This document shows positions 1 through 47,713 of a stretch of 47,713 nucleotides of DNA, piece after piece. Location: positions 1 through 47,713 of the IMG/VR virus record IMGVR_UViG_3300044699_000057. One strand, written 5' to 3'. A program made the position numbers and the translations under genes. The notes under the pieces were generated by a model. The model was not told the origin of the DNA. It did no database searches and saw only the letters and a list, made by a program, of their open reading frames with translations. Position 1 is the first letter of the stretch; the number at the start of each line of letters is the position of its first letter. The DNA is from a virus.

Positions 1-1429
1 TTGCTTCGCGTTCGCGGCGGTCGAGGTACATGCATAGGTACCGGTATGGATCCATGCTGTGGTCACCTTCCTTCACCGCTCTTCCTCATGGCCGGGGCGG
101 CGGTCCCACTCGTAGCCGCCGATCTCGTCGGTGAAGCACGTCGGTTTCTTGGCCTCCCGCAGGTCCTTGTCTCGGGACACGCAGGAGCCGCGCATCACGT
201 AGACGCGCGGCTTGCCGTTCGCTCCGATCTTGAGGCGGGTGTTCGCTACCTGTAGCCCGATCTTGACGCGCTTGTCGGCGGCCCGGGTGGACAGGCCAAG
301 CTCTCGTTCGAACAGGGCCCGGTCTCCGGCGTCATGGTCCGCGAGGATGACGCGCGGTTTCGGCTCCTTCCACTTGCCCTCACGCCGGCCGTCCTCCGTC
401 ACGTACTTGAGGCAGCGCTTCGCGAGCTGATCGGCGGTCCGTTTCGTCTCGTAGATCTCCCGGTACGGTACACGGTGCCGTCCGGGTCGCGGGCCCAGAA
501 CTGCACGACCGCGGGGTTGTTGAACCCCCAGTCGATCGACCAGAAGCGGGGCCACGAGGTAGGCGGGGTGAACGGGTCGACGACGTGTACGGACTCGTCC
601 CACTCGTCGAAGATGACGTCTTCGGCGGCTACCCACAGGCCGTGTCGCATGCGCTTGTAGCGGACGCCTCGCAGGCCATCGAGGCGGGCGAGGTAGGTAC
701 GGCCGTAGTCCGTCCAGTCGCCGTTGCGGTACATGCGGGGGTTTGTCTTCGTGGCGGCTGTACAGGATGCGGGTGCGTCCGTCGTCGCAGCGTTGTTTGA
801 GGTGGTGGCTGGGGGGCCGGGGTTGGTGCACATGACGAGTTGCTGTACGGGGAGGACGCCGTTTCGGAGTCGCCGGTGACGGTGTCGACGTCTTCCTCTG
901 TTACTTCCGGTGGCCTCATCGATCATGACCATGTCGAACTCGGTGGAGAGGACACGCGTCGACCGGTCGAGACCCACCGACAGTGACTGAGGATCCGTTC
1001 TTGTAGCGGAACGCTGCGGGCTCCTGCGCTGACCGCCGTAGAAGCGGACGAGTCCGGCGCCCAACGCCTCCTTGGGGATCTTGTGCCGGAACGACACGAG
1101 CGTTGACGCCGTCAGCGACGCGTGAGTCTTCCGCAGGATCAGCCCCCGCGCCCCCGCGTTATCGAGCATCAGCAAGTGCAGACGCATGAGGACACCCACG
1201 GACTTGCCGTGCCAGCGGCGCCGGACAACAGCACCTCCGGATCCTTCGACCGAAGAGCTGCCGCACGGCGCCGCGCGCCTCGAACTCGACAACCGTCACG
1301 CCGGCACGTCCGCGGCGGCGTTGTCTCGTACATCCACCGCCAGAGGAACGGCCCGTCCAGCGAGTTGTCTTCGATCATAAGGGTCGCCTCACTGGCGTCC
1401 GTGTCGGGCGCAGCGTCGGGCGTGGTCAC
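1..1429 (-). CDS. terminase large subunit (left copy, cut by contig end, frameshifted)
   Basis: Second reading of the gene at 46169-47646, the ATPase-nuclease motor that packages phage DNA. The GTG start at 1429 overlaps the stop of the small subunit gene (GTGA) and has AGGAGG about 8 bases upstream. Walker B (MVMIDEAT, about 940) and the nuclease motifs SIDWGFNNP (about 530) and ILADHD (about 350) are readable. The Walker A is broken here: a lost base turns GAAGTGKS into GAAGTASP. Conversely, the end is better preserved than in the right copy, reading DHSMDPYRYLCMYLD without a break at 20-65. The two copies therefore correct each other. The stop codon lies beyond the left edge. Confidence 0.9.
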
Positions 1430-1497
1430 TTGAGTCCCGCCTCCTGTCCGAGCTGCGGCGGACGTTGGCTGCTGCGGCTTCGAGTGCTTCGGGCGAG
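1..1497. repeat. contig-end duplication, left copy
   Basis: This stretch matches 46209-47713 along its whole length apart from scattered one-base insertions and deletions, mostly in runs of C or G (for example ACCGG at about 43 against ACCG at about 46252). It covers the end of the small terminase gene and nearly all of the large one. The simplest reading is an assembly overlap on a circular or circularly permuted molecule. A true terminal repeat is possible but would be expected to be identical. Confidence 0.93.
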
Positions 1498-2315
1498 CGC
1501 GGTCAGGTAGGCCTGGTTAGTCGTGGGGGCCGTCGGTGCGCATGGTGGCGATGGCTACGCCGCGCTGCGCCCCTTCCTCGCGTACTTCGATGTGGTGCCT
1601 CATGGGGTCGCGTCCTTCGTGTCGCTGGGGCAGGTTGACGGGGATCGTCAGGTACTGGTCGAGTCGGGCTCGTGCGGCGCGTAGCGGTGCGCTGCGTCTT
1701 CGAGTTCCCTCGCTGCTGCGGCGAGCTCTTCGCGGGCGGCGCACTCTTCGACGTAGTCGCTGATCACTCCGCGTCGTCCTCCGCCCCGTCGAGGCCGATG
1801 ATTTTGTACGTGACTTGCATGGTCCCATGGTCTGCTGAACCGGCTGCGCCAGACCACGGAGCTTCACCATCCGGTACGTGGTTCGGCCCCGCTGTTCCTG
1901 CCACCTTGAGCACCCCGGTCCGCGAGCTTTGAGAACGTACTCGTCATCCTCCACCGAGGTTCCCATCCTCATCCTCGACCGTGCCCTTCGGCGTGACCAG
2001 GAGATGCCGGCGCCCGAGGTCTCCCGGATCTGGGCCTCAAGCGCGTCGAGCCGCTCGTTCGACGCCTCAAGCTTCGCGACCTCCGCCATCACAGCCTCGG
2101 CTGCGCCGTCGAGCTTGACCTCTCGGGGAGCTCAGTCCACAACTTGAACACGTACGTCCGACTGATACCGAGCTGTTCGGCGATCGTGTCGTACGAGTAG
2201 CCGAGCTTCCGCTTGGCGGCTACCTGCCGGTGTGAGTTTCGGCGGTGTTGAGGGTGGCCACGTATTGCCCGGTTGACGTGCGTGGACGTCCGGTTTCTCT
2301 AGGGGTGTCGTTCAC
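1426..2315 (-). CDS. terminase small subunit (frameshifted)
   Basis: Likely the DNA-recognition partner of the large terminase, which follows with a GTGA overlap. The GTG start at 2315 has a strong AGGAGG nine bases upstream. Near residues 30-60 a helix-turn-helix reads YDTIAEQLGISRTYVFKLW, typical of small terminases that bind the packaging site. A charged helical middle follows (VAKLEASNERLDALEAQI, then EECAAREELAAAARELEDAA), and a basic C-terminal part (PVNLPQRHEGRDPMRHHIEV). At least four one-base breaks (about 2230, 2000, 1800 and 1680) prevent a continuous reading of the roughly 295 residues. Function is assigned from position and the HTH, not from a specific family match. Confidence 0.75.
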
Positions 2316-2529
2316 TGGCAGTTACCTCCTGTGACGATGCTAACTGGAGGGCTGTCCAGTATGGCGGCGGCCACGATGATGGCGTTGCGGTCATATGGGG
2401 TGTTTTCTCGGCTGCGGCTTTGAGCCAGTGAGCGAGTGCTTTGCCCGTGACGGCGCTGCGCGTTTAGGTCGGTTGAGCTTCGGGCGAGCTTGGCTGCGGC
2501 GCGGAGTGTGTGCGGGGGGTGTCGGCCAT
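2312..2529 (-). CDS. hypothetical protein, about 72 aa (frameshifted)
   Basis: Small soluble protein with no family I recognise. The ATG at 2529 follows AGGAG within ACCCAGGAGCACTGAC, and the stop overlaps the GTG of the small terminase gene, so the two are probably coupled. Read across breaks at about 2470 and 2400 it runs from MADTPRTLRAAAKLARS through GKALAHWLKAAAEKTP to AIIVAAAILDSPPVSI. The helical, alanine-rich character and position next to the small terminase make a packaging-related role possible, but this is only context. Confidence 0.6.
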
Positions 2530-2530
2530 G

Positions 2531-2794
2531 TCAGTGCTCCTGGGTGGTGCGGGCGGTGGTCGGCCATGCCTGGCGGCATCCGTTGCCTGCGGCAGCGCAG
2601 GCCGGGCGGGACCTCGTCCAGGTCCCAGCAGTCGTCACGGTTGAGGACGGACCGCCCGCAGCGGGACAGGATGCCTTCGCGGCAGGGCTTCCCGGCGACG
2701 TGGAGTGCCTTGACGCTGTGGACGTCCGGGCGGTTTGTACCAGGATGCGTCGCGGCTGGGCGGCCCACGGCTCCTCGGTTTCGGTCTGCTGCAT
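2531..2794 (-). CDS. hypothetical Cys-rich small protein (probable zinc binder)
   Basis: The ATG at 2794 has AGGAGACCACC directly upstream and the frame stays open for 87 codons, but codon use suggests that the middle is read in another frame between two compensating indels. That reading gives KPCREGILSRCGRSVL and NRDDCWDLDEV, followed by ACAAAGNGC in the original frame: five cysteines, as in small zinc-binding phage proteins. The ends (MQQTETEEPWAAQPRR and TTQEH) read normally. The stop lies just before the ATG of the next gene. Function unknown. Confidence 0.6.
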   Translation of the reverse strand: MQQTETEEPWAAQPRRILVQTARTSTASRHSTSPGSPAAKASCPAAGGPSSTVTTAGTWTRSRPACAAAGNGCRQAWPTTARTTQEH

Positions 2795-2872
2795 GGTGGT
2801 CTCCTGGCTGGTGGCGGGTTGGGGGCCTGCTGGCCGGTCGTGGGCGAGGCGACCAGCAGGCCAGTCGCGGGG

Positions 2873-3134
2873 TTAGGCGTCAGCGAGGTTGGCGTTTCGG
2901 CTTCCCGGCGGCGCCGTCGATGCCGTAGCCCCCGGCGAGAACGGACCATCGCGCGGACGGCCCGCCCGGCGCGAGAGCCAGCAGTAGGCGCAGGGCTTGC
3001 CGTCATTCGGCATGTCGTGCGTCGCTGTGCTGGACTCGCCGTAGTGGAGCTCGGCGGCAACGGCGTCGATCTTTGTCGGCGTGCTCGGGCCCGCGATGCT
3101 GAGGGCGATGCGCCGGTTACTCGTCGGGGGTCAT
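2873..3134 (-). CDS. hypothetical protein with CxxC, about 86 aa (frameshifted)
   Basis: The ATG at 3134 overlaps the stop of the upstream gene (ATGA). After MTPDE an indel at about 3118 shifts the frame. The protein then reads RRIALSIAGPSTPTKIDAVA, ELHYGESSTATHDMP, NDGKPCAYCWLSRRAGRP and ends NANLADA before TAA at 2873. PCAYCW is a two-cysteine knuckle of the kind often found in small actinophage zinc-binding proteins. No function can be given. Confidence 0.6.
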
Positions 3135-3336
3135 GGCTGGCCTTTCGGGTTGGCGGTGCGGGGCGGGTGGTCAGTTGGTGCGGGGCCTGCGCGTCGTGCC
3201 TTCATGCGGGCGATGATCTGGACGCCGGTGGGCGGCTCGTACGCGTGCCAGCCGGCCTTGTCCGTCCACTGGCGGGCGTGCTCGCGCTTGGGGTCTGCCG
3301 CAGTAGCTGGCAGCCGGACGGGTCGGGAAGGTTCAC
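3131..3336 (-). CDS. hypothetical protein, about 68 aa (frameshifted)
   Basis: Starts with GTG at 3336 overlapping the stop of the gene before it (GTGA) and ends with TGA overlapping the next ATG (ATGA), which strongly supports both limits. Reads VNLPDPSGCQLLRQ, then after an indel at about 3290 PKREHARQWTDKAGW, HAYEPPTGVQIIARMKARR and a short proline-rich tail. No family recognised. Basic and probably soluble. Confidence 0.6.
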
Positions 3337-3560
3337 GCCTGCCACCAGACCGGCACGTTGTCGTGGATGAGAGCTCACCGGCCCAGCCGGGCCACTCGTC
3401 GGGGGTGATGACCTGGCCGGCGATGCGGAGCTCGATGTGCTGCGGGATGGGTGAGGTGTCGTCCTGGGTGTAGGCGATGACGACGCGGGTGCCGTTGGCG
3501 CGGAACTTGAGGGTGGTGGTGCTGGCGTAGGCGGTGATGGTGGGCGCCTGGGCGGGTCAC
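3333..3560 (-). CDS. hypothetical beta-rich protein, about 75 aa (frameshifted)
   Basis: GTG start at 3560 after GAAAGG, stop overlapping the next GTG. Reads APTITAYASTTTLKFRANG, TRVVIAYTQDDTSPIPQHIE, LRIAGQVITPDEWPGWAGEL and DNVPVWWQA, with indels at about 3548 and 3370. The alternating hydrophobic pattern suggests a small beta sheet protein. First gene after the hairpin at 3611-3639. Function unknown. Confidence 0.6.
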
Positions 3561-3610
3561 GGTTGGTGGCCTTTCGGTCGGTGTGTGGGGTGGGTGGGCT
3601 GAGTGTCTCG

Positions 3611-3639
3611 CCGGGTGCCCGTACGTGTCGGGCACCCGG
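3611..3639 (-). terminator. perfect 11-bp hairpin, terminator-like
   Basis: CCGGGTGCCCG, a seven-base loop, then CGGGCACCCGG, placed eight bases after the stop of the gene at 3647-4071. There is no U-rich tail, so this is either an actinobacterial terminator of the tail-less type or a processing or stabilising hairpin between two units. Confidence 0.6.
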
Positions 3640-3646
3640 TCGGTTA

Positions 3647-4071
3647 TCAGGCGGTCATGGCTGCGACGGTGATGCGCGGCGAGTACTCGGCGTGGGGCGG
3701 CGTGCATCTGCGCGGCGTGCTCGGGCTCGTCGTCGGTCTCCCACTGGTCGACCAGGACCCAGCTGCCGACCGGCCGCGGTCAATCTGGTCCGGGTTGGTC
3801 TCGGTGTTGGTGGCGGGGCGGAAGACGTCGATTGCGTACAGTGCGCGGCGGGGGTCGGTGTTCTCGGTGGAGATGATCAGGTGGCCGGGGGGGTTCGGGT
3901 TGCGTCGGTGATCTGGGTGGTGTGTAGCCGGGGAGTGTCGCCAGGACGCGGGTGGCGAGTGCCATGGTCTGGTTGCGGGTCTGCATTGTCGTGGATTTCC
4001 TGGGTGCAGCCGGAGCAGGTGGCGAGGAATCGTCCGGCGCGGGGGTGGCGGCGGCAGGTTTGGAGTTTCAT
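3647..4071 (-). CDS. zinc-finger protein, about 145 aa (frameshifted)
   Basis: First gene after the promoter-like site at 4118-4146; ATG at 4071 after GAAAGG. The N-terminus contains a CxxH...CxxC zinc finger, TCRRHPRAGRFLATCSGCTQ (residues 5-24). Further on it reads MALATRVLATLPGYTPP, PGHLIISTENTDPRRALYAI, DVFRPATNTETNPDQIDRGR and PVGSWVLVDQWETDDEPEHA, ending EYSPRITVAAMTA. Indels near 3985, 3895, 3780 and 3690 break the frame. The finger plus a mixed alpha-beta domain would suit a nucleic-acid or protein adaptor, but no family is recognised. Confidence 0.65.
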
Positions 4072-4085
4072 GTGGGGTGGCCTTT

Positions 4086-4146
4086 CGCCGGGTGGTGGGC
4101 GTGCTCTACCGAGGATAAGTATCACACTTGTCACCACCCGGCGCAA
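4086..4146 (-). promoter_or_regulatory. early promoter-like site inside a 12-bp inverted repeat
   Basis: On the minus strand TTGCGC (4146-4141), a 17-base spacer and GATACT (4123-4118) form a plausible promoter for the gene starting at 4071. The spacer end plus -10 reads ACAAGTGTGATACT, a version of the sequence at 11816, 14983 and 22093. The core AAGTGTGATACTT is itself an inverted repeat (AAGT/ACTT). Arms CGCCGGGTGGTG (4086-4097) and CACCACCCGGCG (4132-4143) bracket the site perfectly. This could be an operator, or a read-through hairpin that ends the upstream transcript. Confidence 0.55.
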
Positions 4147-4157
4147 GCCGTACGGCC

Positions 4158-4278
4158 CTACTCCGTGGAGACGCTGTGACCCTCGACCACGAACCATGTC
4201 CGCCCGTACAGATCGTGATGGAGCCGATGACCAGACTCGGTGTTGCGGCACCGTGCCCGCGGTTGGAGTGGCTGTCAC
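4158..4278 (-). CDS. small CxGHxH-motif protein, about 40 aa (frameshifted)
   Basis: GTG at 4278 overlaps the stop of the previous gene (GTGTGACAG); TAG at 4158. Reads VTATPTAG, then after an indel RCRNTESGHRLHHDLYGR and TWFVVEGHSVSTE. It carries the Cys-x5-Gly-His-x3-His-...-Trp motif that recurs through this gene run and is probably a minimal metal-binding domain. Last member of the tandem series at 4158-5991. Function unknown. Confidence 0.5.
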
Positions 4279-4482
4279 ACGCGTCGACGTAGCGTGATCG
4301 CCGGTGTGCCCGTCGGACTTGTCGCATCGCCTACCGGGGATCCCGGGCACGGTGCACGGCGTCTCCGGGTGGATGGGCACGGGGGTGTCATCGGGGCCGG
4401 CCCAGTCGATGCCCGTGCCATGTGACGTGGGTCGCGGTCGTGTCCGGCCATGAGTGCGCAGAGGCGGATGCCGCCGTTTCAC
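4275..4482 (-). CDS. CxGHxH-motif protein with two motifs, about 69 aa (frameshifted)
   Basis: GTG at 4482 overlaps the upstream stop (TGGTGA). Read over an indel near 4467 it gives RLCALMAGHDRDPRHMARG, then GIDWAGPDDTPVPIHPE, then TPCTVPGIPGRRCDKSDGHT followed by GDH. This is two copies of the Cys...Gly-His...His motif, the second with an extra cysteine. Probable zinc-binding protein. The overlaps at both ends support the boundaries despite the breaks. Confidence 0.5.
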
Positions 4483-4835
4483 CATGGGTTCGAAGGCTTG
4501 TACAACGCCCGGCGTTCTCCGATGCGAACTGGAAGTAATGGGCCCCCTCATGGTTGCTGGCGAGGATGCACCACTTGTCGATGCCGGTGATGCTGGCGGC
4601 TTCGCACGGGTCGGGTGTCCACATGGTGGTGCCGTGTGCGTGGTGGAGGGTGTGGCCGGGGGTGCGGGTGCACTGTGCGCCGCTGTTCGGGTCGACGTGC
4701 GGGCAGTGTGGGGACGGCGCTGGCTCGTGCTAAGCGTGCTGTGTAGGTGGTCGGCGCCGCGGGCTCCGTCGATCCAGCGTGCGTCTCCCGTCGGGGGATT
4801 CGTGGGCGCCGGTGTGTCCGTGGGGGTGCCGGCAT
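4479..4835 (-). CDS. CxGHxH-motif protein with two motifs, about 118 aa (frameshifted)
   Basis: Probable ATG at 4835 after GGAACACACCACGC; TGA at 4479 overlapping the next GTG. Readable pieces are TNPPTGDARWIDGARGADHL, then SPHCPHVDPNSGAQC, TRTPGHTLHHAHGTTMWTP, PCEAASITGIDKWCILASNH and EGAHYFQFASENAG. It therefore has a motif of type Cys-x4-Gly-His-x3-His...Trp and one of type Cys-x10-Cys-x5-His-x-Gly-x-His. Several indels (about 4740, 4690 and 4530) make the exact order of some joins uncertain. Confidence 0.5.
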
Positions 4836-4855
4836 GCGTGGTGTGTTCCGGTAGT

Positions 4856-5134
4856 TCAGTGGCCGTTTTCCTCCGGGTTCCCATGTGGCTGTGCACGTGC
4901 CGGTTGGCGGCTGCGGCTGGTCGAGGTGGTTGAGGATGGCTGCGAGGTAGCGGCCTACGCCGATGGTGGCGCGGGTGCCGGCAACGGCGGCGTGTACGGC
5001 GGTTGCCTTGTCGCCGAGTGGCGCGGCGAGTGCCATGTTGAGTCCGTTTCGGCGGCTGCGAGGTACTCGTCTGCGTTGTCTGCGTTGTCGAACCCGGGGT
5101 GGAATCGGGTTGCCGGGGGTCGTTGCTGTGTCAC
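4856..5134 (-). CDS. hypothetical helical protein, about 92 aa (frameshifted)
   Basis: GTG at 5134 overlaps the previous stop (CCGTGACAC). Reads VTQQRPPATRFHPGFDN, ADNADEYLAAAETD, then across an indel MALAAPLGDKATAVHAAVAG, TRATIGVGRYLAAILNHL and a short tail. The N-terminal helical layout resembles that of the next two genes upstream (a helix, a conserved short linker, then an alanine-rich helix ending in a hydrophobic patch), so it may be a shortened paralogue without their C-terminal Cys-His motif. Function unknown. Confidence 0.5.
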
Positions 5135-5487
5135 GGGAAGGGGTCTCCGTCCATGTCTGCGTGCTCGCCGGTGTGGCCTGCGTGGAGGACGCAGGGGAAG
5201 CCGCGCGCGCCTGTGGCTGTTCCCTCGGGGAACATGTCGGCCCACTGTGCGTCGGTGCGGATGGTGCCGCCTCGATGGGGTCCGGGTTGCTGGCGGGGCG
5301 CGGGCTCGGGGTGCGTCGCGCCCGCGAGGTGGATGAGTTGCTTCTCCGATGGCGATGAGTGCGAGTGCTTGTGCTTTGGTCGCGTGGGCGATCAGGACAT
5401 CGGTCTTGATTTGGCCGGTGGCATGTCGTTGAGGGCGTTCACGGCGGCCGCGAGGTTGTGCCTGGTTGCTTCGAGTGGGGTGGTCAC
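5131..5487 (-). CDS. tandem paralogue with C-terminal CxGHxH motif, about 118 aa (frameshifted)
   Basis: GTG at 5487 overlaps the upstream stop; TGA at 5131 overlaps the next GTG. Reads VTTPLEATRHNLAAAVNAL, then TDVLIAHATKAQALALIAIG, then TIRTDAQWADMFPEGTATGA and FPCVLHAGHTGEHADMDGDP ending FP. The C-terminal half matches its upstream neighbour: RTDAQW and PCVL...GEH...DGDPF against RTERQW and PCVL...GDH...DGDPY. Indels at about 5405 and 5320. The motif Cys-x3-Ala-Gly-His-x-Gly-x-His is the clearest example in the window and suggests metal binding. Confidence 0.6.
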
Positions 5488-5991
5488 TGGTACGGGTCTC
5501 CGTCCTTGTCGCGGTGGTCTCCGGGGTGGGCGGGGGGTTGAGGACGCACGGCCGGTCAAAGGCGGAGCCCGAACGTGCGGCGGTCTCCGTCTCGTACCAC
5601 TGTCGTTCGGTGCGGACGGCGCCGCACGTGGCGGTGGTGGGCTCGGTGGTGTCCATGAGGCGGAGTGCTTCGACCAGGAGGGCTCGGCAGAGTGCGCGTT
5701 CACGGCGCCGGTTGGGTGCGGTGTCGTCGGTGCTGACGGGTGACAGGTCGACTGCGGTGAACGTCTGGCTGTCGCTGTGGGTGTAGGTGAGGGCGGGCCC
5801 GTCGTGCGGGGGTGGCGCTCTTCGCGGTGTGCTTCCCGCGGGCGATGATCGCATCGACGTAGCTGCCGACGGCGTTCATGATGCGGTCTAGGTAGGGGTC
5901 CGAGATCGGGGATCTCGGCATTGCCTGCGCAGGTCTCCGCTAGGGATTCGAGTGCGAGATCGATGGAGGCTCGGAGGTCTACGGCGCTCAA
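5484..5991 (-). CDS. tandem paralogue with C-terminal CxGHxH motif, about 168 aa (frameshifted)
   Basis: Starts at TTG 5991 in GGGAGACCACCATTGAGC; if one T is a sequencing error this is an ordinary ATG with AGGAGA-type spacing. Reads SAVDLRASIDLALESLAETC, then after an indel YLDRIMNAVGSYVDAIIARG, TYTHSDSQTFTAVDLSPV, RERALCRALLVEALRLMD, AVRTERQWYETETAARSGSA and FDRPCVL, ending PGDHRDKDGDPYQ. It shares its C-terminal pattern with the gene at 5131-5487 and looks like the longer parent of a duplication. Function unknown. Confidence 0.6.
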
Positions 5992-6365
5992 TGGTGGTCT
6001 CCCAGGTGATGAATGGTGCGGTTCGGTGTCGGTGGGGTGGGGTCGTTCTGACGGCGGTTCCGTTGACGGTTTTGATGATCGAACATCCCCTCCCCTCCCC
6101 CACCGTCGGGCCCCTTCTTGCCGCTATCGTCGCTGGGGGGGGGCTCGCGCGGTGGAGTGGGGCGGCGCCACGCGGCCCATGTCCATGCGGCGGTGGCGTA
6201 GGCGAGGATGCGGGGATCGCGTCGATGGCGGCGGCTGCGGCGGGCGTGACGGTTAGTGCTGCGGCCGTGGCTGTGATGCGGTGGGGCGGCCCGCCCATGC
6301 GGCTCCGCGCCGGCACAGTGTCGTTCTGCCTTCACAGATCCGCTGGGCGGCCGCCCGGGGTTCAC
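5988..6365 (-). CDS. hypothetical protein with one hydrophobic segment, about 125 aa
   Basis: GTG at 6365 preceded by AAGGACACC; the frame is open for 125 codons to a TGA overlapping the next start. The middle reads PRILAYATAAWTWAAWRRP, a possible single membrane helix, followed by a charged Gly-rich tail (SDDSGKKGPDGGGGEGMFD). In another frame the same stretch reads ITATAAALTVTPAAAAAIDA, so a pair of compensating indels may hide a longer hydrophobic region. One of several membrane-type genes at 5.9-8.3 kb. Confidence 0.5.
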   Translation of the reverse strand: MNPGRPPSGSVKAERHCAGAEPHGRAAPPHHSHGRSTNRHARRSRRHRRDPRILAYATAAWTWAAWRRPTPPREPPPSDDSGKKGPDGGGGEGMFDHQNRQRNRRQNDPTPPTPNRTIHHLGDHH

Positions 6366-6375
6366 GGTGGTGTCC

Positions 6376-6672
6376 TTACTGGCCGGTTACGGTGCCGGTC
6401 ACGGTGCCGGTGACGGTGCCTGCGGTGGTCGCTGCGGTGCCGAGCATCTGGGCGATGACGCCTCCGCCGTACATGAGGCACGCCGTTGTGAGGATGCTGA
6501 TCATCACGTACTTGCGGGTCTCGGCGTTGAGTTCCTTCTTCCACTTCGACGCGATCCACACAGCGAGGATCAGGCCGGCGATGACGGTGCCTCCGGCGCC
6601 GCCGACTCCACCGGGGAGGTTGGGTGCTTGCTGAACGGGGGCTGCGATCAGGTGAGTGAGTGTGTTGTTCAT
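6376..6672 (-). CDS. small membrane protein, 98 aa, two TM helices
   Basis: ATG at 6672 with GGAGACTCACCC upstream. Two clear membrane helices, GTVIAGLILAVWIASKW (about 28-44) and YVMISILTTACLMYGGGVIA (about 55-74), are joined by a short charged loop (KKELNAETRK). The C-terminus ends in three GTVT repeats, encoded by a 12-base tandem repeat at 6378-6420. Size and topology fit small Spd-like membrane proteins of actinobacterial plasmids as well as holins; the position far from the endolysin argues against a holin. Confidence 0.75.
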   Translation of the reverse strand: MNNTLTHLIAAPVQQAPNLPGGVGGAGGTVIAGLILAVWIASKWKKELNAETRKYVMISILTTACLMYGGGVIAQMLGTAATTAGTVTGTVTGTVTGQ

Positions 6673-6691
6673 GGGTGAGTCTCCGGGTTGT

Positions 6692-6862
6692 TCAGCTGGT
6701 GATCAGCGTGAACGCGATGGGGGTGAGGATGAGTAGGGCTGTGAGTTGGGCGAGTGTGCGGAGCGCGGCGAGTGCCCGGCGTTCGGGTCGCCACACGGTG
6801 CACACGGTGAGGATGAGGAGCGCGGCAGGCCAGCATGCGGGGGCTAGCGGGTAGGCGGTCAC
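6692..6862 (-). CDS. small membrane protein, 56 aa
   Basis: GTG at 6862 overlaps the stop of the gene upstream (CAGTGACC); TGA at 6692. Reads CWPAALLILTVCTVW (about 10-24), a charged turn (RPERR), then LTALLILTPIAFTLITS at the C-terminus: two short membrane helices in a hairpin. In the same block as the membrane proteins at 6376 and 7442. Function unknown. Confidence 0.65.
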   Translation of the reverse strand: MTAYPLAPACWPAALLILTVCTVWRPERRALAALRTLAQLTALLILTPIAFTLITS

Positions 6863-7071
6863 TGGTGGTTCTCGCGGTGGTGGAAGAGCGCGGTACGGCG
6901 CAGCTCGCCGATGGTGGTGTCGGTCGCGGGGAGGTAGACGACGTGTTCCAACAGGAGGCCGTCCGGGTCGACGACGGGCCCGCGGATGCAGCGGCCGCAG
7001 TGATGGCAGCGGATCGCGGTCCGGTCCCCAACGGTGACGGTGCTGTAGTCGTCGATGCTGAACCGGATCAC
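6859..7071 (-). CDS. small zinc-ribbon-like protein, 70 aa
   Basis: ATG at 7071; intact. Starts MIRFSIDDYSTVTVGD and carries RCHHCGRCI (about 21-29), a three-cysteine, one-histidine cluster, followed by a beta-rich stretch (LLLEHVVYLPATDTTIGEL) and a His-rich end (FHHRENH) that could supply further ligands. The TGA overlaps the next GTG. Probably metal-binding; no specific family. Confidence 0.7.
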   Translation of the reverse strand: MIRFSIDDYSTVTVGDRTAIRCHHCGRCIRGPVVDPDGLLLEHVVYLPATDTTIGELRRTALFHHRENHQ

Positions 7072-7283
7072 TGGTTGGCCTCCGTCACGGTCGCGTCGAG
7101 GTCGGTGATCATCGACAGTTCGATGTGGATGTACGGGTTGCCGCTCTCGTCCATGCGGCGGCTACTCGACCCGCAGTAGCGGGCCGTGAAGGCGGTTCCG
7201 TCCTCGTAGGTGACGGTGATGTCCTGGCCTGCCGGCTGCGAGAGAAGCTGGTATCCGACGCGGTTCGTGACGTTGTCGGTCAC
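7068..7283 (-). CDS. hypothetical protein, 71 aa
   Basis: GTG at 7283 overlaps the stop of the upstream gene (AAGTGACC); TGA at 7068 overlaps the next ATG. Reads VGYQLLSQPAGQDITVTYED, GTAFTARYCGSSSRRMDES, and a final strand YIHIELSMITDLDATV. It looks like a small all-beta protein. Intact, and codon use is normal for the genome. No function can be given. Confidence 0.7.
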   Translation of the reverse strand: MTDNVTNRVGYQLLSQPAGQDITVTYEDGTAFTARYCGSSSRRMDESGNPYIHIELSMITDLDATVTEANQ

Positions 7284-7435
7284 TTCTGGTCCTCGAAGGG
7301 TCGGCCGAAGTTCCCGTCGGGCTTGAGGTTCTCGGGGGCGGGCATGGGGGTGTACTTGCGGGTGCCGTCCGGGTTGGTCTTGCAGGGTTCGGGGTGGGCT
7401 GCGCGGTCGAGGTCGCGGCCGTAGTCGATGGGCAC
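7280..7435 (-). CDS. hypothetical protein, 51 aa
   Basis: GTG at 7435 preceded by GGAAGG; TGA at 7280 overlapping the next GTG. Reads VPIDYGRDLDRAAHPEPC, KTNPDGTRKYTPMPAPENLK and ends GRPFEDQK. Polar, one cysteine, no membrane segment. Supported by overlapping stop-start junctions at its downstream end and a good ribosome binding site. Confidence 0.65.
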   Translation of the reverse strand: MPIDYGRDLDRAAHPEPCKTNPDGTRKYTPMPAPENLKPDGNFGRPFEDQK

Positions 7436-7441
7436 GGGGGG

Positions 7442-7615
7442 TTACCTTCCGAGTAGGAGGATGACGATCGCTGCGACGGAGCCGAAGCCCCAGAAGAGAA
7501 GTCCGTCGGCGAGTAGGGGGCCGGCGTAGGCCCAGCCGTAGCGGTGCCATATGGCGCCGAATGCGGCGAGTGTGGCGGTGAGGTAGAGGCCTGCGAGGGT
7601 GAGTGGCCAGTTCAT
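7442..7615 (-). CDS. small membrane protein, 57 aa, two TM helices
   Basis: ATG at 7615 overlaps the stop of the DUF2637-type gene upstream (ACATGAAC). Reads WPLTLAGLYLTATLAAFGAI (about 3-22) and LLFWGFGSVAAIVILLLG (about 39-56) around YGWAYAGPLLADG. Almost certainly a membrane hairpin, translationally coupled to the DUF2637 protein and perhaps acting with it. Confidence 0.7.
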   Translation of the reverse strand: MNWPLTLAGLYLTATLAAFGAIWHRYGWAYAGPLLADGLLFWGFGSVAAIVILLLGR

Positions 7616-8295
7616 GTGCGGGCCGCTTCGAGTGCGTCGACGTGGGAGGGGTCGAAGAGTCGGCCTTGTCCGTTGACGACTTTGACGGGGGTGAGCTTGC
7701 CGCGGGTGACCCAGTTGTTCACGCCGTTGGGGGTCATGCCGAAGCGGTCGGCGACCTGTCGGGTGGTGAGCAGGGTGGGCAGCGGCTGAGTGGGGGGCTG
7801 AGTGGGCGCCTGAACGGCGGGCTCGCTCTCCTGCTCGGCCTGCTCGTTCGGCTCACTCGCGGGGGTGTTCACCGGCCCGGGGTGTGCGGCGGGCAGGAGG
7901 ATGTCGTGGAGTTGCCACATGATCACAGCGAATGCGACCTGCGCGGCGACGGGGGGCACCGCGGCGATGACGTACTCCATCGCGGGGCGGTGCGCGCCGA
8001 CACCGGCGACGTTGATCCCGATGGAGGCGAGGGATCCGAAGCTCGTGACGATGAGTCCGCGGGCGGGTGACTTCCCTGCGAGAAGCGCGGCGACTGTCAG
8101 CACGTCTCCGATGACGATGAACAGGTCGACGGTCGCTGGCCACATCCACGAGCGCCACATCGACGGTAGGCCGTTGTCTCCGGCGATGGTGTGGAGGTGC
8201 GCGTACGAGAGGGCGAACGCAAGCCCGGTGAGTACGGCGGAAAGGGCGATGGCGCCCGCGACTAGGCCGATCACGGTATGGTTACGCCGAGCCAT
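7612..8295 (-). CDS. DUF2637-like membrane protein with C-terminal helix-turn-helix
   Basis: ATG at 8295 chosen because AGGAGG lies seven bases upstream (a GTG six bases earlier is too close). About 227 residues. Four hydrophobic segments, including LVAGAIALSAVLTGLAFAL (10-28), MWPATVDLFIVIGDVLTVAA (about 51-70) and MEYVIAAVPPVAAQVAFAVI (about 103-122), match the DUF2637 pattern of Streptomyces plasmid and phage proteins. A Pro/Gln/Glu-rich linker leads to TRQVADRFGMTPNGVNNWV and a wing, a MerR/excisionase-type HTH ending HVDALEAA. DUF2637 proteins are linked to plasmid transfer and spread; a membrane protein able to bind DNA is the inference here. Confidence 0.75.
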   Translation of the reverse strand: MARRNHTVIGLVAGAIALSAVLTGLAFALSYAHLHTIAGDNGLPSMWRSWMWPATVDLFIVIGDVLTVAALLAGKSPARGLIVTSFGSLASIGINVAGVGAHRPAMEYVIAAVPPVAAQVAFAVIMWQLHDILLPAAHPGPVNTPASEPNEQAEQESEPAVQAPTQPPTQPLPTLLTTRQVADRFGMTPNGVNNWVTRGKLTPVKVVNGQGRLFDPSHVDALEAART

Positions 8296-8323
8296 GAGCA
8301 CACCTCCTACGTGTGTCAGTGGT

Positions 8324-8355
8324 GGGCCGGCCCGGTCGTCACACCGGGCCGGCCC
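8324..8355. terminator. 13-bp GC-rich hairpin in leader region
   Basis: GGGCCGGCCCGGT, loop CGTCAC, then ACCGGGCCGGCCC. On the plus strand it is followed by TTTGCGTTT and would be a good intrinsic terminator for stray rightward transcription. On the minus strand it lies in the leader between the promoter-like site at 8375-8404 and the DUF2637 gene and has no U tail. Confidence 0.6.
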
Positions 8356-8374
8356 TTTGCGTTTCGGGGTGCTT

Positions 8375-8404
8375 ACTGTAGCACCGGTTTGTGATCGTTT
8401 GTCA
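8375..8404 (-). promoter_or_regulatory. promoter-like site upstream of DUF2637 gene
   Basis: Minus strand TGACAA (8404-8399), 18-base spacer, TACAGT (8380-8375) preceded by TGC, giving an extended -10. The local sequence CGGTGCTACAGT resembles CGGTGCTACTAT in front of the capsid gene at 40828. The run of overlapping genes breaks here, which supports a new transcript start. Confidence 0.45.
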
Positions 8405-8445
8405 GGCTTTGGTGGGGTGGTGCGGGGTGAGTAACTCGCGCCCGT

Positions 8446-8616
8446 TCAGCCGGTGTTCGGGTGTCTGTCGGTCCGCACTCGCTCACTCATCTGAGCGAGT
8501 GCGATGTGGATGAGGCCTGCCGCTTCAAGGACGTCCATGGTGGGGCATTCGATGGAGAGGAGCTTCTCTCCGGCGGGTGCTTCGGTGATCGTGAGTGTGA
8601 TGAGTGGCGTCGCCAT
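8446..8616 (-). CDS. hypothetical protein, 56 aa
   Basis: ATG at 8616, TGA at 8446. Reads MATPLITLTITEAPAGEKL, LSIECPTMDVLEAAGLIHIA and LAQMSERVRTDRHP: a strand followed by a helix. Normal third-position GC. It is the last gene of the unit that begins near 11.8 kb, followed by a short non-coding gap holding the hairpin at 8324 and promoter-like site at 8375. Function unknown. Confidence 0.6.
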   Translation of the reverse strand: MATPLITLTITEAPAGEKLLSIECPTMDVLEAAGLIHIALAQMSERVRTDRHPNTG

Positions 8617-8628
8617 GGGGGGTCCCGT

Positions 8629-8814
8629 TCAGAGGTGGCGGTCGAGTGCGTCGGCGAGTGCGCGGAGTGAGGCGGTCGCGTTGTCGGCGGTGTCGGTGAG
8701 TGCCTTGTGCTGCTCGCGGAGTGCGGCGAGTTCGCGTTCGGCGGTCTCGGCTCGTTCGGTGAGTGCGTCGATGTCGTCCTGATACTCGGCGCACTGCTCG
8801 CAGTGGTCGTTCAC
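8629..8814 (-). CDS. small coiled-coil protein with CxxC, 61 aa
   Basis: GTG at 8814 preceded by GGAGCAACAC. MNDHCEQCAEYQDDIDALTE starts with a CxxC and runs into a single long helix with heptad-like spacing (ERELAALREQHKALTDTADN, SLRALADALDRHL). Probably a dimeric coiled coil. No specific function. Confidence 0.7.
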   Translation of the reverse strand: MNDHCEQCAEYQDDIDALTERAETAERELAALREQHKALTDTADNATASLRALADALDRHL

Positions 8815-8851
8815 GTGTTGCTCCTGTCGGCGGTCTTCTCGGAAGTGATGA

Positions 8852-9349
8852 TCACGCCGATGTCGGCGGCTTGACGGTGTGGCCCGGGCCGGCTGCGAGT
8901 GCGGCCGCGAGTGCGTTGCGGGCCGACCGGACAGCGGTGAACGTCATCCCGGGGAACGCGAACATGGCGGCGGGGTAGGTGAGGGTGAGGGTGTAGGGGG
9001 TGCCGTCGGGCGCGTCCCATCCGGCGTTGGCGTGGACGACGTCAGCGTCGGTGGGTTCGGGTGTCAGGTATCCGGCGATGCGCTGCGGGGTGAGCACCTC
9101 GCGGTGGGGGCCCGACATGGTGGGCGCGTTGATCGTGTCGGTGACCTCAGTGGTGACGGACGTGATCTCACCCTGTACGTGGTACGGGGCGCCGTACTGG
9201 TCTGCCATGTCGACGACGTGGTCTCGGTACAGGCGGTCGGGGACGATCGTCTCCGGGTCGCCTCCGAGCCATGTCCACCGGTGCATGCTGCTGAACTGTC
9301 CGGCGCGGTGGGTACTGGTGATCGTCACCGAGTACTCGTGGATCTTCAC
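8852..9349 (-). CDS. hypothetical protein, 165 aa
   Basis: GTG at 9349 overlaps the upstream stop (CAGTGAAG). Intact. Begins MKIHEYSVTITSTHRAGQFS and continues as an alpha-beta protein with WTWLGGDPETIVPDRL and a C-terminal segment TLTYPAAMFAFPGMTFTAV, RNALAAALAAGPGHTV. No membrane helix or cysteine cluster. Not recognised. It is the longest clean gene in this run, which makes it a good target for a structure search. Confidence 0.75.
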   Translation of the reverse strand: MKIHEYSVTITSTHRAGQFSSMHRWTWLGGDPETIVPDRLYRDHVVDMADQYGAPYHVQGEITSVTTEVTDTINAPTMSGPHREVLTPQRIAGYLTPEPTDADVVHANAGWDAPDGTPYTLTLTYPAAMFAFPGMTFTAVRSARNALAAALAAGPGHTVKPPTSA

Positions 9350-9560
9350 TGGGGGTCTCCGCCCTGGCGGCCGCCGCAGCCGAGCCAGTGACCGGCCATA
9401 CCGGCGAGTACGGCGGACGCGCTGACGCGGTCGAGAAGTTCGAGGGTGTCGTTCCGACGGCGAGCATCAGGCCGCAGCGTTCGCATCGGACGTTCGGGCC
9501 CGCGAGGGACGCGCCTACGGTGAAGTCCTGCATAGCGGTGAGAGGGTCGTAGGCGGTCAT
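9346..9560 (-). CDS. small CxxC protein, about 70 aa (frameshifted)
   Basis: ATG at 9560 overlaps the upstream stop; TGA at 9346 overlaps the next GTG. Reads TAMQDFTVGASLAGPNVRCE, RCGLMLAVGTTPS, then across an indel at about 9450 LLDRVSASAVLAGMAGHW, LGCGGRQGGDPQ. CERCG, a later His and LGCGG could form a four-ligand zinc site. Function unknown. Confidence 0.6.
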
Positions 9561-9829
9561 CGGGAGTGCGTGTCCTCTCGTACGGCGGTGTATCGCTCTG
9601 TGGTGATCTCGGCGAACATGGCGCTGTCGAACGCCGCCCGGATGGACAGCTGCGGGTGCGCGGCCCGGATGGTGTCTTCGAGGTCGCACCGGGTGAGGAT
9701 CCTGGCTTGTGCGCGGGTGTCGCCGGGGGTGTCGTAGTCGACGGCGGGGATGTCTCGGCGGGCGGTGTGGGTGGTGTCGCCGATGGTGGCGGTCGCGATG
9801 ACCGCCACCATCGGCGTTCCCTGTGTCAC
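9557..9829 (-). CDS. hypothetical protein, 90 aa
   Basis: GTG at 9829 overlaps the preceding stop; TGA at 9557 overlaps the next ATG. Begins MTQGTPMVAVIATATIGDTT with beta-rich character, then ILTRCDLEDTIRAAHPQLSI and SAMFAEITTERYTAV. Intact. No family recognised. Confidence 0.65.
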   Translation of the reverse strand: MTQGTPMVAVIATATIGDTTHTARRDIPAVDYDTPGDTRAQARILTRCDLEDTIRAAHPQLSIRAAFDSAMFAEITTERYTAVREDTHSR

Positions 9830-9986
9830 TGCTGGCCTTCGGTGCGGGCGTGGAGCGCCGCGAGGTTGTCGGTCTGGGGGTTGATCGGCTGCGCGATGGG
9901 CTCGGGTGCCGGCTGGCCGCTGTCGGGCGGGGTGGCGCCGGTGAGGTGGTCCGCGTAGATCTGGGCGGGGTACGGTCGTCGCTCAT
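9826..9986 (-). CDS. hypothetical protein, about 53 aa (frameshifted)
   Basis: ATG at 9986 after GGACTGACCA. After MSDDRTP an indel at about 9960 shifts to AQIYADHLTGATPPDSGQ, PEPIAQPINPQTDNLAALHA and ends TEGQQ before TGA at 9826. Pro/Gln-rich and probably disordered. Evidence is the overlapping stop-start at its end and codon use. Confidence 0.5.
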
Positions 9987-9989
9987 TGG

Positions 9990-10172
9990 TCAGTCCTCCG
10001 TGGTGACGAACTCGCCGGTCATGGGGTCGAAGGTCTGGAGCTCGGAGTCAGCGCCGGTACGGCGGACGGCGTCCCGGCAGTCCTGCGCGTCGCGCTTGTT
10101 CGTGAAGTCGAGGGGCGCCATGGGCTGTCCGGCGTGGTCGGTTCGGGTGACGCGGTGCGTGGAGCGTGTCAT
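9990..10172 (-). CDS. hypothetical protein, 60 aa
   Basis: ATG at 10172, TGA at 9990. Reads MTRSTHRVTRTDHAGQPMAP, LDFTNKRDAQDCRDAVRRTG, ADSELQTFDPMTGEFVTTE. It looks like a small alpha-beta fold. Intact; the start overlaps the stop of the gene upstream by one base. Function unknown. Confidence 0.65.
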   Translation of the reverse strand: MTRSTHRVTRTDHAGQPMAPLDFTNKRDAQDCRDAVRRTGADSELQTFDPMTGEFVTTED

Positions 10173-10483
10173 CAGTTCTCTCCGAGGATGATGCTGGGGG
10201 CGGATGCTTCGGTGACCATGTCGGCGAGTACGTCGGCGACGGCGGTTGCCTGCGCGATGCGGCCGGGCGTGTCGATGCCGGAGGCGCCGTATACGGCGCC
10301 GCGGATGATGCGGGTCTGTACGTCGCCGGGAAGGGCGTTGCCCTGCATGAGGCGTTCGACGTCGGCGAGCAGCGATCGGGTCAGCTCGACCGTGAACCGG
10401 AACTGCGGGTCGGTGGTGAACAGGCGGTTCGCCTTGTCGTTCTCGTTGAGGTAGCGGGTGATGACCGCATTGGTGATGCTCAC
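10172..10483 (-). CDS. hypothetical protein, 103 aa
   Basis: GTG at 10483 overlaps the upstream stop (CAGTGAGC). Reads VSITNAVITRYLNENDKANR, LFTTDPQFRFTVELTRSLLA, DVERLMQGNALPGDVQTRII and TPGRIAQATAVADVLADMVT. A mostly helical soluble protein. Intact. Not recognised. Confidence 0.7.
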   Translation of the reverse strand: MSITNAVITRYLNENDKANRLFTTDPQFRFTVELTRSLLADVERLMQGNALPGDVQTRIIRGAVYGASGIDTPGRIAQATAVADVLADMVTEASAPSIILGEN

Positions 10484-10818
10484 TGGTTTCCCTTCGGGGG
10501 TCGGCCGGAGCCAGGACACCACTGTGCCGGGACGGGGCCGAGGGTGGCTCGCTTCGGGTAGTGGGCTCGGACGGTGGTCGGGAAGTGCTTGTTACCGGCC
10601 CAGACGAGTGACAGGTTCGGGCGGAGGCACACCGTGCACTGCCCCATCGGGCGGCGTGTCACTTGGTGTCGGCGCGGGTCGGATGGGCTGCCCGGGGGCG
10701 CAGTCGCATGCCGGCCCGGGAGGCTGTGCGGGGGGCTGCGGGGGTCGCCACTGGTGGGTGAACGTGGCGCCGGGGTGCGCTGCGGGAGGCTGTCACGCGG
10801 CGGAATGGGGTCGCTCAT
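10480..10818 (-). CDS. zinc-ribbon-like protein, 112 aa
   Basis: ATG at 10818 with AGGAGAGACACCCC upstream. The first 70 residues are Pro/Ser/Arg-rich and probably disordered. The C-terminal part has GQCTVCLRPNLSLVWAGNKH and QWCPGSGRPPKGN, giving Cys-x2-Cys, a His and a further Cys for a possible zinc site. Stop overlaps the next GTG. Confidence 0.65.
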   Translation of the reverse strand: MSDPIPPRDSLPQRTPAPRSPTSGDPRSPPHSLPGRHATAPPGSPSDPRRHQVTRRPMGQCTVCLRPNLSLVWAGNKHFPTTVRAHYPKRATLGPVPAQWCPGSGRPPKGNQ

Positions 10819-11230
10819 GGGGTGTCTCTCCTGGCGGGGTAGCTGTAGGTGCGGACGTAGGGGCATTCGGGGTGGCACGGTTCTCCGGCCCGGGCGTGGC
10901 ACTGGTCGCACGGGTTGAGGAGACGTGTGGTGAGGCGGGCGTGGATCCGGCGGAGGGCGGTGTGACGCATGGTGGCTCCGTTGGTCCGGGCGGGCACGGC
11001 ACGGGTGTCATCCTTGTCCGCCCCGGGGTTCGTGGGGTCAGCGGTGGTCGGGTACGCGGACCATGTCCACACGCAGTCGGGGCAGACGTCGTCCCGTTGC
11101 GGTCGTGGGACAGCTCGGCGGTGTCCCACCAGTGGTGGCATCCGGAGCACTGGGCCTTGTCGGTGTGGGGCGCGAGGTCGGTGGCGTCCGGGTAGTGGGT
11201 GACGCGGGTGATGGGGGTGAGGGTGCTCAC
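10815..11230 (-). CDS. multi-zinc-ribbon protein, about 138 aa (frameshifted)
   Basis: GTG at 11230 overlaps the preceding stop; TGA at 10815 overlaps the next ATG. N-terminal part MSTLTPITRVTHYPDATDLA then CSGCHHWWDTAELSHDRN and, across an indel at about 11090, DVCPDCVWTWS: a classical two-CxxC ribbon. The C-terminal part reads LLNPCDQCHARAGEPCHPEC, the Cys-x2-Cys-x7-Cys-x3-Cys pattern seen in many actinophage zinc proteins. An ATG at about 10972 after GGAG could start the second ribbon as a separate gene; I keep one because no stop separates them in the same frame. Confidence 0.6.
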
Positions 11231-11451
11231 TGTGCTGCCTCAATCGTGTCGGGCCGCATGGCTGCGGCGTGCCTGGCAACGGATGCGTCGAGGAGCACGG
11301 CGTAGCTGATCGTGTTCCCGGTGATCTGGTCGCTGTAGCTGCGCTCGATGGTGCCGAGGGATCCGGCGGGGATGTCGGGCTGTTCGGGATCCCACGGGGC
11401 GGAGTGAAGGTCGATGAGGGTGCGGACGCGCTGTCCGGGGGTGAAGGCCAT
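11227..11451 (-). CDS. SH3-like small beta protein, 74 aa
   Basis: ATG at 11451 preceded by AGGACACCCC. Reads FTPGQRVRTLIDLHSAPW, PDIPAGSLGTIERSYSDQ, NTISYAVLLDA. The Pro-Gly-x-Arg-Val opening and the Ile-Pro-Ala-Gly-x-x-Gly-Thr-Ile turn are typical of KOW or DUF4926-like SH3 barrels found widely in phages. Exact role unknown. Confidence 0.65.
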   Translation of the reverse strand: MAFTPGQRVRTLIDLHSAPWDPEQPDIPAGSLGTIERSYSDQITGNTISYAVLLDASVARHAAAMRPDTIEAAQ

Positions 11452-11459
11452 GGGGTGTC

Positions 11460-11779
11460 CTAGGCGGTGAGGATGGCGACGGCGGCGCGGTGGTAGCAGA
11501 GCTTGCCGTTGATTCCGGCCGGGCAGGTGCACGCGTTGTGGGCGGTGCGGTGGGTGGACTGGCCGTCGGTGGAGACGGTGGCCCAGACGCGGCCGGGGCG
11601 GATGGGGAGGATAGCGCCGTCGCCGATGAGTTCGAGTGCGCTTCGATCTGGTGGTGCTTGTAGGTGGTGGCGTTGGTGGCGGCGGTGCGGATGTGCTTGC
11701 CGCAGGTCTTGCCGTAGCCGTTGCGCTGGCTGGTGGGGGAGGTGAGGGGGCGGCCGCAGCGCTGGCAGTTGGTGTGCAT
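11460..11779 (-). CDS. DUF6011-like zinc finger plus SWIM zinc finger (frameshifted)
   Basis: First gene after the promoter-like site at 11816-11845; ATG at 11779 after AAAGGACGG. N-terminus HTNCQRCGRPLTSPTSQR, GYGKTCGKH fits the DUF6011 ribbon (Cys-x2-Cys-Gly-Arg-Pro-Leu...Gly-Tyr-Gly...Cys). Across an indel at about 11640 the C-terminus reads GDGAILPIRPGRVWATVSTD and ACTCPAGINGKLCYHRAAVA, the Cys-x-Cys-xn-Cys-x-His signature of a SWIM domain. SWIM domains bind DNA or proteins in transposases, SNF2 helicases and Rad51-associated factors. About 106 residues; TAG at 11460. Confidence 0.7.
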
Positions 11780-11815
11780 GGGGGCCGTCCTTTGGTCTCG
11801 TCTTACCGTCCTCAT

Positions 11816-11845
11816 AGTATGAGACTTATCAGGGTGGGGTGTCAA
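11816..11845 (-). promoter_or_regulatory. early promoter-like site (shared type)
   Basis: Minus strand TTGACA (11845-11840), 18-base spacer, CATACT (11821-11816). The last spacer bases and -10 read ATAAGTCTCATACT, identical to the site at 22093-22122 and close to that at 4118. It follows directly on a hairpin that ends the previous unit. Confidence 0.65.
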
Positions 11846-11868
11846 GGGGGCCGACCGAACGGCCCCCT
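11845..11868 (-). terminator. 9-bp hairpin between units
   Basis: AGGGGGCCG, loop TTCGGT, CGGCCCCCT on the minus strand, six bases after the stop at 11875, followed by TTGACA, which is the -35 of the next promoter. A compact terminator-promoter junction. Confidence 0.65.
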
Positions 11869-11874
11869 CGACCA

Positions 11875-12336
11875 CTAGCCCTCAGCCGGCGCGTCCGCCT
11901 CCGTGTCGAGCGGCGAATCGACGGTCGCAAGGAGCACCGCCGTCGGGCACGGGTACGAGTTCCCGCACTCCAAACACGAGCCGAGCACGTTCTGATGCTT
12001 CGACATGACCTGCCGCGCCATCTGCCCGCGGAAGGTTGCGCGCCGCTCCCACGAGTCGGCGGTCTCCTTCCACTGCTCGACACGCAGACGCTCGGCAGCA
12101 AGCTCGCGCTGTAGCCGCTCCACCTCGCCAGCCGCCCATCGGCTATCCGGTCGCTCCTCACGCTCGACCCGGTACACGAAGTCCGCGTGGGCGGCCGCGT
12201 CCTGCGCCCACGCTTCACTGATCGCGTTGACGATGATCCGGCTACGCCGGTCCGCGTGGTCAGCCATTGCCCGCCAGTGTTCGGCGATGGCCCGGGCGTT
12301 CTCCTCCGGGCTCGGGGTGGTGTCCGAGTACGTCAC
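11875..12336 (-). CDS. coiled-coil protein with C-terminal cysteines, 153 aa
   Basis: GTG at 12336 overlaps the preceding stop. Intact. After a short acidic start (SPEENARAIAEHWRAM) comes a long helix with heptad spacing (EVERLQRELAAERLRVEQW, KETADSWERRATFRGQMA), then VLGSCLECGNSYPCPTAVLL, a Cys-x2-Cys-x4-Cys cluster. Probably an oligomeric, metal-binding phage protein. Last gene of the unit starting near 15.0 kb. Confidence 0.75.
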   Translation of the reverse strand: MTYSDTTPSPEENARAIAEHWRAMADHADRRSRIIVNAISEAWAQDAAAHADFVYRVEREERPDSRWAAGEVERLQRELAAERLRVEQWKETADSWERRATFRGQMARQVMSKHQNVLGSCLECGNSYPCPTAVLLATVDSPLDTEADAPAEG

Positions 12337-12614
12337 TTCGGTTCCTCCGTGTACGCGCCGGGGTCGGTGTCGTCCCAGCACAGCCAGTAGCCGGTGGGGT
12401 CGGTGCCCCAGTGGATGTGTCCGCCGTGGGGGTGCTGCTCGCACACCGCGGGTTGGTGAACGGTGATGCCGTCGCGGTAGCGGTGCGGGCAGCGGGCGGC
12501 GGCTGCGGCCCGGCGGCGTGCCCGCCAGTCCGCGGCGATCGCCACCGAGAGAGCGGCGACCATGACGCAGGAGATGCCGGTGCCGGCTACGGCGTCAGCT
12601 GTCGACGCGTCCAT
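12333..12614 (-). CDS. membrane-anchored CxGHxH-motif protein, 93 aa
   Basis: ATG at 12614, TGA at 12333 overlapping the next GTG. Residues 3-28 (ASTADAVAGTGISCVMVAAL, SVAIAA) form a single N-terminal membrane helix, followed by an Arg-rich stretch that would be cytoplasmic. Then AVCEQHPHGGHIHWGTDPTG and YWLCWD give the Cys...Gly-His-x-His...Trp motif seen in the 4.2-5.6 kb series, with two additional cysteines. Probably binds a metal at the membrane. Confidence 0.7.
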   Translation of the reverse strand: MDASTADAVAGTGISCVMVAALSVAIAADWRARRRAAAAARCPHRYRDGITVHQPAVCEQHPHGGHIHWGTDPTGYWLCWDDTDPGAYTEEPK

Positions 12615-13112
12615 CTGCGATCGCCCCCGCCCTGCGTGCGATGCCCCGGGCGAGCGAGTCAGGGAGGGACACTCCCTCGGTGGCGTGCGTCTCGATCAGG
12701 AGCTGATTGAACTCATCGAGGTGAGCGGACGCGAGACGCTTGCACGCCGCGTCGTAGGCGCGCTCACGCTTCTGGTCGACGGTGGTGCCGGCCCGGATGG
12801 CGGCGCGCTGTTCCTCGCGGTTCTCTTCCTTGTGCTGGGCGATGACGGCCCGTGCTTCGACGATTCGGCCGCGGACTCGGCGGAGCTTCGCGAGCGCCCG
12901 GCCCTGCCACTCGTTGTCACCCTGCCTGGCGTCGACCTGGGAGCGAATGTCGCTCGCGATCAACTGGAGCTCGAACAGCCAGCGCCCGCGTTGAGGCGGT
13001 GCCGCAGGGCCTTGACCTCCCAGTCATGGGCACGGTTCCTGACGTCGGCCTCAACGACTTTCCGGAACTGTTCCTCCGACTTGCCCGCCATGAGGTGTTC
13101 GGGGCCGTTCAC
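12595..13112 (-). CDS. long helical protein, about 172 aa (frameshifted)
   Basis: GTG at 13112 overlaps the upstream stop. Reads MAGKSEEQFRKVVEADVRNR, AHDWEVKALRHRLNAG, then across an indel at about 12988 WLFELQLIASDIRSQVDARQ and on to a charged coiled coil (LRRVRGRIVEARAVIAQHKE, QKRERAYDAACKRLASAHLD) ending GAIADGRVDS. The C-terminal 120 codons are clean. It overlaps the next gene by 20 bases. Function unknown. Confidence 0.65.
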
Positions 13113-13348
13113 GGGGTCGCCTCCGGCGCGAACCTGAGGGCGGCGGCGTACATGGCGACGGACCGCAGTCCGGCCATGAGGCGGCCGACGTCGTCCTGTG
13201 AGAGAACGATTTCGGCATCGGCCATTTCGCCGTCCCGGAACGCGGCAACGGTGACGGTGATGCTGTCGTCACTTCGGTCTGTGCTGGCCGGTGTGATGCT
13301 GATCATGTCTTCGCTCGGGCCGGTCGTCATGGTGAATTCCATGCTCAT
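13109..13348 (-). CDS. hypothetical protein, 79 aa
   Basis: ATG at 13348 (MSMEFTMTTG), seven bases after GAGG within GGAGCGAGGCACACCG; TGA at 13109 overlaps the next GTG. Reads DSITVTVAAFRDGEMADAEI, VLSQDDVGRLMAGLRSVAMY. A beta-alpha protein of the type that is common and uncharacterised in actinophages. Intact. Confidence 0.7.
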   Translation of the reverse strand: MSMEFTMTTGPSEDMISITPASTDRSDDSITVTVAAFRDGEMADAEIVLSQDDVGRLMAGLRSVAMYAAALRFAPEATP

Positions 13349-13629
13349 CGGTGTGCCTCGCTCCAGTGCCGGTTGGCTGCCTCGACCATGACGCCGAGAC
13401 TCGACGCGTCGCACGTGATGCGGTAGTCACCGCAGCGGTGGCAGATGATGCCTCCGCCGTACGGTCCGAAGTCGTGGAGGCGCGGTGCGTACGCCGAAGC
13501 GCGGATCACGACCGCCTCCGGTACGCCGTCACGGCTCACGTACACGGGGCCCCGGGTGCGGTGCGACGGCAAGCCGCCAATGATCTCGTCCGCCCGTGCG
13601 GCGAACTCCGTAATGTCCATCTGCGTCAC
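13345..13629 (-). CDS. Phd/YefM-like antitoxin domain with zinc finger, 94 aa
   Basis: GTG at 13629 overlaps the previous stop. VTQMDITEFAARADEIIGGL followed by GPVYVSRDGVPEAVVIRASA matches the Phd/YefM N-terminal fold (a helix, then a strand in which Asp-Gly-Val-Pro-Glu-Ala-Val-Val replaces the usual Asn-Gly-x-Pro-x-Ala-Val). The usual toxin-wrapping tail is replaced by GIICHRCGDYRITCDASSLG and RHWSEAHR, a Cys-x2-Cys...Cys...His-x4-His finger. No toxin gene lies beside it. DNA binding is likely; antitoxin activity is inference. Confidence 0.65.
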   Translation of the reverse strand: MTQMDITEFAARADEIIGGLPSHRTRGPVYVSRDGVPEAVVIRASAYAPRLHDFGPYGGGIICHRCGDYRITCDASSLGVMVEAANRHWSEAHR

Positions 13630-13766
13630 TGGTCGGTCCTCCTGCCGGCGCACTCGGCGCGGTGCTGGTTGACGAGTCGGATGTACTCGCGGTCGGTGTC
13701 GGAGCGGATCACGGTGCCGCACGCGCCGCAGACGAACAGCGCGTGGTCCCACCCCTGCGCGTTCAC
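13626..13766 (-). CDS. small C2HC zinc-finger protein, 46 aa
   Basis: GTG at 13766 and TGA at 13626 both overlap neighbouring genes. FVCGACGTVIRSDTDREYIR, LVNQHRAECAGRRTDQ gives Cys-x2-Cys...His-x3-Cys, a C2HC finger similar to those of many Streptomyces phage proteins. Intact despite its size. Confidence 0.65.
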   Translation of the reverse strand: MNAQGWDHALFVCGACGTVIRSDTDREYIRLVNQHRAECAGRRTDQ

Positions 13767-13997
13767 TGCGCGACCCGGGGGAGGACGTCGATGTGGTCAA
13801 GGTCGATGCCACCCGAGTAGCCGTCGACCAGGACGACCGGGGGTGCCGTGTCCGAGAGGCCACGCCTTGCTCCGGGTGAAGGTTTCGAGGCGGGTGCATC
13901 CGAGCGAATCGGCGGCCGGGTGCTCGGGGCGGAACCCCGGGTAAGCGATGACGGGGGTACCGATCGGGTAGAGGCTGTTCCACCGCTCAACGGTCAC
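13763..13997 (-). CDS. small beta-barrel-like protein, about 78 aa (frameshifted)
   Basis: GTG at 13997 overlaps the preceding stop. YPIGTPVIAYPGFRPE, CTRLETFTRSKAW, then across an indel at about 13865 LSDTAPPVVLVDGYSGGI, DLDHIDVLPRVAQ. The Pro-x-Gly-Thr-Pro-Val opening, the Thr-Arg-Ser-x-Ala-Trp middle and the closing Val-Asp-Gly-x-Gly-Gly-Ile are a combination I have seen in small SH3-like actinophage proteins. Function unknown. Confidence 0.6.
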
Positions 13998-14197
13998 TGG
14001 AGGTTCCTCTCGGACTGGTCGGCGGCCGCAACCATGGCAGCGGTGATGGCGGGGATCCATGCGACGGGCACGCGGACGGCGGTGGCCACTCCGCTCCCGG
14101 TCTCGATGATCCGCATGATGATCGACGGGTAGCGTTCCTCATCCGTCGATGCGTGAATGGACAGCTGATCGCCGTCCTCGTCGGTGTACTCGATCAC
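13994..14197 (-). CDS. hypothetical protein, 67 aa
   Basis: GTG at 14197 overlaps the preceding stop; TGA at 13994 overlaps the next GTG. Reads MIEYTDEDGDQLSIHAST, IIMRIIETGSGVATAVRVPV, WIPAITAAMVAAADQS: three strands and a helix. Intact. Not recognised. Confidence 0.7.
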   Translation of the reverse strand: MIEYTDEDGDQLSIHASTDEERYPSIIMRIIETGSGVATAVRVPVAWIPAITAAMVAAADQSERNLQ

Positions 14198-14385
14198 GGT
14201 CGGGCCTTCCGCTTGAGGGAGCGGAGCTCCGCGCTGTCGGCCTTGAGACGCTCGTAGTCCTCGATCTTGACGAGCACGGCGACGGGGTCGCGGAAGTCCG
14301 TGATCGTGGTGGGCGTGCCGTTACGGACGGCGGTCAGGATGGCGCGCAGGTTCGTGCGCAGGGTGTTGATACCGACGGTTTCCAT
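14194..14385 (-). CDS. Phd/YefM-like antitoxin, 63 aa
   Basis: ATG at 14385 preceded by AGGACACC. METVGINTLRTNLRAILTAV, RNGTPTTITDFRDPVAVLVK, IEDYERLKADSAEL is a complete Phd/YefM N-terminal domain: helix-turn with the Leu-Arg-x-Asn-Leu motif, the strand with Arg-Asp-Pro-Val-Ala-Val-Leu, and the Tyr-Glu-Arg-Leu helix. The usual acidic C-terminal toxin-binding tail is replaced by a short basic end (LKRKARP). There is no toxin gene on either side. Could repress its own unit or neutralise a host toxin. Confidence 0.75.
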   Translation of the reverse strand: METVGINTLRTNLRAILTAVRNGTPTTITDFRDPVAVLVKIEDYERLKADSAELRSLKRKARP

Positions 14386-14447
14386 GGTGTCCTATCTCGA
14401 TTTGGCACGGGGCCGTGCGCCCCGGGCCGGTGGTGCTGGGCGCCGCG

Positions 14448-14945
14448 TCAGTTGCTGCGCTGTGGGCCGGCGTTCCCGCGTCCGAACCATCGGAGCACCG
14501 GGATTACGTCGCACTTTTCGATGCGCTCGCCACTCTCGCGGAGCTCATTCATCCTGCGCCGGATGGCTTCAACCGTGGGGTGGCCTGCGTTCTCGTTGAG
14601 GAGCGACCTGACCTTTGCCTTCTGTGCGTCGGTCGCCCGGCCGCCACCGTTGAATCCGAAGTAACCAACCTCGCCATTCGGCATGTAGACCGGGCGGAGA
14701 AGTTCCTCGTCCGTGTCTTCCTGCTCGTACCGGTCGTCCCCGAAGACGTCGTCACAGTCGTATGCGGCGCTGTCCTGGTTGAGGTTGGTGGTGGGTGCGG
14801 CCGGTGCTGCGGCGCAGCTGACGCACTCGCCGCGGCGCTGGCTGTAGTGCGAGACGTGGTGGCCGCAGGCCAGAATCTGAGTCATCCACCGGCGGTGGTT
14901 CTGGGTCCACTCGTTGACCCGGTCCTGGAGGTTGGTGCCTGTCAT
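14448..14945 (-). CDS. zinc-finger protein, 165 aa
   Basis: First gene after the promoter-like site at 14983-15012; ATG at 14945 with AAAGGAGACACC upstream. Near the N-terminus LACGHHVSHYSQRRGECVSC is a Cys-x2-His...Cys-x2-Cys finger. An acidic linker is followed by RPVYMPNGEVGYFGFNGG and a helical C-terminal domain (RATDAQKAKVRSLLNENAGH, VEAIRRRMNELRESGERI) ending GRGNAGPQRS. The tail resembles a helical module found repeated in actinophage hypothetical proteins. Intact. Confidence 0.75.
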   Translation of the reverse strand: MTGTNLQDRVNEWTQNHRRWMTQILACGHHVSHYSQRRGECVSCAAAPAAPTTNLNQDSAAYDCDDVFGDDRYEQEDTDEELLRPVYMPNGEVGYFGFNGGGRATDAQKAKVRSLLNENAGHPTVEAIRRRMNELRESGERIEKCDVIPVLRWFGRGNAGPQRSN

Positions 14946-14982
14946 GGTGTCTCCTTTGCTGGCCGTCCGTGCCCGTGACACC

Positions 14983-15012
14983 ATGATGCATCACACTTAT
15001 GACACTTGTCAA
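14983..15012 (-). promoter_or_regulatory. early promoter-like site with doubled AAGTGT element
   Basis: Minus strand TTGACA (15012-15007), 18-base spacer, CATCAT (14988-14983). The spacer holds two copies of the element: ACAAGTGTCAT and ATAAGTGTGAT. The shared motif with 4118, 11816 and 22093, plus a good ribosome binding site 30 bases downstream, supports transcription from here. Confidence 0.6.
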
Positions 15013-15206
15013 GCCTCCGGGTTCACTGCCCGCCACCCCGTCGGCCCATCACACGACACCCACAGCAACCGGTAGCCATGCCCCAACCCTGACGTGCACA
15101 CGAACCGCGCCGTATTCCTCTGCGGAGGCAGACGCGTCGGCACGCTGCACCCACATGTGAGCCTCACCCGGTAGTCGACGTTCGACGCCCTACGCCGCTT
15201 GTCCAT
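15009..15206 (-). CDS. small CGC/CxGH protein, 65 aa
   Basis: ATG at 15206 preceded by GGAGTGGCG. Reads ASNVDYRVRLTCGCSVPTRL, NTARFVCTSGLGHGYRLLWV, SCDGPTGWRAVNPEA. CGC plus VCTSGLGHGY...W...C suggests a single metal site related to the Cys-Gly-His motif seen elsewhere. Its stop lies inside the promoter-like site at 14983-15012, so the upstream transcript ends or passes through there. Confidence 0.65.
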   Translation of the reverse strand: MDKRRRASNVDYRVRLTCGCSVPTRLPPQRNTARFVCTSGLGHGYRLLWVSCDGPTGWRAVNPEA

Positions 15207-15258
15207 CGCCACTCCATGTTGAACGTGTCCATGACGAGCCGAGCCCCTGTGCGCCCCG

Positions 15259-15387
15259 CTACGCCCCCAACCCGGAGCCCCGCGCCCAACGGGCCGCGCA
15301 GCCCGTGACAGCCGCCACAGCCCCGCCAGCAACAGCGACGAGCGGCACACCCACCGGTAAGCTCACAGCCGCCCGACAGAACCTCAC
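15259..15387 (-). CDS. possible small membrane peptide, 42 aa
   Basis: GTG at 15387, TAG at 15259. Reads VRFCRAAVSLPVGVPLVAVA, GGAVAAVTGCAARWARG, with one plausible membrane helix and good third-position GC. No clear ribosome binding site, and the start lies inside the hairpin at 15372-15406. An overlapping GTG frame from 15391 is Cys-rich and equally open. I keep this as a weak candidate; the stretch may be non-coding. Confidence 0.3.
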   Translation of the reverse strand: MRFCRAAVSLPVGVPLVAVAGGAVAAVTGCAARWARGSGLGA

Positions 15388-15406
15388 TCACCGTGGTTCT
15401 GTCGGG
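15372..15406 (-). terminator. perfect 12-bp hairpin after the replication gene
   Basis: CCCGACAGAACC, 11-base loop, GGTTCTGTCGGG, beginning 12 bases after the stop of the gene at 15419. The minus strand has no U tail; the plus strand has CCTTT. Probably ends the leaderless unit that starts at 16404. Confidence 0.6.
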
Positions 15407-15418
15407 CCTTTGCTGTGC

Positions 15419-16210
15419 TCAGGCGTTCTCCCGCAGGCAGGACACGCACATCACCCGATCCGACCGGTCCGCCATCCGCGATCCACATCGGGGACACCGC
15501 CGCACTCCGCACCCCCATCTCTCCTCCCCGGTGGAATCGATCTTTGTCGCCGAGCCAGCACCCCCGGGTACCTCAGCTTGACGACAGACCTCAGCCCCGT
15601 TCATGGAAGAGAACATGGAAACCCCTGGAATGGTGGGGGGTGTGTCCCCCCATCCCCTAGGGGGTGTGTCCCCCCAGGGGGGTAGGGGGTGTGTCCCCCC
15701 AGGTGCCTTCGGCCCGGACTCTCCGGATGGATCATCGACCGTGGGGGATACACCCCCTGGTCTCCATCGGTGACCGTGGTGTCCGGGCCCCCCCTGGTTC
15801 CACGGCGCAGCGTGCCCGCGCTTGCGCTTCGACGCGTCGAGCACAGCGACCGCGGCAGCCCAGTCCGGGAACGGGGACACCAGGAGCGTGTACAGGACGG
15901 CCGCCCCGTTCGGTGAGTCACCAACCCGGTCAGCCACCCCAGCCGCTATCGCTGCGTTCACGTACCGGCGAGCGTCCTTGATGTCGACCCGCGCCCCGGT
16001 AGCGATCGCCCGGATCGTGATCAGCTTGCCCTTGTTGAACCGCAACAGACCCGCCGGATCGGCCGCTGACGCCATGGCATACAGGGTCGTGATGAACCCG
16101 GACGGCAGGCCTTTCGGCATCTCCTGCGTCCACTTCCAGAAGAGCGCGTTGCGGAATCGGTGAGGCACACTCCCGCCTGCGGGCGGGTCGTCGATCGGTT
16201 CGTCTGCCAC
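15419..16210 (-). CDS. replication initiator-like protein, winged-helix N-terminus and zinc ribbon C-terminus
   Basis: GTG at 16210 chosen for GGGGAG eight bases upstream. 263 residues, intact. Residues 18-115 (PHRFRNALFWKWTQEMPKGL, ITTLYAMASAADPAGLLRFN, ITIRAIATGARVDIKDARRY, VNAAIAAGVADRV) form a winged-helix domain of the type found in phage replication proteins. Residues 145-200 are low-complexity (HPLPPWGDTPPRGWGDTPP), encoded by iteron-like DNA repeats. The end RRCPRCGSRMADRSDRVMC, VSCLREN is a zinc ribbon. Position after a Phd-like gene and the repeats within the gene recall lambda O, whose gene contains the origin. Replication role is inferred. Confidence 0.65.
   Translation of the reverse strand: MADEPIDDPPAGGSVPHRFRNALFWKWTQEMPKGLPSGFITTLYAMASAADPAGLLRFNKGKLITIRAIATGARVDIKDARRYVNAAIAAGVADRVGDSPNGAAVLYTLLVSPFPDWAAAVAVLDASKRKRGHAAPWNQGGPGHHGHRWRPGGVSPTVDDPSGESGPKAPGGTHPLPPWGDTPPRGWGDTPPTIPGVSMFSSMNGAEVCRQAEVPGGAGSATKIDSTGEERWGCGVRRCPRCGSRMADRSDRVMCVSCLRENA
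15635..15757. repeat. iteron-like repeats inside the replication gene (possible origin)
   Basis: Four near-palindromic GGGGGTGTGTCCCCC-type units at 15635-15651, 15660-15675, 15685-15700 and, slightly changed (GGGGGATACACCCCC), 15743-15757. The first three are spaced 25 bases apart and separated by short runs including CCCCTAG and AGGGGGGTA. Such a regular array within a replication gene is the classical layout for initiator binding sites. Confidence 0.6.
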
Positions 16211-16215
16211 GTGGC

Positions 16216-16404
16216 CTACTCCCCGTCCGACGCGTCGGCCGCCATCAGCTCCCGGGCCCGGTCGAACCACTCAACGGGGACGACCACCGCCGCGGGCCGG
16301 TTGTAGTGGGTGAGTACCGTCGCCTCACCGTGCTCACGCGCACGGGTGATCACGTGCGTCAGTTCCGTTCGAGCCTGCCGGCTCTGCATCTCGTTGATCA
16401 GCAT
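16216..16404 (-). CDS. Phd/YefM-like antitoxin, 62 aa
   Basis: MLINEMQSRQARTELTHVIT, RAREHGEATVLTHYNRPAAV, VVPVEWFDRARELMAADAS. The helix, the strand with Asn-Arg-Pro-Ala-Ala-Val-Val-Val and the final helix match the Phd/YefM DNA-binding half; the toxin-binding tail is short. The ATG at 16404 lies six bases after a -10 box, so it appears leaderless. It is followed after five bases by the replication gene, so self-repression would also control replication. No toxin gene is present. Confidence 0.75.
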   Translation of the reverse strand: MLINEMQSRQARTELTHVITRAREHGEATVLTHYNRPAAVVVPVEWFDRARELMAADASDGE

Positions 16405-16410
16405 GCCCCG

Positions 16411-16439
16411 ACCCTACGTGTCTAGGTAAACAATGTCCA
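16411..16439 (-). promoter_or_regulatory. promoter for a leaderless transcript
   Basis: Minus strand TGGACA (16439-16434), 17-base spacer, TAGGGT (16416-16411), then six bases CGGGGC before the ATG at 16404. Transcription starting about seven bases after the -10 would begin on the A of the ATG. No ribosome binding site fits in the gap. Leaderless messages are frequent in actinobacteria. Confidence 0.65.
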
Positions 16440-16553
16440 GATGGGGGCCCACATTACCGGCGGGTAGCCAGCGCGGACCGTGTCCACGGACGGTGTCCGG
16501 GAAACGCCGGCAGGCCCGGCGTGCCGAAGCACACCGGGCCCACCACACGCCAC

Positions 16554-16999
16554 CTACCGCCGCTTACCCGCCTCCCACGTAGGCACCGGGAACCGCGCCC
16601 GCATCTCCCCGTACCACCCTCCAACGGGCCGCCATTCGCCATCCGCAGCCACCTCATCGGCGACCGCGACGACAGCAACACCACCGGATCCGCGACCCGC
16701 ACCACCCGCGCCGACAGGCACCGCGCCGACAGCCCCGGCACGAAACAGTCCGGGTCAGGCTCGACCGGGCCGACCGGCTCCACCTCATACAGCGCGCCGT
16801 TCGGGAACAACGCCGCGTACGCCGCCGCCACCTGCCGATCCGACGTCACATACACCCGGTCCCGGCGCGTCGTCTCCGCGTCCCCACCCAGCTCCGCGAC
16901 CCGCCCCAACGTAGCCGGCTCCACCCCCGTCACAGCCGACGGAAGAACCAACGCGCCCGGCGCCAGACCCGGCACCCCGCCATGCCACAGCCGGCTCAC
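16554..16999 (-). CDS. Arr-like ADP-ribosyltransferase (frameshifted near the end)
   Basis: About 149 residues; ATG at 16999 overlaps the preceding stop. MSRLWHGGVPGLAPGALVLP opens with His-Gly, followed by RDRVYVTSDRQVAAAYAALF and NGALYEVEPVGPVEPDPDCF. This is the order of the rifamycin ADP-ribosyltransferase family: His in a [YW]HG box, Tyr in a VYVT strand, and an acidic residue after the VEPxGP turn. An indel at about 16622 shifts the frame before RARFPVPTWEAGKRR and TAG at 16554. Family assignment rests on these motifs; the target (antibiotic, nucleic acid or host protein) is unknown. Confidence 0.6.
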
Positions 17000-17424
17000 A
17001 GGGCCACACTCTTCTCAGCCATGGCGGCAGTCCACAGCACCCCTGCCAGACACTCCGCCATCCGTGTACCGCGCTCATCCGGCGCAGCGAGGAACGCCTC
17101 GAACTCCGACCCGAACAGGGCGTGAGCCATCGGCTCGTCCTGGTTCATGAACGCGTTCGTGAACCTCATCGCCCACGCTTTCGGGCTGTTGTCACCGTCG
17201 TCGATCATTGGCACCCACACGATGCGCGGGTGAGACGCGAACGGGCCGGCCGTCGAACGCATCGCACGAACGGCGATCATCGCCGCAGCCTTGAGGAACT
17301 CATACGCCTGACCGCCCGTCGTCTGCGCCGTGATCCACCCGGCCATGAGGTCAGCCGCCCTGTCGTGATCGTTCCGGGCCATGGCGTCGACAGCAGCCCG
17401 GGCCCTCACCTGCGGAGTGATCAC
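16996..17424 (-). CDS. hypothetical protein, 142 aa, paralogue of next gene
   Basis: ATG at 17424 overlaps the upstream stop; TGA at 16996 overlaps the next ATG. Helical: ARAAVDAMARNDHDRAADLM, GWITAQTTGGQAYEFLKAAA, then MRFTNAFMNQDEPMAHALFG, SEFEAFLAAPDERGTRMAEC. The segment with Asn-Gln-Asp-Glu-Pro-Met-x-x-Ala-Leu-Phe aligns with Asn-Glu-Asp-Glu-Pro-Met-x-x-Ala-Leu-Phe in the gene at 17421, so the two are a tandem duplication. Intact. Function unknown. Confidence 0.75.
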   Translation of the reverse strand: MITPQVRARAAVDAMARNDHDRAADLMAGWITAQTTGGQAYEFLKAAAMIAVRAMRSTAGPFASHPRIVWVPMIDDGDNSPKAWAMRFTNAFMNQDEPMAHALFGSEFEAFLAAPDERGTRMAECLAGVLWTAAMAEKSVAL

Positions 17425-17879
17425 GCCCGGCCCCGCATCTCCGCGTCAACCTCGGCAGCCGCAGCCACCTCCGTCAACGCCCGCAGCGCGAACAGAAGCG
17501 GCACCGCGTCCTGGTCCTCGTACGCCGTCAGGAGCGGCAGGAACAGAGCCTCGATCATCGGCTCATCCTCGTTCAGCACAGCCGCGAGGTACCGGCCGGA
17601 GAACACCGCCTCCGGCGCGTCTCCCTCGTCGAACACCGGCGGAACCCACGGCTCACCGTCCATCACGAACCCCTGCCGGCGCCGCGCACCCTCCGCGCCG
17701 ATGTCGCCGAGTGCCCGGGCCAGCCGGCTCGCCGCGTGCGGCACGCACTGATACGCGCCGAAGAACCCAACCATCCGGTCGTTGACGCCCTGGTGATCGA
17801 GGACCTTCGAGAAGTCGACCATCACCCGGGCTGCCTGCCTGGCGTGCAACTCGAACACCCTGTTAGCGAACTTTCCCAC
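17421..17879 (-). CDS. hypothetical protein, 152 aa, paralogue of previous gene
   Basis: GTG at 17879 with GAGAGG upstream. Begins VGKFANRVFELHARQAARVM, contains FGAYQCVPHAASRLARALGD and VFSGRYLAAVLNEDEPMIEA, LFLPLLTAYEDQDAVPLLFA. It shares the Asp-Glu-Pro-Met core and helical layout with the gene at 16996. Intact. Both genes sit between the DNA-binding protein at 18064 and the ADP-ribosyltransferase. Function unknown. Confidence 0.75.
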   Translation of the reverse strand: MGKFANRVFELHARQAARVMVDFSKVLDHQGVNDRMVGFFGAYQCVPHAASRLARALGDIGAEGARRRQGFVMDGEPWVPPVFDEGDAPEAVFSGRYLAAVLNEDEPMIEALFLPLLTAYEDQDAVPLLFALRALTEVAAAAEVDAEMRGRA

Positions 17880-18065
17880 TGTCGTGCCTCTCTGTGAACC
17901 TGCAAGATCTCTTATGCTCAGCCGCCACCTCCGCAGCGAACCGAGCCACAGCGGCCGCACCCGCCGCCGCATCACTGAACCCACACCGGCAAGTGAAGTC
18001 CGCAGACCGGCTCGGTGAACCGGTCACCGAACCGCACATGCAGCCCCCACAAGCCGGCTGGCATC
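17863..18065 (-). CDS. small Cys-rich zinc-finger protein, about 66 aa (frameshifted)
   Basis: ATG at 18065 overlaps the upstream stop (TGATG). One extra G at about 18058 shifts MPA into ACGGCMCGSVTGSPSRSADF, TCRCGFSDAAAGAAAVARFA, AEHKRSCRFTERHDSGKVR. The pattern CGGCMC...CRC...His...Cys suits one zinc site. TAA at 17863, overlapping the next gene by 17 bases. Confidence 0.55.
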
Positions 18066-18944
18066 ACGTCCTCCACACCTCCGGTGGCTCGACCCCCGCC
18101 TCCCCGTGCAGGCGAGTGATCTCACGCCACGTCAGGTGGAACCTATCCGCAGCGTCACGCCGATCGCCTCCGCAATCCGCGATCCACCGCACACCGTCGA
18201 CCACCTCGACCACCCGCGAGAACGGGTCGAACCGCAGCCCCGACCCGGGATCGTCCGGGTCCTCCCACGCCCACAGCGGCCCCAGTCGAGGCGCACCGCC
18301 CGGGCCCGGGCCAGCTGAGCCCGTTTGTCGCCGCACGCCCACGGCGCCGACCGCGCGGCGATCCCGTCGAACGACCGGGCCACGCGCATCCGCACACCGA
18401 CCGATGTGTGCACGCGATCAAAGTTCGTCACACCTCGATCGTGCTCTTCGGCACCCCCGACAGCGTGGCGATCCGCTCGAACGTCCACCCCGCCCGGCGC
18501 AGCGCACGCAACCGACGCCTGCGCCGGAGCGATCGGCACCCGCCCCCCGTTCGTCCCCTCAAGGTCCGCCGGAATCGCGAGGATCGCCCGCACGGTCTCC
18601 TCATGGACACGATCAGACTTCAGCATGTGATGCACCGACGACCGGTGGATCCCACCCGCGAGCTCAGCAACCGTGTCCCACGACACGCCCTGCGCGTGAA
18701 GCCGCCGCAGGTGCGCCTTCACCTCCGTCGCATCCACGAGACGCTGACGGCCGTACAGCTGCCCGAGCCTCGACCGCTTGTTGTAGATGCGCTGCGCCTC
18801 GACACACTCCGGGCTGCGGCACCCACGCCGCCAATGCCGGACGTCACCACACGTGAAATCGTCGAGCGTCTTGGCCTGCCGGCCCGGCCGCTTACGGGCG
18901 GGGGACGCGCCCCGGGACATGCCCGGGGCGCTACCCTCACTCAC
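18064..18944 (-). CDS. double helix-turn-helix DNA-binding protein (frameshifted)
   Basis: GTG at 18944 overlaps the preceding stop. About 290 residues. N-terminus TLDDFTCGDVRHWRRGCRSP, ECVEAQRIYNKRSRLGQLYG is the Cys-rich, basic leader typical of an actinobacterial HTH family. HTH 1 is VSWDTVAELAGGIHRSSVHH; after TVRAILAIPADLE an indel leads to RLRALRRAGWTFERIATLSG, VPKSTIEV (HTH 2). Then FDPFSRVVEVVDGVRWIADC and TWREITRLHGEAGVEPPEVW. Breaks at about 18530, 18435 and 18310. It could be an early regulator; targets unknown. Confidence 0.7.
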
Positions 18945-19930
18945 TCCCCACCCTCATAGTCATCGATCGGCGGCACGTCCTGCGGCTCACCCTCCTGCAC
19001 CGACCGGCGCCGGCCTGTAGCGCCCGGGATCTGAGCCGTGACCGGCCACGTCGCCGACTCCGGCAGCGGCTGCGAGGTGCCCGCGTCCGGCGCCCCGTAA
19101 CCCTGCACCGGCCACGACTGGCCGCGCACCGCAGGAGCCGTCACATCCGCATCCCGCAGAGGCTCCGCCCCAAACACATCGCCGATCAGCTTGACGCCGT
19201 CCTTGATCTCGTTGAACACAACCTGGAGCGTGTCGATGTCGCCGACCACCCACGCGTCCGCGGGACGCCCGATGTACGCCTCGACCTGCCGCTGTGACAC
19301 GGACTTCCGGCGAACGCCTCCAGGTAGAACGCGATCTTCTGCTCGCGCGTCATCGTCCCGCCGCCCTGCATCGTGCGCCGGCAGATCTCCTCCGCCTCCG
19401 CACGGAACCACACCGGCAGCAGCGCGTAGACCATCTCCCGGAGGCGACGCGCGGCGGCATTCGCGTTGTTCTCGTAGATCGACCGCAGGTCCTCGATCGG
19501 CTTGGACGCCGGTCTTCGTGTCACGGCCGTGCGGCACGATGAAAGTCGACGACACGCGCTCGTTCGTCTGAACGTCCCATGCCCACGCCTGCATCTCCGA
19601 CTGACCGGCCACGTCGTCACGCGACAGCTCAGCACACCCCGTAATGCACGTTGCCCCAGCACCGGGCAGTTCCCGGGCGAGCTGCACCGTCGGCCCCGCC
19701 ACGTTCTCCCCGCCCCTCCGGTACGAGTAGAACGCCCGCTGCGCCATGTACTCCGTCGAGCACGACTGGCGCATCTCCGTCAGCGACCGCTGCACATCCC
19801 GCGGGAACATCAGCGCGGCCTGAACCGAAGCCAGCACCTCCGTCGCCGCGCGAGACTGCTCGACCGCCGTTAGCCTGACCGACCCGCGCCGGCACCTGAA
19901 CCGGCTTGTGAACGACTGAACGTCCGTCAT
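18941..19930 (-). CDS. RecT-like single-strand annealing protein (frameshifted)
   Basis: ATG at 19930 overlaps the stop of the RecE-like gene (TAATGA). About 330 residues. Readable: RAATEVLASVQAALMFPRDV, QRSLTEMRQSCSTEYMAQRA, FYSYRRGGENVAGPTVQLAR, then across an indel RCWGNVHYGV, ELSRDDVAGQSEMQAWAWDV, then IYENNANAAARRLREMVYAL and TMTREQKIAFYLEAF. The Gly-Pro-x-Val-x-Leu-Ala-Arg...Trp-Gly-Asn and Ala-x-Ala-Trp-Asp motifs are those of phage ssDNA-annealing proteins, usually annotated RecT-like. Partner of the nuclease upstream. Breaks at about 19670, 19510 and 19310. Confidence 0.65.
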   Translation of the reverse strand: MTDVQSFTSRFRCRRGSVRLTAVEQSRAATEVLASVQAALMFPRDVQRSLTEMRQSCSTEYMAQRAFYSYRRGGENVAGPTVQLARELPGAGATCITGCAELSRDDVAGQSEMQAWAWDVQTNERVSSTFIVPHGRDTKTGVQADRGPAVDLREQRECRRASPPGDGLRAAAGVVPCGGGGDLPAHDAGRRDDDARAEDRVLPGGVRRKSVSQRQVEAYIGRPADAWVVGDIDTLQVVFNEIKDGVKLIGDVFGAEPLRDADVTAPAVRGQSWPVQGYGAPDAGTSQPLPESATWPVTAQIPGATGRRRSVQEGEPQDVPPIDDYEGGE

Positions 19931-20806
19931 TACTCTCCCTCAATCTTGGCCAGCCACACCGGCATCTCCGCGGTGTAGATCGACCCGTTGTTGTAGTCAG
20001 GCCACTCACCCGAAACGCACGCACTCCGCGTACAAGTTGATAGCCCTGCGGTTCATCCGCGTCGCCGCGCGCCGCATCTCCGCCGACACGCCGACAACCG
20101 TCACCAGGTACGGGGCCGTTGTCTCCTGGAAGACGAATACGGCCTGCGGCTTCTCACCCGGCAGGAGCGCCCGAACGCCACGCTCGTAGAACTCTCCCTG
20201 CCGGTGGTAGCCGTACTTCGCGATCGTCTTCTCGACCGCGGACAGGGACGCGTCCGTGGTCGTCTTGTAGTCCGGCAGGAGGAACGGCCCGTCGGTCGGC
20301 GGCCGAAGCCAGTCGAGACGCAGCCGGCACCACACCCCGTCACGTCGTCGCGCCACACGCCGGTGACCTCAGCCATGCCGCCACTGTCGATGAGGCGCCC
20401 ACCTCGTGGAGCTGACGGGTGAACAGCGACCCGGCCAGAGGGTGCCGGCGCAGCGCATCCGCCATGCCCATGACCCGCTCGTACTCGGCTTGCTTGAGGA
20501 CGATGTAGCCACCGGCCATGGCCTCATCACGCTCGATCTGAGCGTCAGTCTTCCGGAAGTCCTGGTTGCCCTCCGACATGGACGTGGATCGGCTTGCCCG
20601 TCCCGAGGACGATCGTGTGCGCGGCCGTCCCGAACTCCATCGCCGGATGTCGACACGCGCCCGTTGTCCTGCTCCCACCGGAACTTGGCCGGGCACGTGT
20701 CGAGGATCCTCCTCGCGCCGGTCGACGGACAGCGACCCGCCCTCCACCGGATCCCGGTGGTACACGCTCTCAGGAACGTCCGCGTACAGCCAGGCTCTGT
20801 GATCAC
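19930..20806 (-). CDS. RecE-like exonuclease, PD-(D/E)XK family (frameshifted)
   Basis: GTG at 20806 after AAGGTGCGC. About 290 residues: MITEPG, LYADVPESVYHRDPVEGGSL, CPAKFRWEQDNGR, EFGTAAHTIVLGTGKPI, then GVWCRLRLDWLRPPTDGPFL, LPDYKTTTDASLSAVEKTIA, KYGYHRQGEFYERGVRALLP. The Arg-Leu-Asp-Trp...Asp-Tyr-Lys-Thr-Thr signature and the Gln-x-x-x-Tyr helix are those of DUF3799/exodeoxyribonuclease VIII nucleases (Asp and Asp-x-Lys metal site). Reads out through EWPDYNNGSIYTAEMPVWLA to TAA. It would resect DNA ends for the RecT-like protein. Confidence 0.75.
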
Positions 20807-20988
20807 TTACTGCGCACCTTCCACAGGAACGTATCCCGGCCGCTAGGCCACAGCACAACACGGCACGGGAAAGGGTCGTCGATACGTCTGACACGCGGCA
20901 GACGGGGCGCCAGGGCCGGCCAGTAGGCCAGCCCCAGCGACGTCCCCACACAAGAGGACATGACGATCAGCGTGTGTCCGGGGCTCAT
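20803..20988 (-). CDS. hypothetical protein with N-terminal hydrophobic segment, 61 aa
   Basis: ATG at 20988 overlaps the upstream stop (GGATGA); stop overlaps the next GTG. MSPGHTLIVMSSCVGTSLGL, AYWPALAPRLPRV is a likely membrane anchor or signal. The remainder is basic with PFPCRVVLWPSGRDTFLWKV. Function unknown. Confidence 0.6.
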   Translation of the reverse strand: MSPGHTLIVMSSCVGTSLGLAYWPALAPRLPRVRRIDDPFPCRVVLWPSGRDTFLWKVRSK

Positions 20989-21217
20989 CCCCACGTCAGG
21001 AACGAGCCGGCGCCGTAGTCGACGCGGTGTCCCTTCGGGTGACCGTCATCAAGCTCGCACCGGGCGTCCCCGACAGCGACGCGCAGCGCGCCGGGCGGGC
21101 GTTGATCCGCCGCGCCTTGTCCGCCTCCGACCTGCCGGACACCAGGGCCCGGTACGACTCGACCAGGGCCGACAGGCGCAGCACCTCGGCACGCAGCCGG
21201 TTGCTTCTGCGGCTCAC
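20985..21217 (-). CDS. CxGHxH-motif protein, about 76 aa (frameshifted)
   Basis: GTG at 21217 overlaps the preceding stop; TGA at 20985 overlaps the next ATG. A helical start (SNRLRAEVLRLSALVESYRA, SEADKARRINARRA) leads, across an indel at about 21092, to VAVGDARCELDDGHPKGHRV, DYGAGSFLTWG. This is the Cys-x5-Gly-His-x2-Gly-His...Trp motif, matching the series at 4.2-5.6 kb although 16 kb away. Confidence 0.6.
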
Positions 21218-21521
21218 CTCTGCCACCACTCCCACGGCTTCATGCCGGTGATCTCCACCGGCACGCCACGCCACTTCCCCGTGGCGTGGGCCGCGTCCCT
21301 GGTCGAACGTGGTCGCGTCGGCGCGCAGGAGGTTGCACCACGTCCGCCACACGTTCTCGCGGGCCGGGCACACCGTCAGCTGCACCCGGTCGTCGACCGG
21401 CTCACACGACACGATCGGGTCGACGCGGTGCGCCGCCGACTCGCCCAGGAGCCACACCGCCACGTCACGCGCTCTCGGCGTCGACGCGGGAAACCGGGTT
21501 GTACGGCACCGGCGCGCTCAC
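21214..21521 (-). CDS. hypothetical protein, about 102 aa (frameshifted)
   Basis: GTG at 21521 overlaps the upstream stop; TGA at 21214 overlaps the next GTG. Reads SAPVPYNPVSRVDAESA, DVAVWLLGESAAHRVDPIVS, LTVCPARENVWRTWCNLLRA, and across an indel ATGKWRGVPVEITGMKPWEW WQR. Indels at about 21468 and 21290. A mixed alpha-beta protein; not recognised. Confidence 0.6.
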
Positions 21522-21905
21522 CGCTCTGCCGCCGCAACCCTCGACGGGATACGGGACTCGACCATGTGCAGCACGATCCCGTCCAGCTCACCCGTCAGGG
21601 AGACCACGCGCATGGTGAGCGGCTTACCGTCGTGGCTGTACTCGTAACGCTCGATGTTCCACGCCGCACCGCGGGGAACCGTACTTGTCGATGACGCTGC
21701 CGGAGGCGAGCTGCCACGCGGCGATCTCCCGGTAGGGGATCACACCGCCGTCGACCGTCACGGTCAGGTCGACGATCCCCGTCGACGTGAGGTACATCAT
21801 TCGGGGGGTGATCGTCGCGCCGAACGCCTGAGCTGCGGCGATCAGCTCCCCGGTGCGCTCGATGCGCGCCAACATCAGATCGATGTTGCTAGGCTGCCTG
21901 TCCAT
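21518..21905 (-). CDS. hypothetical protein, about 128 aa (frameshifted)
   Basis: First recognised gene of the early region. ATG at 21905 after AAGGATCAAGCCC. Reads SNIDLMLARIERTGELIAAA, AFGATITPRMMYLTSTGIVD, VDGGVIPYREIAAWQLASGS, then across an indel at about 21672 AAWNIERYEYSHDGKPLTMR, VVSLTGELDGIVLHMVESRI. A beta-rich protein with no known family. It has a structured 180-base leader. Confidence 0.65.
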
Positions 21906-22086
21906 GGGCTTGATCCTTACTCTCTGTGGATCGGGCTCGTAGGGTCGCTGTCGGGTCGCACCCCCACAGCGACCCGCCCGGTGGCGGATCGGACGCCGAA
22001 GCGTCACCGGTCTTGGCAGTGTGCGCCGCAGTGGCGCCCGTCACAAGGCCGGCCCCGCCGGAAGGGTTTCCCCTCACCAGCGGCAC
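21889..22086 (-). CDS. possible leaderless ORF in the early leader, 65 aa
   Basis: A GTG at 22086 lies exactly six bases after the -10 of the promoter-like site at 22093-22122, the distance expected for a leaderless start. The frame (VPLVRGNPSGGAGLVTGATA, AHTAKTGDASASDPPPGGS) is open for 65 codons and overlaps the next gene. A different frame of the same DNA reads KPFRRGRPCDGRHCGAHCQD without a start. I cannot tell whether this is coding or a structured leader. Confidence 0.3.
   Translation of the reverse strand: MPLVRGNPSGGAGLVTGATAAHTAKTGDASASDPPPGGSLWGCDPTATLRARSTESKDQAHGQAA
21942..22005 (-). promoter_or_regulatory. structured 5' leader with two hairpins
   Basis: The 180-base stretch between the promoter-like site and the ATG at 21905 contains a perfect 10-bp stem (GGGTCGCTGT/ACAGCGACCC, 21942-21975) and a GACGC-TTCG-GCGTC hairpin with a stable tetraloop (21992-22005). 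They may stabilise the message or control early expression. Confidence 0.45.
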
Positions 22087-22092
22087 ACCTAA

Positions 22093-22122
22093 AGTATGAG
22101 ACTTATTGCACCTCCGCGTCAA
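22093..22122 (-). promoter_or_regulatory. early promoter-like site (shared type)
   Basis: Minus strand TTGACG (22122-22117), 18-base spacer, CATACT (22098-22093). It ends ATAAGTCTCATACTTT, matching the site at 11816-11845 over 14 bases with the same spacer length. The core AAGTCTCATACTT has AAGT/ACTT symmetry. It lies just after the late terminator and in front of the recombination genes. Confidence 0.65.
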
Positions 22123-22143
22123 TACGTTCGCGCCGGGCAAAGC

Positions 22144-22175
22144 AAAACGGCCGGTCACCCGCAGGTGACCGGCCG
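22144..22175 (-). terminator. strong intrinsic terminator at the end of the late genes
   Basis: On the minus strand CGGCCGGTCACC, loop TGCG, GGTGACCGGCCG, then TTTTGCTTTG. A 12-bp GC-rich stem with a U-rich tail, four bases after the stop of the last lysis-region gene. It is the clearest rho-independent terminator in the window. Confidence 0.9.
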
Positions 22176-22178
22176 CCC

Positions 22179-22529
22179 TCACGCCCTACGTAATAACGCA
22201 CCCTCCGTAGCCGGAGGATCTTCACCACCCCGATCCAGAAGCACCTGCCCCACCATGCGCTCCAACCCCTCCAACCGCTGGCAGAGCTGACGCAACCAAT
22301 CCTCCGCCGACTTCATCCGCACCATGACACCCGGACGCTCCGGCACCCCCGGCCGCGCCGGCTCACCCATGAAGTCAGCGTGGATCGCCTCCGCCGCCTT
22401 CACCAACCGGTACAACCACCGCAACGCCACCAGGCCGGCAGCCATGACCCCCAGGAACGCCCCGGCGCCGGCAGCCCACGCGAACGCCACGTCCGCCGCA
22501 GGAACGCCGCTCGTCGCCTCACTCAGCAC
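22179..22529 (-). CDS. membrane protein with coiled-coil tail, 116 aa (lysis-associated)
   Basis: GTG at 22529, overlapping the end of the preceding gene. One membrane helix (AGAGAFLGVMAAGLVALRWL, about 20-39) is followed by a charged region and a coiled coil (KSAEDWLRQLCQRLEGLERM). Proteins of this form follow the holin-like gene in many actinophages and are thought to assist lysis. Intact. Last gene before the terminator. Confidence 0.65.
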   Translation of the reverse strand: MLSEATSGVPAADVAFAWAAGAGAFLGVMAAGLVALRWLYRLVKAAEAIHADFMGEPARPGVPERPGVMVRMKSAEDWLRQLCQRLEGLERMVGQVLLDRGGEDPPATEGALLRRA

Positions 22530-22740
22530 GCCTGTCCGCCAGACTCGCGGACGACCGCTCACCCCGGTACCGGGCGAGCCACACCTTGAGGGACGTCAGG
22601 CCGACGATCAGCGGCGCAGCCGCCCACTGCGGCAGGTCACCCGCCAGCACGATAGCCTCCGCCACCCCAGCCTGAGCCGCCGTCGAACCGATCCGCTCAC
22701 CCGCGTCGACGGCCCACGCCCGCCACTGCTCGCCGGTCAT
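22519..22740 (-). CDS. holin-like protein, 73 aa
   Basis: ATG at 22740 overlaps the endolysin stop (GTGATG). MTGEQWRAWAVDAGERIGST, AAQAGVAEAIVLAGDLPQWA, APLIVGLTSLKVWLARYRGE: two moderately hydrophobic helices and a basic tail. Size, topology and place after the endolysin suit a small holin of the r1t-like type; the sequence alone does not prove it. Confidence 0.6.
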   Translation of the reverse strand: MTGEQWRAWAVDAGERIGSTAAQAGVAEAIVLAGDLPQWAAAPLIVGLTSLKVWLARYRGERSSASLADRRAE

Positions 22741-23600
22741 CACACGTTCTCCGTCCGGTTCGGAATGGTCGGCACCGGGTCGACGGTCCCCTTAACCTTC
22801 GAGCCCGCGAGGAAGTCACGAAGCCGCTGGTTCAGGCGCGGGACCAGCGTCGCCCACTTCGACTCCGCGCCGTCCGGGACGACCCCCGACAGGGCCACGT
22901 CGAGCCACCACAGCCCGGCGTGCGCGAACGTATCGCGGCCCGTCGGCGCAGCCAGCCGCGCGAACACCGCGTCCGCGATCCGGTCAACGTCGCTCTGCTC
23001 AAGTGCCATGTCTACTCCGTAGGTGAACAGGTTCGGCATCACACCCGGATCGGTGTGATCGTTCTCGGGGACCTGCGAGTGACCGTAGTGGCCAGACCGG
23101 GTGTTCCACGTCGACGCGTTACGCTGCGACCGCCCGTCGGGCCGGCCCATCGGCCACACGTCCGGGACACCCCACGACCGCAGCCAACGCATGATGTTGT
23201 CCAGCCCCACGCACGGCGTGTCCGCGATCGACGCGTACACCCGGCCACCGACCCGGCAGTACGGGAAGAACAGCACCTCGATCTGGATCGTGACGTCACC
23301 CTTACGGTTCGTCTCCACCCCGCCCGGCGCGTTCTTCACAGCCTTCGCGCGGGACGTCGCCGGGAAGTACTGCACCACCTTGCCCGTGAACGGATCCCAC
23401 AGCAGATGCGGCGCCATGCCGGCACCGCCGTCCCGGAAGTACGCCCTCAGGTTCGAGAACGGCACGAGATCCTGAGGCGCCGAAGCGGTCGCGTCCCGGT
23501 CCCCGGTGTAATGCCACACCACCCGGGCCCCGCCGTCACCCACCATCGGGGCACTGTCCAGCGGGATCCGCTCCGCACCCGGCAGAAAAGACTCTGCCAT
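22740..23600 (-). CDS. endolysin, N-acetylmuramoyl-L-alanine amidase-like
   Basis: 286 residues; ATG at 23600 after GAGGATGCG. Residues 10-200 form an amidase_2/PGRP-like domain: RVVWHYTGDRDATASAP, the pocket-forming APHLLWDPFTGKVVQYFPAT, IQIEVLFFPYC, and GHYGHSQVPENDHTDPGVM with the His and Asp residues expected for zinc binding and catalysis. It would cut the bond between N-acetylmuramic acid and L-alanine in host peptidoglycan. The C-terminal 85 residues (VDRIADAVFARLAAPTGRDT, LNQRLRDFLAG) are not a recognised wall-binding module. Intact, next to the holin-like gene. Confidence 0.85.
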   Translation of the reverse strand: MAESFLPGAERIPLDSAPMVGDGGARVVWHYTGDRDATASAPQDLVPFSNLRAYFRDGGAGMAPHLLWDPFTGKVVQYFPATSRAKAVKNAPGGVETNRKGDVTIQIEVLFFPYCRVGGRVYASIADTPCVGLDNIMRWLRSWGVPDVWPMGRPDGRSQRNASTWNTRSGHYGHSQVPENDHTDPGVMPNLFTYGVDMALEQSDVDRIADAVFARLAAPTGRDTFAHAGLWWLDVALSGVVPDGAESKWATLVPRLNQRLRDFLAGSKVKGTVDPVPTIPNRTENV

Positions 23601-23713
23601 CGCATCCTCCTATGTGACGGGCGCGCACCATCCCTCGCACGGGAATGATCGCTACGCCCTGTCACCGGAACGATAGCGTCACAATTCGGCCAACGCCAAC
23701 CATCAGCCGAACG

Positions 23714-24259
23714 CTAGTTCGTGATCTTCCAAGCTGCAAGGAAGCACTGAGCGACGTTCAACGACGTCCCGGAGTTCTGCCTCACGTGCAGCGACAGCCG
23801 ATCGCCCGGCGCGTACAGCGTGATCACCCCGATCTGCTCCTGATACGGGAACCCCGCCAGCACCGTCGGCGAGTTCACGTAGTCAATCGTGATGCCGTTC
23901 GCCCGGATCTCCACGTGACGGTCACCCGCAGTGTTCGCCGCGAGCCCAGCCTGACCGATCACGACGTACCCGCCGGACTCCGGGATCACGATCGAGTTCG
24001 GGAACGCGATCAGGTCCGCCATGTTCCCCTCGTCGAACACCTCCGCGTTGAACACCATCTGCGTCAACACACCCGACGCGGTGGGCTGCACCCCCCCCGT
24101 CACGTACACCGACGGATACGTACGCGCCGCCTCAACCTGCGCAGCCATCAAGGCGACCTGCGTGTCAGCCGCCTTAGCGAGATCCTCGATCGCCTGAGCC
24201 GACGTCGGATCCGTAGGCAGCGGATACGGCAGACCGAACGGCACCGTAGAACCGGGCAT
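23714..24259 (-). CDS. C1q-like minor tail protein, 181 aa
   Basis: ATG at 24259; intact. MPGSTVPFGLPYPLPTDPTS, AQAIEDLAKAADTQVALMAA is the short attachment helix seen in actinophage fibre tips. The remainder (PNSIVIPESGGYVVIGQAGL, HVEIRANGITIDYVNSPTVL, ITLYAPGDRLSLHVRQNSG) fits a jelly-roll C1q/TNF-like domain, with the characteristic strand pattern and final LAAWKI. A likely host-binding trimer. Paralogue of the genes at 24272 and 25573. Confidence 0.65.
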   Translation of the reverse strand: MPGSTVPFGLPYPLPTDPTSAQAIEDLAKAADTQVALMAAQVEAARTYPSVYVTGGVQPTASGVLTQMVFNAEVFDEGNMADLIAFPNSIVIPESGGYVVIGQAGLAANTAGDRHVEIRANGITIDYVNSPTVLAGFPYQEQIGVITLYAPGDRLSLHVRQNSGTSLNVAQCFLAAWKITN

Positions 24260-24271
24260 GTGATCCTCCTG

Positions 24272-24823
24272 TCAGCCAGACACGCGCGTCGCCGCGAGCT
24301 GTCGGAACGTCGTGTTGAGCGCGCCGCCGGAGTCCTGCGACGACCGCGCCTGAAAGAAGTCCGTAGCCACACCGGCCACCAGCATGCAGAGGTTGAGGCG
24401 CACCTCCGCGCCGGCACCCGCGTTCTCCCTCTGCTGGGATGCCATCACGGTGCCGTTCTTCAACAGCTCCAGGCGCCGCTTGCCGTTCGCCGCAGCTGGC
24501 ATGAGGACGGTCGTCTGAACGAGATACAACCCGTTCGTCTGCACCGTCAACCGGTCGTTGTTGACACCGAGGTTCGCCATGTTGTCGTTGTCGAGGATCT
24601 CCGCGACGTACGTCATGATCGTCGCCACCGTGTTCGGGTTGGCCTGGTTCGTCGTCGCCGACACGACCGCCGACTTCCGCGCGGTGATCGCACCGATGCT
24701 CGTCTGTGTCGCGAGCAGAGCAGCATTGATGTCGTCCGCGAGGTTCTTGATCTGCTGAGCGCCGTCAACCGGCTCCGTGTACAGCGGGTACCGCAAGTTG
24801 ACGTTAGGGGTCAAACCTGGCAC
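24272..24823 (-). CDS. C1q-like minor tail protein, 183 aa
   Basis: ATG at 24823; intact. MPGLTPNVNLRYPLYTEPVD, GAQQIKNLADDINAALLATQ is the same attachment segment as in the gene at 23714. It is followed by a beta-rich head (DNDNMANLGVNNDRLTVQTN, GLYLVQTTVLMPAAANGKRR, LELLKNGTVMASQQRENAGA). A probable receptor-binding or fibre tip protein. Confidence 0.65.
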   Translation of the reverse strand: MPGLTPNVNLRYPLYTEPVDGAQQIKNLADDINAALLATQTSIGAITARKSAVVSATTNQANPNTVATIMTYVAEILDNDNMANLGVNNDRLTVQTNGLYLVQTTVLMPAAANGKRRLELLKNGTVMASQQRENAGAGAEVRLNLCMLVAGVATDFFQARSSQDSGGALNTTFRQLAATRVSG

Positions 24824-24832
24824 GTGTCCTCC

Positions 24833-25573
24833 TTAGGTCAGCCTGCGCGCGATCACTGCATCCCACAGCATTGTGATACCCGCACCCGAGATCGACCTGG
24901 TCGCGACCCGCATGAACGCCGCGCCGGCAGGGACCGTCACCACACCCGACACCGTAGAGTGCGCAGCGTCCGGCCCGACATCGTTCACCTGAGCGATCAG
25001 CGTGTCAGCCGCCGACGTCGTCGGGTACAGGTTCGTGCTGTTCGCGAACCACAAGCCATACAAGGCAGCGTCAGCGGTCGGCGCACCCGACGGGTACACC
25101 GCCGACGCGAGCGCCGACACAGCCCACGTCTGCCCCACCGCGACGGCGATCGCATTCGAGTAGACGTACGTGTCAGCGGCCGCCGCCGAGAACACACCCA
25201 GCTCATACGTGCCGGCAGGGGCGTAGCCCGTCGCGATCGTCTGCACCACAGCCGCACCCGCGATCGCCGCAACGTTCCACGACGTCGGGGTGCCGAGCAT
25301 CTGCCCGTCCTGTTCGAACGAGAAGTTCGCGATCTGGTTGCCGCCGACACCGGCGATCGCCCCGAGAGCGAGGTACGTCGAGTCCTGGCGCAGCACCGCC
25401 ACGAGATCGCCCACCACCGGCGCCTGAGCCGCAGCCACCCGCAGATAGGCACACGACGTCGACGTGTTCCGGATCAGCACCGTCAGCGTCGTCGCTGACA
25501 CCGCCACCACCGTCCCGGTCAGCATCTCAGCCGGACGCTGCGCCACCGAATCGATGGACTGCGCGAGGTTCAT
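24833..25573 (-). CDS. minor tail protein with carbohydrate-binding-like domain, 246 aa
   Basis: ATG at 25573 overlaps the preceding stop (TGATG). An N-terminal beta domain (EMLTGTVVAVSATTLTVLIR, PVVGDLVAVLRQDSTYLALG) is followed by GNQIANFSFEQDGQMLGTPT, SWNVAAIAGAAVVQTIAT and a jelly-roll of about 150 residues ending FMRVATRSISGAGITMLWDA. The Asn-Phe-Ser-Phe-Glu opening is typical of carbohydrate-binding modules in tail proteins. It could bind wall polysaccharide. Intact. Confidence 0.65.
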   Translation of the reverse strand: MNLAQSIDSVAQRPAEMLTGTVVAVSATTLTVLIRNTSTSCAYLRVAAAQAPVVGDLVAVLRQDSTYLALGAIAGVGGNQIANFSFEQDGQMLGTPTSWNVAAIAGAAVVQTIATGYAPAGTYELGVFSAAAADTYVYSNAIAVAVGQTWAVSALASAVYPSGAPTADAALYGLWFANSTNLYPTTSAADTLIAQVNDVGPDAAHSTVSGVVTVPAGAAFMRVATRSISGAGITMLWDAVIARRLT

Positions 25574-26139
25574 CAAGGCATCTCCCGGATCAGCGCAGCC
25601 CCCAGAGCCCCGTACGTGTACGACACCGACCCGCCGCCGGTGAACGTCTGCGCCAGCCGGATCACGTCACCCTCAGCCAGCACAGCCATCCCGTACGCGG
25701 TCGTCAGGTACTCCGTGCCAGCCGGCCCGGGCTTGATCGCCGACGCGACGACGATCGCATTGTTCACCGTGATCCACACCTGCGACATGGAAGAGTTCAC
25801 GCCCGCGGCGGACGCCACCGTACCCGTCAGCACCCACAGCCCCGCCTTGCGCACCAACAGTCGGGAGTTCGGCGCGTCCGCCGTCAGGTCCTCCGTGAAC
25901 AGCGTCGTGTTCAGCTTCGTGAACGTGGCGCCGGCCGCCAACGCCTCCGGCCCCAACAGCATCTGGATCACGCCGGCAGGCTCGTCGAGGATGTCGGCAA
26001 CCTCGGTGTTCAACGCCGCTATCTCAAGGTCGACGGGCGTCGCGAGGTTGTACAGGTCGAGCGGCAGGTCAGCCGTGTCAGCGATGTACGGCGGGTCACA
26101 CTCCGGGTACGGGAACCCGTACGTGTCGGTCTGGTTCAC
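25573..26139 (-). CDS. C1q-like minor tail protein, 188 aa
   Basis: ATG at 26139 overlaps the preceding stop. MNQTDTYGFPYPECDPPYIA, DLPLDLYNLATPVDLEIAAL resembles the N-termini of the two genes at 24272 and 23714. The domain that follows (AGLWVLTGTVASAAGVNSSM, VWITVNNAIVVASAIKPGPA, GDVIRLAQTFTGGGSVSYTY) has the C1q-like pattern and ends LGAALI. Third member of the family. Intact. Confidence 0.65.
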   Translation of the reverse strand: MNQTDTYGFPYPECDPPYIADTADLPLDLYNLATPVDLEIAALNTEVADILDEPAGVIQMLLGPEALAAGATFTKLNTTLFTEDLTADAPNSRLLVRKAGLWVLTGTVASAAGVNSSMSQVWITVNNAIVVASAIKPGPAGTEYLTTAYGMAVLAEGDVIRLAQTFTGGGSVSYTYGALGAALIREMP

Positions 26140-27251
26140 GTGTCCAGCCCTCCCGATCCGAGTACCTGCGGCGACCGCGACCCGATTCGCTGCGCGTTGT
26201 CATCGGTCAGCGGGTACGTTACATCGTCAATGATCTGCACCTCGGAGATGCCCCGGTACTTCACCAGGATGCAGTCACCCGGTTCGAGCGCATGGTTCGG
26301 CACACACGAGATCGACCACTGCGCACCGAGAGCGATTGATGCGGCGAGCTCCGCCGTCGCCATGGCCTGAGCCTCCGCCGACGTGAGGGGCGTCTGCACC
26401 TTGATGATGCGGGTCTTCCGGCCGAACGTCCCACCGAAGAACGTCGGCGACGCAGGGTTCGTGTCACGCACCGTCGCCCGGATCGGCGGGGATCCGTCCA
26501 TGCGCTCCGACGACACGGTGATGGAGTTCGCTACGCCGTCCCGCGTCACGAACCGCTCCGCTGTCATGTTCGTGCCACCAGACTCGTCCGCGATCGTCAC
26601 GACCGGCACAGTCTGCTGATACGGGTAACGCCGCGTGACGAACGATCCGTCGCCGAGCGCATACCACCGGCCACCCGCAGCGAACGCAAGATCGTCAAGG
26701 GCCTGCCCCCGATCCTGATCCCACACCACCGTCGGAGTGGTCGCCGCATTCGCATCGTCCGTACCGAACGTCGCCGTAGGCAGAGCCTGCGTAATCAGCG
26801 TCCGAATCTGCGCCGTCACCAACGCGCCAGCAACCGACGGCTGAGGGTTCTCGAACTCGAAGTCGATGACGTCCCGCGCAAGATCGTCAGCCTCGATCTG
26901 CACCCCACCGTCCGCGCCACGCCGCACGTCCTGCACCCGGCCCGTGAACACCGGGAAGATCTCCCGCGACCCGTTCGGATACCCGATCCCGGAGAACACG
27001 CGCAGCACCGCCACCTCAGGCGACAGGAGCGACGTCGCAGTGAACGGGTACAGCGACGGCGCGACCGTCAACGTGAGGTTCCGCGTCACCCGCGACGTGA
27101 CCGACGCAGTCACCTCACCCGCGACAGGGAGAAGATCCGGCATGGTGTCCGAGTCCGCCATCAACGTCGTGCCGTGGTAGACCTGCACCCGCGTCTCAAC
27201 CCGGTGCGGGAACGGCAACGCCCTGGTGAACAGGGCCGTAACTGGGAGCAT
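26136..27251 (-). CDS. baseplate/tail protein, DUF5047-like, 371 aa
   Basis: ATG at 27251; intact. MLPVTALFTRALPFPHRVET, RVQVYHGTTLMADSDTM opens like DUF5047 proteins of actinophage tails. Later segments (EIFPVFTGRVQDVRRGADGG, VQIEADDLARDVIDFEFENP and EPGDCILVKYRGISEVQIID) suit the hub proteins that join the tail tube to fibres. The role at the tail tip is inferred from gene order after the tape measure. Confidence 0.65.
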   Translation of the reverse strand: MLPVTALFTRALPFPHRVETRVQVYHGTTLMADSDTMPDLLPVAGEVTASVTSRVTRNLTLTVAPSLYPFTATSLLSPEVAVLRVFSGIGYPNGSREIFPVFTGRVQDVRRGADGGVQIEADDLARDVIDFEFENPQPSVAGALVTAQIRTLITQALPTATFGTDDANAATTPTVVWDQDRGQALDDLAFAAGGRWYALGDGSFVTRRYPYQQTVPVVTIADESGGTNMTAERFVTRDGVANSITVSSERMDGSPPIRATVRDTNPASPTFFGGTFGRKTRIIKVQTPLTSAEAQAMATAELAASIALGAQWSISCVPNHALEPGDCILVKYRGISEVQIIDDVTYPLTDDNAQRIGSRSPQVLGSGGLDT

Positions 27252-27847
27252 CAGGACACGGCCGTGAAGTACGTGAGCGTGTTGAACGCGATCGTCCCCG
27301 GGGTGATCGTCGCCGGTGCCGTTGTCTGCGCCGCACCGAACGTGCCGGAGAACGCCGTCGCGACAGTCGCCCCCAGGTTGTTAGCCCCGGACGTCGACGT
27401 GGGGGTACGCAGGAACTGCGGGGCGGTCGTGCCGTTCGACAGGAGCGCCACCCAGTAGAACCCTGTCGCGGCTGCGTACGACGCGGTCAACGCCATCGTC
27501 TTGTTGCCCGCGCTACCCCACGCCGCAGTCTGGTCCGCCGTCACACCGACCCGGTTACCCGCCGAGTCATACAGCGCAGCGAAGTTCTGCCCAGCGGTGA
27601 GCGTCACACCGGCGACCGCGACGGACGTCACCAGGTTTGTGATCGTCACCGGGCGCCGGATCTGCACCCGCGTGAGGTTCAGGACACCCGTCGTAGGGTT
27701 GCCGGCGCCGGGCTGTAGCTGCGGGTCGAACGACCACGCGATCAGCCCCCGGTCGTCCGCGATGATCTCCCCCAGGGCCTGCCCCAGAACGGCGTTCAGG
27801 GTGGCACCCCACGGCGTCTGCCCGATCGTCGGGATAGTCACAGTCAT
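27251..27847 (-). CDS. minor tail protein, 198 aa
   Basis: ATG at 27847 after GAGGCTGAC; intact. A short start (TPWGATLNAVLGQALGEIIA) precedes a beta-sandwich (VQIRRPVTITNLVTSVAVAG, QNFAALYDSAGNRVGVTADQ, AAATGFYWVALLSNGTTAPQ). The second part resembles the beta-sandwich of the fibre-like gene at 35663 (Val-Thr-Ile...Asn...Tyr-Trp-Val). A structural tail protein. Confidence 0.65.
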   Translation of the reverse strand: MTVTIPTIGQTPWGATLNAVLGQALGEIIADDRGLIAWSFDPQLQPGAGNPTTGVLNLTRVQIRRPVTITNLVTSVAVAGVTLTAGQNFAALYDSAGNRVGVTADQTAAWGSAGNKTMALTASYAAATGFYWVALLSNGTTAPQFLRTPTSTSGANNLGATVATAFSGTFGAAQTTAPATITPGTIAFNTLTYFTAVS

Positions 27848-27848
27848 G

Positions 27849-28776
27849 TCAGCCTCCGTCTCCGTACGGGCCATCACCGTACGGCCCGAACCCGTATCCG
27901 TCCGACGCGACAGCGGCGCCCGCCACCACGTCACCCCACGTGAACCCAGACGCGAACAGGTCAGCCCACGTCGGGTACGTAGCGGCGATCACACACCAAT
28001 TGTTCTCCGCCGTCCCCTGCGCGTCACCAACCGGCGCATCAACGACAGCCAGCGGCACCGGCCACGTCCGCGACGGGTGCGTCAGGTTCCCGAGATCCTC
28101 TGCTCGTCGACGTCACCCGGCTGGTAGTACCGGTCGGGCCAGCCGTACTCCGGGTCGAGTTGCAGGAAGATCGGACCGCCCCACGCGTAGAACGTGACGA
28201 CCGAATTGATCGCCGTCAACGTCACCGACGCGATCTGCCACGAAGTGACGACATCCTTCCGCTTCGCGTACACGTCAGCCGGACGCGTCCGGTTCAGGAT
28301 CGGGAACAGCGTCGCGTCAGCCGCCCGCGTCTGCGTCCCCAACCCGTTGTACACCAGGAACAAGGCGGCTCCGCAGGCTGCGGGACACACACCACGTCCT
28401 GAGCGTTCGCCACGCACTGCGAGATCTTCAAGTTCGCCCACGGCCTCGCCGGGTCTTTCATCCAAGACACGCCCGACGCGACGACGATCGTCACCGGGCC
28501 CGCGGTCGTGACCGTCCCAAGGTTGTTCGTCGACCGGTACCGCAACGCCACGTTGAACGGCGCCTCCGTGTCGTACAGGTACCCGATCCGGTTACCAGCA
28601 CCCGGCGCCGGCCCGATCAGCTGAACGGCATCGCCACCACGCACCGTCACCCACGTCACACCGCCGTCGATGCTCCGCTCGATCAGCGCAGTCGTCGACC
28701 CGGTCGCAGAGAACTCCGTCCGCAGGAGGACGTGCGCGAACTCGTTCTGAACGGTCGCGGTCAGGACGTCAGCCAC
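27849..28776 (-). CDS. distal tail/minor tail protein, about 309 aa (two indels)
   Basis: ATG at 28776. MADVLTATVQNEFAHVLLRT, RSIDGGVTWVTVRGGDAVQL, APFNVALRYRSTNNLGTVTT form an N-terminal beta domain. An indel at about 28385 leads to YNGLGTQTRAADATLFPILN, RTRPADVYAKRKDVVTSWQI, and a second at about 28085 to PLAVVDAPVGDAQ, CVIAATYPTWADLFASGFTW ending in a Gly-Asp-Gly-rich tail. The layout (two beta domains, then Tyr-Pro-Thr-Trp-Ala-Asp-Leu) is usual for the tail protein just after the tape measure. These are two of the few breaks in the otherwise clean 22-41 kb region. Confidence 0.65.
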
Positions 28777-28782
28777 ACCCCG

Positions 28783-31425
28783 TCACCTCCTAGTGCCGAT
28801 CCGGATACCGCGGGACTGTGCCTGATCCGACGCGACGATCCGCGTGTCAACGATGTCCGTCAGCTCGCGGTCGCCGATGAACACCTGCGTCACCATCGGT
28901 GTTGTCTGCGGGGTGAGCGTCGGCCCCGTACCGGCGAACGCCGAAGCGGCGGACCGCGGTGCTGTCCCGTTGCTGAACGAGATCCCGTTCATGCTCGGCT
29001 GTAGACCGCCGATCATGCGGGTGATACCGGACAGGCGTGACTGTAGCGTGCCCGTCCCATCGTCGAGGCCGGCCACCAGGCTTTGCATGATGGCGCGGCC
29101 AGCGGGGGTGAGGAGCGTCTTGTCGACGCTCTCCGGGCCCTTCCACTCCGGGATCATCTTGGTGATCGTGCTAAGTGTCTCCTGGAGGCCCGGGATCTTC
29201 GAGATGATGCCCTTCACGAGTGACCCGATGAGGTCCGTACCGATGTCGAACAGCTTCGCGCCGAGTCCCGCGAACGCAACAGTGATCTTGTAGGGGAGCG
29301 TTATGAACTGACGCACGACTTCTTCCGCGACCCCCACGGCCACGTCACGGAACGAGTGGATCGCACCGTCAACGTCGCCGTTCAGGAGCTGCGACAGGCC
29401 ACGCAGGGCCGGCACGACGATAGTTTCGATCTGCCGTGCGAGCTCGCCAGCGAGGATCCCGGCGAGCTGACCGACAAGGCCGATGATCGGCGGGATGAGT
29501 GGCAGCAGCGGCTGTAGCGCCTTGACCGCTAGGTCGGCGAGCTGCGTGAGGACGGGCGCGAGCGCTGTCGCTATGTCGACGAACGACTGTGTGAGCTGCG
29601 CCAGGCTGGGCTGTAGTTCCTGGAGGAGCTGCAACGCGACAGGGAACAGAAGCGTGATCATCTGCGTGAACGCGTCAAGGAACGGCTGAATCAGCGTCGG
29701 GATCTGATCGAGGATCGGGCCCAGGAACGAGCCGAGCATCGTCGCGAACTGAGCGATCAGCGGCGCCGCCTTCTGGAATTCCAGCGACAGCGTGTTGAGG
29801 ATCGGCACGAGCACGGGGCCGATCTTCGAGATCAGCAGGCCGATCACAGGGAGCAGCGGACTCAGAGCCATGAGGAGCTGAGTCACGGCCTGACCCGCCG
29901 ACACCAACACCGGCCCCAGCGCAGAGATGATCGGGCGCAGCCCCGCCCCCAACGCCTCAACGACGGTCTTCACCCCGGGCGCCAGAGCAGCAAGCGTCTG
30001 CCCCACCACACTCAGAGCCATCACCAGCAGCGGCGCGCCGACCGTCGACAGCGTCGAGATCGTCGAGAACAGCGCCTGCAACCCGGACTGAACGGCAGGC
30101 GACGCGAACGCCTTAGCCAGCGAATCAGTGATCGTCAGGAGCGTCTGGACCAGTGACGTGCCCGTGGAGTTCGCAGCCTTGAACACCTCACCGAACGTCT
30201 TGCCTACGTTGCCCACGACGCGCAGGAGATCACCGAGGATCGTCACGGCCCCGTCGATGGCTTTCTGCAACGCGCCCGACTCGAACGCGTTGTTGACCTT
30301 AGCGTTCAGCTTGTCACCCGCAGCCGACGCGGCCTGAGCGATCCTCTCAAGCGACGGGCCGGCAGCAGAAGCGAGCTTCCCGAAGATGTTCACGCCGATA
30401 CCCGGCAGGTTCACCAGGGACCGCAGGCTGTTCGACGCGGAGCGCAGCGCCGACCCGAGCACGCCACTCTCCGCGAGGGAAGTCGCTGTCTGTGCCGCGC
30501 TCTTCCCCATCAGGTTGAACGTGCTCGCCGTGTCGAACAGCGCAGCCCTCACCGCGGGCAGCGCGCTCTTCGCGAGATCCTGTAGCTCGGTGCCGAACCC
30601 CTCGAAGAACCGGCCCTGCACACCCTGTTGGATGTCCTTAAGCTCAGGCTTCAACCCCTGCAACGCGAGGACGAACTCCCGCGCGGACGGCGCCAACCCC
30701 TTGAGGGACTCCGTCAGGTTCTTCGCTTTCTTCGGGTCGAACGCCGCCGTGATCGCGTCCGACACCCCGGCCGTGGCGAGCTTCACCGTGCCGATCGCCA
30801 AGCCCAGACTGACCGCAGCCGTCGCGCCGACAGCGGCCGCCGGGGCAACCGCCTCAAGCACCGCCACCAGACCCGCCACAGTCTGTACACCGGCACCCAG
30901 CCCCAGGACGCCGGCACCCAGCAGTCCAACGCCCTTGAGCGCGCCCGTAGCGGCCGCCCCGATACCGGTCAGGTGCCGTGCCGCACTCACCAGCGTGTCA
31001 TTGTCGACACGCGTCTCGATCTCGATCGGCGGCGCGGCAGCCTCAGCCACCCGAACCGCGGTCGTCACGGCCTCGACCGTCGACTCCACGACCGGGCGTT
31101 CCGCTACCCGCACCTCGAGCTCAGAGCGGGACGCGCGCAGCTGCGCCGCCGTCTCACGAAGCTGACGGGTCAGGGTCTGGCGTGTGTCCGGGTCGAGATC
31201 CGCCCGCACCCGCACGCGGTCGATCGCCGCGTTGATCGCACGAATGTCCGCGTTGAACTCGCGCCGAAGATCAGCCTCCGTGCCGTTCTCCACCGCAGAC
31301 TGAATCGTCACCGGGTCGATCTCGTCCGACACGACCGCGAGCGCACGGTTCATGTCGCGCTCGATCTGTGCCGGGGCACGAGACGTGTCACCCAGAATGT
31401 CTACGAACGCCACACCGACAGCCAT
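28783..31425 (-). CDS. tape measure protein, 880 aa
   Basis: ATG at 31425 (MAVGVAFVDILGDTSRAPAQ); intact and the longest gene. N-terminal helical part (IDRVRVRADLDPDTRQTLTR, QLRETAAQLRASRSELEVRV), a hydrophobic block near 150-215 (KGVGLLGAGVLGLGAGVQTV), then long runs of amphipathic and membrane-like helices (VVGQTLAALAPGVKTVVEAL, LMALSPLLPVIGLLISKIGP). The C-terminus has FIGDRELTDIVDTRI. Family rule: about 1.5 angstrom per residue, so the tail should be near 130 nm. Confidence 0.93.
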   Translation of the reverse strand: MAVGVAFVDILGDTSRAPAQIERDMNRALAVVSDEIDPVTIQSAVENGTEADLRREFNADIRAINAAIDRVRVRADLDPDTRQTLTRQLRETAAQLRASRSELEVRVAERPVVESTVEAVTTAVRVAEAAAPPIEIETRVDNDTLVSAARHLTGIGAAATGALKGVGLLGAGVLGLGAGVQTVAGLVAVLEAVAPAAAVGATAAVSLGLAIGTVKLATAGVSDAITAAFDPKKAKNLTESLKGLAPSAREFVLALQGLKPELKDIQQGVQGRFFEGFGTELQDLAKSALPAVRAALFDTASTFNLMGKSAAQTATSLAESGVLGSALRSASNSLRSLVNLPGIGVNIFGKLASAAGPSLERIAQAASAAGDKLNAKVNNAFESGALQKAIDGAVTILGDLLRVVGNVGKTFGEVFKAANSTGTSLVQTLLTITDSLAKAFASPAVQSGLQALFSTISTLSTVGAPLLVMALSVVGQTLAALAPGVKTVVEALGAGLRPIISALGPVLVSAGQAVTQLLMALSPLLPVIGLLISKIGPVLVPILNTLSLEFQKAAPLIAQFATMLGSFLGPILDQIPTLIQPFLDAFTQMITLLFPVALQLLQELQPSLAQLTQSFVDIATALAPVLTQLADLAVKALQPLLPLIPPIIGLVGQLAGILAGELARQIETIVVPALRGLSQLLNGDVDGAIHSFRDVAVGVAEEVVRQFITLPYKITVAFAGLGAKLFDIGTDLIGSLVKGIISKIPGLQETLSTITKMIPEWKGPESVDKTLLTPAGRAIMQSLVAGLDDGTGTLQSRLSGITRMIGGLQPSMNGISFSNGTAPRSAASAFAGTGPTLTPQTTPMVTQVFIGDRELTDIVDTRIVASDQAQSRGIRIGTRR

Positions 31426-31448
31426 GTGATCAGGCTACGGGACCGGCG

Positions 31449-31943
31449 TCACCACACGACAGCGTCGAACGACGTCAAGTCGTCGACCGACCCGCCCGGC
31501 GGGATCATCAGGTCCGCCTCGAACCGGGTGCGTTTCTTCTCGTCCATGTTCCGCAGCACCGTCACGAACGCCGCATCACACCACGCGCCGAGCGTCACCG
31601 TGTGCGCGTGAACCCCCTCGAGGGTCATCATCCCCAACAGCACACGGTTCTGATCGGCGATCCCCGCCAGCCTGACAGCCTCCCACCACGGGCGCCCGGA
31701 CGCCTCCGCGATCGCAGCCGAAGCGGCCTCCCACAGGTCACCGTCCGACAGCTCCCCGCCGATCAGCGCCAGGCCGACAGCGCGCCGGTCCTCAGCCGAA
31801 CACATGCCCGGAACGACCGACGTCATCGGATTCCCCGTGATCGCATCGAGCCACCGGTCAGCCATCGCAGCCTCAACCGTCACGGTCACCCCGCCGACCG
31901 TGACGGTGAACGGCTGCGCCCGGACAGCCGAACCGAGACTCAT
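31449..31943 (-). CDS. tail assembly chaperone (second), 164 aa
   Basis: ATG at 31943 overlaps the preceding stop (CGATGAG); intact. PFTVTVGGVTVTVEAAMADR, WLDAITGNPMTSVVPGM, DGDLWEAASAAIAEASGRPW, VTLGAWCDAAFVTVLRNMDE. Position directly before the tape measure and the Phe-Ala-Val/Trp-rich helical layout identify the second chaperone. In many siphophages it is made as a frameshift extension of the first; here it has its own ATG. Confidence 0.75.
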   Translation of the reverse strand: MSLGSAVRAQPFTVTVGGVTVTVEAAMADRWLDAITGNPMTSVVPGMCSAEDRRAVGLALIGGELSDGDLWEAASAAIAEASGRPWWEAVRLAGIADQNRVLLGMMTLEGVHAHTVTLGAWCDAAFVTVLRNMDEKKRTRFEADLMIPPGGSVDDLTSFDAVVW

Positions 31944-32311
31944 CGCTTGACGGGCGCCTTACGCGCGGTCTTCTTCGCGGCGGTCTTCTTCACCGCGGCG
32001 CGCCGCTGCTCCCGATTGGCCGGCTCCGCCACGTCGACACCGGACGTGCCTGCGATCATCTTGAACGTCTCGATCAGGTCCGCCGCCGTGTGCCCACCCG
32101 ACACGTACAGCGACACGAACGCCTTACGGTGCGTAGCGGGGATCAGCTTGACGATCGCGGCGATCATCAGCTCCGCCTGATCCTCCTCCGAGAACCCACC
32201 GTTGTTGACCATGGCCAGCCCAAGAAGCTGTCCACCGGTGGGCCGTTCGAGCTGAACGATCTCATCGCCGATACGGATCTTCGGCATGACGGTGTTAGAG
32301 GTTGCGTCCAT
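31940..32311 (-). CDS. tail assembly chaperone (first), 123 aa
   Basis: ATG at 32311; an in-frame GTG at 32335 is possible. KIRIGDEIVQLERPTGGQLL, GLAMVNNGGFSEEDQAELMI, AFVSLYVSGGHTAADLIETF, then a Lys/Ala-rich end (AVKKTAAKKTARKAPVKR). Gene order before the tape measure supports the role. No canonical slippery heptamer is visible before its stop. Confidence 0.7.
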   Translation of the reverse strand: MDATSNTVMPKIRIGDEIVQLERPTGGQLLGLAMVNNGGFSEEDQAELMIAAIVKLIPATHRKAFVSLYVSGGHTAADLIETFKMIAGTSGVDVAEPANREQRRAAVKKTAAKKTARKAPVKR

Positions 32312-32341
32312 GCCCGAGATGGTAGCGCGCCGCACATGGCA

Positions 32342-32373
32342 GAACGCCCGACCTGCCGTAAGGTCGGGCGTTC
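32342..32373 (-). terminator. 13-bp hairpin before the chaperone genes
   Basis: GAACGCCCGACCT, loop TACGGC, AGGTCGGGCGTTC in the gap between the stop at 32420 and the start at 32311. There is no U tail on the minus strand. It may reduce read-through from head to tail genes or mark a processing site. Confidence 0.6.
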
Positions 32374-32419
32374 CGCTGGCACTGCCACTCCGGGCACGGT
32401 GTGGTGGCCTAACCCCATC

Positions 32420-32830
32420 CTAGCCCGTGATACGGGAGTTCCAGCCGTTCCGCATGGCGACCTGCCGCACCGCCTTAGCCAGGAAGTGCTGACCCTTCGT
32501 CCCCGGATGGTGAACGATCTTCGCGTACACCACCCGGCCCCCGACACGGAACCGCAGAAACTTTGCGTTACGTGCCTTGATGTCGTGCGGCCGCGTGTCG
32601 TTCTCCACGAACGGCGCATACGACGCCGTCGCCTCCACCCGGAACGTCGGGCCGCGGACGCTGAACACCGGGACCTTTCGGATAGACGCCCGCAGGTGAC
32701 CCGTCTGCCCCACCGGAGCGAGGATCTTGGCCTGAGCCTCGACCTGATCGGCAACGTCCGACACGTTCCGCAGCGACAGCCGCGACAGCTCCGCCCGAAC
32801 CGCCCCCGGGTTAAGCCTGATCGACGGCAT
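32420..32830 (-). CDS. HK97 gp10-like head-tail joining protein, 136 aa
   Basis: ATG at 32830, seven bases after GGTGGG. SIRLNPGAVRAELSRLSLRN, DVADQVEAQAKILAPVGQTG, HLRASIRKVPVF, YAPFVENDTRPHDIKARNAK, VHHPGTKGQHFLAKAVRQVA. The helix with Ala-Pro-Val-x-Thr-Gly-x-Leu-Arg-x-Ser-Ile and the His-Pro-Gly-x-x-x-x-x-Phe-Leu ending are the signature of the HK97 gp10 family. Intact. Confidence 0.85.
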   Translation of the reverse strand: MPSIRLNPGAVRAELSRLSLRNVSDVADQVEAQAKILAPVGQTGHLRASIRKVPVFSVRGPTFRVEATASYAPFVENDTRPHDIKARNAKFLRFRVGGRVVYAKIVHHPGTKGQHFLAKAVRQVAMRNGWNSRITG

Positions 32831-33032
32831 CGACGTGCCCACCATCGGACGCGGCCGGCGCCTTGTCCGCCTTCACCGGCGCGGCCGACCGCGACCCGAC
32901 CCGCTGAACCACCTCGAAGTACCCGCCGTCGATGAGGCCACGCGCCTCAGGCCCGTCCTCCACCCATTCCTCATAGCCGGTCTCGTGGTTGACCGTCGTC
33001 ACGATCGCCCGGATCAGTAGACGTGATGCCAT
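32811..33032 (-). CDS. small structural protein, 73 aa
   Basis: ATG at 33032. MASRLLIRAIVTTVNHETGY, EEWVEDGPEARGLIDGGYFE, VVQRVGSRSAAPVKAD. It lies between the connector genes and the gp10-like gene and overlaps the latter by 20 bases. Beta-rich with a disordered tail. No named family; probably a neck or head protein by position. Confidence 0.6.
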   Translation of the reverse strand: MASRLLIRAIVTTVNHETGYEEWVEDGPEARGLIDGGYFEVVQRVGSRSAAPVKADKAPAASDGGHVDAVDQA

Positions 33033-33036
33033 TGGT

Positions 33037-33555
33037 TCAGTCCTCACAGTCGCAGTTGTCGATGATCACGGACACGCCAGCCACCCACCCGATACACCGG
33101 CCGTCCGGGCCGAACGGTACGCCGTTCGTCGGCTGCATCCTCTCCGACTCGACCTGAGGACGCAGGCAACAGATCGCCTTGAGGATCGCCTCAGCATCCC
33201 GCGCCTGGCGGTCCGCCGCCACCGCGAGCTCCGCGCACGTCGGCCCCCCCGTTTCGTCCCCCCACGGGGCGCAGCGCGCCACACCCGCCTCAAGATCGAG
33301 GCGCCACACCGTCACCCCGCACGGAGACGCTGGCTCACCCTCCCCGGGAATCTGCGGCGCAAGGTTCACGACCCGCACCCACGCGAACCCCGAACAGCAC
33401 CGGTCCTCCGCCGTGCCAGCCGTCAGCCACAGCCGGCCAGCCTCGCCCGGCACCCAACAGAACTCCGCCGGAGCCTGCGGATCCCCCACGTACTGGGCCT
33501 GAAGGCACGCCAACAGTGCCTCCGCCATGTCCTGAACCTTTTCGCCCGTGCTCAT
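33037..33555 (-). CDS. Cys-rich head-tail protein, 172 aa
   Basis: ATG at 33555 overlaps the preceding stop. KVQDMAEALLACLQAQYVGD, PAEFCWVPGEAGRLWLTAG, DRCCSGFAWVRVVNLAPQIP, then AILKAICCLRPQVESERM and IGWVAGVSVIIDNCDCED. It contains a dozen cysteines, several paired. Position suggests a neck or tail terminator component; the family is not identified. Intact. Confidence 0.6.
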   Translation of the reverse strand: MSTGEKVQDMAEALLACLQAQYVGDPQAPAEFCWVPGEAGRLWLTAGTAEDRCCSGFAWVRVVNLAPQIPGEGEPASPCGVTVWRLDLEAGVARCAPWGDETGGPTCAELAVAADRQARDAEAILKAICCLRPQVESERMQPTNGVPFGPDGRCIGWVAGVSVIIDNCDCED

Positions 33556-34379
33556 GACGTACGCACCGAAGGATTGATCAGGTCCGGCGACCACACCCGC
33601 GGCCGGGACCGAAGCCCGTTCGGGTTGACAGCCTTGATCCACAGGTCGACGTCATGAATCCCCGTCAACCCGTTCTGTGTCAGCTGACCGGGGTCGATCA
33701 TCTGCACCTCGATGCCCTGCCGGGTGATCGACTGAACGTTCTGAGGCAGCCCACACGCCGAGCCGACACACGACTTCGCGAACTCACACGCAAGGATCCC
33801 CGCAGCGATCGAGCCGGCCATGGGCAGCGGCGTGCCACGCTGATACGTCACCTCGAACGTGCCCGTGACATCACCCGCGAGGTTCATGTCCTGGCACGTC
33901 GGGAAGCACTGCCCTTCCATGCCGATCAGAATCCCGCGGTTGTCGACCCGGTAGTTCGCCGCCGGGATCACCACGCCATCCACCAGCACCTCCGTCACCG
34001 AAGCGACCGGGCCCGGGAGGAGCACGGAACAGCGGGGCCGGCACGAGCACGCACCGGCGCAACCGCAGTTGAACCACGAACCGTCACGGATGTACGGCCC
34101 CCACACCGTGCCGAGCCCGTCGGCCGTCACCGGGTACGCCATCCACCCGCCGTAGTAAGCGCAGTCCGTGCCGCACGGGCGGACCGTCACCGAGCACGTT
34201 CCGAAGCGGCGACCGGTCAGCACCCACAGCATGTACGTCGCCCACGACGTGGCACGGTCACGGACCGTGTTCGTGTACGTGGACCATTCGGCGCAGCACG
34301 AAGTGTCGATCGCCCAGTCACACGGCGCCGTGCTACTCGGCACCGCCGGAATCGATGGTGTCGGGTTGATCACTGGCAT
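33552..34379 (-). CDS. Cys-rich head-to-tail connector, 275 aa
   Basis: ATG at 34379; intact. WATYMLWVLTGRRFGTCSVT, RPCGTDCAYYGGW, SWFNCGCAGACSCRPRCSVL, then VTEVLVDGVVIPAANYRVDN, TGTFEVTYQRGTPLPMAGSI, AAGILACEFAKSCVGSACGL. The Val-Asp-Gly...Tyr-Arg-Val and Val-Thr-Tyr-x-x-Gly-x-Pro-x-Pro pattern is that of actinophage head-to-tail connector (adaptor) proteins. About 19 cysteines, many as CxC or CxxxC, suggest disulphides or metal in the particle. Confidence 0.7.
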   Translation of the reverse strand: MPVINPTPSIPAVPSSTAPCDWAIDTSCCAEWSTYTNTVRDRATSWATYMLWVLTGRRFGTCSVTVRPCGTDCAYYGGWMAYPVTADGLGTVWGPYIRDGSWFNCGCAGACSCRPRCSVLLPGPVASVTEVLVDGVVIPAANYRVDNRGILIGMEGQCFPTCQDMNLAGDVTGTFEVTYQRGTPLPMAGSIAAGILACEFAKSCVGSACGLPQNVQSITRQGIEVQMIDPGQLTQNGLTGIHDVDLWIKAVNPNGLRSRPRVWSPDLINPSVRTS

Positions 34380-34388
34380 GGCTGCTCC

Positions 34389-35645
34389 TTACGAAACTGC
34401 GAACTTCCCGGCCCGAACGAACACGGCCTGCGCCGGGTTGTTCAACGCCGTCGCCGACTTCACCGACACGATGTACCCGACAAGGACGGCAATGCCAAGA
34501 TAGTCCGGGTTCTCAACGAACGTGCCGGCCCCGATGTTGTCAAGCGCCGCCGCCAGTGAGGCGTAGAACGACTGGCCGTACTGCAACGCGAGCTGAGCGG
34601 TTGCCACCCCGGTACCGAACAGGTACACGCGCTGAATCGTCGACGTGTTCGCTCCGCCCGGCACCGGGGTGATCACCCCCGCGACGTCGTAGTTCGCAGG
34701 GTCGAACGCCGTGGTAAGCGGCCCCTGCGACCCGGCTAGGCGCGTCGAGTACCGGAACGTCATCGGTGACTCGGCGGGCGACACCACGTGGTTCGGCGAG
34801 TCGGGTGTCACCTGATAGCCGAACGACGCGGCGAACAACTCCCCCGCCGACTTGTCGATCATCAGGTTGGCGCCGTTCGCCGACACCTGATTGCCGCTCT
34901 TCGAGAACGGCCCCAACCCGTACACCAGGTCGGCGAACTGTTCGGCAGGCTGCTGGTCGACGACCGGTGTCGTCTGCACGTTGAACAGCGTCCCCGGACC
35001 GATCACCGAAGCGGTCACCCCGAGCTGGATCTTCGTTCGGCGTTCCGCGTCCGTCGGCCTCGACGCCTGCGACGTGATCACGCCAGCTGCGTCGACCATC
35101 CACCAGTTGACGATACGCGTCAGCTCCACACCCGCGAGAGGATGCACCGTCGCGGGGATCGTCACGTACTGGACAGACGGATCCGTCGGGCTCGACGACC
35201 AGTCGACGATCACGCCGATACCCGCAGCGAACGTCACCGTCGACGTGCCGACACCCGTCATCTGAGCCCCGGACAGCAACCCGGTCGACAGTCCCGCAGC
35301 GAGGGACTTCGCGACGTTGCCAATGAAGTTGCCCGAGACAAGGTTCAGCTGACCTGTCACCGTCCCACCCGACAGGGGCAGGAACGGGCCCGGCCCGGGC
35401 GTTGGCAGCGTCACAGCGAACGTTTCCGTGTCGATGTGGATCCAGTAGTCTCCGGCCGCCGCGTAGAACGTCAGGACACCGACGCCGTCCGTCGGGAGGG
35501 GGTTCGCGATTGGGATCGTGCCGGCTGCGTCAGCGAACAGCGCGGCCGGGGCGTTGCTGTTCGATGGGAACACCACCGCTTGGACGTTCGCCGCAAGCAA
35601 GCCGCTCGGAAACCAGTAGGTGTCCGTGTACAACTCAAGCGCCAC
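34389..35645 (-). CDS. fibre-like structural protein, 418 aa
   Basis: GTG at 35645; intact. The N-terminal module (AAVVFPSNSNAPAALFADAA is one plausible register, with AGTIPIANPLPTDGVGVLTF clearly readable, then YAAAGDYWIHIDTE) is the Ala-Gly-Thr...Asn-Pro...Thr-Asp-Gly-x-Gly fold found at the base of tail fibres and baseplate adaptors. PGPFLPLSGGTVTGQLNLVS follows, then a long beta region (VVDWSSSP is read as VIVDWSSSPTDPSVQYVTIP) and helices ending AVFVRAGKFAVS. It lies between capsid and connector genes, not after the tape measure, so it may decorate head or neck. Confidence 0.6.
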   Translation of the reverse strand: MALELYTDTYWFPSGLLAANVQAVVFPSNSNAPAALFADAAGTIPIANPLPTDGVGVLTFYAAAGDYWIHIDTETFAVTLPTPGPGPFLPLSGGTVTGQLNLVSGNFIGNVAKSLAAGLSTGLLSGAQMTGVGTSTVTFAAGIGVIVDWSSSPTDPSVQYVTIPATVHPLAGVELTRIVNWWMVDAAGVITSQASRPTDAERRTKIQLGVTASVIGPGTLFNVQTTPVVDQQPAEQFADLVYGLGPFSKSGNQVSANGANLMIDKSAGELFAASFGYQVTPDSPNHVVSPAESPMTFRYSTRLAGSQGPLTTAFDPANYDVAGVITPVPGGANTSTIQRVYLFGTGVATAQLALQYGQSFYASLAAALDNIGAGTFVENPDYLGIAVLVGYIVSVKSATALNNPAQAVFVRAGKFAVS

Positions 35646-35662
35646 GGCTCGTGTCCGTCCTA

Positions 35663-36334
35663 TCAGGTCAGCTGCGCGGTCACAGCTGGTGAGTTGATTG
35701 TCCCGGAGATCGCGCCGAACGTGCCCGGTAGTGCGCCGCTCACCCCGTCCCGGTAGTAGGCGTTGGAGTTCCCGGCCAGTGTCGGGGAGCTCTCGGAGAC
35801 GATCGGGTCCCACGTGTCCCGGGACGTCAGGCCCAGGTTCAAGACGCCACCCTGCCGTGCCACGACAACGAAGTGCAGCACCGGGCGCGCCGCCGTCGAC
35901 AGGCCGGTGATCTGCCGGATGCCCGTCACCCCTGCGGACACCGTCCCGAAGTCCGCGAGGAGCGTCGTAGGGACAGACCCGTCCGACAGGTACACGCCGA
36001 ACCTGAGGTTCCCTCCGGCCAGCGCGAGCGTCACGTTCGCTGCGACGGCCGTCACCGTCGCCTTACGGCCCGGCCAGAACGGCAACGCGAACAGGCGGCC
36101 ATCCGGCACGTTCACGGACGATGCCGCCCCGTATGGGGGCAGCGTGTGCCACGCCGTCGACCTGACGACCGGCACGTTGCCCGCCGGGCCTACCGTCAGC
36201 GGGAGGCCAGCGGCGCCGTCAGACGCGTTGACCTGCCCCGTGTCGCCGCGGAACCACACGTCCGCCTCAGACGTCGTAGCCGGCTGCGCCGACGTGCTGA
36301 ACAGTCGTGCCAGGTTCTTGAACGGAACAGACAT
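35663..36334 (-). CDS. fibre-like structural protein, 223 aa
   Basis: ATG at 36334; intact. VPFKNLARLFSTSAQPATTS, LPLTVGPAGNVPVVRSTAWH, RKATVTAVAANVTLALAGGN, LRFGVYLSDGSVPTTLLADF, TWDPIVSESSPTLAGNSNAY. A beta-sandwich of the kind used in fibre and minor tail proteins, similar in its core to the gene at 27251. The host-interaction role is inferred from the neighbouring fibre genes. Confidence 0.55.
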   Translation of the reverse strand: MSVPFKNLARLFSTSAQPATTSEADVWFRGDTGQVNASDGAAGLPLTVGPAGNVPVVRSTAWHTLPPYGAASSVNVPDGRLFALPFWPGRKATVTAVAANVTLALAGGNLRFGVYLSDGSVPTTLLADFGTVSAGVTGIRQITGLSTAARPVLHFVVVARQGGVLNLGLTSRDTWDPIVSESSPTLAGNSNAYYRDGVSGALPGTFGAISGTINSPAVTAQLT

Positions 36335-36675
36335 CAGGCAGGCACCGGGAGGACGAGAACCCGGTACTCACCCGCCGCAGGCGCCGTGCCGAACGTGAGC
36401 TGCACATCGTCTTCCGCGGACCGCACCACGTCGACGTACACGGTCTCGAACGTCGAGTTCTTGTAGACCTGAACGATTACGTCGAACGTCGACAGGCCGT
36501 GCGAGATCGTGATCGTCGTCGCCACGCCGTTGCCGATGTCCGCGGCGAATCCCTGGGGGGCGAGGGGCGCGAGCTGCGACACGTTGACCGCGTCGGTGCC
36601 TGCCACTCCGGCCGCTAACTCCGTGATCTTGAACCCGTTCATGTCGATCTGCTGACCGAACTGCACACCGGACAT
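36334..36675 (-). CDS. fibre-like structural protein, 113 aa
   Basis: ATG at 36675; stop shares a base with the next ATG. SGVQFGQQIDMNGFKITELA, AGVAGTDAVNVSQLAPLAPQ is the short trimeric segment (Asn-Gly-x-Lys-Ile-x-x-Leu...Asp-Ala-Val-Asn) typical of phage fibre stalks. TTITISHGLSTFDVIVQVYK, VVRSAEDDVQLTFGTAPAAG forms a terminal beta domain common in tail fibres. Intact. Confidence 0.7.
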   Translation of the reverse strand: MSGVQFGQQIDMNGFKITELAAGVAGTDAVNVSQLAPLAPQGFAADIGNGVATTITISHGLSTFDVIVQVYKNSTFETVYVDVVRSAEDDVQLTFGTAPAAGEYRVLVLPVPA

Positions 36676-36677
36676 GG

Positions 36678-37139
36678 CTACCTCCGAAGGTAAGCGGTCC
36701 CCACCATGGGGGATCCGAACGTGATGGTTGTCTGGCTGGCGGTCACGTGCGTGACGTCGCCGATCTCGACAGCCCCGCCGGGCGTGACGACGTCCACGCT
36801 CGGGTGCGTGCCGAAGTGGTGGTCAACTGTCCACACGAGGGCCGGCGCGACCTGTTCGAACACGAACACGTCGGGCCAGACCGGCGACAGGTAGGCCGGG
36901 TCAACGTTGATCCGGGTGAACGTCCCGGCGATCTCCGCGATGTACAGGCCCGGCGGCGCGAAGAACATGATGTTTCCCATGCCGTCAGCGACGACCGGGT
37001 TCACCTGCGGCAGGGTCGCCGCAGCATCCTGGAACAGGGCCGGCGCCTGATTCGACGCGTCCATGGACACGTCGATCAACGCACCGGCGGCCGGGTCACC
37101 ACCCGGAAAGAAGATCATCGCCCTGTACGGGACAAGCAT
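36678..37139 (-). CDS. fibre-base structural protein, 153 aa
   Basis: ATG at 37139; intact. MLVPYRAMIFFPGGDPAAGA, ALFQDAAATLPQVNPVVADG, MGNIMFFAPPGLYIAEIAGT is the same fibre-base module as in the gene at 34389, followed by WTVDHHFGTHPSVDVVTPGG, TVTHVTASQ-type strands ending GTAYLRR, which matches the terminal domain of the gene at 36334. It looks like the first of a fibre set. Confidence 0.65.
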   Translation of the reverse strand: MLVPYRAMIFFPGGDPAAGALIDVSMDASNQAPALFQDAAATLPQVNPVVADGMGNIMFFAPPGLYIAEIAGTFTRINVDPAYLSPVWPDVFVFEQVAPALVWTVDHHFGTHPSVDVVTPGGAVEIGDVTHVTASQTTITFGSPMVGTAYLRR

Positions 37140-37153
37140 CACTGTCTCCCTCC

Positions 37154-37170
37154 CGGCCGGTGCCCGGCCG
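37154..37170 (-). terminator. 7-bp hairpin after the major tail gene
   Basis: CGGCCGG, three-base loop, CCGGCCG, 18 bases after the stop at 37188. No U tail. It may trim or partly terminate the tail protein message before the fibre genes. Confidence 0.45.
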
Positions 37171-37187
37171 CCTCACGTGCGGTTGGG

Positions 37188-37874
37188 TTACGGAACCGCG
37201 GTCGCGCCACACGCCGCCGCCGGAGGCGCCAGTGTCGTCTCCTGCCCGTGGTACAGGTCGTTGACGTTCAGCGCGGTCAGCAGAGGCGCCGGAGCCGGCG
37301 CACTCGTGTTGATCACGTTGTACGGGCCGACACCCCACCCGTTACCCGGGTACACCGACCCGGTGATCACGAAGCTCAGGTTCTCGTTCCCGTACTCGAA
37401 GTCACCCCACTGGGTGTTCTTCAGGAACGGGAACAGCGAGTACCAGTAGGCCTTGGTGGTGGTGGTGCATGCCTGACCGGACTCGTCGGACCAAAGCTCG
37501 ATCGCCGACGCGAGATCACACGACCCGCCGGACCGGATGCGGAAACCGACAGTGTTCGGGGTGGGAGTCGCGTCGTCGAGGACGAGCGGCGCACCGGTGA
37601 TGATGTTGAAGATGTCCGGGTTCACCTCGCAGAAGGTGATCTCCAGGTCGATCCGCGACAGCTGCGCGCAGCCAGGCTCGTCGACACAGAGTTCACCCGC
37701 GGCGTTGATCACCGTGATCGGGTCGGTGCTCTCGTACTGCGGCGACGCGGCGACGGTGATGATCCCGGACGTCACCACCTTGGACGACGAACCGACGACG
37801 GGCACACCACACGCGTCGAGGCGTGTCACTCGCATGCGACGGGCGCGGACTACCTTCGGGCAGCGAGACGCCAT
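37188..37874 (-). CDS. probable major tail protein, 228 aa
   Basis: ATG at 37874; intact. ASRCPKVVRARRMRVTRLDA, CGVPVVGSSSKVVTSGIITV opens like actinophage tail tube proteins (Arg-Val-Thr-Arg-Leu-Asp-x-Cys-Gly...Val-Thr-Ser-Gly). SRIDLEITFCEVNPDIFNII, NTVGFRIRSGGSCDLASAIE, KAYWYSLFPFLKNTQWGDFE, SFVITGSVYPGNGWGVG complete the beta fold. Nine cysteines. It lies upstream of the connector genes, an unusual place for a tail tube gene, so some doubt remains. Confidence 0.65.
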   Translation of the reverse strand: MASRCPKVVRARRMRVTRLDACGVPVVGSSSKVVTSGIITVAASPQYESTDPITVINAAGELCVDEPGCAQLSRIDLEITFCEVNPDIFNIITGAPLVLDDATPTPNTVGFRIRSGGSCDLASAIELWSDESGQACTTTTKAYWYSLFPFLKNTQWGDFEYGNENLSFVITGSVYPGNGWGVGPYNVINTSAPAPAPLLTALNVNDLYHGQETTLAPPAAACGATAVP

Positions 37875-37876
37875 GA

Positions 37877-38104
37877 TCACACCTCCTTACGGGGACGGCC
37901 GCCACGCTTCGTGGTGACCTTCGATTCGCCAGCCGGGACGACGTCCGCCATCAGCCGGTGATACTCGTCCGCGACCGCGTCGGGGACGTCGAACGCCAGA
38001 CCGTTGTCTGTGTTCGTTCGGACCTGCGCCGGGTCATCGACCAGGGACAGAAGGTCGGCGGCTACCTGAGCGGCGTTGTCCGCGTCCGGGTAGACGAGCG
38101 TCAT
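37877..38104 (-). CDS. hypothetical structural-region protein, 75 aa
   Basis: ATG at 38104 overlaps the preceding stop. TLVYPDADNAAQVAADLLSL, LAFDVPDAVADEYHRLMADV then a basic, disordered tail (KVTTKRGGRPRKEV). Small acidic-to-basic protein between two virion genes; no family. The tail could bind nucleic acid. Confidence 0.6.
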   Translation of the reverse strand: MTLVYPDADNAAQVAADLLSLVDDPAQVRTNTDNGLAFDVPDAVADEYHRLMADVVPAGESKVTTKRGGRPRKEV

Positions 38105-38949
38105 CAGGGTGCCTCCAACGGGAGCTCGATCGCGAACACGGTCGGGCAGTCAGGTGCGATCACGTACTCGCGTTCAGCCAGAGCGACCATCTGGTTAGTC
38201 GTCCGGTTGAACGTCTGGTCAGGGGGCGGCGTGCCGATGTCCGCGGACCGCCACACGGTGACGTCGCCAGTCATGAACGCCCACACCGACCCGGGCGTAG
38301 CCGCCACGTTCGCCGGGCCAGTCGTCAGGTAGCCGGCGCCGAACGACCACACCGATCCGATCGGTGTCACGAGGTGCCCGGGGATGTCGGGCGTGTCAGG
38401 GCGGACGATCATGTTGCCGAACGCCGCTGCACCCTCCGCCGCCGTGTTGACGTGAATGGTGCCCTGGTATCCGTACGCTGCGTAGAACGCCGCCTCCAGG
38501 GCCGCCAGGCGGGCACCGAACGTGGTCAGGCCAGTCGCGACGACCGTCGCACCCATCAGCGTCAGAGCCGGCGCAGCGCCCACCCCGCCGCCGTCCCACA
38601 GGGCATGCTCTGCCTGCGTCTGCTCGCCAGCCATGAGGCGCGCCACAGCGCGTCGCTGCTGCTCCTGCGGCGTGCGTCCGACGGGCGAACACAGGACCGA
38701 CGCGTACGCGACGAACGGCTGAGCCGTGACGATCGGTGACAGGTCGGTGAGAGTCTTCGCGTCCTGCGCGGTCGGCGGGCATTCCGCCGTATACAGGCGA
38801 GCGATGCCGCACGTGTCGGGCTCGAACTCCACGCCGCCCGTGCGGGCGTGCACGTCGAGGTCGACGATACGGGCGGCGTTGAACAGGCCGTACCGGATCG
38901 GTCCCGCCGGTGGTGCGTCTACGTGAACCGGTGGTGTCGTGGCTGCCAT
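38104..38949 (-). CDS. virion structural protein of unknown role, 281 aa
   Basis: ATG at 38949 with GGGAGG nine bases upstream; intact. RYGLFNAARIVDLDVHARTG, IARLYTAECPPTAQDAKTLT, then LAALEAAFYAAYGYQGTIHV, HLVTPIGSVWSFGAGYLTTG, FMTGDVTVWRSADIG and MVALAEREYVIAPDCPTVFA. The last segment (Leu-Ala-Glu-Arg-x-Tyr-x-x-Ala-x-Asp-x-Pro) resembles C-terminal strands of HK97-fold proteins, but I cannot assign it. It directly follows the capsid gene and a hairpin, so it could be a second shell or decoration protein. Confidence 0.55.
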   Translation of the reverse strand: MAATTPPVHVDAPPAGPIRYGLFNAARIVDLDVHARTGGVEFEPDTCGIARLYTAECPPTAQDAKTLTDLSPIVTAQPFVAYASVLCSPVGRTPQEQQRRAVARLMAGEQTQAEHALWDGGGVGAAPALTLMGATVVATGLTTFGARLAALEAAFYAAYGYQGTIHVNTAAEGAAAFGNMIVRPDTPDIPGHLVTPIGSVWSFGAGYLTTGPANVAATPGSVWAFMTGDVTVWRSADIGTPPPDQTFNRTTNQMVALAEREYVIAPDCPTVFAIELPLEAP

Positions 38950-38975
38950 GCGCACTCACCTCCCTTCTGGGATGG

Positions 38976-39012
38976 GGTCCCGTCGCCGCGGACGCGGAGC
39001 GGCGACGGGACC
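38976..39012 (-). terminator. 14-bp hairpin after the capsid gene
   Basis: GGTCCCGTCGCCGC, nine-base loop, GCGGCGACGGGACC, beginning 15 bases after the capsid stop. The longest perfect stem in the window; no U tail. It likely ends most capsid transcripts or protects their 3' end. Confidence 0.7.
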
Positions 39013-39026
39013 GTTCAGGGGGTCGA

Positions 39027-40751
39027 TCAGGGGGCGCAGTCGAGGTCGATCGGGAGGCCGGTCGCACCCGACGGGCAGTTCAGCGCGGTGTAGAGGCGCA
39101 GGCCGGCGCACGGGTAGATGAGGTTCCACCCTTCCTCGAAGAACAGTTCCGTGTAGAGGTTCTGGGCGAGGTTCGTCGAGTCGTACACGTTGCGCAGGGT
39201 GATGACGTCCTGGCGGAGCATGACGACGGAGCCCGCGGGGAACGCCAGGAACTGCACCGTGGTCGGGAACGAAGTGACGTACGGCGCACCCGAACCCACC
39301 GACGGGGCGACGACGCCACCCCAGAAGTCCTGCCAGTCACGCACGAACTGCGGCCGGACGTTCCGCGCGGTGAACCACGCCATCAGGACAGCGTCCGTGG
39401 TGCCCGGGTCGCCGAACGCACGCCGGGTCTGGTCGGCGCGCAGCGATGCCAGCACCCACCGCGGGAGAACGATCTCGATCACAGCGTCGTCCGCGAGACC
39501 CTCGCGGTACCGGATGTCCGTCGCGGCGAGCTCCACCGCGGACAGGATCGCCGACGTCGACGGGTCACCGGCCGGGGTTGCGACGACAGTCGCAGCGCCC
39601 GCGGCGGTCACGAGAGCGGCGATCACCGCACGGTTCAGGCGGTGCCCGTGCGCGACCATCGCTCCGCGGCCCCACCGGGCCACGAGCTCCGGGTAGCCGC
39701 GCAGCTGGAGGAACGAGCCGGTGAGGCAGGTCACGGCGACGTTGAGGCGCGTGTCGTTGAACGTCGGGCAGGGGATCGCCGCGCAGGCCTTCGGCGTGTT
39801 CGCGATGACCTGCGCCTCGGTGAGGTTGGTGAAGGTGGTCGCCGCCATGAGCTGCGCGAACGTCGGCTCCTGCGTCCACCGGACACCACCGCGGGACACG
39901 GTTGCTTCGGGGAGCTCGATGAGCCCGTCGAGGGACTCCATCTCGCAGAGGTTGTAGTACGTCTCGGACGGGGCACACCATCCGGCGGCCGCGGTCAGAG
40001 ACACGCGCCGCTCGTTGCCCTTCGCGCGGCGCAGCGCGGAACGCTCCCACGCGGTGATCAGGTCACCGCCGTCGAGACGCGACTGAGACCGCACGGCGTC
40101 GATCACGCTCATGGCCTGCCGCGGGTCGTCCGCGTTGATGGTGAAGTTCGCGTCGGTCCGCTGAATCTGCATCAGGCCCAGGTCGGCGGACCGGGCACCG
40201 GCGCCGGCACGGCCAACGGACCGCATCCGCTCGTCGAGGACGTCGCCGATCTGGGAGAACGACGTGTACTCGCCGCCGGGGGTGATGCCCTTGACCAGGC
40301 CGTGGACGTCCGACGGGACGACCATGGCGAATGACACGCCGCGCCGCTCCGGCAGGGGCGCGTCGGCCGGGGTGACGGGCAGCTGCGCCACGGACGGGAC
40401 CGCGGGGCGTGCGGCGGGCGCGGGGACGGTCGACGCGAACTCGCCGAGACGGCTGCGCGCGGACTCGGACGCTGCGACGCGGTCAGCGCGGGCGCCGATC
40501 TCGTTGCGGGCCCGGGCGGCGCGCTCCATGCGGGCGGAGAACACGGCCTCATCGAACTGTGCGGCGTTGCTGGGGTCCGCGAGATCACGCGCGGCGGACA
40601 CCTCCGCGTCGATGACAGCGTGCAGCTGGTCGTCAGTGAGTTCGGTGAACTCGGCGGTGTCAGCTTCGGCGGTGGTCTGTACGGCGGTCGGCTCGACGAC
40701 CGGCGTGGTCACGGTCTCGGTTGTGCTCTCGGGGCCCGGGGTCTCAGCCAC
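39027..40751 (-). CDS. major capsid protein with scaffolding-like N-terminus, 574 aa
   Basis: GTG at 40751 chosen for AAGAAAGGGGGGG just upstream (an in-frame TTG at 40805 is weaker). Residues 1-170 are charged and helical (LTDDQLHAVIDAEVSAARDL, RMERAARARNEIGARADRVA), like the delta scaffolding domain of HK97-type capsids. SFAMVVPSDVHGLVKGITPG starts the shell region; QIGDVLDERMRSVGRAGAGA, LVARWGRGAMVAHGHRLNRA, IEIVLPRWVLASLRADQTRR, FPAGSVVMLRQDVITLRNVY and LYTELFFEEGWNLIYPC follow. The protease gene lies upstream in the usual order. Intact. Confidence 0.88.
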   Translation of the reverse strand: MAETPGPESTTETVTTPVVEPTAVQTTAEADTAEFTELTDDQLHAVIDAEVSAARDLADPSNAAQFDEAVFSARMERAARARNEIGARADRVAASESARSRLGEFASTVPAPAARPAVPSVAQLPVTPADAPLPERRGVSFAMVVPSDVHGLVKGITPGGEYTSFSQIGDVLDERMRSVGRAGAGARSADLGLMQIQRTDANFTINADDPRQAMSVIDAVRSQSRLDGGDLITAWERSALRRAKGNERRVSLTAAAGWCAPSETYYNLCEMESLDGLIELPEATVSRGGVRWTQEPTFAQLMAATTFTNLTEAQVIANTPKACAAIPCPTFNDTRLNVAVTCLTGSFLQLRGYPELVARWGRGAMVAHGHRLNRAVIAALVTAAGAATVVATPAGDPSTSAILSAVELAATDIRYREGLADDAVIEIVLPRWVLASLRADQTRRAFGDPGTTDAVLMAWFTARNVRPQFVRDWQDFWGGVVAPSVGSGAPYVTSFPTTVQFLAFPAGSVVMLRQDVITLRNVYDSTNLAQNLYTELFFEEGWNLIYPCAGLRLYTALNCPSGATGLPIDLDCAP

Positions 40752-40827
40752 AGCGCCCCCCCTTTCTTCAGGTGGGATTCGCTGCGGTCCGGCTGCGCCC
40801 GACAACCGCTATGAAGTTACGTCACGG

Positions 40828-40836
40828 ATAGTAGCA
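40828..40836 (-). promoter_or_regulatory. extended -10 promoter-like site for the capsid gene
   Basis: Minus strand TGCTACTAT (40836-40828) within CGGTGCTACTAT, an extended -10 (TGnTAnnaT) like CGGTGCTACAGT at 8375-8386. No good -35 is visible. It lies between the hairpin at 40855-40885 and the capsid start, which suggests a dedicated capsid transcript. Confidence 0.4.
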
Positions 40837-40854
40837 CCGTGCAGCTACATGGGT

Positions 40855-40885
40855 AGAGCCCCGGGCGACCGACACCCGGGGCTCT
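40855..40885 (-). terminator. 11-bp hairpin before the capsid promoter
   Basis: AGAGCCCCGGG, nine-base loop, CCCGGGGCTCT, 29 bases after the stop at 40915. Together with the promoter-like site and the hairpin at 38976 it isolates the capsid gene from its neighbours. Confidence 0.65.
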
Positions 40886-40914
40886 GAGACACAACCCTCA
40901 CACTCGCGTACAGG

Positions 40915-41157
40915 TTACCCGGCGGGTGCCGGGATGGGAACGTCCGCGACGCTCGTATACACGGTGGCCCCGTCCGGTATCTGGGGGTTACCGATGGCGG
41001 ACACGACCGGGATCGTTGACCTGTCGGGTGGCGTGTTCACCTCACGTACCCGGCGGGCAACGGAAATGTCCGACGCGTACGCGACACCGACCCCGTCCTC
41101 CGTAGGCCACGTGATCTTGTACACCATCGTTGCCGACGAATTGCACCCACAGCCCAT
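40915..41157 (-). CDS. small structural-region protein, 80 aa
   Basis: ATG at 41157 overlaps the preceding stop. MGCGCNSSATMVYKITWPTE, DGVGVAYASDISVARRVREV, IPVVSAIGNPQIPDGATVYT. Two N-terminal cysteines, then a beta-rich body. Small proteins of this form often lie between protease and capsid genes in actinophages. Function unknown. Intact. Confidence 0.65.
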   Translation of the reverse strand: MGCGCNSSATMVYKITWPTEDGVGVAYASDISVARRVREVNTPPDRSTIPVVSAIGNPQIPDGATVYTSVADVPIPAPAG

Positions 41158-43003
41158 CAGTCCACCACCGCCCCCTCCTGCTCGAACAGGCGCAGCCTGG
41201 CACGCGCCGAAGCCATCGCCTTGTCCGCCTCCACCGGTCCGTCCTCCGGGGCCGGCTCGACAGCGAACGCGTTCGCGAGCATCCCCCGCACGCACGACTC
41301 CGCCACCTCATACGGCGGCAGGTCCACGCCACCGACCGTGACACTGATCGTCGGCCACGCCACCCCCGCCGCCTCGAACTCCGCCCGCAGGTCCGCACCG
41401 ACCGGCGCCTGAGCGAACGCAGGCTCGGACGGCGGCGAGGGGAAGGAATCTTCGGCTCCGGGTCGGCGGACGCGAGGAGCGGCCGCAGCTCCTCCGCCAG
41501 CTCGGCGAGGTACTTCTCCCGCGACGGGCGACGCGGCGGCGCAGCACACGCCACGAGGGAGTACACGTGGCCATCCGCCACCAGCGACCGGGCCCGCACC
41601 ACGGGAACCCGGGCGTGTTCACCGCGTGGAACGCGATCGCCTCCAGGTTCCCGCCGATGTACCGCCAGTCACCCGACAGAGGGGACCGGCGCAGCGCCCG
41701 GATCTGCCCGGGCGTGGCTTCCGGGATGATCGCTCCCGCCACCCAGATACCGAACTGGTCCTCACCGGCGGTCACCGTGGCCACCGCGGTGCCGGCATCG
41801 TCGTAGTGCTCGGCGGCGGCGGCGTAGCCGAGACGCTCATCGGCGTGCCCGCCGCCGACAGTGAGGTTGCCCGTCGCGTACACGCCCTCATCGGTGAGGG
41901 TGGCGCCGACCATGAAGTTGGCATAGCCGGTGCGGGACCGGGGCGGCTTCTGCCCCGGGATGCCGACGTGGATCTGCTCCCAGTCAGCGGCGTGCCCGAA
42001 CACCCGGCCGTCGTCCGTGATCGTGAGCGGGGTGAGCTCAGTCAGCTGCGGGTCAGCGAACCACGCCGCCGGGGGAACCTCCGGGGCGACGACGGACGCC
42101 ACGAGGGAGAACGGCGCCTCGATCGTGTCGTCACCCATCGCCTTAGCGATCCTGCCGTACAGCCCCGACACGACCTTCTTAAGGGCGTCCTGGTCCGCGG
42201 CCGGAATGTCAGCCCCGCCACGCGCCCCGTTCAGGACACCGGCGACCGCGTACACGCCGCGCGGAATGAGACGCAGCTCACCGTCAACGACGTCCGCTAC
42301 GCCGAGCTTGTAGGCGCCCACGGTCTCCGGGTCAGCGTCAGGGTCCTGCCACAGGAACGCCCGCGCGTACTTGTCCCACGCCGAAGCGGGCGCGTCCGCC
42401 TGGTCGATGCCGGCCCACGCGGCGACGCGCTTCGCTGCGCCCGGGCCATCCCACTTCGGGTCATTGTCGGCAACCGGGACGGTGTCCCATCCACTGCGCC
42501 GCACACCTGCCGCTGTCAGTCCCACGCTGTCACCCTCTCCGATCCGCAGGTCGGGGAACGCCTGCACTGCGACGAGGGTGACCTTCGAGAACTCGAAGTC
42601 GGTGTACACGCACACCTCGCGGTACGGCGTACCTTCCTCGTACATGCCGTCGACGTAGTCACCCTCGCCTCCGCCGAGCGGCCCGCCATTCGATCATGCA
42701 CCCGGCGGACTGCATCGACGGGTACACGACACCGCTGTCTACGAGGGACCGGGCGCCGGACACCTCGGGGATCGTCGCCGCGTCGAGCCACTCGCCGGTT
42801 GCCCACACGGTGCCGTCGCCGAGCACCTCGACCCGGTCGATCGTGGCGACCGTCACGGCCTTGTCGTGTCCCTCGTCGGTGTACTTCTGCCAGTCCATCG
42901 GCAGGGGCAGGCCGCGGACCGTGAACCCCTCGTCGGACACGATTCCGCCCGTCGGACGTCTCGGCATTGAGCCGGCCGACCGGCCGCTCCACCTGTCAGC
43001 CAT
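41157..43003 (-). CDS. capsid maturation protease (frameshifted)
   Basis: ATG at 43003 after AAGGGTG. About 615 residues. N-terminal part EGFTVRGLPLPMDWQKYTDE, VATIDRVEVLGDGTVWATGE, GVVYPSMQSAGCMIEW; across an indel at about 42665 EVCVYTDFEFSKVTLVAVQA; middle AAKRVAAWAGIDQADAPASA; then WEQIHVGIPGQKPPRSRTGY, ERLGYAAAAEHYDDAGTAVA, GIWVAGAIIPEATPGQIRAL, RRSPLSGDWRYIGGNLEAIA. This last block is the hallmark of actinophage prohead proteases. Indels at about 41600 and 41435 precede a helical tail. It would cleave the capsid N-terminus. Confidence 0.8.
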
Positions 43004-43284
43004 GGGTGACACCCTTCTGCGTGAGCATGTCGACGTACCGGCGGATCCGGTCGTTCTTCTCGTCCGTGCTGTGACCCGTCCCCACGTGGCGTGCCCCACG
43101 GTGACGTGATCGAACAGGTCGAGATCGTCGGGCGAGACGTGCCACGACACCTGCCCGGTCGGCAACGTGACGAACAGACGGGCCAGTCAGGCTCGTTCGG
43201 TCGGCGCCGTGCACGAAACCGACGGGTTGACCGCTGCAAGGTAAGCGCTCAGGTGCGCCCGGTCGCGGTACGGGTTGTCTGCCA
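42996..43284 (-). CDS. small head-region protein, about 96 aa (frameshifted)
   Basis: GTG at 43284 after AGGGAGAGATA, overlapping the preceding stop. VADNPYRDRAHLSAYLAAVN, PSVSCTAPT, then NEPDWPV and LPTGQVSWHVSPDDLDLFDH, VTVGHATWG, ending DRIRRYVDMLTQKGVTHG. The Pro-x-Gly-Gln-x-x-Trp-His...Asp-Leu-Asp-Leu-Phe pattern occurs in an uncharacterised actinobacterial family. An apparent in-frame TGA at about 43187 is caused by two compensating indels; a neighbouring frame supplies EPDWPV. Confidence 0.65.
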
Positions 43285-44028
43285 CTATCTCTCCCTGTCT
43301 GCTGCGCTCACGGACAGTGTGCACCGGCATTGGATGACGTTCCCGGCTGAGCCTCGGGGGTCGCCGGGAACTGGAGCGTCTCATTGTCGACGCGGAACGG
43401 TTCGGTGAGTGGCACCGTCTGGCCATCGGCGGCGCGTGTGGGACGGCCGTGTGGTGTCCGATGCGGGGCCGCGGACGGTGGCGTGCCACGTCTTGACCAT
43501 GGGGCGGCGTTCGGTGATCTGTTTGCTGCGCCCCGCCGCGAGGGTGCCGGCGTTGAGTGCGGCCATGGTTTCGGTGCGGGCGACGACCACGGCCCGTTGT
43601 CCCACCAGTCGTTGCCGGTGACGGTGAGGATCTCCTTCGACTTGCCGGGCGAGTTCGGTGATGGCTGTCCGGCGTCGAGTCCTTTGGCGAGGTGTCGGCG
43701 ATGCGCCGGTAGACCTGGTCGGGGGTTCCGGTCATGCGGTTGTGGATGGCGTTCAAGTAGTCCGTCACGTAGTGCGACTGGTCGAATGCGTCTGGGGGTG
43801 GCTGGCCGGTGACCTTCCGGTACGAGCCGCGCAGCAACCACCAAGGATCGACGGCCGCACATGCACCGTCAGCTGTTCCACCCACAGCCCCTCCGCGGAG
43901 AGGACCATGCTCGCGTCCGGCGGAGCCCCAGCCTGACGGAACGGCGCCATCAACCCGCCCCGTCACGGCCCCTGTCCAGCCCCGCGCAGCGTCAAGCCAC
44001 GACCGGCCCACCACATCCTCATCCCCAT
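43284..44028 (-). CDS. Mu gpF-like head morphogenesis protein (frameshifted)
   Basis: ATG at 44028 overlaps the portal stop (TGATG). About 248 residues. Readable: DEDVVGRSWLDAARGWTGAV, then PDASMVLSAEGLWVEQLTVH, DPWWLLRGSYRKVTGQPPPD, YVTDYLNAIHNRMTGTPDQV, then RAVVVARTETMAALNAGTLA, GRSKQITERRPMVKTWHATV, AADGQTVPLTEPFRVDNETL and NVIQCRCTLSV. The Ala-Arg-Thr-Glu-Thr segment, the Lys-Thr-Trp block and the final Gln-Cys-Arg-Cys-Thr-Leu are diagnostic for the gpF/SPP1 gp7 family. TAG at 43284. Confidence 0.8.
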
Positions 44029-45784
44029 CACAGCGACCCCATCCACACTCCGCCAGGAGCCCATCACTGTGCGGCGTGCCCGTCGCGAGCAGCCCGTTCG
44101 TGTAGTCGTCGAGGCGCAGCCTGGCGGACAGCTCCGGGATGTGCCGCCACGCCCCCCTCCAACAGGCCCGTGTGACGGTCCGGATCCGGGCGCACCCCTG
44201 GTGTACACTGCGCCGCCGGAACGTCCGCGTACTCGTCCTTGAGGCGGCGCGTGTTAGCATTGCGGTTCCCGGCACGCTCCAACGCGTGGAGCACGGCGAG
44301 TGACGCCACCTGAAGCTCAGCCTGCGGGGCGCGTTCGATCGCCAGCCGGCGCGCACCGCCCGTGACCGCTGCCTGCTCCTGGGTCGGCGGCGCCGCCGTG
44401 GTGCCCGTTGTTCGAAGCCGAGAACACGGCGCAGCACCTCCTGTTCGAACAGGCTCGGCGCACCGTCACGAGCCGCGTGGCGAGCGCCACACGCCGCCTC
44501 CTCATCGGACGGCCCGTACTCTGCCGGCACCGACAGCATGATCAATGCAGCCTCCGGGGTGATCAGCCCACGGTCGAGAAGCTCGATCACGCGCTCCAAC
44601 GGATCCGGCTGAGAGATGATCGTCGACCCGTCGAACGCCAGCATGTACGAGCCCGACGTCGTCGATGCCCCGTGGCGCAGCATCGGGTAGAAGTACGCGG
44701 AGGTGAGGGCCGTCCGCGATCGCGTCGAGGGCCGGCAGGAGGTGCGTGCGGTACGTCTCCTCTGCCACCTGCCAGGCTGACCAGTGGTTCGAGTCGCCCA
44801 TGCCCTCAAGGACTTCCCTCGGAAGGTTGAGGCCACCGGCGACGCGGCCGATTGCTTTCCTCGCGAGCTCGGTGACTTCCTTGTTCAGCTCGCTGTCGAA
44901 CTTGATCAGCTTGAACGCGTTCGGCGAACTCTGACGGACCTCGACAACGAGAGGGACCTGAGCCGCCGCCGAACCCGGTTCCTGTAGGGAGCGGCGCATG
45001 GACTCGGCGAGTGACGTCATGAACGACGCTGTTCTCTTTCCGCTTCGCTGTCGTCCCGTTCCTGGAAGTCCGCTTCCTGCGGATGACGAACACGCCGGCG
45101 CCAACCAAGCGCGAGTCAAGGCGCGGCGATGTTCTGTGAGGACTTCTCGATCTCGCGGAGGGTGGGGAGTAGCGACCGGACGGGCGAGTCAGCGCAGTAC
45201 TGGAGCTGCGGGTGACGCGTCCACACCCGGATGACCTTGTTGCCCTCGACCAGGGTTACGGGCTGCCCGGTGTCCGGGTGAACGAACTCGATCGACTTGC
45301 CGGACTGCATGAGCTGCGCTCGTGGAGATGACGAGCCACTCGTCTACCGGCGTCGTCGCCGCGCTCGGCGGCCCGCCGCGAGTTCCTCGGGGGTTCGCTG
45401 TCGGACGATGACGTACACCTCGCCCGCGACCTCAAGGTTCTTCACCATCAGGGTCACGTTTCTGTGACCTGCGGATCGGGCCGCGAGAACGGCGTTAGCG
45501 ACGTCCTGTACGTCCTGGTTTTCCGCTGCGCCCGTGGGCCGGCCCGTGTCCGGGTCGATCGTCGCTGCGTACAGGGTGGCCTGCCCGCACGCGTTGCCCT
45601 TCCACGTGACGCCGTAGTTCAGCTCGCCGCAGATGTCGAACTGACGCCATGCTTCCATCTGCCAGCGGCGGTCGCCGACGGGCAGTGGCGCCCATCCCTG
45701 GGCGCCGTTGAACGAGATGAGGGCGGCGGAGGAGACGAGACTACGGCGTCGCTGTACGGGCTTTGCCTTGCGGAGGGATGCCAT
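44028..45784 (-). CDS. portal protein (frameshifted)
   Basis: ATG at 45784 after GGAGACTG. About 585 residues. Begins MASLRKAKPVQRRRSLVSSA, WQMEAWRQFDICGELNYGVT, then TLMVKNLEVAGEVYVIVRQR, IEFVHPDTGQPVTLVEGNKV, RVWTRHPQLQYCADSPVRSL, then FKLIKFDSELNKEVTELARK, VAGGLNLPREVLEGMGDSNH, WSAWQVAEETYRTHLLPALD, TSAYFYPMLRHGAS and EVLRRVLGFEQRA. Leu-Asn-Leu-Pro-x-Glu-x-Leu...Asn-His-Trp-Ser-Ala-Trp is the portal signature of this phage group. At least seven indels, for example near 45360, 45110, 44715 and 44270. The portal forms the DNA entry ring of the head. Confidence 0.88.
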
Positions 45785-46077
45785 CAGTCTCCGTCCCGGG
45801 ATGCGATAAGGCCGATGACCTCGGCTACTGCCATGGCACATAAGTGGCACCTGTAGCCACGGAGAGTCACGCCAATGCCAGGCTGCGGACAGGGTCACGC
45901 ACGCCACCCACAGCCCCGTACACCACGAGCACGTGATGACGTAAGCGGACAAGCTGAGAGGGTCGAGCTTGTTGATCACCACAGGCGTGGCGCCTCGAAG
46001 ATGCGATCTGTCGTGATCAGCCGCGTGGATCCTGGCACCGCCAGTGCGGCTATCAGCATCAGGAAGGGGGAGATCAT
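45784..46077 (-). CDS. DUF1360-like membrane protein, about 97 aa
   Basis: ATG at 46077; TGA overlaps the portal ATG (TGATG). ISPFLMLIAALAVPGSTRLI, TTDRIFEAPRLWVINKLDPL, YVITCSWCTGLWVACVTLSA, AWHWRDSPWLQVPL, then across a short frameshifted stretch MAVAEVIGLIASRDGD. The Arg-Leu-Ile-Thr-x-Asp, Pro-Arg and Cys-x-Trp-Cys-x-Gly-Leu-Trp motifs are those of DUF1360. Three hydrophobic segments. Two compensating indels near 45860. A membrane protein between terminase and portal is uncommon but recurs in actinophages. Confidence 0.75.
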
Positions 46078-46107
46078 GCCGCCATGATGCACGGGAGGGC
46101 ATGGAAC

Positions 46108-46148
46108 GGCCCCGTACGGGGGGTGTGTGGGGAAGCACCGTACGGGCC
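46108..46148. repeat. inverted repeat between terminase and DUF1360 genes
   Basis: GGCCCCGTACGG (46108-46119) and CCGTACGGGCC (46138-46148) pair almost fully around an 18-base loop that contains GGGTGTGTGGGG. It is placed 20 bases after the terminase stop. It could be a terminator or a protein-binding site; the loop resembles half of the iteron at 15635. Confidence 0.5.
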
Positions 46149-46168
46149 GGATGGAGCGCTCTGCCAGG

Positions 46169-47646
46169 CTACCCGGTGAGCGCGCCGAGTGTGTGCGGTA
46201 GGTGGAGTTTGCTTCGGCCGTTCCGCGGCGGGTCGAGGTACATGCATAGGTACCGTATGGATCCATGCTGTGGTCACCTTCCTTCACCGCTCTTCCTCAT
46301 GGCCGGGGCGGCGGTCCCACTCGTAGCCGCCGATCTCGTCGGTGAAGCACGTCGGTTTCTTGGCCTCCCGCAGGTCCTTGTCTCGGGACACGCAGGAGCC
46401 GCGCATCACGTAGACGCGCGGCTTGCCGTTCGCTCCGATCTTGAGGCGGGTGTTCGCTACCTGTAGCCCGATCTTGACGCGCTTGTCGGCGGCCCGGGTG
46501 GACAGGCCAAGCTCTCGTTCGAACAGGGCCCGGTCTCCGGCGTCATGGTCCGCGAGGATGACGCCGGTTTCGGCTCTTCCACTTGCCCTCACGCCGGCCG
46601 TCCTCCGTCACGTACTTGAGGCAGCGCTTCGCGAGCTGATCGGCGGTCCGTTTCGTCTCGTAGATCTCCCGGTACAGGTACACGGTGCCGTCCGGGTCGC
46701 GGGCCCAGAACTGCACGACCGCGGGTTGTTGAACCCCAGTCGATCGACCAGAAGCGGGGCCACGAGGTAGGCGGGGTGAACGGGGTCGACGACGTGTACG
46801 GACTCGTCCCACTCGTCGAAGATGACGTCTTCGGCGGCTACCCACAGCCGTGTCGCATGCGCTTGTAGCGGACGCCTCGCAGGCCATCGAGGCGGGCGAG
46901 GTAGGTACGGCCGTAAGTCCGTCTCAGTCGCCGTTGCGGTACATGCGGGGGTTGTCTTCGTGGCGGCTGTACAGGATGCGGGTGCGTCCGTCGTCGCAGC
47001 GTTGTTGAGGTGGTGGCTGGGGGGCCGGGGTTTGGTGCACATGACGAGTTGCTGTACGGGGAGGACGCCGTTTCGGAGTCGGCCGGTGACGGTGTCGACG
47101 TCTTCCTCTGTTACTTCCGGTGGCCTCATCGATCATGACCATGTCGAACTCGGTGGAGAGGACACGCGTCGACCGGTCGAGCCCACCGACAGTGACTGAG
47201 GATCCGTTCTGTAGCGGAACGCTGCGGGCTCCTGCGCTGACCCGCCGTAGAAGCGGACGAGTCCGGCGCCCAACGCCTCCTTGAGGATCTTGTGCCGGAC
47301 GACACGAGCGTTGACGCCGTCAGCGACGCGTGAGTCCTTCCGCAGGATCAGCCCCCGCGCCCCCGCGTTTATCGAGCATCAGCAAGTGCAGACGCATGAG
47401 GACACCCACGGACTTGCCCGTGCCAGCGGCGCCGGACAACAGCACCTCCGATCCTTCGACCGGAAGAGCTGCCGCCACGGCGCCGCGCGCCTCGAACTCG
47501 ACAACCGTCCACGCCGGCACGTCCGGCGGCGGGCGTTGTCCTCGTACATCCACCGCCAGAGGAACGGCCCGTCCAGCGAGTTGTCTTCGATCATAAGGGT
47601 CGCCTCACTGGCGTCCGTGTCGGGCGCAGCGCTCGGGCGTGGTCAC
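46169..47646 (-). CDS. terminase large subunit (right copy, frameshifted)
   Basis: ATPase-nuclease that cuts concatemeric DNA and drives it through the portal. About 490 residues. GTG at 47646 overlaps the small subunit stop. Walker A GAAGTGKS at about 47410-47433, Walker B MVMIDEAT at about 47119-47142, nuclease motifs FWSIDWGFNNP (clear in the left copy), ILADHDAGD at about 46555 and DHSMD at about 46270. The C-terminus reads CMYLDPPRNGRSKLHLPHTL and GALTG before TAG at 46169. Several one-base indels; one, at about 46285, is missing in both copies and separates EEER from VKEGDHSMD. Confidence 0.92.
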
Positions 47647-47713
47647 TTGAGTCCCGCCTCCTGTCCGAGGCTGCGGCGACGTTGGCTGCTGCGGCTTCGA
47701 GTGCTTCGGCGAG
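46209..47713. repeat. contig-end duplication, right copy
   Basis: Same sequence as 1-1497 with scattered indels (1505 bases against 1497). Joining the ends gives a unit of about 46.2 kb. It runs from the C-terminal region of the large terminase gene into the end of the small one. Confidence 0.93.
47643..47713 (-). CDS. terminase small subunit, C-terminal end (cut by contig edge)
   Basis: The last 20-odd codons of the gene seen whole at 1426-2315, ending at the TGA that overlaps the large subunit GTG. Minor indels relative to the left copy. It adds no new information except support for the wrap-around. Confidence 0.75.
   Translation of the reverse strand, partial: RRSTRSRSSQRRRSLGQEAGLK

Follow-up and report, generated by a model that had tools for sequence, protein, structure and literature searches.

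A candidate replication origin carried within a putative initiator gene of temperate-type actinophages

Results

Repeats in the linker DNA of a putative initiator gene

We analyzed a viral record of 47,713 bp (the window) together with its relatives, and our main finding is that the replication origin of a temperate-type actinophage very probably lies inside its own initiator gene, in a lambda O-like manner and with the mechanism that we propose in the Discussion. We observed the sites, their conservation at the DNA level, their phasing, their position relative to an unstable block and the covariation of residue 76 of the protein with a base in the sites. The gene and the parts of its product are as follows.

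15419..16210, minus strand: putative replication initiator gene, 263 aa, GTG start (ORF and translation; start by alignment with relatives)
15821..16210, minus strand: N-terminal winged-helix domain, residues ~1-130 (AF2, Foldseek, weak profile matches)
15941..15982, minus strand: predicted recognition helix, residues 77-90 (DSSP on the AF2 model)
15983..15985, minus strand: codon of residue 76 (Asp in the window), candidate specificity determinant (covariation with a half-site base, tree test)
15506..15820, minus strand: linker, residues ~131-235, predicted to be disordered and encoded by the candidate origin DNA
15422..15505, minus strand: C-terminal zinc ribbon (CPRC...CVSC), residues ~236-260 (sequence, sub-threshold Pfam matches, AF2)

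The likely GTG start at 16210 matches the start position in the relatives, while the mechanical ORF extends to 16270. AF2 predicted the winged-helix N-domain (residues 15-127) from 53 sequences with a mean pLDDT of 85.6 and a pTM of 0.77. In the full-length AF2 model, the linker had a pLDDT of ~45, that is, disordered, and the short zinc ribbon was moderately predicted, with a pLDDT of 77-80 across most of its length. The window protein had no significant match in Pfam, PHROG or NCBIfam; its zinc-ribbon matches in Pfam were sub-threshold, and a sequence search of solved structures gave only weak matches (E 0.025-0.04). Foldseek comparison of the N-domain with solved structures was also weak (best E ~0.02) and returned mostly MarR-type winged helices and regulators, with the plasmid Rep-DNA complex 5kbj at rank 22. 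When family members were searched, the Pfam profiles HTH_36, HTH_29 and FaeA matched the N-domain weakly, and PHROG 391 ('replication initiation O-like') gave weak matches in 16 of 25 members (best E 0.0014, outside the confident range) and none for the window protein. The C-terminal region varies within the family and has one zinc ribbon, two Cys-rich motifs or neither, with an alternative helical-looking tail (examples are L019:5403-6347, L066:3431-4450, L095 and L098).

A Phd/YefM antitoxin-like ORF (16216-16404) with no obvious toxin alongside ends 5 bases before the initiator start, and a second ORF (14194-14385) appeared Phd-like by eye. Just past the initiator stop codon, at 15371-15407, is a perfect 13-bp hairpin (GCCCGACAGAACC / GGTTCTGTCGGGC) whose minus strand is without a clear T-run. 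Farther away, portal, protease and structural family matches to a portal-like ORF (41308-42645) cover only part of their length, and its reading frame may be broken or fused.

The linker DNA contains four iterons that are 15-bp imperfect palindromes.

15743..15757, minus strand: iteron 1, inverted variant (GGGGGATACACCCCC on the plus strand)
15685..15699, minus strand: iteron 2 (GGGGGACACACCCCC in gene orientation)
15660..15674, minus strand: iteron 3 (GGGGGACACACCCCC in gene orientation)
15636..15650, minus strand: iteron 4 (GGGGGACACACCCCC in gene orientation)

On the plus strand, GGGGGTGTGTCCCCC is exact at 15636-15650, 15660-15674 and 15685-15699, and the one-mismatch variant GGGGGTGTATCCCCC occurs on the minus strand at 15743-15757 as an inverted copy. 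The sequence-only reading had described three units at 25-base spacing and one variant; the copies are real, while the spacing is 24 and 25 bp and not uniform, and the variant is inverted. The first gap is 58 bp, and the array has these four sites only. No further copy with at most one mismatch was found elsewhere in the 47.7-kb record, of which the iterons form the top-scoring tandem array. The repeat score of the gene was 17 as against 12 or less in 60 synonymous-codon shuffles of the same gene, so the protein sequence does not by itself give rise to the repeat. AF2 and the sequence bore out the earlier placement of the repeats inside the gene of a winged-helix protein, where they encode the linker between the N-terminal domain and the zinc ribbon.

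The array is kept across relatives at the DNA level

Scans of viral and bacterial contigs identified 71 related genes, of which 55 are nonredundant. Nearly all belong to phages or prophages of Streptomyces, and the hosts named for them were Streptomyces or Actinacidiphila. The gene was present in ~5% of 393 sampled genomes of one Streptomyces-like genus (20 matches) and in 4 of 395 genomes of a class-wide sample, and the plasmid collection had no relative. Two homologues belong to isolated phages, OnionKnight (gp46) and Chymera (gp45), both annotated as hypothetical. These phages are temperate, with an integrase and a repressor, and have no annotated replication protein. We found no paper on this initiator family in the open-access literature searched.

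In all 55 nonredundant genes the linker repeat score was greater than in every one of 60 synonymous-codon shuffles, and each gene carried 4-7 lineage-specific sites at the same place. Another 11 nonredundant full-length relatives, found later, all had arrays. Conservation of the repeat spacing in relatives, which had been put forward as a check on the origin, is seen in 55/55 genes and in 11/11 of the added full-length ones: the spacing is conserved and the sequence has changed. Relatives without repeats would have spoken against an origin, and the only intact one was L082, a solo N-domain; L103 is truncated by a contig end. The L082 gene (L082:1474-1854) is without linker or repeats and has Gly at residue 76; its genome belongs to the order that also includes the Streptomyces matches.

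The registered sites match GTTCGGGnnACnnnnnCCCGAAC in most lineages, with a core that is specific to each gene and common to the copies of that gene, so that all copies within a gene change together. They occupy all three reading frames, successive sites being in different frames. The commonest layout was 25-46-25-24 (21 genes), followed by 36-46-25-24 (11 genes), and without the last two gaps the spacings were 25-27, 35-39, 46-47 and 58 bp. The best-fitting spacing period was 10.5 bp (R 0.945), not 3 bp. Since layouts are common to related genes, the 119 spacings are not independent; the distinct spacing values, compared with distinct values drawn from 22-59, gave a P of ~5e-5.

Codon usage marked out the DNA-level constraint and the block next to the sites.

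15548..15795, minus strand: approximate extent of DNA-level constraint, iterons and 3' block (codon-usage divergence, 54 genes)
15572..15631, minus strand: candidate DNA unwinding element; no other 60 bp of the gene is less stable, and its instability ranks at the 99.8th percentile within the window
15588..15594, minus strand: first CTNAGGT box, CTGAGGT (sequence and family block)
15570..15576, minus strand: second CTNAGGT box, CTGAGGT, 18 bp from the first (sequence and family block)

Leaving aside the start codon and the very N-terminal end, codon choice departed sharply from that of the N-domain only within ~15795-15548. For instance, 52/52 genes with Pro at residue 195 use CCA for it, compared to 3% in the N-domain, and CAA encodes Gln211 in 89%, compared to a background of ~5%. 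Gene-specific sites matched 245 times within the genes and 5 times (4 places) in 546 kb of flank. A dispersed operator or stoperator was rejected, the cognate sites being essentially confined to the gene.

A conserved block with the consensus AaCCCAGGgnntacCcangnnnnnnCCCAnGAnnnGGCtGagGT...CAaCCtcAGGt lies directly 3' of the last site. By nearest-neighbor stability, in 52/52 loci the instability of the 60 bp after the last site reached the 96.7th percentile or higher. The A+T content of the block is up to ~43% as compared to 25% in its surroundings, and its rare codons are conserved. Boxes of the CCA/CCCA type occur in it near +14, +25 and +37, ~11-12 bp apart across the family. We rejected a description of the block as an inverted repeat (CTGAGGT/ACCTCAG) because the repeat is direct in the window, and tandem CTNAGGT fits the window as well as typical relatives. 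The least stable 60-bp DNA of the whole window, at 11786-11850, is outside the initiator gene and unrelated to it.

Matches to the DnaA box TTGTCCACA were at chance level, with none near the array. An inflection of the cumulative GC skew had also been suggested as a check, and this proved uninformative. Near 15.0 kb the window does show an inflection, but as a cumulative maximum and not a minimum, the reverse of the polarity expected from textbook origins; at the initiator genes of OnionKnight and Chymera the skew has no inflection. Given these two results, we dropped GC skew as an origin marker. The skew of the window turns from positive to negative near 15.0 kb (12000-18000) although the predicted genes on both sides are mostly leftward.

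Residue 76 covaries with one base of the half-site

Residue 76 is at the start (N-cap) of the predicted recognition helix. Across 54 genes, its normalized mutual information with the half-site base at position 8 was 0.84, while the next N-domain column reached 0.38. Asp76 occurred with G in 144/146 left and 132/146 right half-sites, Arg76 with C in 104/104 left and 103/104 right half-sites, and Ser or Asn76 with T in 22/30 left and 30/30 right half-sites. Read on the opposite strand, the pairs are Asp-Cyt, Arg-Gua and Ser/Asn-Ade, which agree with the usual residue-base contact preferences. On a tree built without this column, residue 76 changed ~10 times, and 6 of 6 independent pairs of D and non-D on supported branches agreed with the base (P 0.031), or nine when all branches were counted; the exact place of the window in this tree is unsure owing to its long branch. 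The rule held in 10 of the 11 held-out nonredundant full-length relatives. The exceptions to it were L098 (Ser with C) and the mixed left arms of L021 and L049, and hybrid half-sites, which may be intermediates, occur in L021, L033, L034, L049 and L060. The covariation ties the sites to the product of the gene in which they lie.

Discussion

Other readings of the array

The array could be an internal operator unconnected with replication, where a MarR-like repressor bound within the coding sequence acts as a roadblock and so autoregulates its own gene; we regard this as improbable. MarR-family regulators, which bind palindromes as dimers, are indeed the best fold matches, and in each of L012, L016 and L018 a further cognate site precedes the gene by 57-129 bp (L012:5894, L016:5872 and L018:5935). 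From sequence, this single upstream site suggests that these three lineages may be autoregulated. However, a repressor normally binds the promoter, where a close match occurred in only 3 of 54 loci. Nor does an operator account for an array of five phased sites that lies 450-570 bp inside the gene, for the conserved block of low stability beside it, for a linker that is disordered or for the O-like profile matches, and OnionKnight and Chymera are without another annotated initiator. A centromere or another nucleoprotein assembly site (partition, packaging or repressor stoperator) is less probable again. Loci of the parS type also contain phased repeats, yet OnionKnight and Chymera are temperate phages of the integrase/repressor type with no annotated ParB, the sites are not dispersed as stoperators are, and the covariation of residue 76 points to recognition by the gene's own product.

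Two further explanations can be given next to no weight. That the repetition of the DNA is incidental to a low-complexity, Gly/Asp/Pro-rich linker agrees with a linker that is disordered and repetitive, but a single DNA unit is read here in three frames into different peptides, and the synonymous shuffles, which destroyed the signal in all 55 genes, refute it. Repeated insertion of a mobile GC-rich palindrome (REP- or MITE-like) would account for palindromic units in a GC-rich genome and is just as hard to credit, since each phage has a sequence of its own at the same positions, with copies essentially absent elsewhere in the loci, and the units are lineage-specific, phased and confined to the initiator gene.

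Proposed mechanism and significance

The earlier description of the array as a strong candidate for the phage origin is supported by the arrays of the relatives and, more strongly, by the phasing of the sites on the helix, the conserved block of low stability next to them and the covariation of residue 76 with the base. On the other side stand the GC skew, with its wrong polarity in the window and no mark at the genes of the relatives, the sub-threshold sequence homology to known initiators, the exceptions at residue 76, and the small array of the window with its four sites and 58-bp first gap. For an origin embedded in its initiator gene, we infer dimer binding, melting, helicase loading and origin activity. 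The initiator, probably a dimer, would use its winged-helix domain to bind the four palindromes in the DNA of its own linker (five or six in most relatives), and in each GGG-X half-site residue 76 would read the inner base. On the helically phased sites a higher-order complex would assemble and melt the unstable 60 bp next to them. The host DnaB helicase would follow, brought in perhaps by a host loader or by the region of the C-terminal zinc ribbon. The DnaB_C, IstB/DnaC and lambda P families were not found in 24 records including the window, many of which are fragments, and recruitment would therefore rely on host or unrecognized proteins.

We also lean toward the view that these genes make up an unnamed family, common among the prophages of Streptomyces, in which each gene is a self-contained unit of initiator and origin and origin specificity is set largely by residue 76 (Asp, Arg or Ser/Asn), reading one base per half-site. 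All embedded sites would switch with this residue while still encoding the linker, giving dozens of matched and possibly orthogonal origins. The family is named by no current profile library that we searched, and its specificity code is unusually readable. OnionKnight and Chymera thereby gain a named candidate initiator and origin, and with them a large group of Streptomyces phages gains a candidate replication module. Compact GC-rich replicons could also be drawn from the family. With the residue-76 series one can follow how an initiator and its binding sites evolve jointly while sharing one stretch of DNA, and ask whether replicons become compatible within a cell through such changes.

Comparison with known systems

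We compare the present family with lambda O, RepA_N and PLE RepA by likenesses and differences, without implying homology to any of them. In ori-lambda, 19-bp inverted-repeat iterons in the O gene are bound by O dimers, and an adjoining 40-bp A+T-rich block opens on O binding (PMC5043065). Related lambdoid phages likewise have iterons in O, and these were tested with synonymous iteron changes (PMC7466680). The parallel drawn by the sequence-only reading, origin iterons inside the initiator gene, holds in its anatomy: both the window and the family have multiple short palindromic iterons within the initiator coding sequence and a region of low stability directly beside them. The lambda iterons, with spacings of 20, 24 and 23 bp, are also out of frame. 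On the other hand, the sites of the present family are GC-rich and vary with lineage, its C-terminus is a zinc ribbon, and no lambda P-type loader (0/24 records) or DnaC/IstB (0/24) is found nearby. The hhalign comparison with lambda O was negative (probability 0.1), and Phage_rep_O was absent among the Pfam matches listed at E<=0.5 for 53 members.

In pSK41 Rep (RepA_N) and the HTH_36 chimera of pPR9, the Rep boxes lie in the middle of rep and are bound by an N-terminal winged helix (PMC5703833). For RepA_N proteins of the pSK41 type, the linker DNA is the ori, linker-less proteins work in trans, and the C-terminal domain is host-specific (PMC5703833). By the AF2 model and the codon profile, the present family is similar in having a predicted DNA-binding N-domain, a linker that is a candidate for encoding the ori and a separate C-domain. 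It differs in that the pSK41 boxes are based on A+T tracts, and we do not claim a DnaG-interacting C-terminus for it; the RepA_N domain (PF06970) was absent among the Pfam matches listed for 53 members. The PLE satellites of Vibrio cholerae have a RepA whose DNA-binding domain covaries with the iterons and must match them (PMC8263062). There, the ori lies in a separate noncoding region and the covariation is by module swapping between two types, whereas in the present family the gene itself holds the sites, and one residue follows one base through many lineages.
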